From: Paludibacteraceae bacterium
GTDB lineage: Bacteria > Bacteroidota > Bacteroidia > Bacteroidales > Paludibacteraceae
Assembly (NCBI GenBank): GCA_017471285.1
Contig: JAFUUZ010000050.1
Location: forward strand, 1-47,778
Length of the DNA stretch: 47,778 bases
Direction of reading: 5' to 3'
Positions 1-47,778 of this stretch are shown piece by piece (the first letter of the stretch is position 1; every line of letters starts with the position of its first letter). Below the pieces are notes generated by a model. The model was given only the letters and a program-made list of their open reading frames with translations, was not told the origin of the DNA and made no database searches. Both the position numbers and the translations under genes were made by a program.

Positions 1-93
1 AGCGGGACAAAAGACGAAGTCGGCAAACTTTGTTACGATGCCCCGTTTGCCCGTGCTGTTACACGAGTAAAAAGGACAGATCTCTTTTCGTAA
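1..93 (+). CDS. C-terminal end of a gene cut by the window edge
   Basis: An open frame enters from the left edge and stops at TAA (91-93), giving 30 residues (SGTKDEVGKLC...RTDLFS). The composition is protein-like, but I do not recognise the family and the upstream part is missing. Frames 2 and 3 are also open for part of this stretch, so the assignment is tentative. It converges on the restriction-modification operon. The left arm of an inverted repeat (10-27) lies inside it. Confidence 0.35.
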   Translation, partial: SGTKDEVGKLCYDAPFARAVTRVKRTDLFS

Positions 94-118
94 CATTTAG
101 TTTTGCCGACTCGTCTTT
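10..118. repeat. 17-bp inverted repeat pair around an 74-nt spacer
   Basis: AAAGACGAAGTCGGCAAA at 10-27 is matched in reverse complement by TTTGCCGACTCGTCTTT at 102-118. All 17 positions pair, with one unpaired A in the left arm. The spacer is 74 nt. The right arm lies 75 bp downstream of the end of the specificity-subunit gene. It could be a recombinase site, an edge of a mobile element or a long stem-loop; nothing here decides between these. Confidence 0.6.
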
Positions 119-193
119 AAAGGGAAATGTCTGCTGCGCTGTGCGCTAAAAATACGTCCTCCTGTTTAGGGTCTCGGAGCGACCATAGTTTAT

Positions 194-1312
194 TTATTTT
201 TCGTAAATGTTTACGGTTCCGTAGTTGACGAGGTTCGTTTGTTGTACGGGTTCTTGCTTTTTCTTGGTAAGCAGGGAGATTTTCTCTTTTGTGATAGCCT
301 CCACTCCTCGCATATACATCTCCATATATCTCCAATCCGGCTCTCCGGCAGGCGTTGCAGGGAGGAGGATTTTTTCTTTCTTTAGTTGGGTTTGATTGCA
401 CATTCCTGTAAATGAGTATCTATTTGGAAATGAGGTATCAAATACACTTACCAAAAACATTGCAATATGTTGATTCAACTTAAATAGCGGGATTAAAATG
501 TTTACACGTCCGTGAGAAACAGCATAGAATGGATTAGCTTGGTAATAGGACTTGCCAAACATATCAATTGTTATAACATTCCCCTCAAAAATTTCCGCTT
601 TTCCGTCTCCTTCGCTAATATGCATACATATACCATTATTGAACTTTCCGGATGAAACAAGAGGAATATTCCCCTCGTTCATTCTCTTTGCTTGAATGTC
701 TCCTTTGGACAAAACGATTTCAAACAGAGTGTTTATCTCAAACTCTTTCCAATATGTAGTATCAATCTTTTGTGGCGTGCATTTTGAGGAAACAAAAGCA
801 GAAATAGTGTTTTGTGTACGTTGCTCTAATTTGCGCATATAATTCTCCATATACTCCCAATCGGGATCGCCGTCAGGAGTAGAAGGGAGTTTTATTATGT
901 CCTTAGCATAATTCTCGTTCGTTACTTTATCCGTATAAGCGTATTTTACTTTGTTGACCATTAAAGCAGAACGTAAAAATAATAAACGCAAGGTGTTTGC
1001 TTCAAATTTTGGTTCTAAAATCTTAGCTGAATCCCCAACAACGCATTGTGAGGCTTGGTAGCCGACATAGCCAGATGAGCCACTGCGAGCAACGGTTAGA
1101 CATTCTCCTTTTGAAATAGTGTATTTTTGCTTCAAGCAATAATCTTTGTCTATATACCCTATACATCCAAAATTCTCTTCTCCGCTTTGGATAGCAGGTA
1201 AAGCCCCTTGATGCTCAAAGATCTCATTTTTAGTGATACCTTTTCCTCCTATAATATCAAAGAATTCGCCTACCCGAAATGCCTTCCAATATGTAGTATC
1301 TACTCTTTTCAT
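194..1312 (-). CDS. restriction-modification DNA specificity subunit (BcgIB/HsdS-like)
   Basis: A 372-residue protein expected to read the target sequence for the neighbouring nuclease-methyltransferase. It has two target-recognition halves. Each opens with the same DTTYWK motif (residues 5-10 and 184-189) and closes with a related helix: LPSTPDGDPDWEYMENYMRK near 142-161, and LPATPAGEPDWRYMEMYMRG near 320-339. The conserved closing helices are typical of the spacer arms of S subunits that set the distance between half-sites. Its ATG overlaps the stop of the methyltransferase gene (ATGA), so the two are translationally coupled. The length fits a BcgIB-type S protein. The DNA target cannot be read from the sequence. 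Confidence 0.85.
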   Translation of the reverse strand: MKRVDTTYWKAFRVGEFFDIIGGKGITKNEIFEHQGALPAIQSGEENFGCIGYIDKDYCLKQKYTISKGECLTVARSGSSGYVGYQASQCVVGDSAKILEPKFEANTLRLLFLRSALMVNKVKYAYTDKVTNENYAKDIIKLPSTPDGDPDWEYMENYMRKLEQRTQNTISAFVSSKCTPQKIDTTYWKEFEINTLFEIVLSKGDIQAKRMNEGNIPLVSSGKFNNGICMHISEGDGKAEIFEGNVITIDMFGKSYYQANPFYAVSHGRVNILIPLFKLNQHIAMFLVSVFDTSFPNRYSFTGMCNQTQLKKEKILLPATPAGEPDWRYMEMYMRGVEAITKEKISLLTKKKQEPVQQTNLVNYGTVNIYEK

Positions 1313-3072
1313 TTATCCAAAGAGATTAGAGTTTTACTATTTTCTTCGGACACCTCACTACTATACATTATTTGTTTGAGTAGTTCTTCCCCAAACTCCT
1401 TTGCGTCTATACCTTGTCTGAACATTTCATAGTCCATCATGGTCTTTACGAAATCTTCTTCAAAAATCTCGAAAGGCTTTTCGGGCATTTGGTAGGAGAG
1501 GTGCTCGGAAGGCTTTATCCATTTAAAAGTATCATTACCGGATTGTTTGTCGATAATCTTCACCCATTTGTCCTCTATACTCTGCCAGCGGTCGTGGATG
1601 TCTTGGCGACCTTGGTTCTTAACGGTCTCTAATCCGTCGTCCTCGATATAGCAAGTAAGGATCTCTTTATCATTTTGCGGCTTTTGCGCTTGAAAGATAA
1701 ATATAGAGGTAGTTACGCCTGCGTCGAAGACCTTTTCAGGAAGTTTGATGATTTTGAGGAGCGTGTGTTTCTTAAGCAGTTTCTTGCCTTTCTTGTCTTT
1801 CTCTAATTTCTTGTCCGGCATGATAAAGGCGCAAAGGGCATTCGGCGTTACGTTATCCAGCACATTGCGCACGATGTCTATACAGCCGTATTTGGATTCG
1901 AAGGGTGGGTTCATCAGTACTTTGGTAATGCCTTTAGAAGCGATCCATTTGCCTGCCTCATCACTACGGCTGTCTAATTGCTCCAAGTTCGTTTTACCGT
2001 CTTTATGGATGAGCATATTAGCGCACGCAAGGGCAAATACCTCTCGGTCAAACTCAATACCATATAGTTGATTTTGCTTGATTTCTTTGGCTTTGTTGGT
2101 GCTATTCCCTCCGGCATCCTTAACCATGTTGCACATCGCTTTAACAAGGAAAGCGCCACTACCGCACGCCGCGTCAAGCACTATATCATCTTTATCTACG
2201 TGAATAAGGCGATACATGAGAGAGGTAATATGGTCTGGGGTGAATACTTGCCCTTGGTCAGATTTTCCTTTGTAGCGGTTAAACTCATTAAAGAAAATCG
2301 CCATTACATCCTCGCCCTGCCAGAAGTCGGAATTGATATTATTCGAAATATCTGTTACGCACTCAATAAAGTCATCTATCGCCTCTTGATTGTTTTGGAT
2401 ATTCATCTTAATAGACGCATATACCTCAAGCAGTAAATCTAACTTTTGATTTTGGCGCTTTGCATCTTCAAGCGATTTGGACAAAGTAGAATGAATAGAG
2501 GTATGGAATGTAGTATAGTCCATGTCTTTTACAAGCGTTGCACCGTACCTTTTAGCCACGAGCGCACACGCGGTAAAAATCATTCGGTGATTAAGGTTCT
2601 TAATACCGAAGTTAAAATGCAACGAATCATTGATGCGCTTGGTGAGGTTATAGATTTTCTGCTTATCAATGGTGTTTTGTGCAAAGAGACCAAGATAGTA
2701 CTCCTTGTTGCGAAGTTCTTTTTCTCCAGGCACTAATTCTTCATTCTTATAGACGAGAATATCAATACCATTATAGAGAATGCCTACCACATTCTTGTAC
2801 TTAGTACGCGCCACGCGGCAGTTTTTAAGCACCTCGTCTATTTGGGCTTGTTTGAGGTCACAGTCCTCTTTTTTTACTTCTAATATGATAGCAGGGAAAT
2901 TGGTCTCATTTGGCAAATACCATCCGTCAGGGCGATAGTTAGCGCCCTCTCCCTTAAAGCCTAATTTAGCAAAAGAGGTTAATTGACCGACGCCCGCCTG
3001 TGCGGTCTCTGTATCTTTTAAGCCAAGTATTCTATTGGCATCGTCTCTTACTTGATCTTCGGTTCTTATCAT
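1309..3072 (-). CDS. fused restriction nuclease and N6-adenine DNA methyltransferase (BcgIA-like)
   Basis: A 587-residue protein. Residues 41-75 look like a PD-(D/E)xK nuclease core: RPDG with D49, then a strand ending in E65-V-K67. A helical region follows (about 130-265), then an N6-adenine methylase domain with GQVFTPDHI (274-282), the AdoMet-binding motif DAACGSGAF (300-308) and the catalytic NPPF (388-391). Nuclease and methylase in one chain with a separate S subunit is the BcgI-like (type IIB/IIG) arrangement, and I see no HsdR-type translocase. The gene starts 4 bp after the small upstream gene and overlaps the S gene by 4 bp, forming one operon. A classical type I HsdM would lack the N-terminal nuclease motif. 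Confidence 0.85.
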   Translation of the reverse strand: MIRTEDQVRDDANRILGLKDTETAQAGVGQLTSFAKLGFKGEGANYRPDGWYLPNETNFPAIILEVKKEDCDLKQAQIDEVLKNCRVARTKYKNVVGILYNGIDILVYKNEELVPGEKELRNKEYYLGLFAQNTIDKQKIYNLTKRINDSLHFNFGIKNLNHRMIFTACALVAKRYGATLVKDMDYTTFHTSIHSTLSKSLEDAKRQNQKLDLLLEVYASIKMNIQNNQEAIDDFIECVTDISNNINSDFWQGEDVMAIFFNEFNRYKGKSDQGQVFTPDHITSLMYRLIHVDKDDIVLDAACGSGAFLVKAMCNMVKDAGGNSTNKAKEIKQNQLYGIEFDREVFALACANMLIHKDGKTNLEQLDSRSDEAGKWIASKGITKVLMNPPFESKYGCIDIVRNVLDNVTPNALCAFIMPDKKLEKDKKGKKLLKKHTLLKIIKLPEKVFDAGVTTSIFIFQAQKPQNDKEILTCYIEDDGLETVKNQGRQDIHDRWQSIEDKWVKIIDKQSGNDTFKWIKPSEHLSYQMPEKPFEIFEEDFVKTMMDYEMFRQGIDAKEFGEELLKQIMYSSEVSEENSKTLISLDK

Positions 3073-3076
3073 GGTA

Positions 3077-3403
3077 TTATTTTTTTACTTGGGGAATGGG
3101 GTGGCTCCAATTATCGTGAGCCGACAAACATTTGATATACGTCATTGCATCCTCGCTGCCTTTTTCGGCTGCGCGAATGAGAAGAAGTTCGCCCTCGTCC
3201 GGCGAGACAGTAAAGGCATCCTTCGGAAATTCAGGGTCAACATAGCGGAGGTGCGAGGCTATGCCGGTGATGAAAAGCGCACGCGGGTCATCAGTCGTAA
3301 AAGCCAAGTCCGCGTAGTGGTTGATGCTGTCGATGTTGTGAAAGACAGCGCGGTCGAGCACCACCGGTTTGGGTGATGATCCGCGTCGGTAGCCTAAGAA
3401 CAC
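3077..3403 (-). CDS. small hypothetical protein, probably membrane-anchored
   Basis: From the GTG at 3403 this reads 108 residues. The C-terminal part contains ELLLIRAAEKGSEDAMTYIKC, which resembles one Sel1/TPR-like helix pair; this is a weak call. It is the first gene of the restriction-modification operon, 4 bp before the nuclease-methylase gene. The frame stays open upstream of GTG and encodes RRVLRVLVALFFACLVVFLGY, a convincing signal anchor or lipoprotein signal. That stretch has no ATG, GTG or TTG start; the only candidate is an ATA at 3469 (PPHTGRRVL...). The real protein is therefore probably 130 residues from an unusual start, or the start codon has been lost. Confidence 0.6.
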   Translation of the reverse strand: MFLGYRRGSSPKPVVLDRAVFHNIDSINHYADLAFTTDDPRALFITGIASHLRYVDPEFPKDAFTVSPDEGELLLIRAAEKGSEDAMTYIKCLSAHDNWSHPIPQVKK

Positions 3404-3747
3404 GACAAGACAGGCGAAAAAAAGAGCGACAAGTACACGAAGTACTCGCCGCCCTGTATGAGGTGGTATTAAACTACCGTTATTTACAACATTTTGCCCA
3501 CTGGGGGGGTAAAATTAGACATTTGATTTACAATTCGTTTCATAAGGTATTATATTTGTATCGCAAATCCGGGTGCAAAGATACAACAATTTTTGCATAT
3601 ATGCAAGAAGGGATGCATTTTTTTTGCAGGAGAGAGGTTAATTGAGTGCTTGAAAGCTCTCTATTTGTCCTCGTGGAGGAAAGGGAGAAAAGACCGCTTC
3701 GCTAAAAGAGAAAAGACCGCAGGCGGTGCCTGCTCAAAGAGAAAAGC
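3404..3747. other. intergenic region: operon leader, promoter and direct repeats
   Basis: No complete gene was found. 3404-3535 is an in-frame open extension of the small gene. 3576-3606 is the operon promoter. 3683-3747 carries the words AGAGAAAAGACCGC and AAAGAGAAAAGCG in near-direct repetition. A hairpin GCAGGC-GGT-GCCTGC lies at 3719-3733 and could end transcription from the YitT gene, though there is no clear T-run. Confidence 0.5.
3576..3606 (-). promoter_or_regulatory. Bacteroidota promoter for the restriction-modification operon
   Basis: On the minus strand: -33 TTG (3604-3606), a 20-nt spacer beginning CATATATG, and -7 TATCTTTG (3576-3583). The leader to the annotated GTG is about 165 nt, which suggests that translation begins further upstream than that GTG. 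Confidence 0.75.
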
Positions 3748-3796
3748 GAATTAGGGAATTAGGATTAGGGATTAGGGATGAGGGATTGGGGATGAG
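3748..3796. repeat. degenerate heptamer array (GGATTAG family)
   Basis: Seven consecutive units of 7, 8, 6, 7, 7, 7 and 7 nt, variants of GGATTAG (GAATTAG, GGATGAG, GGATTGG). The array ends at the base next to the stop codon of the YitT gene (3797-3799). It is one of several such arrays at gene ends in this window. Confidence 0.75.
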
Positions 3797-4778
3797 TTAT
3801 TTGGCTTTGATCTTGTCGAAGCCGGAGCCGAAGACACCGCTTACATCCGCGATGGAGACAAGGGCTTCGGGGTCAATGGAATGGACAATACTGAAGACCA
3901 GCGAACTCTCGGGTTTACGGACAAGAACAGAGATCACTTTGACCGGTTTCCTGGAATACCATCCCGTGCCGTCCAAGACAGTCACACCGCGGTTGACGGT
4001 AGTATTAATAGCCGTAGCAATCTCTTCATATTTGGACGAATAGATGAGGAAATGGACCGAACGGTTGATCCTCGCCATGAGCCAGTCCACCGCCATCGTA
4101 TAAGAAATAGTCATTGCCACACCGTAGAGGACGCGCTTGATGTTGAGAATTGAGAATTGAGAAATTGGTTTCCTCCTGCAGCATCGATTCCGGGAGGGGG
4201 AGGAAGAAGGCAGAGGCAATAATGAGAATATCGCAAGCCAGCATGATATTGCCGAGCGAGATATTATGATAGTGATTGACGATCATGGCTACGATATCCG
4301 TACCTCCAGAAGATCCGTTCGCCGCCAAGACGCATCCCAGCGAGAGTCCGAAGACAAAACCTCCGATGATAGCACCCAGCCACGGGTCCTCAATAATAGG
4401 TTCCGGCAAGATAGGAATGACCCTGTACCAGAACGTGATAGCCGCCACTCCGACCATCGTCCGGATGGTGAAACGCCAGCCGACAGTAAGTCCCGCAATC
4501 AGAAGCAGTATCGCATTGAAAACGAAGGTAGTAAGCCATACAGGCACCGCTCCTCCATATTCCGGGAAGAGCGAAGGGAAGAGCCCTCCCGTGACATAAT
4601 AAATAGCAGAGCATATACCCGTGAGTCCACCGCCGACAAAAGCGTGCGGCAAGAGCACCCAGTTGACCATAAGCGCCATAGGGGCAATGCCTATGATAAT
4701 AACCAAGTATTCGAAGACGGTTCTTGCGCGCGATACTTGCGGCGTGTTATGGGGATTGACTAACTGACTGTAGCGCAT
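3797..4778 (-). pseudogene. YitT family membrane protein, frameshifted by a heptamer repeat (possibly phase-variable)
   Basis: The N-terminal frame starts at ATG 4778 (MRYSQLVNPHN) and encodes the YitT/DUF161 membrane domain with GGGLTGICSAIYY and GSSGGTDIVAMIVN. At 4143-4163 it runs through three TTCTCAA units and continues out of frame to a stop at 4026. The C-terminal half, including the DUF2179 domain (VDWLMARINRSVHFLIYSSK to FGSGFDKIKAK), is in the next frame down to 3797. The intact paralogue at 4856-5800 shows where the halves belong. Deleting one 7-nt unit joins them as EETNFSILNIKRVLYG, giving 324 residues against 314 in the paralogue. As written the gene is off: it makes either a truncated protein or two pieces. 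YitT proteins are predicted multipass membrane proteins of unknown substrate. Confidence 0.8.
4143..4163. repeat. three perfect TTGAGAA heptamers inside a coding region
   Basis: Three head-to-tail copies of TTGAGAA (TTCTCAA on the coding strand) lie exactly at the YitT frame break. Seven is not a multiple of three, so each copy gained or lost shifts the frame. The unit belongs to the same CAATTCT/CAATTCA family as the intergenic arrays at 4781-4815 and 26756-26783. Confidence 0.85.
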
Positions 4779-4780
4779 AC

Positions 4781-4815
4781 CAATTCACAATTCACAATTT
4801 ACAATTCACAATTAA
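4781..4815. repeat. five CAATTCA-type heptamers upstream of the YitT pseudogene
   Basis: CAATTCA, CAATTCA, CAATTTA, CAATTCA, CAATTAA: five units in register, starting 2 bp upstream of the pseudogene's ATG and lying between the two YitT paralogues. Confidence 0.8.
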
Positions 4816-4822
4816 GAGTTAG

Positions 4823-4842
4823 CTCGCGCAAAAATGCGCGAG
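4823..4842. terminator. GC-rich hairpin between the YitT paralogues
   Basis: CTCGCGC-AAAAAT-GCGCGAG forms a 7-bp perfect stem with a 6-nt loop, 14 nt after the stop of the upstream YitT gene. There is no T-run on the downstream (minus) side, so it may be a weak terminator or an mRNA-stabilising hairpin. Confidence 0.4.
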
Positions 4843-4855
4843 AAGGGAACAACTG

Positions 4856-5800
4856 TTATTTGCCGTTAGCCATAGGGTCGAAGCCTTGCCCGAAGACACC
4901 CCGAACCTGACTCTGGCTGACAAAAGCATTGGGATCGATAGACCGGACAAGCCGGAAGATCGTAGCCGACTCATAAGAACGTGCTATGGTCGTGACAACC
5001 TTCATCGGATGTTTGTTATATCCTCCTTCCGCCTCCAGGAACGTACATCCCCTGTGCGCCTGGGTGATGATAGCTTCTGCTATCTCATCGGGTTTCTGGG
5101 TGAAGATCATGAACTGGACGGACTGCCTCATCCGGTTCATCACCCAGTCCACCGCCGTAGAGGACATGAAGGTATAAGTGAGACCGAAGAGGATCTTCTC
5201 TATCGCGCCTTGTGTACCCGCAGCCTGGATAGTAGGCAGGAAGAACGCCGAGGAGATGATAGTCATATCCGCCATCAGCAAGACACGTCCCATCGGCAGA
5301 TGGTGGTACTTATTGACAATCATCGCAATGATGTCCGTTCCTCCGGTAGAGCCGTTATTGAGGAAGCAGATACCAAGGAAACAGCCTGTGAACAGTCCCC
5401 CAACGACCACTGCCATGAAAGAATCGGTAAGGAGAGGCACCGTAGCGATAGGAATGACTTTAAGCCAGATAGTGAGCCACATGACACCCCAGATCGTTTT
5501 AAGCGCATATCTCCACCCGACAGTAAGCGCCGCAATGACAAGCAACAGCACATTGATCAAGGCGCTGGAGAGCCAGATAGGCACATACGTGTTCGTAGCA
5601 AAATAGATGATCTCGCAGAGACCGGTTACTCCTCCTCCGACGATAGCATGCGGGACCAGAAGCTGGTTGACCGTAAGGGCATAAGGAATCGTGCTAATGG
5701 CAATCATCAGCAGTTCCTTCAATGTGATCCACGGCAACATACGCCTGTACTGCCTCAAGTGCTCGCGGATATTAGGATGTTGAATTCTTCTTCGTGCCAT
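4856..5800 (-). CDS. YitT family protein (DUF161 membrane domain plus DUF2179)
   Basis: An intact 314-residue protein. The N-terminal two thirds has five or more hydrophobic segments with the family signatures GGGVTGLCEIIYF and GSTGGTDIIAMIVNKYHH. The C-terminal soluble domain (about 225-305, QSVQFMIFTQKPDEIAEAI to VRGVFGQGFD) is DUF2179, a small ferredoxin-like fold. It sits in the inner membrane; its substrate is not known for the family. The ATG overlaps the gcvP stop by one base (TGATG), so translation is probably coupled to gcvP. The closely related frameshifted copy lies just downstream, indicating a tandem duplication. Confidence 0.88.
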   Translation of the reverse strand: MARRRIQHPNIREHLRQYRRMLPWITLKELLMIAISTIPYALTVNQLLVPHAIVGGGVTGLCEIIYFATNTYVPIWLSSALINVLLLVIAALTVGWRYALKTIWGVMWLTIWLKVIPIATVPLLTDSFMAVVVGGLFTGCFLGICFLNNGSTGGTDIIAMIVNKYHHLPMGRVLLMADMTIISSAFFLPTIQAAGTQGAIEKILFGLTYTFMSSTAVDWVMNRMRQSVQFMIFTQKPDEIAEAIITQAHRGCTFLEAEGGYNKHPMKVVTTIARSYESATIFRLVRSIDPNAFVSQSQVRGVFGQGFDPMANGK

Positions 5801-8616
5801 CAGAACTTAGCTACCAGATTGCGATCCCCGAAACCATTATCCACTCTTCCGACCGGGCACCAGAACTTAGTCTGCGCCACCCACTCCGTCGGATATGCCG
5901 CCTGTTTGCGGCTATAAGGATGCGTCCACTCATCCGCCACCACTTCGTATTCGGGGTGCGGCGCGTTAAGAAGGACATTATCGTTTTTGTCCGCCTTTCC
6001 GGACTCGATATCCGCTATCTCCTGACGGATCTGCAGCAACACATCGCAGAAACGGTCTATCTCCACGAGCGACTCGCTCTCGGTAGGCTCAACCATCAAT
6101 GTTCCGTGTACCGGGAAAGAGAGTGTCGGCGCATGATAGCCATAGTCCATCAGACGTTTGGCGATATCCGCCTCGGTAATACCTATTGCGTGGAACTGGC
6201 GGCAATCAAGAATCAGTTCGTGCCCTACCCTTCCCGTAGCGCCGGTATAAACAACGCCGTACGCCTCTTTGAGCCGCGAAGCCATATAGTTAGCAGAAAG
6301 GATAGCCGCAGCCGTAGCATGGCGGAGCCCCTCCGCACCCAGCATAGCGATATATCCCCATGAGATAAGCGCCATATTGGCGTTGCCGTACAGTGCAGCC
6401 GAAACGCGGTTCTTATCCTCAGTAGGCAGGCAGTCCGCCATCTCCTCCGTACAGCACACCGCACCGGCACCGGGTCCGCCTCCGCCGTGAGGCGAAGCAA
6501 AAGACTTATGCAGGTTCAGATGGCATACATCGGCACCGATATACGCCGGATTGGTCCATCCTATCTGCGCATTCATGTTCGCGCCATCCATATAGACATA
6601 TCCTCCATTGGCATGCACCGCCTCAATCATAGCACGGATATCCTGCTCGAAGATACCATGCGTGGAAGGGTACGTGATCATACATCCCGCGAGGATATCT
6701 TTGTTTTCCCCGGCTTTCTGTTTCCAGTCCTGAAGGTCCGTATTGCCTTTCTCGTCGCATTTGACGACACACGGCACGAATCCGGCCTGAACACAGGAAG
6801 CAGGGTTGGTTCCGTGCGCCGAAGCCGGAATGAGGAGCACCTTGCGGTCGGTCTGCCCTTTACGGCGCAGATATTCGCGAATGACCACAAGCCCCGTATA
6901 TTCGCCTGCCGCTCCGGAGGTAGGCTGCAACGTACAAGCGTCAAAGCCGGTGATGGCGCAGAGTTGCTCCTGGAGTTGCTCCATGATTGCTTCATAGCCC
7001 GCCACCTGCTCCGCCGGAGCCAAGGGATGAGGCGCCATAGCGGCACCGTAGGTGACCGGAATCATCGCCGCTGCCGGATTCAGTTTCATCGTACAGGATC
7101 CCAGAGGAATCATAGATGTAGCCAGACTGATATCCTTGCGGTCCAGACGCTTGAGGTAGCGCATCAGTTCGGTCTCCGTATGATAATGTTTGAAGACCTC
7201 CTCCTGCATATAGTCGATGTCGCGCACACGGCTCTCTTCGATAGCCCAGAGTCCCTCGAATGCCTCATCCGACTCCTCGTACTGCGGCATGTTATCCGAT
7301 GCCTCGGCGAAGATCTCAATCAGTTCGTTCATATCATCGATATCGACCGTCTCATCCAGAGCCAGCCCGATCCATCCTGCAGGATCATAATAGAAATTGA
7401 TATTATGCTCGCCCGCCAGATTGCGCACGCGCTCGATCCATCCTTCTTCGTCACAAGTGATCTTGAGTGTGTCAAAGAACTCCGCATTCTCCTGGTTATA
7501 GCCGTACGCCTGAAGCATCTCGCTCAAATACACCGCCTTGCCATGAATACCTTCTGCGATAGAACGTATTCCTTCCGCACCATGATACACGCCGTACATG
7601 CCCGCCATCATAGCCGACAGCGCTTCGGCAGTACAGATATTCGAAGTGGCGCGTTCGCGTTTGATATGCTGCTCACGGGTCTGGAGCGCCAGACGGAAAG
7701 CGGGATGCTCATATTTGTCTTTGCTCAGACCGATAATACGTCCCGGCATCTCGCGCTTGTATTCATCGCGTGTAGCCATATATCCGGCAGTAGGTCCTCC
7801 GAATCCCATAGGCAGTCCGAAACGCTGCGCCGTGCCACACATGATATCCGCATCCAGCGGCTTGAGCAACGCCAACGCCATGAGGTCCGCTACAACCGTC
7901 ACTTTGAGGCCCGCAGCGTGACAATCGTCTATGAAAGCATCGTATTCCTCGATCGAGCCATCGCTGTTAGGCCACTGGACGAGTGCGCCGAAGAAAGAAT
8001 TATCCGGTCTGAAGTCCGCATATGACCCGGTGACGATGTCAATGCCTTGTCCCGCAGCCCGCGTACGGAGGACAGACAGCGTATTCGGCCATATCTTCCC
8101 GTCCACAAAGACCTTGCGGACATCGGCTTTCACCTGGTCGCGCGAACGGAGGTTCCTCATCATAGTAACAGCCTCCGCCGCAGCCGTAGCCTCATCCAGC
8201 AACGAACAGTTAGCCAAAGGAAGACCTGTCAGGTCGGATATCATGGTCTGGAAGACGAAGAGCGCCTCCAGGCGGCCTTGGCTGACCTCCGCCTGATAGG
8301 GGGTATAGGAAGTGTACCACACCGGATTCTCCAATATATTACGTCGGATCACAGCCGGCGTGATAGTACCATACCATCCGCGGCCGATATACGAACGCGC
8401 CGACACATTGGTGTTCAGCACCGCCTCTGCAATCTCGAGATGCGTTTGCTCGGTAAGCGGCTGCTCCAACTCAATAGGCTCCGGCAACAATATATCCGCC
8501 GGCATTGTCTCCTTAATGAGCGCCTCGACCGACTCCGCGCCGATAGCGGCCAACATGTGTTTTTCGTCTTCGGGGGTGAGTCCGATATGACGGGACTCCA
8601 AATAATTCTCTTTCAT
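5800..8616 (-). CDS. gcvP: glycine dehydrogenase (decarboxylating), P-protein of the glycine cleavage system
   Basis: A 938-residue single-chain P-protein, the usual length for the fused form. It uses pyridoxal phosphate to decarboxylate glycine and passes the aminomethyl group to the lipoylated H-protein. The PLP-lysine region is HLNLHKSFASPHGGGGPGAG, and the N-terminal half carries GFGGPTAGYMATRDEYKREM. The open frame extends upstream to 8715, but the start at ATG 8616 (MKENYLESRHIGL) is preferred because the promoter (8646-8676) lies inside the longer version and homology begins at ESRHIGLT. No gcvT or gcvH is adjacent. The stop overlaps the YitT start. The gene is divergent from a Crp/Fnr-type regulator, which may control it (inference). 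Confidence 0.97.
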   Translation of the reverse strand: MKENYLESRHIGLTPEDEKHMLAAIGAESVEALIKETMPADILLPEPIELEQPLTEQTHLEIAEAVLNTNVSARSYIGRGWYGTITPAVIRRNILENPVWYTSYTPYQAEVSQGRLEALFVFQTMISDLTGLPLANCSLLDEATAAAEAVTMMRNLRSRDQVKADVRKVFVDGKIWPNTLSVLRTRAAGQGIDIVTGSYADFRPDNSFFGALVQWPNSDGSIEEYDAFIDDCHAAGLKVTVVADLMALALLKPLDADIMCGTAQRFGLPMGFGGPTAGYMATRDEYKREMPGRIIGLSKDKYEHPAFRLALQTREQHIKRERATSNICTAEALSAMMAGMYGVYHGAEGIRSIAEGIHGKAVYLSEMLQAYGYNQENAEFFDTLKITCDEEGWIERVRNLAGEHNINFYYDPAGWIGLALDETVDIDDMNELIEIFAEASDNMPQYEESDEAFEGLWAIEESRVRDIDYMQEEVFKHYHTETELMRYLKRLDRKDISLATSMIPLGSCTMKLNPAAAMIPVTYGAAMAPHPLAPAEQVAGYEAIMEQLQEQLCAITGFDACTLQPTSGAAGEYTGLVVIREYLRRKGQTDRKVLLIPASAHGTNPASCVQAGFVPCVVKCDEKGNTDLQDWKQKAGENKDILAGCMITYPSTHGIFEQDIRAMIEAVHANGGYVYMDGANMNAQIGWTNPAYIGADVCHLNLHKSFASPHGGGGPGAGAVCCTEEMADCLPTEDKNRVSAALYGNANMALISWGYIAMLGAEGLRHATAAAILSANYMASRLKEAYGVVYTGATGRVGHELILDCRQFHAIGITEADIAKRLMDYGYHAPTLSFPVHGTLMVEPTESESLVEIDRFCDVLLQIRQEIADIESGKADKNDNVLLNAPHPEYEVVADEWTHPYSRKQAAYPTEWVAQTKFWCPVGRVDNGFGDRNLVAKF

Positions 8617-8645
8617 AAAGATTCGTTTATTACAATTTTGCGCTG

Positions 8646-8676
8646 CAAAATTACTAAAAAAACATGACATACGCAA
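8646..8676 (-). promoter_or_regulatory. gcvP promoter
   Basis: Minus strand: TTG (8674-8676), a 20-nt spacer starting CGTATGTCATG, then TAATTTTG (8646-8653). The predicted leader is about 25 nt, too short for a glycine riboswitch. Confidence 0.85.
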
Positions 8677-8723
8677 GAAAAAGAGGCCATAAATACAAAA
8701 TATGCTAAAAAACATAAAATTAT

Positions 8724-8754
8724 TTGCACATATAAAATAAATGTATTATCTTTG
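8724..8754 (+). promoter_or_regulatory. promoter of the Crp/Fnr regulator gene
   Basis: TTG (8724-8726), a 20-nt spacer starting CACATATAA, then TATCTTTG (8747-8754) followed by CACC. It is divergent from the gcvP promoter; the two -33 elements are 47 nt apart. Confidence 0.8.
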
Positions 8755-8764
8755 CACCATATTT

Positions 8765-8784
8765 CGAAACGTACCGAAACGTAT
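8765..8784. repeat. tandem decamer in the regulator's leader
   Basis: CGAAACGTAC (8765-8774) is followed directly by CGAAACGTAT (8775-8784), whose last two bases begin the ATG. The position between transcription start and start codon suits an autoregulatory operator or an mRNA-level site, but no factor can be assigned. Confidence 0.55.
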
Positions 8785-9481
8785 GAAACACGAAGAAGAT
8801 CATTTCGCCCCGTTATGGGAATTAAACCCCATCTGGGATACATTAAGCGGCGCAGAGCGTGAACGTATTAACAGCACGGTTGAGATTGTTCATTATGCAA
8901 AGAACGAGATGATTCATTTTGACGGTGAAGAATCGACGCATATGGGCATGTTGCTCAGCGGTAAAGTACGTATTTACAAAGAGGGGATCGGTCAGCGGCA
9001 ACAGATTATCCGTTTGCTTAAACCATACGATATATACGGCTACCGCGCATGTATCGCTAACGGTGCTTACAACTCCAATGCGAGTGCTTTTGAAGATTGC
9101 GTGGTTTACCGTTTGAGCCGCGAAGAGTTTACCCGTCTGGTGCGCGAAAATGGTGCTTTCTGCTATGAAGTAATGCGGATGATGGCGCAGGATCTGGCGA
9201 TATTGGAGATCCAGACCGTGAATCTGACTCAGAAACATATCCGCGGCCGTCTGGCAGAGAGTCTGTTGCACCTCGTTCATAACTACGGATACGAGGAGGA
9301 CGGACGGACCTTAGCCATGTTACTTCCCCGCGAGGATCTGGCGAACATGAGTAATATGACTACCAGCAATGCGATCCGTACGCTCAGCCAGTTTGCACAA
9401 GAAGGCTTGATTGCCATTAACGGACGGCATATCAGTATTCTCAACGAGAAAGAGTTAGCGAGAGTATCCCGTTTAGGATAG
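8783..9481 (+). CDS. Crp/Fnr family transcriptional regulator
   Basis: A 232-residue protein with an N-terminal cyclic-nucleotide-binding-like beta-roll (GMLLSGKVRIYKEG, IIRLLKPYDIYGYRA) and a C-terminal winged helix-turn-helix (LPREDLANMSNMTTSNAIRTL). The FNR cluster cysteines are not present in the usual spacing, so a 4Fe-4S sensor is unlikely; the ligand is unknown. The longer frame from 8741 is rejected because the promoter overlaps it, and ATG 8783 starts MKHEEDHFAPLW. It is divergent from gcvP and followed by a good intrinsic terminator. Confidence 0.9.
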   Translation: MKHEEDHFAPLWELNPIWDTLSGAERERINSTVEIVHYAKNEMIHFDGEESTHMGMLLSGKVRIYKEGIGQRQQIIRLLKPYDIYGYRACIANGAYNSNASAFEDCVVYRLSREEFTRLVRENGAFCYEVMRMMAQDLAILEIQTVNLTQKHIRGRLAESLLHLVHNYGYEEDGRTLAMLLPREDLANMSNMTTSNAIRTLSQFAQEGLIAINGRHISILNEKELARVSRLG

Positions 9482-9492
9482 CCACCTATAGA

Positions 9493-9525
9493 AGACCCCT
9501 CCGAATTGAAGGGGTCTGTTTTTTT
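9493..9525 (+). terminator. intrinsic terminator of the Crp/Fnr regulator gene
   Basis: AGACCCCT (9493-9500) pairs with AGGGGTCT (9510-9517) around a 9-nt loop, followed by a run of seven T (9519-9525). The convergent M23 peptidase gene ends in the T-run. Confidence 0.9.
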
Positions 9526-10489
9526 AATCCATCATATTTCCCATATTGGAGGACATCTGCAGCATCTTGTCGTAGTCCTCCGGGCTGAGATCATAGAAAT
9601 AATAGTTTCTCGGGTCGATCGGCCTGCCCAGATAATGCACTTCGTAGTGCACGTGCGGACCGGTAGATTTGCCGGTGTTTCCTACCAGAGCGATGACCTC
9701 TCCCCGTTTCACTTTCTGCCCTACTCTGACCTTTATTTTGGAGCAATGGGCATAGCGTGTAGCATAATTAAAGCCGTGGTCTATCTCTACCGTCTCGCCG
9801 TATCCTTGCCGCCAACCGGCATAGGTTACGACTCCGTTTCCGGTAGCAAAGATATCCGTTCCGACCGGTGCGGAGAAATCCATTCCTTCATGGAAACGCC
9901 GTATATGATAGACGGGGTCAACACGCCATCCGTAGCCCGAAGCCATGTGTTTGAGATCTTTGTTCAGCACCGGCTGGATGGCGGGTATATTCTCCATGCG
10001 GGTCTCTTGTTTCTTCTCCAGATCCAGGATCTCGTCATAGGACCGTGCCTGAACATACAACTCCTTCTCCAGCACATCTATTTTGCGCTGCAGATCAGCC
10101 GCCAGTTGCGTATTGGTCATGTGCGCCAGAGAGTCATAGTAATTGATCTGCCGGGTAGCCCCCATGCGTACAGACAGAGGAATCGGCTCCGCTCCAAGGA
10201 TAGCACGATAGAGATTGTCATCGCGCTGCGAGAGGTCAGAAAGAACGATCTGCATCTGGTCCACCTGCTTGCTCAGCACTTCCATCTCCGCCGTCAGGTT
10301 CTTGTTATACTGCATCAGCGACGCTTCACGAGGCGAGGGGAAGAAATAGAGAAAAACATAGAAGAAAATAACTCCGAGGCATATACCTCCGATAATATAT
10401 CCGCCGGACCTGCGCAGCCAATAGCGCAGACCGTGCTCTATGCGCTCCAGTTGTAGCGTTTCTGGGTTTATACGATACTTCTTCGCCAT
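9524..10489 (-). CDS. M23 family metallopeptidase, membrane-anchored
   Basis: A 321-residue putative peptidoglycan endopeptidase or division factor. It has a short cytoplasmic N-terminus, one membrane segment (about 31-50), a periplasmic coiled coil (about 60-160) and a C-terminal LytM domain. The zinc ligands are all present: H200 and D204 in HEGMD, and H279/H281 in HVHYE, so the enzyme should be active rather than an EnvC-like degenerate form. It is the last gene of a long leftward series and lies 62 bp after the YgiQ gene. Its substrate bond cannot be told from the sequence. Confidence 0.92.
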   Translation of the reverse strand: MAKKYRINPETLQLERIEHGLRYWLRRSGGYIIGGICLGVIFFYVFLYFFPSPREASLMQYNKNLTAEMEVLSKQVDQMQIVLSDLSQRDDNLYRAILGAEPIPLSVRMGATRQINYYDSLAHMTNTQLAADLQRKIDVLEKELYVQARSYDEILDLEKKQETRMENIPAIQPVLNKDLKHMASGYGWRVDPVYHIRRFHEGMDFSAPVGTDIFATGNGVVTYAGWRQGYGETVEIDHGFNYATRYAHCSKIKVRVGQKVKRGEVIALVGNTGKSTGPHVHYEVHYLGRPIDPRNYYFYDLSPEDYDKMLQMSSNMGNMMD

Positions 10490-10551
10490 AAATCTATATC
10501 TGTTTGATCATTTATTCTTGGGTCAATTATTTCTTTGCCGCAAGGGAACAA

Positions 10552-12261
10552 TTATTTCTTGTACCAGAAAAAGTACTGGTTCTGTTGCTTTTTTTCCTCG
10601 GGCGTACGCGCGACATATATAGGTTCGCGCGTGTAGGGGTTGATTCCGGTGTAAAACATGGTGGTGGAGAGGGTCATGGGCGTAGGCGTGAAATCCTGTA
10701 CCTGCTCCGGCCGGTAGTGCATTTTTTTCGTTTCCTCCGCCAGCAATGCCATGTCGCGTTTGGTACACCCGGGATGGGAGGAGATGAAATAAGGGATCAG
10801 CTGTTGGTTCATTCCCGCTTCCTTGTTGATCCGCAGGAAGAGTTCTCTGAATCGCAGGTAGTTGGTCCAACTCGGTTTCCGCATTATCTTCAGCACATTG
10901 TCTGACGAGTGCTCCGGCGCCACTTTGAGCCGTCCGGACACATGGCGGGTGATGAGTTGGCGGGCATAGGATTCGCTCATCAGGTCATACCGGATCCCCG
11001 AACCCACAAAAGCATGTTTTACATACGGCAGCTTGTCCACTGTCCTGTATATATCAAGAATCGGGCCAAAGTCTTGATTGAGGTTCTTGCAAATAGCGGG
11101 TTGCAGACAACTGGGACGGGCGCATTTCTCGCATAGAGACCTGTCTTTTCCGTGCATGCCGTACATATTCGCCGAAGGTCCTCCCAGATCGGAGATCACG
11201 CCATGCCAGTCCGGCAATTGGCTCAACCGCTCGATCTGGCGCAGGATCGACTCCTTGCTACGGCTCACGATCTGTTTGCCTTGGTGGGCGGAGATCGTAC
11301 AGAACGAGCAACCGCCGAAACAACCGCGGTGCATACACACCGACCATTTGATCATTTCATAGGCAGGGATATGCTTGTCTTTGTATTTCGGGTGCGGTGT
11401 ATATGTATATGGCAGGTCATAGATCGCATCCAACTGCTCGGTCGTGATCGGCGGATAGGAAGGATTGACTACCACCCATTGTCTGCCCACCGGCTGAACG
11501 AGTGTCGTTTGGTAAATCTTATTGGACTCTATCTCTATCAGCCGGAAGTTCTCCGCATGTTTGCGCTTGTCCCGCAAAGCCTCCTCGTGACCGGACAGCA
11601 TAATAGCCTCAGCCGGAATCTCACTTTTGTCGGATGTCAGGTAGGCTGTCTGCGGAACATCATGAATAGAAATTCTTCCGGATTCCGACTTCCGGCTTTC
11701 TATTTTCTTTGCGATCTCTGTCATCGCCTGCTCCCCCATGCCATATACAAGGAGGTCGGCACCGCTGTCCACGAGGATAGAGGGCATCAGTTTGTCTTGC
11801 CAGTAGTCGTAATGGGTCAAGCGGCGCATGGAGGCTTCTATTCCTCCTATCACAATCGGCACATCGGGATAGAGTTGCTTCAATATCCGACAGTACGTAA
11901 TCGTACAATAGTCCGGTCTTGCGCCGGGTCGCCCTTCGGGCGTATAGGCGTCGTCGGATCGCTTGCGTTTGGCGGCAGTGTAATGATTGACCATTGAATC
12001 CATCGAGCCTGCCGAAACAGCGAAATAGAGTCTCGGACGTCCGAACTTCTTGAAATCCCTGAAATCCCCATGCCAGTCCGGTTGCGGTACGATCGCTACG
12101 CGGTATCCGGCAGCCTCCAGTACCCGCCCTAACACCGCTGCACCGAAAGACGGATGATCGATATACGCGTCGCCGGTGAAGAAGACAATATCCACTTCAT
12201 CCCAGCCGCGCAAATCCGTCTCTTTACGGGTTGTAGGCAGATATTTCAAAAGGTCAGCCAT
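10552..12261 (-). CDS. YgiQ family radical SAM protein
   Basis: A 569-residue protein with the [4Fe-4S] radical SAM motif CFGGCSFC (C314, C318, C321) in a MHRGCFGG context characteristic of the UPF0313/YgiQ family. It has the N-terminal family domain (about 1-200, DIVFFTGDAYIDHPSFG) and an extra cysteine cluster CEKCARPSCLQPAIC after the radical SAM core. The length is slightly short of the E. coli protein. The reaction is unknown for this family. It begins 6 bp after dnaX. Confidence 0.92.
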   Translation of the reverse strand: MADLLKYLPTTRKETDLRGWDEVDIVFFTGDAYIDHPSFGAAVLGRVLEAAGYRVAIVPQPDWHGDFRDFKKFGRPRLYFAVSAGSMDSMVNHYTAAKRKRSDDAYTPEGRPGARPDYCTITYCRILKQLYPDVPIVIGGIEASMRRLTHYDYWQDKLMPSILVDSGADLLVYGMGEQAMTEIAKKIESRKSESGRISIHDVPQTAYLTSDKSEIPAEAIMLSGHEEALRDKRKHAENFRLIEIESNKIYQTTLVQPVGRQWVVVNPSYPPITTEQLDAIYDLPYTYTPHPKYKDKHIPAYEMIKWSVCMHRGCFGGCSFCTISAHQGKQIVSRSKESILRQIERLSQLPDWHGVISDLGGPSANMYGMHGKDRSLCEKCARPSCLQPAICKNLNQDFGPILDIYRTVDKLPYVKHAFVGSGIRYDLMSESYARQLITRHVSGRLKVAPEHSSDNVLKIMRKPSWTNYLRFRELFLRINKEAGMNQQLIPYFISSHPGCTKRDMALLAEETKKMHYRPEQVQDFTPTPMTLSTTMFYTGINPYTREPIYVARTPEEKKQQNQYFFWYKK

Positions 12262-12267
12262 CAGCTA

Positions 12268-13983
12268 TCAGTCGATTTGGAGATCCAGTTTTTCTTTCAG
12301 TTCCGCCAGCGCAGGGTTCGTCTCCGCCATGATGGCGTATTTCTCCTCCGCCGTATAGGCCAGTTGCTCTCGGTTGTACTCCGCCAGCACAAGGCGGATA
12401 TTAAGTTCCCTGTTATGCAGCGTACGCCTCAGTTGGGCCAGAAGGGTTGGCATGGCGCTCCGCATCTGGTCCAGTTGCCAAGGGTTCGGCATGGCTATCT
12501 CAGCCGTTGTTTCCTCCACCAGGGAAGGGATATAGTTCTCTATCAGTTGTTTCAGACGCAGTTCCTCATTGTGGGTTGTTGCCAGACCAACCCACGCGTC
12601 TCTGAGTTGGTCAGCTGTAAAAGGGCGGTTGGGCTCCTCCTCTTGCGGTTGGGACTGCTGGGGTGCCTGCGGCGCTTCTTCCGCTTTCGGCTTGGGACCG
12701 AGTCCGAGACCTATCTTAGGCATTTTAGGGATAGAGGGAGCTGCGGGCTTGGGAGCGGCAGGAGTGTCCTGTTTGGGCGGAACGGTCGGAGCGGCAGGTT
12801 TCTCTTCCTGCTTGGGCTGCGGAGCCGGAGACGCCGGTTTCGCCTCCGGCTTGGATTCCGGGCCTGGTTGCGGACCCGGAATATTTTGCGGCACTCCGAG
12901 CTGGCATAATTTGACGAGCGCTAACTCTACCGTCAGACGTTTGTTGCGCGCCGTGCGATAATTGATATCGCATGTATTGAGGATATCCAATGCCTGGAAT
13001 AGCCAGAGCGGCGGGCATAACTGCGCCTGCTGCGCATAACGCTGACGGATAGCGTCGCTGGTCTCCAGCAGTTGTACCGTCTGCGGATCTTTGCTTACCA
13101 ATACATCCCGAAGGTGCTGGGCAAAACCCGTTACGAAATGACCGGCGTCAAAACCATGGTTCAGCACCTCGTTCAGCAACAACAATGCCTTTGCTACATC
13201 ATGACTAAGCGCATTCTCCACCAGACTGAAATAATAGTCCGCATTGAGCACATTGAGCACTTCAATGGTACGTTCGTAGGTGATGTTATTCCCGCAAAAA
13301 GCCACCAGTTGATCGAAGATCGAGAGCGCGTCCCGCATTCCTCCGTCCGCTTTCTGAGCCACTACATTCAGCGCCTCCTCGCTTGCCGTAACGCCTTCTT
13401 TTGCTGCCAGAGATTTGAGATAAGCGATGATATCAGGTACAGTAATGCGGTTAAAATCATATACTTGACAACGGCTCAGGATCGTCGGCAGGACCTTGTG
13501 TTTCTCCGTCGTGGCAAGAATAAAGATGGCATATGATGGCGGTTCCTCCAGGGTCTTAAGCAAGGCATTGAATGCCGCTGTAGAAAGCATGTGTACCTCA
13601 TCAATGATATACACCGAGTACTTCCCTATCTGCGGCGGGATACGCACCTGGTCGATGATGGACTTGATGTCCTCCACCGAGTTATTGGATGCCGCATCCA
13701 GCTCGTGGATATTAAAGGACCGTTGCTCATTGAACGCACGGCAGGACTCGCATTCGTTACATGCGTCGAAGCCGTTCTGCGGGTTCAGGCAGTTGATCGT
13801 TTTGGCGAAGATACGGGCGCAAGTGGTTTTACCCACTCCTCGCGGACCGCAAAACAGATAGGCATGCGCCAGATGACCCTGACGGATGGCGTTCTGCAAT
13901 GTCTGCGTGAGAGCTTGCTGCCCCACTACGGTCTCGAAGGTTTGAGGCCTGTACTTGCGCGCGGAAACAATGTAATTCTCCAT
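12268..13983 (-). CDS. dnaX: DNA polymerase III subunits gamma/tau
   Basis: A 571-residue clamp-loader ATPase. Visible features are Walker A GPRGVGKT (46-53), the zinc cysteines C65, C75, C78 and C81, the Walker B region IIDEVH (126-131) and the arginine-finger motif ILSRCQ. The AAA+ and collar domains reach about residue 365. A Pro/Ala/Lys-rich linker follows (about 385-470), then a C-terminal tau-like domain. I see no slippery frameshift heptamer with stem-loop of the E. coli kind in the linker. It starts 5 bp after the phosphopantetheinyl transferase and is followed by YgiQ. Confidence 0.96.
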   Translation of the reverse strand: MENYIVSARKYRPQTFETVVGQQALTQTLQNAIRQGHLAHAYLFCGPRGVGKTTCARIFAKTINCLNPQNGFDACNECESCRAFNEQRSFNIHELDAASNNSVEDIKSIIDQVRIPPQIGKYSVYIIDEVHMLSTAAFNALLKTLEEPPSYAIFILATTEKHKVLPTILSRCQVYDFNRITVPDIIAYLKSLAAKEGVTASEEALNVVAQKADGGMRDALSIFDQLVAFCGNNITYERTIEVLNVLNADYYFSLVENALSHDVAKALLLLNEVLNHGFDAGHFVTGFAQHLRDVLVSKDPQTVQLLETSDAIRQRYAQQAQLCPPLWLFQALDILNTCDINYRTARNKRLTVELALVKLCQLGVPQNIPGPQPGPESKPEAKPASPAPQPKQEEKPAAPTVPPKQDTPAAPKPAAPSIPKMPKIGLGLGPKPKAEEAPQAPQQSQPQEEEPNRPFTADQLRDAWVGLATTHNEELRLKQLIENYIPSLVEETTAEIAMPNPWQLDQMRSAMPTLLAQLRRTLHNRELNIRLVLAEYNREQLAYTAEEKYAIMAETNPALAELKEKLDLQID

Positions 13984-13988
13984 ATATA

Positions 13989-14585
13989 TTATTGTTTATA
14001 TGCTATGCTATAGATATATTTCTCTTTTTCAATGGTCTCCAGCCGGTATGCTTTGTTCTCCGGCAGAAGCGATTGCAGTTGTTCGAACGATACGATCCCT
14101 ATGCCTTCCGCTTTCACGACCGCTTCTTTCTGGGTCCATAGGCGGATAAAAGCTCTGTCACGCTCCTTCGCTTCATGAATCTGACGCTGCTCCTCCTCAT
14201 TCATCGTTCGCGCGATCAGGTCTGAATCCGCATGCCGGATGGATTCTATGTCTATCCCTATCGGTTTTTCATCCACTGCCACCGCGATTGCAGCCTTGCA
14301 GTGCGAGATCGAAAAATACGGTCCGGACGGAAGATAGGGTTTTCCGTGCTCGTTGTATGTCCATGTCCAATTCCCGGTAGGATTTTTCTGTAGGTTTTCA
14401 GCAGGTTTTATGCAGGCTTTAAGCTGTTCCCGCCACATGATCCAACTCTTCAGGCAGCAAAATCGTCCGAGGGTATGTCTGTATCGCAATGCCTGCTCGC
14501 GCCTCTGGTCGGAAACAAGAGGCAGCATTTTCTCCACCGCACTGTCCGTACACTCCTCCATCCTGTCAAAAATAGCAATCTTCAT
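13989..14585 (-). CDS. 4'-phosphopantetheinyl transferase superfamily protein
   Basis: A 198-residue Sfp/AcpT-like enzyme that moves 4'-phosphopantetheine from CoA to a serine of a carrier protein. The signatures are YFSISHCKA, the magnesium-binding GIDIES and WTQKEAVVKAEG. The start at ATG 14585 (MKIAIFDRMEE) sits 4 nt after the RND pump's stop. An upstream in-frame ATG at 14606 would add only repeat-encoded residues (MKVKGER), so it is less likely. The 21 nt before the start are GTGAAAG-type heptamers. No carrier-protein or polyketide/fatty-acid gene is nearby, so the substrate is open. Confidence 0.85.
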   Translation of the reverse strand: MKIAIFDRMEECTDSAVEKMLPLVSDQRREQALRYRHTLGRFCCLKSWIMWREQLKACIKPAENLQKNPTGNWTWTYNEHGKPYLPSGPYFSISHCKAAIAVAVDEKPIGIDIESIRHADSDLIARTMNEEEQRQIHEAKERDRAFIRLWTQKEAVVKAEGIGIVSFEQLQSLLPENKAYRLETIEKEKYIYSIAYKQ

Positions 14586-14606
14586 CCTTTCACCTTTCAC
14601 CTTCAT
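14586..14606. repeat. CCTTTCA heptamers between RND pump and phosphopantetheinyl transferase
   Basis: CCTTTCA, CCTTTCA, CCTTCAT on the plus strand. On the coding strand these encode the last residues of the pump (DEGER-stop) and supply GAAAGG just before the next ATG. The arrangement is nearly identical to 18727-18747. Confidence 0.75.
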
Positions 14607-17600
14607 CCTTCCTGGCGTGTACTTTCCAATACACTACCGGCAGGATTGTTACCGTCAGAGGCAGCGTAAAGATCGTACCAAAGCATATCACTACTCCCAT
14701 CGGCATCCACAGGCTGGTAGCCGCAATGATCATGGGCAGCACTCCGAGCGCGGTAGTGGCGGAAGTCAGGAACACAGGCCGCATACGCCGTAAGCCTGCC
14801 TGATAAGCCGCCTCGCGATAAGAGAGGTGTTTGTATTTGCGCGCATCCTCCGCGTATTCGTACATCATAATCGCATTGCGCACAATAATACCTATCAGAC
14901 TCACGATACCCAGCACCGCCGTGATGGATATATCCAGCCGGAAAAGCCATAGTCCGGTCATTGAGCCGAAGAGGCACAAGATAGCGCTGGAGAGGGTCAG
15001 CAACGCCAGACCGATCTTGCCGAAATGATAGAGCAACAGAACCAGCATTACTGCCAGAGCTGCCACTACCGACCAAAGGATCTGCGGAATCATAATATCG
15101 TTGATCTCTGTCAGACCGCCGGGCTTGATACTTATCCCTTCCGGCAGGTCGGTGATATGCGTCTCTATCCATTCCTTCACTTTTTTCTCCGCAGACACCT
15201 GGCTCGTTGCGCCTCGCAGGTCCGCTCCTATTGTAATCGTCCGCACGGCATTGCGGCGCTCCAGAGAAGTATGATGCCAGTAGGGTTCGAGAGAAGCCAC
15301 CTGCCGTAGCGGCACCCATACTCCGGGGAGAGCGGTAGGCACTTGTATAGCCCCTAAATCCTGAGCATCCATGCCTTCGGCATCTTTGGTATAAAGCACT
15401 ACCGGCACGCCGTACGATCCTTCGTAGAGCGTTGTTATGGTTGCTCCTTGAGTAGCCTCCCGCAGATAGAGCGACAGCATCGTCTGGGTAACCCCAAGCC
15501 GCGTTGCTTCGTCTGCTTTGAGCACGATACGAGTCGATGCGGCTGTATTATTAAAATCCGTATGCACCCATTGCAACTCCGGCATAGAGATCATGAACTG
15601 CATGATCGAATCGGCATATACCGCCATCTCGTCCCATCGGTCACCGCGTATCCGCACTTCGAGCGGGTTCTTCACCGCCTGGTAGTCCAGTTGCTTGAAA
15701 CGCGCGTAGGCATTCGGAAAATAATTCTCGTATTGTCCGGTGTACTCCTGCAGCACTTGTGCTGTCGCCTTGCCGGACTTCGTATTGACGATCAACTGCG
15801 CGTAGTTCGGCGCAGGGGTCTGCGGCGTATAGGTGGCATGGAACCGCGGTGAGGCTTGACCTATAAACGCGGTCACGCTCTCCACTCTTTCGTCGCGCCG
15901 CAATATGTTCGCTAACGAGTCCGCTACGGCGGCACTCTCTTCCGGTGTCGCGCCGTCATATAAATGGATCTCTACCGCAAAAAACTCCCGCTCCGCTTTG
16001 GGCAGCAGCTGAAGGTTCAGTTGGAATAGCAGGAGACATACACCTATCGCAGTAGCGCCGATAAGCATTGTCCATACAATCACCGGATAGTTGAAACAGG
16101 CCTCCAGGCCTTTCTTATACGCCCCTTGCAGCCAGTTAAAGAACTTGTTTTGCACCCGTTCTACAAAATTCAGTTCCTCGGGTTTGCGCACGCGGATATA
16201 GCGGAAAGAGAGATACGGCGTCACCCATGTAGCATAGAAGATACTGGCTACTAAAGCAAATAGCACCGCCCATGGAAACAGTTGCACGAACTCACCCAGA
16301 GGTCCGGTAATGATACGCGTCATGGGGAAGAACATGCCGCTGATCGCCATCGTGGCAAGCGACATCGGCACAAAAAGCATGGACGTACTCACATTGGCTG
16401 CGTACCACCGCGAATGACCTCTGTCCAGATAGTTGGTGTACCCGTCTATCACGATCACCGAGTCGTCAACTATCATTCCTAACACGAAGATCAGTGCCGC
16501 CAAAGTGACCGTATTCAGTTCTATGCCTGTAATGTACATTAGCCCGATGCAGATAGCGGTACATACGGGCAGTCCCGTCGCCGCCACCAGAGCCGTCCTG
16601 AGCGGGAAGAGCATTAGCATCACTGCTATTACCACTAAGATAGAGATAACAATGTCCCGGAGGAACGAAATAACCGAGTCGTTCACCACTTTGGGTTGGT
16701 CGGTAATCCGGTGGAACTGTATATCCGGTGGCAGGAGAGCAGCAGCCTCCGCTAACTGGCGGTCCACCTCGCGGCCGAAAGCCACGATATTATTGCCGGG
16801 TACCATCTCCAGATTCAGAATCAGGCACGGCGCGCCGTTGAACTCCACGAACTGTTTTGCCTTTGGGTACTTCCGTTCGATAGAAGCTATGTCTTTGAGA
16901 CGTATGGTAGCGCCTGTCACAGGGTCGGACCACACGATCTGCTCCTGCATCTCGTATTCCGACTGATAAGGGATCACGACTTGCAATCCTCCTTGTCTGT
17001 CGCTCTCGCCGCCTACAGTCCGCAGACCCTGCAGCGCCATCTGGGCTTGCAGCGCCGTCGGGTTAATTCCGTATTGGGAGAGCCGCTCGGTGTCTATGGT
17101 GATTGCTATCTCTTCTTTCTGCTGCCCCATGATCCGCAGTTTGCCCATTTCGGGAATAGTGCGTAGTTGGGAGCAAATCTTTTGGGCATACTCTTCCAGT
17201 TCGCGCGGGCTGCGTTCGGGACTTTCTACGGCGATCAACAGCGATGACGTATTACCGAAATCGTCGATCAGTACGGTCTGCAGCACGCCGGCAGGCATAC
17301 GCGTCTTCTGGAGCACGGGCAGACCGGCGCGGATCTTGTTCCAGGCCTTGTCATTGTCCAGCACGTCCATACGAAGCATCACATAGAGATAGGCTATCCC
17401 GTCCTCGCTGTTGCTGAATGTCAGTTCCTTGTCTACCGCTTCGAACGAATTGATATAGTCCTCCAGTGGAATGGTCACTTGCTGCTCCACCTCTTCCGCC
17501 GTTGCACCGGGATAAAGCGCCACAAGGAGTCCCTGCCGCATGGTGAATTGCGGGAACTCGTCCTTGTTCATCTTGGGAAGCGACCATATGCCAAATGCCA

Positions 17601-17673
17601 TCAGCCCCAAGAAGAGAGCCATCACTAATCCGTGATGCCTCATCGCCCCTGATATGTGCTTTTGCGTCTTCAA
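14590..17673 (-). CDS. RND efflux pump, inner-membrane subunit (HAE1/AcrB family)
   Basis: A 1027-residue, 12-TM proton-driven exporter. It has the usual arrangement of TM1, a large periplasmic loop with porter domain (about 40-335), TM2-6 containing GMIVDDSVIVIDGY (the proton-relay Asp pair of TM4), TM7, a second periplasmic loop, and TM8-12. The length is normal. The adaptor gene lies immediately upstream. No outer-membrane channel gene is present in this cluster, so it probably uses a channel encoded elsewhere. The C-terminus ends in repeat-encoded RKDEGER. Confidence 0.95.
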   Translation of the reverse strand: MKTQKHISGAMRHHGLVMALFLGLMAFGIWSLPKMNKDEFPQFTMRQGLLVALYPGATAEEVEQQVTIPLEDYINSFEAVDKELTFSNSEDGIAYLYVMLRMDVLDNDKAWNKIRAGLPVLQKTRMPAGVLQTVLIDDFGNTSSLLIAVESPERSPRELEEYAQKICSQLRTIPEMGKLRIMGQQKEEIAITIDTERLSQYGINPTALQAQMALQGLRTVGGESDRQGGLQVVIPYQSEYEMQEQIVWSDPVTGATIRLKDIASIERKYPKAKQFVEFNGAPCLILNLEMVPGNNIVAFGREVDRQLAEAAALLPPDIQFHRITDQPKVVNDSVISFLRDIVISILVVIAVMLMLFPLRTALVAATGLPVCTAICIGLMYITGIELNTVTLAALIFVLGMIVDDSVIVIDGYTNYLDRGHSRWYAANVSTSMLFVPMSLATMAISGMFFPMTRIITGPLGEFVQLFPWAVLFALVASIFYATWVTPYLSFRYIRVRKPEELNFVERVQNKFFNWLQGAYKKGLEACFNYPVIVWTMLIGATAIGVCLLLFQLNLQLLPKAEREFFAVEIHLYDGATPEESAAVADSLANILRRDERVESVTAFIGQASPRFHATYTPQTPAPNYAQLIVNTKSGKATAQVLQEYTGQYENYFPNAYARFKQLDYQAVKNPLEVRIRGDRWDEMAVYADSIMQFMISMPELQWVHTDFNNTAASTRIVLKADEATRLGVTQTMLSLYLREATQGATITTLYEGSYGVPVVLYTKDAEGMDAQDLGAIQVPTALPGVWVPLRQVASLEPYWHHTSLERRNAVRTITIGADLRGATSQVSAEKKVKEWIETHITDLPEGISIKPGGLTEINDIMIPQILWSVVAALAVMLVLLLYHFGKIGLALLTLSSAILCLFGSMTGLWLFRLDISITAVLGIVSLIGIIVRNAIMMYEYAEDARKYKHLSYREAAYQAGLRRMRPVFLTSATTALGVLPMIIAATSLWMPMGVVICFGTIFTLPLTVTILPVVYWKVHARKDEGER

Positions 17674-17677
17674 ACCC

Positions 17678-17712
17678 TCAAATTACAAATTACAAACCAC
17701 AAATTACAAACT
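17678..17712. repeat. ACAAATT heptamer array between RND adaptor and pump
   Basis: TCAAATT, ACAAATT, ACAAACC, ACAAATT, ACAAACT: five heptamers in register. The array spans the adaptor stop codon (17704-17706) and the gap before the pump's ATG (17673). Confidence 0.75.
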
Positions 17713-18726
17713 ACAGACTACCTTGCACCCCGTGTAAAGTTTCTGGTAGCCCTCTGTGATCAATGTGTCTCCCGGCTGCAGTCCTTCGCTTATCTGCACG
17801 CCGTCGGCTTGATAGCCTCCGCTTACGATAGAACGCCGCACTGCCTCGCCGTTCTCTACCACCCACACGGTAGGACCTTCCGGTTTAAGTAGCACGCATT
17901 TGGCAGGAATCACTATCGCTGCCTTGGGCGTTTGGTTTTCTGCTTTCGACTCTACGCTCACGATGCCTACCATTCCGCTCATCAGAACCCCGGCACCCCC
18001 TTGGATACGGGCGGTGACGTCATAAGTGTGCGTCAGGGCATTGGCGGTCATGTTACGCTCGGTGATGGTGATCGGAAGTACGGTATCCGCTGCGCTGCAT
18101 TCCACTTCGCCTGTTGCGGATAGATTCTTGACCTCTGCCTCAGGCACGGAAAAACGCACGGAGAAACCGGACACATCAAGCAGCGTGCATAGCTTGGTGC
18201 CGGGAATAATAGTCTGGCCGCGTTGCACGTCCAAACCGCTCACTATTCCTTCGCACGGAGCAACGAGCGTACATTCGTTCAACTGCTGTTTGGCGGCAGC
18301 ATAGAGCGATTTAGCCTGCGTCAACTGGCTTTCTATCTCTACCATCTTCTGGTCCGAGACAACCCCTTTGGCATGCACCTTGCTCACGCGGTCATAGCCG
18401 TCCTGGGCATGCTTGAGCGAAGCCTCTGCAGACCGGAAGGCATTGACTGCCTGCGTGTTGTCGATCGCTAATATCTTCTGCCCTGCCTTCACGCGCTCGC
18501 CGTTCTTCACTTCGACGGCGATAACACGTCCTGCGCTCTGCAAACTGAGCGGAGTCTCGCGCGCAGGTTCTATCGAACCTACATAGCGGGAGAAGGACGA
18601 AGCCTCTTGAGGCTCGATCACCGTTGTCTTTACTTTCATCGGCTGGGCTTCTTCATGCGCCTCTTTATGCCGGCTGCAACCAAGCAAAACAAGACCGATT
18701 GCTGCTATTAAATAATACTTTTTCAT
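17704..18726 (-). CDS. RND efflux periplasmic adaptor (membrane fusion protein)
   Basis: A 340-residue lipoprotein from ATG 18726, with signal MKKYYLIAAIGLVLLGC and lipobox cysteine C17. It then has a beta-barrel/lipoyl half-motif (AGRVIAVEVKNGERVKAGQKIL), a coiled-coil hairpin (about 85-140), the second lipoyl half (CEGIVSGLDVQRGQTI) and a C-terminal membrane-proximal domain. It would bridge the downstream pump to an outer-membrane channel. The in-frame ATG at 18741 overlaps the MATE gene and adds only repeat-encoded MKSER, so 18726 is preferred. It is transcribed with the MATE, pump and PPTase genes. Confidence 0.92.
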   Translation of the reverse strand: MKKYYLIAAIGLVLLGCSRHKEAHEEAQPMKVKTTVIEPQEASSFSRYVGSIEPARETPLSLQSAGRVIAVEVKNGERVKAGQKILAIDNTQAVNAFRSAEASLKHAQDGYDRVSKVHAKGVVSDQKMVEIESQLTQAKSLYAAAKQQLNECTLVAPCEGIVSGLDVQRGQTIIPGTKLCTLLDVSGFSVRFSVPEAEVKNLSATGEVECSAADTVLPITITERNMTANALTHTYDVTARIQGGAGVLMSGMVGIVSVESKAENQTPKAAIVIPAKCVLLKPEGPTVWVVENGEAVRRSIVSGGYQADGVQISEGLQPGDTLITEGYQKLYTGCKVVCSL

Positions 18727-18747
18727 CCTTTCACTTTTCACCTTTCA
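18727..18747. repeat. CCTTTCA heptamers between MATE and adaptor genes
   Basis: CCTTTCA, CTTTTCA, CCTTTCA. On the coding strand they encode the MATE C-terminus KVKGEK-stop and place GTGAAAGG directly before the adaptor ATG, the same junction design as 14586-14606. Confidence 0.75.
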
Positions 18748-20092
18748 CCTTCCCCCATTCTATCGTCAGATACATAGCGCGCGCGACGAGGTGCGCGAAA
18801 TAGCCGATGTATAATGCCTGCGGACCTACGAAGCGGTACGTAGCTGCGTAACCGGCCACAAAACCGATAGCTGCCCAGATCATGGAGTTGCGGATCTGTT
18901 TGCCGGCGGTAGCACCTACATACACACCGTCCCACATAAAAGCAAGCGTGCTGATAATAGGCATAGCTATGAGCCATCCGATGTATTTGGCAGAGGCATT
19001 CAGCACCTCTGTATCATTCGTCAGGAGAGCGATAGACCCTTTCCCGAAGAAACCGTATATCGCGGTAAAGACCGCTCCTACTGCCAAAGCCCACAGGAAG
19101 AGCGCACGCACTACGGCATTTAACTTCTCTCCCTCTCTTGGGGAAGAGACCGGGGAGAGGCTCTTCCCCCACTCTTTCCCCACCAGTGCCTCGCCGGCAT
19201 AGGCAAAGCCGTCCACGAAGAAGGAGAAGAACATGAATAGTTTCATCAGGATACTGCTAACCGCCAGTTCCGTGTCGCCATAACGACTTGCCAGGGAGGT
19301 ATATCCTACATACACAACCATGAAACAGAGCGAGCGGATAAAGAGGTTGCCGTTCAGTGCCATCATGCGCCGTATTTCCGGCCATTTCATGGCAGCACGC
19401 CAGCTGTCGAAGTCACAAAATACCGATATGTTGAAATACCGGGTTAGTAAAATCCCGCTTGCCAGAACCAGACCGCTGTATTGTGCAATTAGGGTGCCCC
19501 ATGCTACGCCGATGACTCCCAGCGGGGTATAGACGGCAAGGCAATAACTGGCTATCATATTCACTACGTTTACCAGTATATCCACCGCCATAGGGCTTTT
19601 CGTGTCCTGCATGCCGATGAACCAGCCTTTGCAGGTGAAGAGAGACAGTGTGGCGGGAGCCGCCCATATGCGGACATAGAAATACTCCCGTGCTACGGAA
19701 GCCACTTCTTCGGAACAAGGCACTACAGCCAGAACCGCCGTGACAAAAAGCCACTGTATCGCCCAGATCGCCAGAGCCGCCGTTAGCGCTATGGTCAGAC
19801 TCTGCATCAGTATCTTCCTGCATTCATCGGGTATCTTGGCACTTAGTACTTGGTCCCTTTGTCCCTTCCCGTAAGCCTGCGCCGTCAAACCGCTCGTGCC
19901 TATTCTGAGGAATCCGAAATTCCAATAAAGCAGATCAAAGAGCATTGTGCCGATTGCGATACCGCCGATAGCGGTCGCATCGCTCAGGTGGCCCACAATA
20001 GCGGTATCCACAATACCCACGAGAGGGATTGTTATATTCGCCAGAATACTGGGAACAGCCAGCCGCAATATCTCTTTGTTCACACTCGTCAT
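18731..20092 (-). CDS. MATE family efflux transporter
   Basis: A 453-residue, 12-TM cation/drug antiporter of the DinF-like branch (VPSILANITIPLVGIVDTAIVGHL near the N-terminus). A peculiar hydrophilic insert SLSPVSSPREGEK lies in the cytoplasmic loop after VGKEWGK. It is encoded by a GA/CT-rich palindrome at 19127-19169, and related proteins usually run straight from GKEWG into VVRALFLW-type sequence. The frame is kept, so the protein may still work. It starts 20 bp after the AspT-type transporter. Confidence 0.92.
   Translation of the reverse strand: MTSVNKEILRLAVPSILANITIPLVGIVDTAIVGHLSDATAIGGIAIGTMLFDLLYWNFGFLRIGTSGLTAQAYGKGQRDQVLSAKIPDECRKILMQSLTIALTAALAIWAIQWLFVTAVLAVVPCSEEVASVAREYFYVRIWAAPATLSLFTCKGWFIGMQDTKSPMAVDILVNVVNMIASYCLAVYTPLGVIGVAWGTLIAQYSGLVLASGILLTRYFNISVFCDFDSWRAAMKWPEIRRMMALNGNLFIRSLCFMVVYVGYTSLASRYGDTELAVSSILMKLFMFFSFFVDGFAYAGEALVGKEWGKSLSPVSSPREGEKLNAVVRALFLWALAVGAVFTAIYGFFGKGSIALLTNDTEVLNASAKYIGWLIAMPIISTLAFMWDGVYVGATAGKQIRNSMIWAAIGFVAGYAATYRFVGPQALYIGYFAHLVARAMYLTIEWGKVKGEK
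19127..19169. repeat. REP-like GA/CT palindrome inside the MATE gene
   Basis: GGGGAAGAG (19140-19148) and CTCTTCCCC (19161-19169) form a perfect 9-bp inverted repeat. Overlapping this, CTCTCCC (19127-19133) can pair with GGGAGAG in 19153-19159. It codes for a low-complexity insert in frame and resembles the element at 38097-38126. Confidence 0.65.
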
Positions 20093-20112
20093 TACGTAAT
20101 TACGGGATTACG

Positions 20113-21777
20113 TCATAAAAATAAGAGAATCATTAGTTGTCCGGTCAGCACGCGCAGGAACATCGTCAGCGGATAGACCGTTGAGTACGCTACCGCTGCG
20201 CGGTCATTCGCCGAACTCTGGGACGTAGCGTACGCCAGTGCCGGAGGGTCGGTCGTCGAGCCTGCGATAAGTCCCATGAGCGTGAAATAGTCCAATTTCA
20301 TCCATTTGCGTCCTACGATACCTATCAATAGCAACGGCAGCAGCGTGATGAGCACGCCGTAACCGATCCATACATAACCGCCGCCGATGAGGGTCGGGAT
20401 AAAACTCTTGCCTGCGCCGAAACCGACCGACGCAAGGAAGAGCGATATACCTATCTCGCGGATCATGAGGTTCGCCGAAGTGGTGGTATAGGTCACCAGA
20501 TGCCATTTGGTACCGAATGCGCCCATGAGGATTGCAATAATCAGCGAACCGCCAGCAATACCTAATTTGAACGGTTGCGACAGTCCCGGAAGCGCGAATG
20601 GAATAGATCCTAATGCCACACCTAAAATGATTCCGAAGAACAGGGACGCCAGGTTCGGCGCATCCAGTTTCTTGGTGGAGTTACCAAACGCTTTGGCGAT
20701 CTTGTCCACAGCCTCCTTCTCACCTACTACGGTCAGGCGGTCGCCCAACTGGAGCCGCAGATCCGGCGTTGCCAGCAGTTCGATACCGGCGCGGCGGACA
20801 CGCGTGATTGTGATGTGGAACGCATCGCGCACCTTCAAATCACAAATCTGCTTGCCGTTTATCTTGTCCTTGGTGACCACGATATGCTGGCTCACCAGGT
20901 GAATATTCTTCTCTTGTTCTTCCCATTTGATATCGGTCAGTTCGCCGAGCAGCAGCACCGTGCGCTCGTTCTTCTTGTCCGTCACGAGCCGCACTTGGTC
21001 GCCTACATGCAGCAATGTCTCCGCGTCGGGCATGAACTCATTGCCCTCATTGTCCAGCACACGGCTGACCACTATCGTCACATGGGTCAGCAGACTTAGG
21101 TCGCGCACATGCAGACCGTCGATCTGCGGGTTCGTCAGTTTCATGTCATAATGCTCCACTTGCTGAACCTCGCCTTTCTCCGCTTTCACCTGCTCTTCCT
21201 CTTTGTCCATCTTGATGCGGAACACCCAACGGATAACGAGCATGGAGAACAGGATTCCCACTACACCCAGAGGGTATGCCATCGCATAGCCGGACGCGAT
21301 ATCGGGATTGGACATTCCGGTCAGGTCCTGGAATGTCTGTTGGGCAGCACCCAGACCCGGCGTGTTCGTCACTGCTCCAAAGAGCACACCGGTCATCGTA
21401 GCGATGTCCGTACCGCTCAGACGATGAATGACGTACGCCGTAACACAGCTTAATACCACTATACTTGCCGCCAGCATATTCAGGCGCAGACCGCCTTTGC
21501 CGAACGACGAAAAGAAACCCGGTCCCACCTGTAAGCCTATCGAATAGACAAACAGGATGAGACCCAGGTCTTTTGCAAACGATTCTACCAGCGGATCAAG
21601 CGTCATGCCGAAATGACTGCACGCAATCGCGCAGAACAGAATCCAGGTGATCCCGAGGGTTATTCCCTTGAACTTGAGTTTCGCGCCCAAGAAAATACCC
21701 ACGGCGATCGCCAATGCCAGCACAAAAATCGAATGTGCTATGCCTGTACCAAAAAATAAACTACTAAACCAATCCAT
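20113..21777 (-). CDS. AspT/YidE-type transporter with two RCK_C (TrkA-C) domains
   Basis: A 554-residue membrane protein with an N-terminal membrane domain (about 10-185), two tandem TrkA-C-like regulatory domains in the middle (about 205-290 and 290-370, IDGLHVRDLSLLTHVTIVV and NGKQICDLKVRDAFHITITR) and a second membrane half containing FGAGKSFIPTLIGGG. This is the aspartate-alanine antiporter family, where the E. coli relatives YidE and YbjL have no settled substrate. The gene is 28 bp downstream of a pectinesterase, so it may be co-transcribed and move a sugar-acid or amino-acid anion (inference). Confidence 0.9.
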   Translation of the reverse strand: MDWFSSLFFGTGIAHSIFVLALAIAVGIFLGAKLKFKGITLGITWILFCAIACSHFGMTLDPLVESFAKDLGLILFVYSIGLQVGPGFFSSFGKGGLRLNMLAASIVVLSCVTAYVIHRLSGTDIATMTGVLFGAVTNTPGLGAAQQTFQDLTGMSNPDIASGYAMAYPLGVVGILFSMLVIRWVFRIKMDKEEEQVKAEKGEVQQVEHYDMKLTNPQIDGLHVRDLSLLTHVTIVVSRVLDNEGNEFMPDAETLLHVGDQVRLVTDKKNERTVLLLGELTDIKWEEQEKNIHLVSQHIVVTKDKINGKQICDLKVRDAFHITITRVRRAGIELLATPDLRLQLGDRLTVVGEKEAVDKIAKAFGNSTKKLDAPNLASLFFGIILGVALGSIPFALPGLSQPFKLGIAGGSLIIAILMGAFGTKWHLVTYTTTSANLMIREIGISLFLASVGFGAGKSFIPTLIGGGYVWIGYGVLITLLPLLLIGIVGRKWMKLDYFTLMGLIAGSTTDPPALAYATSQSSANDRAAVAYSTVYPLTMFLRVLTGQLMILLFL

Positions 21778-21790
21778 TTAATTATTTTTT

Positions 21791-21814
21791 CATTTGCTCA
21801 TTTTCTCATTTGAG
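21791..21814. repeat. three CATTTGCT-type octamers at the pectinesterase stop
   Basis: CATTTGCT, CATTTTCT, CATTTGAG: an 8-nt period array spanning the stop of the 974-residue pectinesterase (21806-21808) and the gap before the AspT gene. Confidence 0.55.
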
Positions 21815-24730
21815 CTCCGCTCCAAGGGCGTTGTATTCACGTCCGTCGCGAACAATGATCACTTGTCCGTCGCGAACGATTTTCTCTACCTTGCAATTAC
21901 AGGCAGCCGTGTTGTCAATGCCCTCTTTCGGCTCTTCTCCGGCTTTGTAACCGAAGCCACCGCGCGCATTGGCTTTACGGATGGTATATTCACATCCTTC
22001 CGGCCAGTTCTCTATCCCCTTTACAATATATGGTGTATTCGTTTCCTTACATTCAATCAGATAGATACCATTGGGGTCTATATTATCCATATCCTCTGCC
22101 ACTGCCTGTGTAGCATCATTCTTCGCGGTCTCCGCCCACGCGCCGAGCGTGTATTCCATCGTGTAAACCGCAGCAGCATCTGCACTCAGCACGGTCTCGA
22201 TATTCTGCGTCGTATTGCCGCTCTTCGTATCAACGAAAGTAACCACATTACTTGCCGGCGTCAGAACCGTTCCGTCTGCCAGATGGGTGTTGTACTCGCC
22301 GAACTGAGGCCATGCATTCGCGTTCATCAACTCTTTGGTCCAACGAGCGATCTTGCCGTCCGCGCTCTCAAAGCCGAACTCGCCTGCGCTGTAGTCCACA
22401 AGGGTATTGAGGAACGCAACGCTCGGTTTGTTGTTCCATGCGCGGCCGAACGAAACGGTCGGGCACTCGCTCTTCACGGTACAGCTCTCGAACACATAAC
22501 CTTTGTCCGTTGCAGGACCGTTGTTGGCGGTCAATGCGTCGCTGCCGCCGCCGTTCGAGTTACGCTTCTCGCAGTACAGCAGGTTGTTCTTGAAATAAAC
22601 GCTGCCGTCGCCGCAGATGAAATCGACTGTTCCGTGGATCTCGCAATCCTCGAAGTACTTCACGGCTCCCTGCAGGTTGCTGTAATAGGTATCCTGATAA
22701 CTCAACAGACGCACGTTCTTGCAAACGGTCTGAGTACCCTGATCCCACAGAGCCACAGCGCGGCCGTTATTGTTCTTGTAGTAATCCAGCGCATTCTGGA
22801 TCGTCAGATCCTGCAGGTACGTGTTCTTCACGTTCTTGTTGATCTTGATTGTTGCGGTCTTGTCAATACTCTCCTTCATTGCGTCCGGAGCGTTCTTGAT
22901 GATCACGCCTTCCATCGACTGACCGATGAGAGCGATATTGTCTTTTGCGATGGTCGTCAGGCAGGTCTCGCCGAGGTCATAGATGCCGTTCGGCAGGAAG
23001 ATCTTGTCGCCGCTCTCTGCCTGTACCAGTGCCAACAGGAACGATGCCACGTCACCTGCCGGAACCATAAAGTAACCCGTTGCTTCATCTTTCTCCAGGA
23101 AATCCAGTACGTTGTAAACCACAATCTTGTGGATGTACTGTTTAGCCGTCCAGCTCAAGGTCAGCGTCGTTGCCTCGCCGGTATATTTGTAAGAATACTC
23201 GGTTCCGTCAGGTGTTACTGTAACGCCTTCCGTTCCGTTCTTTACTACACCCGTCCGTCCGATCTCTGTCTCGCCGTTGCTCAAAATCACGTCGCCTGTC
23301 TCCGAATAGGTGCAGAGCGTCACATTCACAATCGCATTGCCGGCTACCTGAATCTGGATGTTGCCATCCGCATTGAAATACCAGCCGTGTGTACCGTCAT
23401 GGAACGAACCGTTGTTCGCCGTTACGGTCTCATGATCCTCCTGATAGAAATAATTCTTGGTCAAATCATAGTTGAAGATCTTGCCCACTTCGGCGATCTC
23501 TACGTCTGTAGCTTTCGCGTAAAGGCTCAAATCCTCCGTCAGCGGAGTGTCTTCTGCCACTTTCGTAGCGGTAGGAGCGGCAGCATTGAACCATCCGCGG
23601 AAGGCTTTTCCTTCTGCTACCGTCACATCCTCTGCGCCATACGCATAAGCAAGCGCCGAACCGCCATCTACTATCTGCGGCTCACCGATGAGGGTCTTGC
23701 CGTCCGTGTCGAAATAACGTACCTCTACCTGCGGCACGAAATCGCATGCTTCCGCGAAGAAATACGGTAGATAACCATTCACCGCGAAGCTCAACGTAGC
23801 TGCTTCTTCTACATTATAGGTCCAAGTCACGAACTTGGTGTAACCACTACCTACTCCACTATTGTCGCATCCTACTTTGTTATCAATAGTCGTCAGAGCC
23901 TCGCCATTTTTACTGATGGCGATACCATTTCCCCAAGAACATCCGCCGAGGGTAAATTTAACCGGACCATCTACGTTAACCGTAATCGTACCGCCTTGGA
24001 TACCGTGTTGGTTTCCATGATAATTTAGATCTGACAGACTGACATTACTCGGCAGCACACCGCCTTCAGGCAAAACGACTGTCGGTTCCTCTGAACGAAA
24101 ATCAATCTTGAAATCCGTGAAGGTACGTACTTCCTCTTCGCCGTTGATCGTGCCGTTGATCTGTACATCGCTCAGGCAAAAGAGCTTGCCGGCATTGAAA
24201 CCAGACACATAGAATCGCAGACTAACGGTCTGACCGGCAGTCGCTGTGATCTCATGCGTGTGGTGTAAAGCCGGAGAACCGGTAGTGTTGTTGTCGCGCA
24301 ACAGGTCATCTTGCGACACCTGTACCGGGGTCGCCTCTACGCCGTCTACGGTGTACGACCAGTGATAAGAGGCACCATCCGTACCTTGCTTGATAGCGTC
24401 GTACTCCACGCTTGTGAGGGTGAAGGTGACACCTTTCTTCATCTTTACGGAATACTCAATCATCGCAGAAGCGTCCGTACCGGGCTTGCTGGAGGCAGGA
24501 TTGAAGGTTGCCATCGCCTCACCCGGGTTCGCTGCGAAATTGTTACGCGTACCCTCCGTCAGTGCGATACCTACTTTGCGTTGGTTGGTCTTGATTCCGT
24601 CCGCTGCGTCAGAAGTCACAACGGCGTTGTCCGTACCGTCTGCCCATTTGACAGAGGCAGCCACGTCTGTGTACGACCATGCATTGAGGCTCAATAATGC
24701 GCCTAATGCCAAAAGAATTGTCTTTTTCAT
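21806..24730 (-). CDS. multidomain secreted pectinesterase
   Basis: A 974-residue protein with a signal peptide (MKKTILLALGALLSLNAWS). The N-terminal ~400 residues form beta-rich modules with a repeat-like segment (VRYFDTDGKTLIGEPQ, akin to InlB/Listeria-Bacteroides repeats) and a carbohydrate-binding-like region. A second beta module follows, then a pectin methylesterase beta-helix (about 580-860). Catalytic signatures are SYQDTYYS (~677), GTVDFICGDG (~701) and FGRAW (~763), with both active-site aspartates present. It should remove methyl esters from homogalacturonan outside the cytoplasm. The C-terminus (about 885-974) may be a short sorting or binding module. It lies next to a second pectinesterase. 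Confidence 0.9.
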   Translation of the reverse strand: MKKTILLALGALLSLNAWSYTDVAASVKWADGTDNAVVTSDAADGIKTNQRKVGIALTEGTRNNFAANPGEAMATFNPASSKPGTDASAMIEYSVKMKKGVTFTLTSVEYDAIKQGTDGASYHWSYTVDGVEATPVQVSQDDLLRDNNTTGSPALHHTHEITATAGQTVSLRFYVSGFNAGKLFCLSDVQINGTINGEEEVRTFTDFKIDFRSEEPTVVLPEGGVLPSNVSLSDLNYHGNQHGIQGGTITVNVDGPVKFTLGGCSWGNGIAISKNGEALTTIDNKVGCDNSGVGSGYTKFVTWTYNVEEAATLSFAVNGYLPYFFAEACDFVPQVEVRYFDTDGKTLIGEPQIVDGGSALAYAYGAEDVTVAEGKAFRGWFNAAAPTATKVAEDTPLTEDLSLYAKATDVEIAEVGKIFNYDLTKNYFYQEDHETVTANNGSFHDGTHGWYFNADGNIQIQVAGNAIVNVTLCTYSETGDVILSNGETEIGRTGVVKNGTEGVTVTPDGTEYSYKYTGEATTLTLSWTAKQYIHKIVVYNVLDFLEKDEATGYFMVPAGDVASFLLALVQAESGDKIFLPNGIYDLGETCLTTIAKDNIALIGQSMEGVIIKNAPDAMKESIDKTATIKINKNVKNTYLQDLTIQNALDYYKNNNGRAVALWDQGTQTVCKNVRLLSYQDTYYSNLQGAVKYFEDCEIHGTVDFICGDGSVYFKNNLLYCEKRNSNGGGSDALTANNGPATDKGYVFESCTVKSECPTVSFGRAWNNKPSVAFLNTLVDYSAGEFGFESADGKIARWTKELMNANAWPQFGEYNTHLADGTVLTPASNVVTFVDTKSGNTTQNIETVLSADAAAVYTMEYTLGAWAETAKNDATQAVAEDMDNIDPNGIYLIECKETNTPYIVKGIENWPEGCEYTIRKANARGGFGYKAGEEPKEGIDNTAACNCKVEKIVRDGQVIIVRDGREYNALGAELK

Positions 24731-24785
24731 TGTGATAATTAATGTTTGTTAATATGGTGATTTTTCAACTTTTGTCTTTTATCTT

Positions 24786-26339
24786 TCAGCGAAGCGGTCT
24801 TCCCACTTCATTTGCCCATTCTCCCAGGACGTACTCGGGGGTGTATCGTTGGGCTTCGTCGTCAGAGAGAACGGTGCTTATCGTTCGGCTCTTGCCGTCC
24901 AGGACGAAGGTAACTTCGTTCGTTTCGGGCGAGAGCACCCTGCCCTCTTGGTCCGTTGTCCGGTATTCGCCGAACTGTTCCGGCAGGGCCATCATGCCTT
25001 GTACCGTCCATCGCTGAATGCCCTTGCCCTCTAGCCGGAACTCGCCTGCCGAGTAATCCAGCGTCGTATGGAGGAAGACGCATTTGGGGTGTTTCTTCCA
25101 GCTCCGTCCGAGGCTCACCACCGGGCATTCGCTCTTGATCGTGCAGCCCTCGAAGACATAGCCTTTGTCGTCTTTCCCCGCGCCGGAAGCGGTCACTGCG
25201 TCTGTTCCCTCGCCGCTCTTGCTGCGTCGCTCACAGTAGAGCAGGCAGTTCCGGAAATAGACGTCGCCGTCTCCGCAGATAAAATCGACGGTGCCGTGTA
25301 TCTCACAGGCCTCAAAGTATTTCTTTGCTCCCTCGCGGTCGGAATAATAGGTATCCTGGTGACCCAACAGCCGCACATTTCGGCAGACGGTCTTGGTGCC
25401 CTGATCCCAAAGCGCCACGCCGCGTCCGTTGTCATCGTGATAGTAGTCCAAAGCATTCTCTATCGTCAGGTTCTGAAGGAATGTCCCTTCCACCCCGCGG
25501 CATATACGCAGCGTAGCGGACCGGTCTATGGACTCCAGACGATAATCCGGTTTGTTGCGGATGATCACGCCTTCCATCGACTCGCCGATGATGGAGATAC
25601 CGTTTGCCGAAATAGAGGTCAGCACCATCTCGCCTAAGTCATATACACCGTTGGGCAGATAGATCGTGGTGCCGCCCCGCTTGTTCGCCTCTTGAAGTTC
25701 CCCTATCAGATAGGCTGCTTCTTTGGACAAACCGTCCGTGCGCATGTCCGCCGAATAGAGATGTAACATCTCCTCCGGCTCCTCGCACGGATGCAGATCT
25801 GCCGTCTCGCCTTCCACGAACTCGATCTTCTGGAGTACCGTCTCTACATTCAGCAGACGGGTGATGTAAATGATGTTCTGATCGGCTGTCAGAGGAATAC
25901 TCTGCGTCTCCAGTCCGATTACTTTGCATGTCTCGCCTACGGCTTGTACCAATCGGCTCTCGCCGCCCGTATAAAAGGATATTTGCAAAGAGGCAGGATT
26001 CATTCCGCTGCGGGGACCGAACGTCAGTTTCAGCACTCCCGCTACGGGCGCTTTCTCAAAACTGCACCAGCCCGAACTGTTGAGTTTGATTCCTTTCAGA
26101 CCGTTCTTCACGCCTTCTTGGTCGTTCACTACGCTCGAATAGGACAAACCCCTGTCCGGATTGTTCTGCGGAGCTCCGTTTGTATAGTCCCATAAAAGAT
26201 TATTCCTCCCCGCCAGTACTCCTTCCGTCTGCTGTGCTTCCTCTCTCTCCGGATGCTCTTCTCCCACCGACAATGCACCCGCTGCAGGCATACTCGCCCA
26301 CAGCAGAAACACTGTCAGTAAGGAAAAAATCCGTTTCAT
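24786..26339 (-). CDS. secreted pectinesterase
   Basis: A 517-residue protein with an N-terminal signal peptide (LLTVFLLWASMPAAGA), a ~180-residue N-terminal beta domain, and a pectin methylesterase beta-helix. The family residues are intact: GHQDTYYS (~330), GTVDFICGDGDVYF (~350) and LGRSW (~411). The catalytic domain is clearly homologous to that of the 974-residue neighbour, with long stretches in common such as PNGVYDLGE and GESMEGVIIRNKPD, so the two arose by duplication. It is 12 bp after a small lipoprotein gene and 55 bp before the larger pectinesterase. Confidence 0.92.
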   Translation of the reverse strand: MKRIFSLLTVFLLWASMPAAGALSVGEEHPEREEAQQTEGVLAGRNNLLWDYTNGAPQNNPDRGLSYSSVVNDQEGVKNGLKGIKLNSSGWCSFEKAPVAGVLKLTFGPRSGMNPASLQISFYTGGESRLVQAVGETCKVIGLETQSIPLTADQNIIYITRLLNVETVLQKIEFVEGETADLHPCEEPEEMLHLYSADMRTDGLSKEAAYLIGELQEANKRGGTTIYLPNGVYDLGEMVLTSISANGISIIGESMEGVIIRNKPDYRLESIDRSATLRICRGVEGTFLQNLTIENALDYYHDDNGRGVALWDQGTKTVCRNVRLLGHQDTYYSDREGAKKYFEACEIHGTVDFICGDGDVYFRNCLLYCERRSKSGEGTDAVTASGAGKDDKGYVFEGCTIKSECPVVSLGRSWKKHPKCVFLHTTLDYSAGEFRLEGKGIQRWTVQGMMALPEQFGEYRTTDQEGRVLSPETNEVTFVLDGKSRTISTVLSDDEAQRYTPEYVLGEWANEVGRPLR

Positions 26340-26351
26340 ATACTTCGGGTA

Positions 26352-26744
26352 TTAGAGCGAACTCTGTCGGATTTCCACGCTTTTCTTCTCGCCCGGTTTT
26401 ACCGTCACAGCGGTCTGACCATTCAAATTGCCGCTCTTGTCGTACGTGCAGAAGATGAAGGTCTGCTGATCATCATACCCCACTCCGCTCGGCACAAAAT
26501 CATTCGGCGACTTGAGCTCGAAATGAGCCACACCCGATGCATCGGTTGCTACGTTGCCGTTCGCATTCTCGCGGTTACTGACATTCAGGTCGGAGCCTTT
26601 GAACTTATATACCAACTCGCCTGCGCCTGCGGGTACACCGAGCATGTTCTTTACCGACACATCAACGGTCGCCTCGGTCTTGAACAGGCACGAACTCATC
26701 GTCACGGCTGCCAATGCCAGCAATAGTACTTGAATTTTTCTCAT
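26352..26744 (-). CDS. small surface lipoprotein with Ig-like fold (hypothetical)
   Basis: A 130-residue protein from ATG 26744: signal MRKIQVLLLALAAVTMSSC (lipobox SSC) followed by one beta-rich domain (VDVSVKNMLGVPAGAGELVY to KKSVEIRQSSL) that looks like a carboxypeptidase-regulatory/Ig-like module. The upstream in-frame ATG at 26765 falls in the heptamer array and is less likely. It sits between the hibernation factor and the pectinesterases; its function is unknown, and a role at the cell surface with the pectinesterases is inference. Confidence 0.7.
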   Translation of the reverse strand: MRKIQVLLLALAAVTMSSCLFKTEATVDVSVKNMLGVPAGAGELVYKFKGSDLNVSNRENANGNVATDASGVAHFELKSPNDFVPSGVGYDDQQTFIFCTYDKSGNLNGQTAVTVKPGEKKSVEIRQSSL

Positions 26745-26755
26745 AAAATAATTCT

Positions 26756-26783
26756 CAATTATCAATTCTCAATTAACAATTAT
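26756..26783. repeat. CAATTAT/CAATTCT heptamer array
   Basis: CAATTAT, CAATTCT, CAATTAA, CAATTAT: four units between the hibernation-factor stop (26783-26785) and the lipoprotein start. It is the same unit family as the array that breaks the YitT gene. Confidence 0.8.
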
Positions 26784-27058
26784 CAACTGTTCTTCCGCTT
26801 CTCCAGCTGTCCTTCCAGCGCGGCAAGGCATGCGTCGATTCCCTCCTCAAACGAGTCAGCAGTCTTCTCCGCAAACAGACCTGCGATACGGATCTTCACC
26901 TCTTTGTTGGCGTTGGTCTGCGGCTTGATTACGTTCATGCGGATCTCAACCTTGTCATCTGCATTCAGGTGACGCTCAAAACGATTCATTTTCTTCTCGA
27001 TAAACTGTTCGAGTTTCTCTGCCATCTCGAAATTTACGGCATTGATTGTTACGTTCAT
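26783..27058 (-). CDS. ribosome hibernation promoting factor, short form (HPF/YfiA family)
   Basis: A 91-residue protein with the S30AE/HPF core (NFEMAEKLEQFIEKKMNRFERHL, VEIRMNVIKPQTNANKEVKIRI). It binds in the mRNA/tRNA channel of the 30S subunit in stationary phase. The C-terminal dimerisation domain of long HPF is absent, so it is the short type. It has its own promoter at 27129-27159 with an ~70-nt leader and heads the leftward gene series. Confidence 0.9.
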   Translation of the reverse strand: MNVTINAVNFEMAEKLEQFIEKKMNRFERHLNADDKVEIRMNVIKPQTNANKEVKIRIAGLFAEKTADSFEEGIDACLAALEGQLEKRKNS

Positions 27059-27128
27059 AATACTTTTTATTTTAAAGGTTAAACAATTGTTTCTTTAGAT
27101 TCTCTGCATAGGCATTTAAAATCGGGTG

Positions 27129-27159
27129 CAAATTTACAACAATTTTTTCACATACGCAA
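27129..27159 (-). promoter_or_regulatory. promoter of the hibernation factor gene
   Basis: Minus strand: TTG (27157-27159), a 20-nt spacer starting CGTATGTG, then TAAATTTG (27129-27136) followed by CACCC. Confidence 0.85.
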
Positions 27160-27212
27160 GAATTTAATATTTTTTATTAAATTTCTCGTCCCAACAGCCC
27201 CAATTCCCCTCC

Positions 27213-27372
27213 CTTCGTACATCGTACATCCATCCTTCGTACTTCCTTCGTAATCCTTCGTACATCGTACATCCGTCCTTTGTCCTTTGTACATTGTACT
27301 TTGTCCCTTTGTCACTTTAATTTGTACATTGTACTTTGTCCCTTTGTCACTTTGTCACTTTAATTTGTCCTT
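27213..27372. repeat. 160-bp degenerate heptamer array (CTTCGTA/CATTGTA/CTTTGTC)
   Basis: About twenty units of roughly 7 nt drift from CTTCGTA and CATCGTA to CTTTGTC and CATTGTA. A 35-nt block at 27286-27320 recurs at 27321-27362 with one extra TTTGTCAC octamer, direct evidence of unit gain or loss. It is non-coding and is the longest array in the window. Confidence 0.8.
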
Positions 27373-27615
27373 CTCACTCGGAAAGGAGTACAAAACAAGT
27401 GCAAACACACACTGTCAGCAGACTGCAAAAGACAAGTCCTAGACTTTGTTATTATAAAAACGCTATAACTATTTATATTTCTGTCAGTTACGAAGATAGC
27501 AAAAAGTAGCAAAATCCGCCGTTTTTGCGGTTTCATTTGCCTTTTTTACACAATTTTCAGTCGGTATCGTGTGGCATTGATTCGCAACTCCGTGTCTAAA
27601 AAAATGACACAAAAG
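27373..27615. other. gene-free stretch upstream of the hemolysin III-family gene
   Basis: No gene, tRNA or recognised RNA was found in this 243-bp stretch; together with the array it makes a 615-bp gap between genes. It includes an inverted repeat GTGTC (27592-27596) / GACAC (27606-27610) ending 6 bp before the -33 element, a possible operator, and a weak CCGC/GCGG hairpin near 27517-27532. Confidence 0.4.
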
Positions 27616-27646
27616 TTGCGTATGTCATATTTTTGTTGTAATTTTG
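27616..27646 (+). promoter_or_regulatory. promoter of the hemolysin III-family gene
   Basis: TTG (27616-27618), a 20-nt spacer starting CGTATGTCATA, then TAATTTTG (27639-27646). Leader about 21 nt. Confidence 0.85.
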
Positions 27647-27673
27647 TAAGCGGAATTTGAAACTGGGAATAAA

Positions 27674-28342
27674 ATGAGCGGATTTCAAGATTATTGGAAG
27701 CGGTTGCCGGGTGAAGAGAAAGCGAACACCATCACCCATATAATACCGTTTATAGCCACGATAGCAATATCAGCTCCGATGATATCGCTGGCTTCGTGTT
27801 CGCAGCGCCTGTCTCCGCGTTTTCAGGTTCTCGGCACTGTCCTTTTTATAGCCGGTATGCTGTTGATGTACGGCTCCTCCACCCTATACCACGCCGTAAC
27901 AGAACCCGTCTGCAAAGCGCGGCTGAGGATCCTGGACCACATTGCTATCTATGCCATGATAGCCGGTTCATACTCGCTCATATGTATCTCCGTGGTAGGC
28001 GGATGGATGGGATGGAGTCTGTTTATCTTCCTTTGGGCTTGCGTTATTGCCGGCACAATCGGTAAATTCATCGCGCTGGGCAAGCATCCGCGCCTTTCGC
28101 TGGCGTTGTATCTGGCGATGGGATGGGTTGCCCTGCTGATACTCTACCCTATGTGGCAAGGCATGACGCACGCTGCGTTTTTCTGGATAATTGCGGAAGG
28201 AGTATTTTATACCATCGGTTCGTATTTCTTCAAAAAAGACGAAGAGCACGACTACTATCATGCCATATGGCATGTGTTCATCGTGCTCGGTTCGTTGTCC
28301 CACAGTATAGCTACGTGGCTTATTCTACGCGTAGGAATGTAA
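27674..28342 (+). CDS. hemolysin III family protein (YqfA/PAQR-like membrane protein)
   Basis: A 222-residue, seven-TM protein. The family metal-site residues are visible: S and H in SSTLYHAV (~78-85), and the C-terminal paired histidines in YHAIWHVFIVLGSLSHSIA. Members are predicted inner-membrane hydrolases of the CREST/PAQR superfamily; the haemolytic name comes from one Bacillus protein and is not evidence of toxicity. The last 18 bp overlap the convergent cytochrome assembly gene. Confidence 0.88.
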   Translation: MSGFQDYWKRLPGEEKANTITHIIPFIATIAISAPMISLASCSQRLSPRFQVLGTVLFIAGMLLMYGSSTLYHAVTEPVCKARLRILDHIAIYAMIAGSYSLICISVVGGWMGWSLFIFLWACVIAGTIGKFIALGKHPRLSLALYLAMGWVALLILYPMWQGMTHAAFFWIIAEGVFYTIGSYFFKKDEEHDYYHAIWHVFIVLGSLSHSIATWLILRVGM

Positions 28343-29464
28343 TCCTCCGAGAAGGTAAGAGACACCGAAATAGGTGAATAACACAAAGAAGAAGTTTATC
28401 ACGGAAATGATGTGATAGACTATTTGTGCTTTGTGTTTTGCAATATGCAGTTTGGGAATTATCAGCGGCCAGTGGAGCTGGCATGCATAAACAAGCATTG
28501 TAATGAGTGCCCAGGTCTCTTTGGGATCCCATCCCCAGTAGCGTCCCCATGACAGGTTCGCCCATACCGCACCGATAAAGATACCGGTGGTAAGGCAGAA
28601 AAGCGCGGGATACAGAAATAGCTGGGATAACTTCTGTAATCTTTGGTTGGAGATTTGCAGCCTGTCCTTCCTGGCTCCGGTTGCTTTGCTCTCTGCCACG
28701 CTCATACAGATTCCTATGATACCGTTGATCATAATAATTGCAAAAAGCGTGTATGCCAGCATGATTACAGACACATGGATACCTAATAGCGGCGTTTGCA
28801 GTACCGGTTGCAACGGCGGTTTGGGGGTAACGACCTTGGTCATCACCAGTGCCAGAACAACGATAAGCGCGGCAAAAGCGCATACCCCGGCCTTCCCCAA
28901 GAAACGGGAGGATGAGGTCAGCTCCTTCCATAGCACGCGGAAATAGGTGTTCTTCTGGAAGAAGAAACCGATCATAGCAAGGAGCAGCAAGGCATAGCCT
29001 GTGTAGGTGATACCTATTCCCCAAGGGTCATAGTTATAGGTGAGTACCACTCCCATCCGGTCGCTGTCGTAATCGGACTGGCAGAACCGCCAACCGTTGT
29101 ACTTGAGCGGTTTGTTCATACGGATAGTTCCTTCGTCAACCGGCATATTCTCCCCTTTCGCTTTCGCCATGACGTACCGGCTTCTATCCAGTATTCTCAA
29201 TTCCGTGATATAATCCACGGGGGTCTGTCCGTCTTCGGCATAGACGATCTGGAAATCCCAAAGGAAGAGCGAGAGGGATTTGCTTTCGGTGAGGACAGAT
29301 GGGTTAATAGTAAGTGTCTCCGCTTTGTCGGCGCGCAGATGGATCTCTCCCTGCACGCCCCAGAAATGCGTCACACACGCCCCGATGACAATTGTCATCA
29401 GGGCAATATGCAACAGACCTGAAAACACGTTCCTCCGAACGCGGAAAGGACGTAATAAATCCAT
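28325..29464 (-). CDS. cytochrome c biogenesis protein, compact ResB-CcsA fusion
   Basis: A 379-residue membrane protein of system II cytochrome c maturation. The N-terminal part (about 10-140) is a small ResB-like periplasmic segment (FWGVQGEIHLRADK, MNKPLKYNGWRFCQSDYDSD). The C-terminal part is CcsA with the haem-handling WGRYWGWDPKETWALI (about 305-320) and flanking TM helices with histidines. It would attach haem to CxxCH proteins; the two-CxxCH oxidoreductase ends one base upstream (TGA then TATG). ATG 29464 is preferred over 29479, which overlaps the neighbour. It is much shorter than the ~800-residue fusions common in Bacteroides. Confidence 0.85.
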   Translation of the reverse strand: MDLLRPFRVRRNVFSGLLHIALMTIVIGACVTHFWGVQGEIHLRADKAETLTINPSVLTESKSLSLFLWDFQIVYAEDGQTPVDYITELRILDRSRYVMAKAKGENMPVDEGTIRMNKPLKYNGWRFCQSDYDSDRMGVVLTYNYDPWGIGITYTGYALLLLAMIGFFFQKNTYFRVLWKELTSSSRFLGKAGVCAFAALIVVLALVMTKVVTPKPPLQPVLQTPLLGIHVSVIMLAYTLFAIIMINGIIGICMSVAESKATGARKDRLQISNQRLQKLSQLFLYPALFCLTTGIFIGAVWANLSWGRYWGWDPKETWALITMLVYACQLHWPLIIPKLHIAKHKAQIVYHIISVINFFFVLFTYFGVSYLLGGLHSYA

Positions 29465-29465
29465 A

Positions 29466-31103
29466 TCAGATAGCATCAATAAAGGCTACGATAGCATCGC
29501 GGTCCTCTTTAGGTAAATTATAGAACTGCTGTGTAGGATAATACGCATCGGATTCCTTGCTATATCCGTGCCACATGATAGCCTCGATGACATTCCGTGC
29601 ACGCGTGTCATGCATACGAGCCTCATAGATATCTCCCGTGGCCTGGCGGTGCAGACCGCGTCCCCATAACGGAGTGGTACGGCACCAGCCGGTACGGATA
29701 TCATTCTCCATATGCAGCTTGTGCTGCACCATGTCGGTGTACGGCCAGATCTTCTGGTTCGGGTAACGCGGCATTTGGGCTGTGACAGGGAAATTATTCG
29801 GGTCGCGAACCTCGTCCGGACCGGTGGTCCAGGACGGACGATGGCAGTAATCACAACCGATCTGCGAGAACAGCTCTTTACCGCGAAGCACTTGTTTGTC
29901 CGTCACGTTACGTGCTGCCGGAACAGCCAGACCGCGGTGCCAAACCATCACTTGTGTGAACTCGTCGTCGCTCATCTCAGCCGGCAGAGTTTTGGAGGTC
30001 AGGAACTCTTTGATATTGGCTTCCATGTCCTCCGTGCGCCACTCCGGGTGCTCGTTGTTCGGGTCGATTTGAGCGATATACTCAGCAAAACCTTCCTGCA
30101 CTTCTTTGTCTTTGGACGCATACTCGGCATAAATAGTACCGTTCAGGTCGAGGTAGTGGTATTTGCGGTCGGAACGGGTCACGTTGGTGATATTCCAGAT
30201 GGCGTTAGCTCCGGCAGCGTCCATGAGAGGTCCGCGCGAGAGGGCGTACGTGAAACGCTTCGGTCCCCATTGCGGGTCGTTCTTGTAATAACCACCCTGG
30301 GCAATACCACTTCCGTCCCACATAGCAGGGTTGAGCCCATTCTTCAGCTTGCCGTCTGCTGCTTCTTTCGCATATTGGTCGATGATGTCCTGATCAGGTA
30401 TAGCGTCCAGCAAACCGGTTCCATAGACGCCGATGGTGTTCTCCAACAGCACCTTGTATCCCTGGCTCTCCAGCAGACCGTCCGGGTCGCGGTAACCTTG
30501 GTTATACACATATACCGCCGTGTTCGGCATCGTCACCTCGGGATAGCGCAGTTCATAGGTCTCTCCGTCCGGGAACGTATTGCCATGCTCGTCGTTGGCG
30601 GTAAGCCATTGGACCGTAATCTGGTCCGGATCGAGCGGAGCCTTGAACGGTCTGGCACCGAACAGTTGCGGCATGCCGGCTAACCAAGGTACATATGCCT
30701 GGGTGGCAGGATTGATGACCACCAGAAGGGTTCCGTTGCCTTGGTCCTTGGCGTTATAGGTACCTGTAGGAACAGATGTACCGTGCGAATAATTGGGGTG
30801 GCAGTGCTGGCAGGATGCACGTACATAGACCGGACCCAGACCGTGCTGGCGACCGCTTGCGTTGGTCACAAAATCTTTCTCCGCGATATTATCGCCCTGG
30901 GCGAACATCGTACCCAGTCCTGCGTCGTCTGTAGCCGGCGTAGGTTGGCGGAACGCCATGGAAGAAGTCGTCGTAGTAGTACCCAACTTGCCTCCGGTAT
31001 AATACCACTCCGGCATGTCGGTCTCGGGCTTATTGTTCCCTTCCGACTGACAACCAGCCAGCGCAAGCGCTGCCAGAGCTATGAATAAAAATTCTTTCTT
31101 CAT
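29466..31103 (-). CDS. di-heme oxidoreductase (DUF1111 / DHOR family) lipoprotein
   Basis: A 545-residue periplasmic or outer-membrane lipoprotein (MKKEFLFIALAALALAGC, C18). It has two c-type haem sites: CQHCH (98-102) and CDYCH (about 415-419). The family (PF06537, sometimes called thiol oxidoreductase) is distantly related to MauG/cytochrome c peroxidases and is often encoded beside imelysins, where it is thought to change the redox state of iron during uptake. Here it sits between imelysin and the haem-attachment protein, supporting that role. Confidence 0.9.
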   Translation of the reverse strand: MKKEFLFIALAALALAGCQSEGNNKPETDMPEWYYTGGKLGTTTTTSSMAFRQPTPATDDAGLGTMFAQGDNIAEKDFVTNASGRQHGLGPVYVRASCQHCHPNYSHGTSVPTGTYNAKDQGNGTLLVVINPATQAYVPWLAGMPQLFGARPFKAPLDPDQITVQWLTANDEHGNTFPDGETYELRYPEVTMPNTAVYVYNQGYRDPDGLLESQGYKVLLENTIGVYGTGLLDAIPDQDIIDQYAKEAADGKLKNGLNPAMWDGSGIAQGGYYKNDPQWGPKRFTYALSRGPLMDAAGANAIWNITNVTRSDRKYHYLDLNGTIYAEYASKDKEVQEGFAEYIAQIDPNNEHPEWRTEDMEANIKEFLTSKTLPAEMSDDEFTQVMVWHRGLAVPAARNVTDKQVLRGKELFSQIGCDYCHRPSWTTGPDEVRDPNNFPVTAQMPRYPNQKIWPYTDMVQHKLHMENDIRTGWCRTTPLWGRGLHRQATGDIYEARMHDTRARNVIEAIMWHGYSKESDAYYPTQQFYNLPKEDRDAIVAFIDAI

Positions 31104-31128
31104 GATAGTTGTTTTTTAATGATTCTTT

Positions 31129-32298
31129 TTATTTAGCCAAGAGCGCCAGTACTTCGTCTTTGAGAAGCCCCTCCAGAACTTTCACTTTGTCCTGAGCCAC
31201 TCCAACTTTGGCGTCTGTAGCGTTATGCTCGAAATCTTCGATAGCATCAATAGCTGCAATGGCTTCATCAATAGCTTTGCGCACTTTGGTATCCAGTTCT
31301 GCATCCTGGCGATAGACATAATTGGAGATAGCGTAGTCTCCTGTCTGCGCGCCGCAATAAGCATGTTGGATAGAACGGATATTGTCCGCAAAGTCGATAG
31401 TAGAAGTGCAACTGTACGGGCTCTCCAGATAATCCGGGTCAGCAGCGGTATAAGGGTTGCCTATCTTGAGATCAGCGACCTCTCCGGCAATGTCCGCACA
31501 GCCACCGATGATCTCTTCGGCTGCACGCTGATAGGTCACATAGATAGAACCGGCTTTTCCTGCATTGATCATATAGGAACCGTAGTCCTCGCCATAGCTC
31601 ATCGACTCGCCTTCGCTATCAGTGATAACCGCCTCTTTCGCCTTGCTGATATTTCCTCCCGACCAGCAGTCCTCAAGCAGGATAGCCTGCTGCGCCAAGT
31701 CCTCCACGATTCCCAGCAGATAGACCGCCTCCGCATGAGTGAGGTTATCAGCGTGTGTCTTACCCGTTCCGATAGCTCTGCCTTCTTGCAGCTCGCTCTC
31801 GAACAACAGGTACTCGGCAGCGTGGAAGCCCTTGAGGGCATAGCCCAGTTTGTCGCCTACGTAAGCACCGCCTTCTTCTTCAATCTGCTTCATCTGCGCA
31901 GCGTTGTTGAGCAGGGCGTTCATAGCGTTGAAATCAAGAGGCCATGAATCGATATGCGGGTCAATATTATGCGCGGCTGCGGGTCCAAAAAGGAACGCTT
32001 CGCTCTGCTCCCAATGTTTGCGCATCGCGCGCCACGCCGTGCCGGCTTCCGCCAGCAGCGTGCTGTAATCCTCGTTTGCATCCACTTTGACGAGAATCTG
32101 CTTACACTTATCCAGCAATACCAAACCTTCGTCTGCCATTGCGCTGTAGGTAGCAATGACCGTGTTGTTTACATACGGCGCCATAGCGCGCTCCAGCGCC
32201 TCTTCTTTGTCCGATTTAACCTCGGTCGTCTGATTGTTGCATGCAGCCATTCCCATGACACATGCGGCACATAGTGCCAATTTCAAGATCTTTTTCAT
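31129..32298 (-). CDS. imelysin family iron-uptake lipoprotein
   Basis: A 389-residue lipoprotein (signal ending MGMAAC, C20) with an imelysin/M75 fold made of two four-helix repeats. The family GxHxxE motif is present as GFHAAE (157-162). Family members (EfeO, IrpA, imelysins) bind iron at the cell surface or in the periplasm; peptidase activity is doubtful. It is placed after a porin gene and before the di-heme oxidoreductase, with gaps of 58 and 25 bp. Confidence 0.92.
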   Translation of the reverse strand: MKKILKLALCAACVMGMAACNNQTTEVKSDKEEALERAMAPYVNNTVIATYSAMADEGLVLLDKCKQILVKVDANEDYSTLLAEAGTAWRAMRKHWEQSEAFLFGPAAAHNIDPHIDSWPLDFNAMNALLNNAAQMKQIEEEGGAYVGDKLGYALKGFHAAEYLLFESELQEGRAIGTGKTHADNLTHAEAVYLLGIVEDLAQQAILLEDCWSGGNISKAKEAVITDSEGESMSYGEDYGSYMINAGKAGSIYVTYQRAAEEIIGGCADIAGEVADLKIGNPYTAADPDYLESPYSCTSTIDFADNIRSIQHAYCGAQTGDYAISNYVYRQDAELDTKVRKAIDEAIAAIDAIEDFEHNATDAKVGVAQDKVKVLEGLLKDEVLALLAK

Positions 32299-32356
32299 AA
32301 TACGTTAATTTGTTGTTAATATGTTTGTTTTTGTCATAGTTGCCAGTCGGTAGTGT

Positions 32357-33823
32357 TTATTCGTCTCTGGTTTGATAGAAGCCGGCATAGACGATGCCTA
32401 CTGCTATCTGCGGTTCATCGTTGTATAGTTTTCCGCGCGTGCCGTCCGTGCGCGTTCCTTGTTTCAGTATTCCGTACGAGAACTCCGCCTTCACTCCCAC
32501 TTGCTTGATCGGGAAATAGTTGATTCCCACGGCTGCGCGATGGCGTCCGCACCAAGGATACATATCGGTCGGTTTGCCGTCGTAGCGGAACATCGAATCG
32601 TAGTAATCGTAACGGGCGAAGAGATAGAATTTCTGGTTCTTTTCTTTCAGTTTGGCATTCAGCGAGAAGAAGTCATATCCGGCTTCGATACCTGCAGCAA
32701 GTGCGTCCGAAGCCACCCACTGCTGGCTGGAGACACTTCCTTTGCGCATGGCGATATTGTATTGCGTGATAGCAGCAGCGTCGGAGAGATGTCCGTACGT
32801 GAAACTGCCCCTCACGATTGCTCCAAAATCATTGTAGGCAAAATCGAACGCTCCGATGGTGACCGTTCCTTTGACATTCTTGTAGGCACTTGCGTCCAAC
32901 TCGACATTCGATTTGGAGAGCGTATTGCGAAACGAGTTGCCGCAGTAACCGCTCAAACTCAACCTTAACCCCTTAACACCGGTGTAATCTACGCGGGCAG
33001 CTCCGGCAAACACGTTCGCTAATTTGAATTCATACGGACTTCCTGCACCGGGTTTGATCCAGTTCTTTCTGTTGAACCGGTCGCTATCCAGTCCCGGCAG
33101 GAACATAGCCTGATAGTGCCATCCGTTTTTCGTGGAGCCCATGAAAGTGAGCGCCACCTCATGCCATGTAGAAGGAATGATGGTGAACTCGCCCTCGTTC
33201 CGATAGACGCCGAAATACTCTGTCGATTCATGGTGGGCATTCAGTCCCCCGACCGGAATAACCTGCATGCCGGCGCGGATAATAGCATACCGGTTGAAGG
33301 CTTTTTGGAGCCAGAACTGCTCCAAAGCAACCTCTCCGCCCCGTTCAATCTCTGATTCATATTCTCCGCCTTCCTCTTCCTCAATCTCAATGGCACTCTC
33401 CGTTCCGCCGTGTTCGAACTCAATCTCCGTGCCGACAGACCATCCTTTACCGAAGTCATATCCCATATAAATGACCACATGCGGCAAGTCGAACTCGCCG
33501 TAATGGTCTCCGGCAAAGCGTTGCGGGTTCTGGCCGTAACGAAGGTAGTTATTGGAATAGAAACAATGCCTCGCCGTCACCTCTCCGTATCCGCCGATTA
33601 CGAAGCGGCCACGCGTACGGGCTTTTTGAGGCTTTGCCTCATCAGTAACCATTTGTTGGGATTTTGCAGTGTCTGTATTTTGCGCTACCGATTGCTGTTC
33701 CAACCGTTCTACACGCTGAATAAGCGATTGCAGGTCGGCTGCGCTCACCTTGATCGAGTCGTCAGCGCGGACACACAACGCACATAAAATCAATGCAATA
33801 AATAGAATTGTTTGCTTATACAT
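32357..33823 (-). CDS. outer-membrane beta-barrel porin (OprO/OprP-like)
   Basis: A 488-residue protein with a signal peptide (TILFIALILCALCVRA), a short coiled coil (about 29-50, LQSLIQRVERLEQQ), a Pro/Lys/Arg-rich link, and a long series of amphipathic beta strands (RGRFVIGGYGEVTARHCFYS to IAVGIVYAGFY). A very acidic loop IEIEEEEGGEYESEIERGGE (~145-165) could bind cations. It is the first gene of the imelysin operon and probably the outer-membrane pore for its substrate, plausibly iron (inference). Confidence 0.82.
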   Translation of the reverse strand: MYKQTILFIALILCALCVRADDSIKVSAADLQSLIQRVERLEQQSVAQNTDTAKSQQMVTDEAKPQKARTRGRFVIGGYGEVTARHCFYSNNYLRYGQNPQRFAGDHYGEFDLPHVVIYMGYDFGKGWSVGTEIEFEHGGTESAIEIEEEEGGEYESEIERGGEVALEQFWLQKAFNRYAIIRAGMQVIPVGGLNAHHESTEYFGVYRNEGEFTIIPSTWHEVALTFMGSTKNGWHYQAMFLPGLDSDRFNRKNWIKPGAGSPYEFKLANVFAGAARVDYTGVKGLRLSLSGYCGNSFRNTLSKSNVELDASAYKNVKGTVTIGAFDFAYNDFGAIVRGSFTYGHLSDAAAITQYNIAMRKGSVSSQQWVASDALAAGIEAGYDFFSLNAKLKEKNQKFYLFARYDYYDSMFRYDGKPTDMYPWCGRHRAAVGINYFPIKQVGVKAEFSYGILKQGTRTDGTRGKLYNDEPQIAVGIVYAGFYQTRDE

Positions 33824-33856
33824 AATTTTATATGAACCTTATTTCTTTTCACGATG

Positions 33857-33887
33857 CAAAATTACTTATTTTTCGGGAAACACACAA
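33857..33887 (-). promoter_or_regulatory. promoter of the porin-imelysin operon
   Basis: Minus strand: TTG (33885-33887), a 20-nt spacer, TAATTTTG (33857-33864). It is the only one of eleven promoters here that lacks the YATRT block (TGTTT instead), which would fit dependence on an activator. Confidence 0.75.
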
Positions 33888-33929
33888 TCACCAAAAATAG
33901 TGAATTATCTAAAAAAATGGCTCCTGCTA

Positions 33930-33960
33930 TTGCTTATATCACATTTTTTTTGTAATTTTG
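33930..33960 (+). promoter_or_regulatory. promoter of the hemerythrin-LuxR regulator
   Basis: TTG (33930-33932), a 20-nt spacer starting CTTATATCACA, TAATTTTG (33953-33960). Divergent from the porin promoter, with 42 nt between the -33 elements. Confidence 0.85.
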
Positions 33961-33983
33961 CAGCGTTTTTAATCAAAAACGTC

Positions 33984-34868
33984 ATGTACAAAGCTTCAGA
34001 TAAGATCAGTGATTTGATGTCGCAAGAGGAAGATGCGATACAAATAATCAGCCGTTTCGGGTTGGAGATGGGTGTGGGCGAACAGACCATTCAGGAGGCC
34101 TGCGAGACACATGACGTACATACTCCTACATTCCTGGCGGTAGTCAATTATAAGGTATTCAAGCAGCGCGCTCTTCCGGCGGATATTGATATTCCTACGT
34201 TGCAGCGATACCTGCATAACGCGCATACCTATTTTCTCGATTTCCGTTTGCCACGGCTGCGCCGCTCGCTCATTGAGGCGATTATTCCCGTTGATCCGAC
34301 AACCAAGATACCGAGCCTGATTCTGCGGTGCTATGACGAGTTTGTAGAAGAGATACGCACCCATATCGAGCATGAGAACGAAGGTCTGTTTGAGGAACAT
34401 GAGCACGACGACGAACGTATCACATCCAAGTTGACGGAGATTAAAAACCTGATTATCAAATATTTCCCCTCTTCCTCCACTCCTTCTTCCGGCACATGGG
34501 GAACAATAACCTATCCGCTGATAAGCGTCATGTCCGACCTATGGCATACGGAGCAAGATTTTGCGGACCATTGCGCCATAGAGGACGATATCCTGCGTCC
34601 GGCTCTTACCCACTACCCTATCCGCAAAGCGAAAACCGGTACCGTCAAACAAGAGACAGAGGAGCTGAGCGACCGCGAACGGGACGTGCTTATTCAGGTG
34701 GTGCGCGGATTGAGCAATAAAGAGATTGCCGATGTGCTATGCATATCTATGCATACCGTGGTCACACACCGCAAACATATCACCCGCAAACTCAATATTC
34801 ATTCCACAGCCGGACTGACGATCTACGCGATTGTCAACCATCTCATTGATCTCAATAGTCTGGAATAA
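33984..34868 (+). CDS. hemerythrin-like domain fused to a LuxR-type DNA-binding domain
   Basis: A 294-residue predicted transcription regulator. Residues 1-60 resemble the N-terminal region of RIC/ScdA-type iron-repair proteins (ETHDVHTPTFLAVVNYKVF). Residues 70-210 are helical with hemerythrin-like metal ligands (H78/H81 in LHNAH, H127/H130 in HIEHE, H188/H196/E200 in WHTEQDFADHCAIE). Residues 228-290 are a LuxR helix-turn-helix (LSDRERDVLIQVVRGLSNKEIADVL). A diiron or oxygen/NO/iron sensor is the likely function (inference). The frame extends back to 33750, but the promoter at 33930-33960 places the start at ATG 33984. It is divergent from the iron-uptake operon, its probable target. Confidence 0.85.
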   Translation: MYKASDKISDLMSQEEDAIQIISRFGLEMGVGEQTIQEACETHDVHTPTFLAVVNYKVFKQRALPADIDIPTLQRYLHNAHTYFLDFRLPRLRRSLIEAIIPVDPTTKIPSLILRCYDEFVEEIRTHIEHENEGLFEEHEHDDERITSKLTEIKNLIIKYFPSSSTPSSGTWGTITYPLISVMSDLWHTEQDFADHCAIEDDILRPALTHYPIRKAKTGTVKQETEELSDRERDVLIQVVRGLSNKEIADVLCISMHTVVTHRKHITRKLNIHSTAGLTIYAIVNHLIDLNSLE

Positions 34869-34880
34869 ATCGTCCGAATA

Positions 34881-34900
34881 TTTTTGCCAGCCGGCAAAAA
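34881..34900. terminator. hairpin after the LuxR-type regulator
   Basis: TTTTTGCC-AGCC-GGCAAAAA is a perfect 8-bp stem with a 4-nt loop, 13 nt after the stop; a short T-run follows at 34908-34912. Confidence 0.6.
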
Positions 34901-34913
34901 AATGCTATTTTTC

Positions 34914-34944
34914 TTGCATATGTGCAATTTTTGTTGTAATTTTG
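34914..34944 (+). promoter_or_regulatory. promoter of the AsmA-like gene
   Basis: TTG (34914-34916), a 20-nt spacer starting CATATGTGCAA, TAATTTTG (34937-34944). Leader about 22 nt to the GTG start. Confidence 0.85.
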
Positions 34945-34971
34945 TCTCCGATTTTTAATTAACGATGCATC

Positions 34972-36597
34972 GTGAAAAGATCGGTTAAAATCACATTGTG
35001 GGTTTTCGGCTCCCTTGTTGTGTTGGTTATCGCTCTTTTTTTGAGCGCTGATATCATCGCCTCGCTGCTGGTGAAGCGAGAAGTAAGCAAGACTTTCGAC
35101 CGTCTGCCGAACGCAGATGCCATGGTTGGAGGTATATATCTGAACCTCCTCAGCGGTTCCGCTATCGTGAAGGATATCACTTTCTCGACCAACAGCCTCA
35201 CGCTGGAAGACGAAGAGACCAACGACCGCGCACCGGGCCTGGCGATGCATATTCCTACCCTCTCTATATGGAATATCAATTATGTAGAGTTATTCCGGAA
35301 ACACCGGCTCTCGATTTTCAAGGTAACGGTAGACGACCCTCAGGTACTGGTCTTTCTGGATGAAGACCATCCGGAATCGATACTCCCTACTTTCCCGAGA
35401 GACAGCACGCTGGATAAAGCGCAGTCATGGCTCAAACGTCTGGAGATCAGGCATATAGAGATGGATGACCTGTGCGCCCGTATGCGCAGCACTCATTCGC
35501 CGCTGCGTCTGGCGACGGACAGTCTGTCGGCGGAATGCCATGATATAGCATATAATTTCACGGATTCCGTCTTCACTTATAACGACTCCGTCTATCAGCT
35601 CACGCTGGCGACGGCACAAATAAACCTGCCGGACGGTTTGATGGCGATGGAGGTACATTCGTTTGCCACGGAGGACCAAGGTCCTCTCGCACTCGGCTAC
35701 ACCCGCATCCGGAACACCGTCACGCATAAACAGATGGCGGACCTGGCGCAGGAGCCTGTCACATGGATCGACTTGGAGCTGAATAGCCTCTCCACATCGC
35801 CGCTCAACCCCATTCGCAAGGTATTGGCACAAGACTGCACGCTGGACTCGGTTCGGGTGGACGTCAAACGGATGCATGTTATCCGGGACGAGAGGCTGAA
35901 ACCCAAGAAACCTTTCGGTACTCCGCAGCAGTTCCTACGCCAAGTGCCTTTGATCTTCCAAATAAACTACGTAGAAGCGCTTGCCCGGAAGATAGATGTG
36001 GACCTGTTCACCACCGATGTCAACTGCGGCAAGATGCGTTGCAACAACATCCGCGCATGGCTCACGAATGTCACCAACCGCCCCGGTGCTGTATGGCATA
36101 ACCGGGTGAAAGCGCCGTTCAGCGGCAAAGGTATGGTGAATGCACACTATGACATACACATGGACAAAGCCTCGTCCTTCGATCTTACGCTGTCGGGAAA
36201 AGATCTGGAGTTAGGCGATCTCAACCCCTTCATCCGCCCGCTGGTAGGTGTCACATTCACCTGTCATGTAGATCAGATCGACGCTTCCTACAAGGGAGAC
36301 CAAAGCGCGGCGCACGGCACGTTCGGTTTCCTCTACCATGGCCTTGACGTACGGGTTCACAAGGAAGATAACATCCCCTATAAGGTCGTTACGAACCATG
36401 CGGATTTCTTCACTTCGGTGGCTAACTCGCTTATTCCCAAGAGCAACCCTACCGCCGTGGATATCCATCCCCGCCGGTACAGCGTGGAATGGACCCGCGA
36501 CGAATGGAGTCCGTACCCCTTGTATCTGTTCGGTCCGTGCATCGACGGAATCAAGAAGACGATGCTGCCCGGCTTATACGTCCACAAACAGATTTAA
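34972..36597 (+). CDS. AsmA-like / DUF748-like envelope protein
   Basis: A 541-residue protein with one N-terminal membrane anchor (about 8-28, LWVFGSLVVLVIALFL) followed by a long beta-rich periplasmic region. LSGSAIVKDITFSTNS and later repeats of long strands are typical of AsmA/TamB-type proteins, which form lipid-conducting bridges between the membranes. The start is GTG 34972: the ATG at 34965 is out of frame and no better start exists after the promoter. It is monocistronic apart from a decayed fragment downstream. The family assignment is by general pattern, not a specific motif. Confidence 0.65.
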   Translation: MKRSVKITLWVFGSLVVLVIALFLSADIIASLLVKREVSKTFDRLPNADAMVGGIYLNLLSGSAIVKDITFSTNSLTLEDEETNDRAPGLAMHIPTLSIWNINYVELFRKHRLSIFKVTVDDPQVLVFLDEDHPESILPTFPRDSTLDKAQSWLKRLEIRHIEMDDLCARMRSTHSPLRLATDSLSAECHDIAYNFTDSVFTYNDSVYQLTLATAQINLPDGLMAMEVHSFATEDQGPLALGYTRIRNTVTHKQMADLAQEPVTWIDLELNSLSTSPLNPIRKVLAQDCTLDSVRVDVKRMHVIRDERLKPKKPFGTPQQFLRQVPLIFQINYVEALARKIDVDLFTTDVNCGKMRCNNIRAWLTNVTNRPGAVWHNRVKAPFSGKGMVNAHYDIHMDKASSFDLTLSGKDLELGDLNPFIRPLVGVTFTCHVDQIDASYKGDQSAAHGTFGFLYHGLDVRVHKEDNIPYKVVTNHADFFTSVANSLIPKSNPTAVDIHPRRYSVEWTRDEWSPYPLYLFGPCIDGIKKTMLPGLYVHKQI

Positions 36598-36606
36598 TAT
36601 CGGAAT

Positions 36607-36702
36607 ATGATTGTATATTTCTCAGGAACAGGCAACAGCCTTGCCATTGCCCGTCAATACCGCCATCCGGATATCAAAATAAAAGACCTAACGCTCCGTT
36701 AG
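36607..36702 (+). pseudogene. remnant of a flavodoxin-fold protein (EFR1-like N-terminus)
   Basis: A 31-codon frame, MIVYFSGTGNSLAIARQYRH..., starting 9 bp after the AsmA-like gene. IVYFSGTGNSLAIA is the FMN-binding first strand and loop of flavodoxins, matching ferredoxin/flavodoxin (EFR1-type) N-termini. The frame then runs into the terminator hairpin and stops. The rest of the gene is absent, so this looks like a deletion remnant. Confidence 0.65.
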
Positions 36703-36710
36703 GCCTTTTT
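36687..36710. terminator. shared intrinsic terminator
   Basis: CCTAACG (36687-36693) and CGTTAGG (36697-36703) form a 7-bp stem with a CTC loop, followed by CC and five T. It sits between the rightward AsmA-like gene and the leftward efflux gene and can serve the first strongly; A-rich sequence on the other side (AAAATAAAAG) would also allow leftward termination. Confidence 0.85.
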
Positions 36711-36728
36711 CTTTTATTCATACCCCTC

Positions 36729-39700
36729 TTATTTCGTACCTCCGCCGAGGGCTACGTACAGGTCAATAAGACTGATCAAGCCGTTGTACCTGTTGGTCAC
36801 ATCGGCGAGTTGCGCCTTGAGGTAGTTCTCCTGCGCCGTCAGCACCTCCAGATAGGAGGCTTTGCCTTTCTTCATCAGTTCGCGCGTACCGTCATACGAC
36901 TCGCTTTGTATAGTAAGAAGGCGCTGATAGAGCGTGTCCTGCTCTTGGGCGTTGCGGCAACGGAAGAGCGCGTTATTCACCTCGTTTCCGGCGCGTAGCA
37001 TCGTCTCCACATAGCGGTTGGCAGCCTCTTGTTGCTCCAACTTGGCTATCTTCAGGTTTGCCTGCAGTCTGCCGCCGGCAAAGATAGGCTGCGCCAGACC
37101 CAGCACCGCATTCATCAGCAACTGACCGGGATTAGCCACTACACCGCCGTTATTGGTCCATCCGATGAGTCCGGAAAGGGACAGCGCGGGACAGAATGCC
37201 GCTTTCGCCATATTGGTCTGGTAGAATGCAGCCGCTACATTGCGTTCCGCAGCACGCACGTCCGCACGGTTGCTCAGTTGCGATGCCGGCACGGATTCGA
37301 GCGTGAATACCTCAAACTCATAACTCTTCCACGGCGAACGGGCTACCGTGCCTGGTTCTTCGTTCATCAGCAGGCACATGGACAACTCCAACGAATTGAT
37401 CTGTTCCAGGAGTTGCTTGCGCTGGATCTGCACATTGATCAGCGAGGACTCCATTTGACCGATAGAAGGCGAATAAGCCTGCCCGTTTTTCACCAACACG
37501 CGTTGTATCTCCAGCACTTGCTGCCAGATGACCTCGGTGCTGTCTATGATAACAGCCTGATAATCAAGCAACTGCAGCTGGGTATAGATTCGGGCCATCG
37601 TGGCTACCAGGTTTGCATGCGCGGCAGCACGGTTGTCCTCCGCTTGCTCACGGAGCACCTGCGCCTGGCGCTTGCGGTTGGTCAGAGTACCGAATCCTTC
37701 TCCGCCCCAGTTCAGGGAGAGCGGCACCTGGTAGGTCAAGGTCGCGCCGGACATGCCGGCACCGGGCGTATAAGTACCCATTACACCTACGTTAGCCGGA
37801 GAGATTGCCAAGGTCGGCAGGAAGCCTAACTTAGCGGCTCTGAGACGTGCATCCGCTTCCTGCACAGCCAATTGGCGCGAACGGTAATCGACGTTATTCT
37901 CCAGCGCCTTGCGGATATGTCCTTGCAGCACCGGGTCGGTGATATAGTTCTGCCAGTTGTCGTTGCTCACTGCCGTTATCAGGCTGTCCGGCTCGGCTTT
38001 CTGCGCCGGTTCGTATTTCTTGAATATACCGCAGGAAGAGAATACGAATGTACAAAGAACTATCACCACTGCAATTTGATTTGCCGCGGATGATTTCCCT
38101 CCCTTGAGGGGAGGGTCAGGGAGGGGTTGTTGTTCTTCTCCCTGGAAACGCTCATGCAGTTTCTGGAAGATGATATAGAACGCCGGTACCACAAAGACAA
38201 GCGCCAGCGTACCTACCGCCATACCTCCGGTCACGCCGATAGCCAGCGCGCGGTTACCGTTAGCACCCGCGCCGCCCTCTATGATGAGAGGAATCATACC
38301 GGCAATCATCGTTACTACCGTCATCAGAATAGGACGCAGACGATCTTCGCATGCACCCAAAGCAGCCTCAATAATCGGCATACCCTGCTTGCGCTTCTCT
38401 ACGGCGAACTCGGTGATCAGAATAGCCGTCTTCGCCAACAGACCGATCAACATGATCACACCGGTCTGGAGGTAGATGTTATTCTGCTGGCCGAAGAGCC
38501 ATGAGAACGCGAACGAACCCATCAGTCCGAAAGGAACGGACAGCAGCACCGCCAGCGGAATGAAGAACGACTCATAGAGAGAAGCAAGAATCATATAGAT
38601 CAACAGGATGCAGACGAGATAAATCAGTATCGTCAGGTTGGATTTGCTGTTGGCCTGCAACTCCCTGCTCATACCGCCGTACTCATAGCCATAGCCGGCA
38701 GGCAGATGGTCTTTTGCCACCTCCTCAATCACGCGCTGCACATCGCCTTCGCTATAACCCGCATTGGGCTGGACGTAACATGCAATAGACTGGTAGAGGT
38801 TGAATCGCTTCTGCGAAGCCGATCCTACGGTCGGAGTGAGCGTCACGAACTGCGAGATCGGTGCCATCTCATCCCCTATGCGCACGAAGATATTATTGAG
38901 AGAATTGGGGTCCAGACGATATTCCGGAGCCGCACCTGCCATCACACGATAGACTTTGCCATACTGGTTGAAATTGCTGATGTACGCGCTACCGCAGAAA
39001 GAGCCGAGCGTGTTGAGCACCACATCCGGCGAGATACCTGCGCGGTCGCACTGCGTGGCATTCACATCCACTCTGTATTTGGGGAACGACTCGCTGTAGA
39101 GCGACTGCGCAATCTGCACTTCCTTGTGTTTCAGCAACTCGGCGAGGAAGGAATTGGTCACCTCGTTGAACTTGCTCATATCGCCGCCTTGCAGATCCTC
39201 CATCTGCAGGTCTATACCGTTATTGTTACCGTATCCCGGAATCTGAGGCATCTGCGTGGGGAAAATCTGGGCGTCCTTGATATCCTCGCATGAGAGGTAC
39301 AGTTTCGCCATCACCATATCGATATAGTGCTCCAGTCCTTTACGGTCGTCCCATGGCTTGAGACGGACTACCAGTGTACCGTAGCTGACGCCTGTTCCGG
39401 AGACGATACCGAATCCGGAAATCTTGGCATAGCTCTCCACTTCCTCCAGCCGCAGCACATGTTCCTCTACCTGCGCCATAATCTTGTCGGTCTCCACGAG
39501 CGGCGAACCGGCGGGAGCTGTCACGTCAACCACAAACACACCTTGGTCCTCTTGCGGCACCAGTCCTGCCGGCAGCGCACGCATAGCCAGTACCATGGCT
39601 ACAACAGCAGCAATCAGCCATATCCAGGCGCGGCCGGGTTTCTTCAGGAACTTAGCCACACCGGTTTTATATTTGTTCAAGACGGCGTTATAGCCCGCCT

Positions 39701-41249
39701 CATAGGCTTCTTTGACCCATTGGTTGAAACTTTTCTTGCCGTTCGGCGCCTCTTTCTTGGGACGGAAAAGAACTGCCGTCAATGCCGGACAGAGGGTCAG
39801 CGCCGAGATACAACTCAGACCCACCGAACTGGCAATCGTGATACCGAACTGGGTGAAGAAAGTACCGCTCGTACCGGGCATGAAGGTCACAGGGATAAAC
39901 ACCGCCATGAAGACCAGCGTACAGCTGATGACAGCTACGGTCACTTCGCTCATCGCGTCTTTCGTTGCCTTGTACGCCGAGGTGTAGCCGTGCTCCATCT
40001 TCGCCATTACCGCCTCGACGACCACAATGGCATCGTCCACCACGGTTCCGATCGCCAGCACCAAGGCAAAGAGCGTAAGGATATTGAGCGAGAAACCCGC
40101 AATCTTCACAACCGCAAACGTACCTAAAAGCGATACGATGATGGAGATCGACGGTATCAGCGTAGCCTTGAAATCCTGTAGGAAGAAATAAACGACCAGA
40201 ATCACAAGCAGGATAGCAATGATCAAAGTCTCCACTACGTTATGGATAGCAGCATAGAGGAAGTCGTCGGAGGTCTGGAGAATAGTGAACTCCATACCTG
40301 CCGGCATGGTCTTTTGCAGGTCCTTGTAGATATCATTGATAGCGGCGTTCACCTGGGTTGCATTGGCTCCCGGAGCCTGGTTGATGATAAATGCCACACC
40401 GGGTTGTCCGTCTATACGGGACGAGAAGCTATACGACAGGGCACCTAACTCCACCTCTGCCACGTCCCGCAGATGCAATACATTGCCGCCCGTCGTGCGC
40501 AGCACGATGTCGTTGAACTCTTCGATCGACTGCAAACGGCCTTTGTACTCCAGGTTATATTGATAGGTATTCCCGCTCTGCTCACCAAGCGAACCCGTGG
40601 CGGCTACCATGTTCTGGTTGCCGATAGCGGCGAAGATATCTTCCGGAGCCAAGCCGTAACGCGCCATCACATCCGGCTTCATCCATATACGCAGCGAATA
40701 GGTGTTACCTAAGTTCTGCACCGCGCCAACACCCGTTACACGCAGCAGACGGGGCTTGACGTTGATATCGATATAGTTAGCAATGAAGTCGTTGTCAAAC
40801 TTACCGTCGCGGCTCACCAAAGCGGAGATCTGCAGGATGTTGTTCTGCCGTTTCTCTACCTTCACACCTACCCTCGTCACCTCTTGCGGCAACAGACCTA
40901 ACGCTGCCGACACGCGGTTCTGCACGTTCACCGCTGCCATGTCCGGATCCGTGCCTTGTTTGAAGAAGACGTTGATATTCACCTCGCCGGTAGCGGTGGC
41001 TTCGGAAGTCATGTAAGCCATGTTCTCCACGCCGTTCACTGCCTCCTCTATCGGCATCACAACGGATTTCATTACAGTGTTCGCATCCGCGCCGGAATAG
41101 GACGTACTGATCATCACCGTCGGAGGCGCGATATCCGGATACTGCTCTATAGGCAGCGTCTTGAGGCATATAAAGCCTACTAAAGCGATCAGCAGCGAGA
41201 TACACACTGCCATCACTTTTCTATCTACGAATATATTTCCCTTTGCCAT
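36729..41249 (-). CDS. RND efflux pump fused to a TolC-family outer-membrane channel
   Basis: One uninterrupted 1506-residue frame. Residues 1 to ~1040 are a complete HAE1-type RND pump (MAKGNIFVDRKVMAVCISLL; TM4 proton-relay GTVVDDAIVVVEAVMA; 12 TM). Residues ~1061-1506 are a complete OMF channel of the NodT/OprM type, including its own lipoprotein signal (VVIVLCTFVFSSC, lipobox C1073). The two halves are normally separate genes. The join PLPDPPLKGGKSS is encoded by a GA/CT palindrome (38097-38126), which seems to have replaced the pump stop and channel start. Internal cleavage by signal peptidase II, or initiation at tandem GTG codons (38064-38069), could release the channel. The adaptor gene is upstream. 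Confidence 0.9.
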   Translation of the reverse strand: MAKGNIFVDRKVMAVCISLLIALVGFICLKTLPIEQYPDIAPPTVMISTSYSGADANTVMKSVVMPIEEAVNGVENMAYMTSEATATGEVNINVFFKQGTDPDMAAVNVQNRVSAALGLLPQEVTRVGVKVEKRQNNILQISALVSRDGKFDNDFIANYIDINVKPRLLRVTGVGAVQNLGNTYSLRIWMKPDVMARYGLAPEDIFAAIGNQNMVAATGSLGEQSGNTYQYNLEYKGRLQSIEEFNDIVLRTTGGNVLHLRDVAEVELGALSYSFSSRIDGQPGVAFIINQAPGANATQVNAAINDIYKDLQKTMPAGMEFTILQTSDDFLYAAIHNVVETLIIAILLVILVVYFFLQDFKATLIPSISIIVSLLGTFAVVKIAGFSLNILTLFALVLAIGTVVDDAIVVVEAVMAKMEHGYTSAYKATKDAMSEVTVAVISCTLVFMAVFIPVTFMPGTSGTFFTQFGITIASSVGLSCISALTLCPALTAVLFRPKKEAPNGKKSFNQWVKEAYEAGYNAVLNKYKTGVAKFLKKPGRAWIWLIAAVVAMVLAMRALPAGLVPQEDQGVFVVDVTAPAGSPLVETDKIMAQVEEHVLRLEEVESYAKISGFGIVSGTGVSYGTLVVRLKPWDDRKGLEHYIDMVMAKLYLSCEDIKDAQIFPTQMPQIPGYGNNNGIDLQMEDLQGGDMSKFNEVTNSFLAELLKHKEVQIAQSLYSESFPKYRVDVNATQCDRAGISPDVVLNTLGSFCGSAYISNFNQYGKVYRVMAGAAPEYRLDPNSLNNIFVRIGDEMAPISQFVTLTPTVGSASQKRFNLYQSIACYVQPNAGYSEGDVQRVIEEVAKDHLPAGYGYEYGGMSRELQANSKSNLTILIYLVCILLIYMILASLYESFFIPLAVLLSVPFGLMGSFAFSWLFGQQNNIYLQTGVIMLIGLLAKTAILITEFAVEKRKQGMPIIEAALGACEDRLRPILMTVVTMIAGMIPLIIEGGAGANGNRALAIGVTGGMAVGTLALVFVVPAFYIIFQKLHERFQGEEQQPLPDPPLKGGKSSAANQIAVVIVLCTFVFSSCGIFKKYEPAQKAEPDSLITAVSNDNWQNYITDPVLQGHIRKALENNVDYRSRQLAVQEADARLRAAKLGFLPTLAISPANVGVMGTYTPGAGMSGATLTYQVPLSLNWGGEGFGTLTNRKRQAQVLREQAEDNRAAAHANLVATMARIYTQLQLLDYQAVIIDSTEVIWQQVLEIQRVLVKNGQAYSPSIGQMESSLINVQIQRKQLLEQINSLELSMCLLMNEEPGTVARSPWKSYEFEVFTLESVPASQLSNRADVRAAERNVAAAFYQTNMAKAAFCPALSLSGLIGWTNNGGVVANPGQLLMNAVLGLAQPIFAGGRLQANLKIAKLEQQEAANRYVETMLRAGNEVNNALFRCRNAQEQDTLYQRLLTIQSESYDGTRELMKKGKASYLEVLTAQENYLKAQLADVTNRYNGLISLIDLYVALGGGTK
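38097..38126. repeat. REP-like palindrome at the pump-channel junction
   Basis: CCCTCCC (38097-38103), TTGA, GGGGAGGG (38108-38115), TCA, GGGAGGGG (38119-38126). CCCTCCC can pair with either G-rich arm. Aligned without gaps to 19134-19161, about 18 of 28 positions agree. Confidence 0.65.
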
Positions 41250-41273
41250 AAATGCTTAAATGATTAAATAACC

Positions 41274-41320
41274 CAATAAATGGTAAATGGTAAATGACCA
41301 AATGGTAAATCACCAAATGA
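41274..41320. repeat. TAAATGG/CAAATGAC repeat array between adaptor and pump
   Basis: Units TAAATGG, TAAATGAC, CAAATGG, TAAATCAC, CAAATGAC alternate at 7-8 nt. The array extends over the adaptor stop codon (41310-41312). The same words recur at 46910-46936. Confidence 0.7.
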
Positions 41321-42395
41321 CTCTGTCATTTTCGTGTACATTCGCCGCACCTTTGGCTACGATCTTTTCGCCTACTTCGGCTCCGGATAGAATCACGGCA
41401 CGTACGCCGTCGCCCAACTCCTCGATCTCTACGATAGCGCTGGTGGCGAGACTGTCTGCACCCACTTTGTACACCAGCGTCTTATCCTGAATACGGACGA
41501 TGGAGGTCAGAGGTACCAGCATTGCGTCTTCCCACTCGAAGGGCATCACGATTGTGCCTTGCATGCCGGAGAACAACTCGCTGTCCGGGTTGGGGAATGT
41601 CACATAGCAGGTCACCGAACCCGTTTGCTGGTCCACCATACCGGAGAGGCTGGTGATTTTTCCTTTATGCTTGTATTCGCTGCCGTCTTTGAATAGCAGG
41701 GTCACAGGAGGAGCTATCTTAATCACTTTATCCAGACTGCCTAACTCACTCACCAGCGAATGGACCTGACTCTCGGTCAGGGAGAAACTCGCCTCCATCT
41801 CGCTCACGCCGGCTATGTGCGTGAGAGTGATACCTTCGTTAATCACATCGCCTACGTGAGGTATCACGTTGCCTACCAATCCGTCCACCGGACTCTTGAT
41901 CGTGCAATAATCCAACCGTAACTCTGCGTCGCGTACTGCCGCACGGGCTTGCGCCACTTGGGCCTCTGCGGACTGCAGGATGTTAAGGCTCTTGCGCAGC
42001 AGATAGTCGCTGATGATCCCTTGCTGAGCCAACTCTTTGTTACTTTCCGCTTCCAACTGCGCATTGTCGCGGTTGGCTATCGCGGTCTGCAGGTCTGCCT
42101 GAGCATGCACCAGCGCGTTCTGCGCACTGCGGCTGTCGATCAGGAAGAGCACATCGCCTTTCCTAACACGCTGACCGTCTTTCACTTTGATAGCGTTCAG
42201 CGTTCCGGTGCAGCGCGACACGATGGACACATCGCCTGTTCCGCGGATGGCGGCGCTCCAGCTTACTGGTGCTGACACATTCTCGCGGCTGAGCGTGATA
42301 GTCTCATAACTGGTGTGCTGTTCTTCCGGCATCTTCACACAGCCGGAAAGCACACATACGGATAGTAAACTCAATAGAATTAGATTTTTTTTCAT
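41310..42395 (-). CDS. RND efflux periplasmic adaptor lipoprotein
   Basis: A 361-residue membrane fusion protein from ATG 42395 (signal MKKNLILLSLLSVCVLSGC, C19). It has a lipoyl half GTLNAIKVKDGQRVRKGDVLF, a coiled-coil hairpin (about 100-150), the second lipoyl half SPVDGLVGNVIPHVGDVI, then beta-barrel and membrane-proximal domains. It pairs with the fused pump-channel 60 bp downstream, making a two-gene tripartite exporter. The longer frame from 42557 is rejected because it overlaps the promoter at 42464-42494. Confidence 0.92.
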   Translation of the reverse strand: MKKNLILLSLLSVCVLSGCVKMPEEQHTSYETITLSRENVSAPVSWSAAIRGTGDVSIVSRCTGTLNAIKVKDGQRVRKGDVLFLIDSRSAQNALVHAQADLQTAIANRDNAQLEAESNKELAQQGIISDYLLRKSLNILQSAEAQVAQARAAVRDAELRLDYCTIKSPVDGLVGNVIPHVGDVINEGITLTHIAGVSEMEASFSLTESQVHSLVSELGSLDKVIKIAPPVTLLFKDGSEYKHKGKITSLSGMVDQQTGSVTCYVTFPNPDSELFSGMQGTIVMPFEWEDAMLVPLTSIVRIQDKTLVYKVGADSLATSAIVEIEELGDGVRAVILSGAEVGEKIVAKGAANVHENDRVIW

Positions 42396-42463
42396 TGTAC
42401 GGATATTTTTTATGGAAGATATCTGTTGGGGGCTTGCATTGGTAGATAGATTCAATTTGGGTG

Positions 42464-42494
42464 CAAAGGTACAAAAAAAATTACATATATACAA
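42464..42494 (-). promoter_or_regulatory. promoter of the fused RND efflux operon
   Basis: Minus strand: TTG (42492-42494), a 20-nt spacer starting TATATATGTAA, TACCTTTG (42464-42471) followed by CACCC. The leader is about 65 nt. No repressor gene (TetR or MarR type) is adjacent. Confidence 0.85.
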
Positions 42495-42605
42495 ATTTAT
42501 TTGCATTGTTTCAATAAAATGTGTGGATTTTCGCGGAAATTTTACATAAATCTGCATAAAATTGCAGCAAAAAGACGAAGAAAACGAATAAAATTCAAGA
42601 AAAAC

Positions 42606-42636
42606 TTGTATATGTCAGAAAAAAGCAGTAACTTTG
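42606..42636 (+). promoter_or_regulatory. promoter of the Fic gene
   Basis: TTG (42606-42608), a 20-nt spacer starting TATATGTCAG and ending AAAAGCAG, TAACTTTG (42629-42636) followed by CAGCC. Its spacer closely resembles that of the HNH gene promoter at 45161-45191. Confidence 0.85.
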
Positions 42637-42687
42637 CAGCCAATTCGGTGGTAACTGTACCACTAATAAAGGTGGTAAATAAAGAAT

Positions 42688-43758
42688 ATGGAAAGCAAGA
42701 AACTGGAAAGTGCATTGGAAAGATGGCAGAATATCCAGCCATTGTCCGAGACGGATCGCGACCGACTGAGCCGTCGGTTCACGGTGGATTTTAACTATAA
42801 CAGTAACCATATCGAGGGAAATACCTTGACTTATGGTCAGACGGAGTTATTATTGCTGTTTGGAAAGGTTGCTGGCGAGGCTGATTTTCGCGATTACGAA
42901 GAAATGAAAGCCAGCAATGTGGGATTGAAGATGATGCTGACGGAAGCTACGGAAACCAAGCAACCCCTCACTCAAAATTTCATTCGGACATTGCACAAAA
43001 CGCTTTTGCGCGAAGATTATACTGTATATCGTACTTTGCCGGGTGGAGTGCAGACTAGTTACACCATCCATGCAGGTCAATACAAGACGCGTCCAAACTC
43101 GGTGATTACTCGCTACGGAGACCGCTTTGAGTATGCGTCGCCGGAAGAAACACCTGCATTGATGACCGACCTTGTCGATTGGTATAACCAAGCAGAGACA
43201 GAGGGCAAACTGACACCTATTGAGTTGGCTATTGTCTTCCACTATCGTTATATCCGTATTCACCCGTTCGAGGATGGTAACGGTCGTATTGCACGCCTGA
43301 TGGTGAACTATATTCTATCGCGTCACGGGCTGCCGATGATCGTAGTGCGTAGTCGCACGAAGCAAGATTATTTAGAGGCTTTGCATCAAGCTGATTTGAT
43401 AGTAGGCGGAACTCCTTCTGCCGGAGCACACGCATCGCTGAAACAGATTCGTCCTTTCCATAAGCACATGCTCAACCTTATCACCAAAGAGGTCGAGAAT
43501 GATGTGTTGTTTGTAACGGAGAAGGACGAAAATATCTGGTGGTATGATGGTGAGCGCGTGGTGTTCCGTACGCCGACATATGCAAAGATCTTGCGCGAGT
43601 TGCAGATTGAATCCAATGCCACATTGGCATACTTGCAGCAAGAGGTTGGTATTAACCGGTCGGCACTACAAAAGATGCTCCAGTCACTGCAAGAGAAGGG
43701 ATTCGTTCAGAAAGACGATGCCGGTCAATGGAGAGTATTCATTACCCCATCTGTATAA
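42688..43758 (+). CDS. Fic family protein (class II AMPylase-type) with C-terminal winged helix
   Basis: A 356-residue protein. The catalytic motif HPFEDGNGR is complete (192-200), so nucleotide transfer (usually AMP to a target hydroxyl) is expected. An N-terminal helix holds the inhibitory motif S39-xxx-E43-G44 (SNHIEGN), defining a class II, self-inhibited Fic. A Fic-N-like region precedes the core, and residues ~290-350 form a winged helix (LAYLQQEVGINRSALQKML) that may bind DNA. It is 7 bp upstream of a 377-residue gene of unknown function, with which it shares a terminator. Confidence 0.92.
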   Translation: MESKKLESALERWQNIQPLSETDRDRLSRRFTVDFNYNSNHIEGNTLTYGQTELLLLFGKVAGEADFRDYEEMKASNVGLKMMLTEATETKQPLTQNFIRTLHKTLLREDYTVYRTLPGGVQTSYTIHAGQYKTRPNSVITRYGDRFEYASPEETPALMTDLVDWYNQAETEGKLTPIELAIVFHYRYIRIHPFEDGNGRIARLMVNYILSRHGLPMIVVRSRTKQDYLEALHQADLIVGGTPSAGAHASLKQIRPFHKHMLNLITKEVENDVLFVTEKDENIWWYDGERVVFRTPTYAKILRELQIESNATLAYLQQEVGINRSALQKMLQSLQEKGFVQKDDAGQWRVFITPSV

Positions 43759-43765
43759 AGACTAC

Positions 43766-44899
43766 ATGCCTTATTATTGGAGCCAAATAGAGACACTGGA
43801 GAACCTGCAATATGTGGCGGGGCTGGTGGACGGTTTTAATCAAGACCGTTTTTTGGCTGCGTTGATGGGCAAACGAAGCGTCGGCAAGGATAAGATCGTG
43901 CATATGCGCAACGAGTTGGTAGAAATCACCAACAAATTAGAGGAGGAATATCTGGTGTTGGACGAATTTGGCAAGACGTTCAATGACAAGTTCGCGACAC
44001 GCAATAACGCTTGTTTCTCCAGTGCGATGACGTTGCTGCGCAAGATGCGTTCGGGCATGTCCAAGATGATACAGATCTTCCGTCAGTTTGCGCCGCAGAA
44101 CAAGGCAGCACGTCGTGCAGCACATGCCGAGCAACAGACTTTGGACCTGTACTCCCATTCGACCATAGGCGGACAAGAATATACGCTGCCGATATTCGAT
44201 ATGGATGAGTTCACGCCGGAAGTGCGGGAGTTATACGAAGCCATGAAGCGGTTCATGGACTATATGGGCAAGAGTTTTGATTTGTGCGAGGATATCTTGG
44301 AGGAAGAAGAGCGGATTCGGCAAAGTCCGGATGAGTGTCTGGAGCGATACCATATTTTCAAGGATGAGCACCGCGCCAAGATCAAAGACATGCTCAATGC
44401 CATCAATCTCGAATCGCGGGATTTCTTGGCGGAGAATAATCCGGCCATCAAGATGCGGAGTGAATCAAGAGATGAGAAGCAGTTTGCGAAGCGGGGGTTC
44501 CACAACTTGACCGAAGCCGCGACAACCGCACTCGCTTCCAAAGAGATTGTCGAGGAAGCGCGGAGAGGTGAGTTCACGGCGCAAGAGTTGTGGTTGTTTG
44601 ATGGCTACGACCGTGAATATATCCGACGCGTGCGAACTATTATACAGAACTTCGACACGTACCTGCCGAAGGATTATACGCGCAAGACGCTGCCTGCTAA
44701 ATATATCGCATCTCTGATGCTGTGGTGCAAGCCGCACGAGGATAAGGGATTTGTGGCGTATTTCACGAAGACTTATGCAGATGCCGGTGGACAACTTTCT
44801 GTGCCGAAGAATCCGGCGGTCAATCAGCAGAAAAACGAACTCACAAAGAGCGATGCGGACTATGTGAAATTGGTCGAAAAATGGGAGAAAATCGCTTGA
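43766..44899 (+). CDS. unknown helical protein encoded with Fic
   Basis: A 377-residue protein I do not recognise. It starts at ATG 43766 (MPYYWSQIETLENLQYVAG); the frame is open upstream within Fic but in a non-coding register. It is mostly helical and charged, with likely coiled coils (about 45-75 and 155-215), no signal peptide and no membrane segment. The C-terminal third (YDREYIRRVRTIIQNFDTYL, MLWCKPHEDKGFVAYF) might be a small DNA-binding or protein-contact domain. Being tightly coupled to Fic, it could be a target, regulator or antitoxin (inference). Confidence 0.75.
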   Translation: MPYYWSQIETLENLQYVAGLVDGFNQDRFLAALMGKRSVGKDKIVHMRNELVEITNKLEEEYLVLDEFGKTFNDKFATRNNACFSSAMTLLRKMRSGMSKMIQIFRQFAPQNKAARRAAHAEQQTLDLYSHSTIGGQEYTLPIFDMDEFTPEVRELYEAMKRFMDYMGKSFDLCEDILEEEERIRQSPDECLERYHIFKDEHRAKIKDMLNAINLESRDFLAENNPAIKMRSESRDEKQFAKRGFHNLTEAATTALASKEIVEEARRGEFTAQELWLFDGYDREYIRRVRTIIQNFDTYLPKDYTRKTLPAKYIASLMLWCKPHEDKGFVAYFTKTYADAGGQLSVPKNPAVNQQKNELTKSDADYVKLVEKWEKIA

Positions 44900-44922
44900 A
44901 CGGTGGTTTGAGATGAAAAAAG

Positions 44923-44955
44923 TGCAAGAAAATTCTAAATTCTTGCATTTTTTTT
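44923..44955 (+). terminator. intrinsic terminator of the Fic operon
   Basis: TGCAAGAA (44923-44930) pairs with TTCTTGCA (44940-44947), 9-nt loop, then eight T. Strong despite low GC. Confidence 0.9.
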
Positions 44956-44971
44956 GTGCCCTGATGCCTGG

Positions 44972-45077
44972 TTTCTAAATCGTAAAAGCGATTTGGATTT
45001 AGTTTTCTGATTTAGTTTTAGGGTTAAGCAATTTAGTTTTAAATGGTTTTCTAAATCGAAAAGTCATTTCGGTTTAG
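44972..45077. repeat. imperfect ~30-bp direct repeat in an AT-rich gap
   Basis: 44972-45002 and 45048-45077 both begin TTTCTAAATCG and end TTTAG, with AAAAG and ATTT in between. The first can also fold (AAATCG-TAAAAG-CGATTT). Between them TTTAGTTTT occurs twice (45011-45019, 45032-45040). This fills the 392-bp gap between the Fic operon and the HNH gene together with the terminator, promoter and leader; no gene is seen in it. Confidence 0.55.
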
Positions 45078-45160
45078 ATTGTTTTCAGTGTGGTTTAATA
45101 CTTGGTCTTTGTGATTTAGAAAGTGCTGATTTTGAGCATTTTACAAATAAAGACGAAAGT

Positions 45161-45191
45161 TTGTTCATGTCCCAGAAAAGCAGTACTTTTG
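45161..45191 (+). promoter_or_regulatory. promoter of the HNH endonuclease gene
   Basis: TTG (45161-45163), a 20-nt spacer starting TTCATGTCCC and ending AAAAGCAG, TACTTTTG (45184-45191) followed by CACCG. Confidence 0.8.
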
Positions 45192-45291
45192 CACCGTCAA
45201 ACGCCGGATAGCGAGAATGGTACCGCGTTAAACTCGCACCGGTGGACAGCGCTGTCATGACTTTAATAACGCCTAAAAAAACATTAAAGTT
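45192..45291 (+). ncRNA. structured 100-nt leader, possible regulatory RNA
   Basis: GC-rich leader between an AT-rich promoter and the HNH gene. It contains GCGAG (45211-45215) matching CTCGC (45233-45237), a perfect 12-bp palindrome GACAGCGCTGTC (45245-45256), and AACGCC at both ends (45200-45205, 45268-45273). No terminator-like T-run is present, so control, if any, would act on translation. I cannot match it to a known RNA family. Confidence 0.4.
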
Positions 45292-45921
45292 ATGGCAAAG
45301 AAAAATTATCTGATCTATCCGAATCCGGAGTTTGTTCCGACTGTGGATAGCCTACCGGACGGCACACTCGTCGCGTACGATGCCGTCTCCCGATTCTGGG
45401 CAAGTTTTGACACCGGACTGATCTTCCGTAAGAACTCCGATGGCACTTGGACCCGCCAGCACCGTATCGGTTGCAAGCCTATCGTGTGCAAGCCCAATCG
45501 TCACTCGCAGTACCCGCTGGTGAACCACCGCGGCCATCAAAGTCCTTCCTCCGTTCATACCATTGTTGCTCGTGCATGGATTGGCGGTATCCCCGAAGGC
45601 TGGCAAGTGGATCACATTAACGGCGACATACGCAACGCCTCCGTCATCAATCTCCGTATCCTTCCCGATTGGCTCAATCATCGTGACGGCGGCTTCTTAC
45701 GCAAGTTGCGTCACAAGAAGATTGACCCGACGATGTTCGCGCAGGCTGTCCTATTGGAATACTTTGAGCGCATGGCCGCGTATAAGGCGGTACATTCCCA
45801 ATCATCGTACGCAAAATTGTCCAGAAAGGAACTGCTCCAACTGCTGGTTGGACCTAAGTTCACGGTGGGTGATCCCGGTGAGCAGATGGAATACGAGATG
45901 ACGCATCACATGGAGTGCTGA
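45292..45921 (+). CDS. HNH endonuclease family protein
   Basis: A 209-residue protein with a phage-type HNH core: VHTIVARAWIGG (89-99), then WQVDHINGDIRNASVINLR with H108 and N115. Such free-standing HNH proteins are common in phages and mobile elements, where they nick or cut DNA. The N-terminal ~80 residues (YPNPEFVPTVDSLPDGTLVAYD) are not a domain I know. The leader and promoter are unusual (see neighbouring entries). The C-terminus is basic and helical, possibly for DNA binding. Confidence 0.82.
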   Translation: MAKKNYLIYPNPEFVPTVDSLPDGTLVAYDAVSRFWASFDTGLIFRKNSDGTWTRQHRIGCKPIVCKPNRHSQYPLVNHRGHQSPSSVHTIVARAWIGGIPEGWQVDHINGDIRNASVINLRILPDWLNHRDGGFLRKLRHKKIDPTMFAQAVLLEYFERMAAYKAVHSQSSYAKLSRKELLQLLVGPKFTVGDPGEQMEYEMTHHMEC

Positions 45922-46005
45922 TGTCCAAAGCCGATTTCTTAGCCACAAGGGCACGATTATTTGGAGCAATGAACAAAAAAAATAATATTTAAACAAGAAA
46001 GAATT

Positions 46006-46482
46006 ATGAACACATACGAATTCACACAAGCGTTTATTAACGCAAATGACGCAGTATTAAACCATGTAGATGCTATCGAGGAGACTCGGGCACTGTCGGA
46101 ACTCATTGACGCTTGCAAGGAGCGGATGGCTGAGATCAAGCCGGACGCGGTGGAGTTAGCGCAAAAACTGATGGCGGAACAAGGGGTTGTCGGTAGCGAG
46201 TTTGAGCACAAGGGTAAGTTCTACCAGTTGCAGGTAGATGAGACCTTCGACTTCGCCGAGAAGAAAGCCCAGTACAACGATGCTATCGCGGCTCAATGGC
46301 GTGCGAAAGTTGAGGAGCAAAGGACGCTCAAGGCGAGTGTTTCGGCATTGACAAGCGAGATGAAAGGTCTGCTTAAGTCGTGGCGTTTGCAGCACCCGAA
46401 GCGTGTACCGGATAGTATCTCGTACACCTTTAAAGTACTCAAAAAGAAAGCCGATAAAAGAAAAGAAGCAAAAGAAAATTAA
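46006..46482 (+). CDS. hypothetical helical protein of the mobile-type cluster
   Basis: A 158-residue protein starting after an A-rich AAGAAAGAATT. It is mostly alpha-helical, with an acidic first half (AIEETRALSELIDACKERMAEIKPD) and a very lysine-rich tail (KVLKKKADKRKEAKEN) suggesting nucleic-acid contact. No known motif is seen. It lies 84 bp after the HNH gene and is probably in the same transcript. Confidence 0.65.
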   Translation: MNTYEFTQAFINANDAVLNHVDAIEETRALSELIDACKERMAEIKPDAVELAQKLMAEQGVVGSEFEHKGKFYQLQVDETFDFAEKKAQYNDAIAAQWRAKVEEQRTLKASVSALTSEMKGLLKSWRLQHPKRVPDSISYTFKVLKKKADKRKEAKEN

Positions 46483-46571
46483 AAAGAAAAAACGCTTGCC
46501 TGCCTTATATCTGCATAGCGTATACTATCAAAGGCGGGTGTATGGCAGGCAGGCGGGTTGTAAAAAGTTTT

Positions 46572-46898
46572 ATGGATTCTTTTCGATGGATATGGCAATT
46601 ACTGGCTCCGCAAGGGGAATTCTGTCGGCGCATGGGGGCTTGCAGGCGGCTATGGGATAGCTTTGATTTAGAGAAACAACGGGCTATCTATCGCACGATC
46701 CGTGACAAGTTGGCGGCTGGCGAGTTCGTAAGCGAAAATCCGTATTATGCCATTTACGACAATGCCTATCCACCTCGCAAGCGGCAACGAGTCATGTCGT
46801 ACGCGGATTATTACGCGAAATACGGCACCACCCTGGAGCAAGACGGATGGAAAATGGCTAACCCTACCGGCCAGAAAGTAATCTATGTAAAAAAGTAA
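46572..46898 (+). CDS. hypothetical protein, Bacteroidales mobile-element type
   Basis: A 108-residue protein from ATG 46572 (MDSFRWIWQLLAPQGEF), chosen because AAAAAGTTTT precedes it. An in-frame ATG at 46542 (MAGRRVVKSF) is possible, but its start codon is followed by GGCAGGC that can pair with GCCTGCC at 46498-46504. Signature stretches are LEKQRAIYRTIRDKLAAGEFVSENPYYAI and MSYADYYAKYGTT. Similar short proteins occur next to phage-like or integrative genes in Bacteroidales (recollection of the type, not a search). No enzymatic motif is visible. Confidence 0.65.
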   Translation: MDSFRWIWQLLAPQGEFCRRMGACRRLWDSFDLEKQRAIYRTIRDKLAAGEFVSENPYYAIYDNAYPPRKRQRVMSYADYYAKYGTTLEQDGWKMANPTGQKVIYVKK

Positions 46899-46909
46899 TA
46901 AAAATGACA

Positions 46910-46936
46910 AAATGGTAAATGAAAAAATGGTAAATA
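46910..46936. repeat. duplicated AATGGTAAAT word at a start site
   Basis: AAATGGTAAATGA at 46910-46922 and AAATGGTAAATAA at 46925-46937 give two in-frame ATG codons (46912 and 46927) for the next gene. The same word makes up the array at 41274-41320. Confidence 0.6.
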
Positions 46937-47223
46937 ATCTTTATCCTTTATACGACGTACCCTACTTGGTACGTGACCCGAATGAGTACCGGATGTCGGA
47001 GAAACGGCATCAGATAGAAGTACGTAACCAAGCGGTAGTGGATGACTATTTCATAGCACGCGCTAACGGAATCCGGGGAGAAGACGCACGAAAACAGGTA
47101 GCTCTGAAGCACCTAATCACGGAAAAACGCTTTCGCAAAATCCTTAAATGGTTCTATGAAGAAGCAAAAAAACGGAAAAAATACGATTTTCTGATAAAAT
47201 TTTCACTCTCTGAGGAACACTAA
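46912..47223 (+). CDS. hypothetical protein with helix-turn-helix-like C-terminal half
   Basis: A 103-residue protein (98 from the second ATG at 46927). The N-terminus is PLYDVPYLVRDPNEYRMSEK. The second half (VVDDYFIARANGIRGEDARK, HLITEKRFRKILKWFY) has the pattern of two helices before a recognition helix, as in small DNA-binding proteins of mobile elements. It ends with a basic stretch (KKRKKYD). It starts 13 bp after the previous gene. The family is not identified. Confidence 0.65.
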   Translation: MVNEKMVNNLYPLYDVPYLVRDPNEYRMSEKRHQIEVRNQAVVDDYFIARANGIRGEDARKQVALKHLITEKRFRKILKWFYEEAKKRKKYDFLIKFSLSEEH

Positions 47224-47238
47224 AAGGGGTTTTACTAT

Positions 47239-47311
47239 TATCTTTGCACCGTCTTTCGAAATACATTTACTCACGACTCGTTTACGACTCGTTTAGCACT
47301 CTTTCTGCACG
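47239..47311 (+). promoter_or_regulatory. promoter -7 element and repeat-containing leader
   Basis: TATCTTTG at 47239-47246 followed by CACCG is a good -7 element, but no TTG stands 20 nt upstream, so it may need an activator. The leader holds a tandem 11-mer ACGACTCGTTT at 47273-47283 and 47284-47294. Confidence 0.55.
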
Positions 47312-47545
47312 ATGGGAAAAGTTATTTTATCGCCCGGTGCTGACCCTAAAGAGGTCGCACAACGGCTCAGAAAAAAGGGCTTCGTCATGAAGCAGCAACT
47401 ACCCGATGGCAGTTTTGTCATCTATAAAAAACCACCTAAAAAAAGAAAAAAACATGGACAAGCAAAAAATTTACAAGATCGTGACCACGGCAGTGACCGC
47501 TCTCCTCAGTTGTCTGGCGATAGCCTGGGGTTTGAGCTCCTGTAA
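47312..47545 (+). CDS. small basic hypothetical protein
   Basis: A 77-residue frame. The first ~50 residues (VILSPGADPKEVAQRLRKKGFVMKQQ, then KKPPKKRKK) look like a real small nucleic-acid-binding protein. The last ~30 residues overlap the next gene by 92 bp in another frame and have poor protein-like composition. The annotated C-terminus may therefore be an accident of a lost stop codon. Confidence 0.5.
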   Translation: MGKVILSPGADPKEVAQRLRKKGFVMKQQLPDGSFVIYKKPPKKRKKHGQAKNLQDRDHGSDRSPQLSGDSLGFELL

Positions 47546-47654
47546 CGTCACCAGGACCATCACCACGCAGAGCCAGTATTACCAACGAGGTGACACTACC
47601 TGCACCATCGTCACCAAGACGATTGAAACCTACGATGCTTCCAAGAAGCTGTAG
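47454..47654 (+). CDS. small lipoprotein-like protein (66 residues)
   Basis: MDKQKIYKIVTTAVTALLSC...GLSSC: a lysine-rich start, one hydrophobic segment and an SSC lipobox (C30), then a hydrophilic tail TITTQSQYYQRGDTTCT. It resembles the very short membrane/lipoproteins found beside phage-lysis-type or DNA-binding genes in Bacteroidales elements; function unknown. The upstream A-rich stretch AAAAAAGAAAAAAAC is a good start context. Confidence 0.65.
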   Translation: MDKQKIYKIVTTAVTALLSCLAIAWGLSSCNVTRTITTQSQYYQRGDTTCTIVTKTIETYDASKKL

Positions 47655-47657
47655 TAA

Positions 47658-47680
47658 CCGAAAACGCGCCTTCGGCTTTT
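47658..47680 (+). terminator. possible weak terminator
   Basis: CCGAA (47658-47662) can pair with TTCGG (47671-47675), followed by CTTTT. The stem is only 5 bp, so the call is weak. Confidence 0.3.
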
Positions 47681-47731
47681 AGAAAACCGCTGGCAGGGGG
47701 AGAGAAAATAAACCTAGATAAACCCTGCTCT

Positions 47732-47778
47732 ATGCGACAACTAGGAATAACGGCCTACGCGGCCTTGAGCGTAAACAT
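47732..47778 (+). CDS. start of a gene cut by the right edge
   Basis: ATG 47732 opens a frame MRQLGITAYAALSVN that is still open at the end of the window. Too short to identify. It follows the small lipoprotein in the same direction. Confidence 0.4.
   Translation, partial: MRQLGITAYAALSVN

Follow-up and report, generated by a model that had tools for sequence, protein, structure and literature searches.

The window, by which we mean the whole 47,778-nt stretch of DNA analysed here, is contig C25 of a genome (G000) of 1.55 Mb that is 54.7% complete and divided into 87 contigs. Among named records, those related to it come from uncultured Bacteroidales and Paludibacteraceae, and ruminant gut sites appear in many of the record titles. 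The window carries a YitT-family gene that is written in two frames (Table 1). Taken together, the two gene pieces cover both Pfam profiles (PF02588 and PF10035), which are thus split over the two frames, and since the N-terminal (N) part ends at position 163 of the PF02588 profile and the C-terminal (C) part starts at position 160, the frames part at an array of three heptads and practically no family sequence is missing. The N part (YitT_membrane, 130.6 bits) and the DUF2179 domain (65.5 bits) score above the Pfam gathering cut-offs, and the C part's own YitT_membrane match (22.2 bits) lies slightly below its cut-off of 24.3. The C part is read as 114 residues (positions 3800–4141) in a frame other than that of the N part; no stops were found inside either part and there is no second frame break in the gene. 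The product of the gene as written is without the last membrane helix and the DUF2179 domain. A preliminary description of this DNA had reported three perfect TTCTCAA units exactly where the frames part and an intact paralogue (4856–5800), and the profile matches and stop-free parts agree with it on both points. The paralogue is 44% identical to the intact YitT protein of the sister species (genome G018).

Table 1. Features of the window and their counterparts in the sister genome G018
Feature	Position	Strand	Remarks
ATTAGGG-type heptad array directly 3' of the YitT gene	3750..3793		–
YitT-family gene, 3' part	3797..4142	-	different frame; PF02588 positions 160-204 and PF10035 (DUF2179), E 3.7e-18
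Stop codon ending the YitT gene as written	4026..4028	-	product of 250 residues
Heptad array, 3 perfect units	4143..4163	-	TTGAGAA on the forward strand, TTCTCAA on the coding strand
YitT-family gene, 5' part	4164..4778	-	205 residues, ATG at 4778; PF02588 profile positions 2-163, E 6.5e-38
Heptad array directly before the start codon	4781..4813		AATTGTG-type in the window, CTTTCAC-type in the same spacer of G018
Intact YitT paralogue	4856..5800	-	PF02588 and PF10035
Heptad array	14580..14611		region of 44 nt in the window, 51 nt in G018
Heptad array	17671..17721		region of 63 nt in the window, 49 nt in G018
Heptad array	18720..18751		equal length in G018
AATTCTC/AATTATC heptad array	26750..26786		region of 53 nt in the window, 60 nt in G018

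The array at the frame break belongs to a family dispersed over the whole genome and reaching into many genes. With up to two mismatches allowed, its 21-mer is matched 77 times (overlapping matches counted) in the 1.55 Mb of G000 and the reversed 21-mer, used as a control, not once, so the array is not a product of chance. In the TTCTCAA orientation it is free of stops in all three frames, always encoding permutations of FSILNSQ, whereas the opposite orientation has stops in every frame. Downstream, the broken gene is adjoined by type I restriction-modification specificity and methylase genes (194–3072). In a comparison with the first 60 kb of contig C15 of G018, similarity to the window ends just past the YitT gene, save for one 69-nt piece, and the neighbourhood therefore differs between the two species.

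For a comparison of the same loop in related genes, a scan of the species genomes (80 of 88 loci kept) was combined with a genus search using the YitT N part, which matched 164 of 178 genomes and from which 30 + 36 matches were taken, weaker ones being excluded. Copies were counted if they had at least 70% identity and a match reaching residue 190, with one row per distinct 210-nt surrounding, which reduced 139 rows to 73; loci L072–L080 (~60% identity) were excluded from this count. The loop is repeat-free and in frame in 64 of the 73 distinct copies, the window's included in the total, with a length of 45 nt in 63 and 48 nt in one. The other nine have a loop filled with repeats of three types, and seven of these are in frame. 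AATTCTC heptads lie in a loop of 52 nt in the window, out of frame, and of 72 nt in L001 (the G018 copy) and L011, both in frame; CAAATCCT octads lie in a loop of 69 nt in L006 and L013, in frame; and an element with C6 and G6–7 runs lies in a loop of 78 nt in L002, L005 and L010, in frame, and of 79 nt in L004, where a longer G run puts the gene out of frame. As L004 comes from a metagenome-assembled genome, this second break is only as reliable as the number of Gs in that run. The preliminary description had called for a look at the repeat in related genomes, and relatives hold other lengths and other repeats at this spot rather than three units throughout. Its statement that the loss of one unit or the gain of two would restore the frame is, as unit arithmetic, consistent with the lengths in these relatives. 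Broken copies thus number two of nine with repeats and none of 64 without (Fisher p 0.014, indicative only as the species are related).

In the sister species, the N part is 99% identical to that of the window and the gene is open, with a loop 20 nt longer. By eye, the extra 20 nt consist of two heptads and 6 nt, and there are flanking substitutions too, so that the difference is not one of units alone. A predicted model of the sister protein, whose mean pLDDT is only 69, places the repeat (residues 204–212, pLDDT <50) in what would be a low-confidence loop between helices 175–192/197–201 and 213–244.

Several observations bear on how the loops acquired their repeats. In a tree of the N parts the nine genes with repeats fall into five separate positions; its well-supported branches, however, require only two changes, and five independent origins are therefore unproven. 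L001 and L011 have YitT genes that are ~80% identical in DNA, yet a near-identical repeat loop and near-identical codons just before it. Recombination that moved the loop between them was considered and set aside: the flanks are 72–95% identical per 60 nt and contain no long tract of high identity, so that neither recent recombination nor shared ancestry is demonstrated. The loop repeat is an abundant repeat of its genome in G000, G018 and G012 (77, 146 and 128 overlapping AATTCTC matches, respectively) and in G141 (65 octads). A rule that the loop is always filled by the genome's own abundant repeat is not upheld, as G015 has three octad matches, two of them at the YitT loop, and the G-rich loop element has 3–8 matches per genome, the YitT loop included; in addition, G052, G117, G131 and G111 are rich in AATTCTC, yet their YitT loops are without it. 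In L002, L004, L005 and L010 the G-rich loop has the form of a C6-spacer-G6 element with an ATTGAG6 tail, and similar sequences occur at a few other sites of these genomes.

The part of the window's gene beyond the break has been conserved. Compared with the sister species, it has seven silent and three replacement differences, and the N part has 24 silent and one replacement. One of the three replacements lies on the sister's side, the window residue being that of 71 of 71 others. For an unconstrained C part, ~22 replacements per seven silent differences would be expected (255 versus 81 sites); as only three were seen, selection must have acted on the C part during most of the period since the two species separated, and the break is therefore recent, or comes and goes. 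The replacement ratio is higher in the C part (0.135) than in the N part (0.014), which, the numbers being small, could reflect longer relaxation of the C part.

Heptads dominate the short tandem repeats of these genomes, with a period-7 array roughly every 6 kb. In 460 kb of G018 we counted 69 arrays of period 7 (two of them N runs), as well as 19 of period 14 (a harmonic of 7), 14 of period 8, 11 of period 15, 1–7 for each of the periods 9–13, one of period 6 and none of periods 2–5; a first-order Markov sequence yielded none. At a slightly looser threshold, which also applies to the mapping and the 860-kb census of G018 below, the window's genome has 68 period-7 arrays in 429 kb, of which 32 could be mapped to G018. 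These were divided by a coding test based on stop-to-stop frames, with which a few arrays near gene ends may fall outside the true gene. In the non-coding class (24 mapped, the YitT array included), eight arrays are unchanged in length, eight differ by non-zero multiples of 7 and eight differ otherwise. In the coding class (eight mapped), seven are unchanged and one differs by 6 nt, the frame being kept in all. Changes of length thus affect 16 of 24 arrays of the non-coding class versus one of eight of the coding class. The whole-unit changes between the sister species lend support to the reading of the preliminary description, and the coding arrays, seven of whose eight mapped members have kept their length, speak against a dedicated fast switch. 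Among indels of at least 4 nt, 10 of 19 inside arrays are multiples of 7, compared with one of 20 outside arrays without a long ORF and 10 of 90 with one.

The window itself offers further arrays of both stable and altered length (Table 1). In addition, a compound array of CTTCGTA/CTTTGTA heptads with a 35-nt tandem duplicate (27212–27368) lies in a region that is 43 nt longer than that of G018, and at a heptad array at 41249–41319 the interval between the shared flanks is 361 nt longer in G018. Motifs turn over as well, as in the spacer before the YitT gene. Across the genus the AATTCTC motif is patchy: a 21-mer search allowing one mismatch was positive in 50 of 178 genomes and gave no match in 128, and twelve of the 50 have 47–222 overlapping matches. 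Octads of the L006/L013 type have 65 matches in G141 and 0–13 in nine other genomes. Many heptad arrays of contig C15 of G018 coincide with the end of a gene, whose stop codon falls within or at the array, as though the array acted as a stop for all frames.

A census of 860 kb of G018 gave 145 arrays, of which 33 sit in an open frame flanked on either side by coding-like sequence. The same holds for 265 of 435 random spots, and arrays are therefore depleted in genes, yet far from absent. By our own count the 33 correspond to 28 ORFs, of which 26 were scanned against Pfam (YitT and the M3 peptidase by way of their counterparts in the window's genome, MurC and the Kdo transferase in part) and 25 matched. 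They comprise IleS, ValS, a HisS-like synthetase, MurC (two arrays), Kdo transferase, RibD, a PfkB kinase, a nucleotidyl transferase, a sigma-54 response regulator, GSCFA, an O-methyltransferase, GHL10 and GH88 hydrolases, an M3 peptidase, RsgA and more. When their coordinates were sorted by eye, 16 of the 33 fell within a Pfam match; those of Rho (in a linker), a XerC/D-like recombinase and UvrA lie between matches. One of the 33, in a 175-residue ORF (L258:4367–4891) that overlaps the UvrA ORF on the opposite strand, is probably spurious. From the G018 side, nine of the 33 coding arrays were mapped; the length difference is 0 or 6 nt in eight of them, and that of YitT is the sole one to change frame. 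The 6-nt change is in IleS, where AATTATC/AATTGTC heptads in the window's genome stand against CTTTCAA in G018 and the frame is kept.

Two genes were compared across species of the genus. Among the best 30 of 177 genomes with a MurC match, 15 genes have period-7 tracts, 21 in total and at three positions; tracts of periods 5, 6 and 8–11 were not found in these 30, nor were stops in the matched stretches. The first loop holds AATTTTC/AATTCTC, ATCATCC, CATTGTC, CTTTCAT or AGATTGA-like heptads in different species and the second AAGGATG, TATTCAT, AGGAGTC or CTTTCAA-like ones, and in some of these genes no clear repeat is seen in the loops. The other gene (L104:731–2062; G000:C8:4843–6174) joins YggS (PLP homeostasis) and a HAD phosphatase in a single ORF of 444 residues. 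The halves are separated by a stop codon in some relatives (for example L225, L226 and L240), so both fused and split forms of the pair occur in one genus. Among the best 30 of 175 genomes, 13 YggS-HAD genes have 18 period-7 tracts, as against two tracts of other periods. The matched stretch contains a stop in three of the 30 genes, located between the two domains in those rows that were inspected. The loop before the LSMGMS motif, for which four of the 30 rows misfitted the loop motif and were dropped, holds AATTGTC/AATTCTC in four genes, CTTTCAA-like heptads in two or three and other repeats in some, and it is short and repeat-free in eight of the 26 read. For both genes, reading the best tblastn stretch favours in-frame copies.

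We consider it probable that the window's YitT gene is a recent loss-of-frame allele, brought about by a change of repeat length at a tolerant site, reversible in principle though probably slowly, and that it is one case of a genus-wide entry of heptads into genes. In a loop predicted between two membrane helices, the gene holds a short array of a heptad that is dispersed in the genome. Such arrays may gain and lose whole units by slippage, and in the window an array of the wrong length carries the reading into another frame and to an early stop, with loss of the last helix and the DUF2179 domain. The paralogue next door may make the break tolerable, and the same slippage could, probably slowly, restore the frame. 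On a genus-wide scale heptad arrays would enter protein loops and selection would retain mainly those of in-frame length. The array, the break, the state of the relatives, the unit-wise change of many non-coding arrays and the in-frame arrays of housekeeping genes are observed; we infer that slippage caused the window's break, that the break is recent and that the paralogue accounts for its tolerance. That selection keeps mainly in-frame lengths of loop heptads is well supported. It counts against this reading that half of the 16 non-coding-class arrays with altered length differ by something other than a whole number of units.

The preliminary description had proposed that the gene is phase-variable or was recently inactivated by repeat expansion. 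Its basis stands, in that a repeat whose unit is not divisible by three breaks the frame of a gene that has no further break and a constrained C part, and whole-unit differences between species are frequent among non-coding arrays; moreover, two repeat types at the same loop each have one out-of-frame species. A dedicated phase-variation system, with frequent switching through the heptad array and a population of ON and OFF copies, is nevertheless rather unlikely, since the perfect units number only three and arrays of similar length are kept in frame in MurC, IleS and other genes whose counterparts in other bacteria are essential, which argues, indirectly, for a low rate of slippage per generation. 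The argument is indirect because IleS is the one gene of this kind whose coding array could be mapped, and that array changed by 6 nt in frame. The possibility of a plain pseudogene, inactivated once with the help of the paralogue and with decay to follow, deserves to be taken seriously even if we think it unlikely. The paralogue is intact and adjoins the gene, and in 178 genomes of the genus the N part had only matches weaker than E 1e-58 in 36 and none in 14 (many of these genomes are incomplete). A further lesion is absent, however, and replacement changes in the C part are few, so that decay has hardly begun.

An error of assembly or consensus is very improbable, although the genome is fragmentary and repeats can be collapsed in assembly: the same assembly holds in-frame arrays in other genes, and the 21-nt array is shorter than any ordinary sequencing read. 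An ordinary assembly indel was also rejected as the likeliest cause, as the frames part exactly at a dispersed repeat and the corresponding loop is filled with repeats in some relatives too. We regard as most improbable of all that the shift is put to use, with ribosomal frameshifting or an internal start giving working pieces. Both pieces are open and constrained and a TTG-started ORF spans the C part, but no classical slippery heptamer was seen by eye at the junction, and 71 of the 73 copies read through the loop in a single frame.

Returning to the reading of a recent, slowly reversible break, we lean towards a wider account in which heptads spread in species-specific bursts of motifs and become part of housekeeping proteins, mostly in frame and in loops that different species fill with different repeats (MurC, YggS and YitT, with IleS differing even between sisters). 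One motif is abundant at many unlinked sites of some genomes and absent from many other species of the genus, and local slippage alone is therefore hard to accept; it would seem that repeat sequence must also be copied from site to site. If this account is true, simple repeats of frame-breaking length are a recurrent source of protein loops, with breaks like that in YitT as the by-product. For intragenic repeats one would expect a unit of three or six, and here the unit is seven, in aminoacyl-tRNA synthetases and a cell-wall enzyme. The same loops with different motifs would represent a natural experiment on the origin and spread of repeats, on their conversion into protein and on the frequency with which genes are broken by them; frame breaks at heptad arrays in genomes of this group may be real and recent rather than errors. 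An account of heptads in frame inside conserved domains of housekeeping genes was not found in our searches of the open-licence literature, outside which most subscription papers fall.

Heptad arrays are known elsewhere, and their in-frame spread through conserved housekeeping domains is the more surprising, wider result. Heptads are the commonest repeat class in most genomes and multiples of three are favoured in genes (Mrazek et al. 2007, as quoted in PMC4679880); tri- and hexanucleotide units are reported to be exceptional in their enrichment in coding regions (PMC12699852). TAACTGA arrays of Beggiatoaceae, cyanobacteria and some Bacteroidetes are mostly intergenic, with 11 ORFs containing the stop-free orientation, mostly at protein peripheries (PMC4679880), and GGGNATC arrays of Xanthomonas and Nostoc are 68% intergenic in Nostoc and 11% and 7% intragenic in two xanthomonads (PMC4692102).

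The window's array resembles simple sequence repeat (SSR) contingency loci in having a tandem unit not divisible by three at a frame break, with array length setting the frame and the rest of the gene intact and under selection; unlike them, it is very short, and the same class of repeat also occurs in frame in housekeeping genes. With the heptameric SSRs (Mrazek 2007 per PMC4679880; PMC4679880; PMC4692102) the arrays share a 7-nt tandem unit, a genome-wide and mostly intergenic distribution with a minority of intragenic members and an under-representation in coding sequence. They differ in that this genus has several motif families per genome and different motifs in the same loop across species, and in that its coding arrays lie inside conserved domains of core enzymes, whereas those described in PMC4679880 are mainly at protein peripheries. 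The palindromic elements of Rickettsia (PMC10969869) offer a further parallel, as they too are dispersed repeats in frame in unrelated metabolic genes, a pattern seen for unrelated genes in the G018 census; however, those elements are palindromic and ~150 bp long, and the arrays described here are short direct repeats of heptads, of ~20–90 nt.
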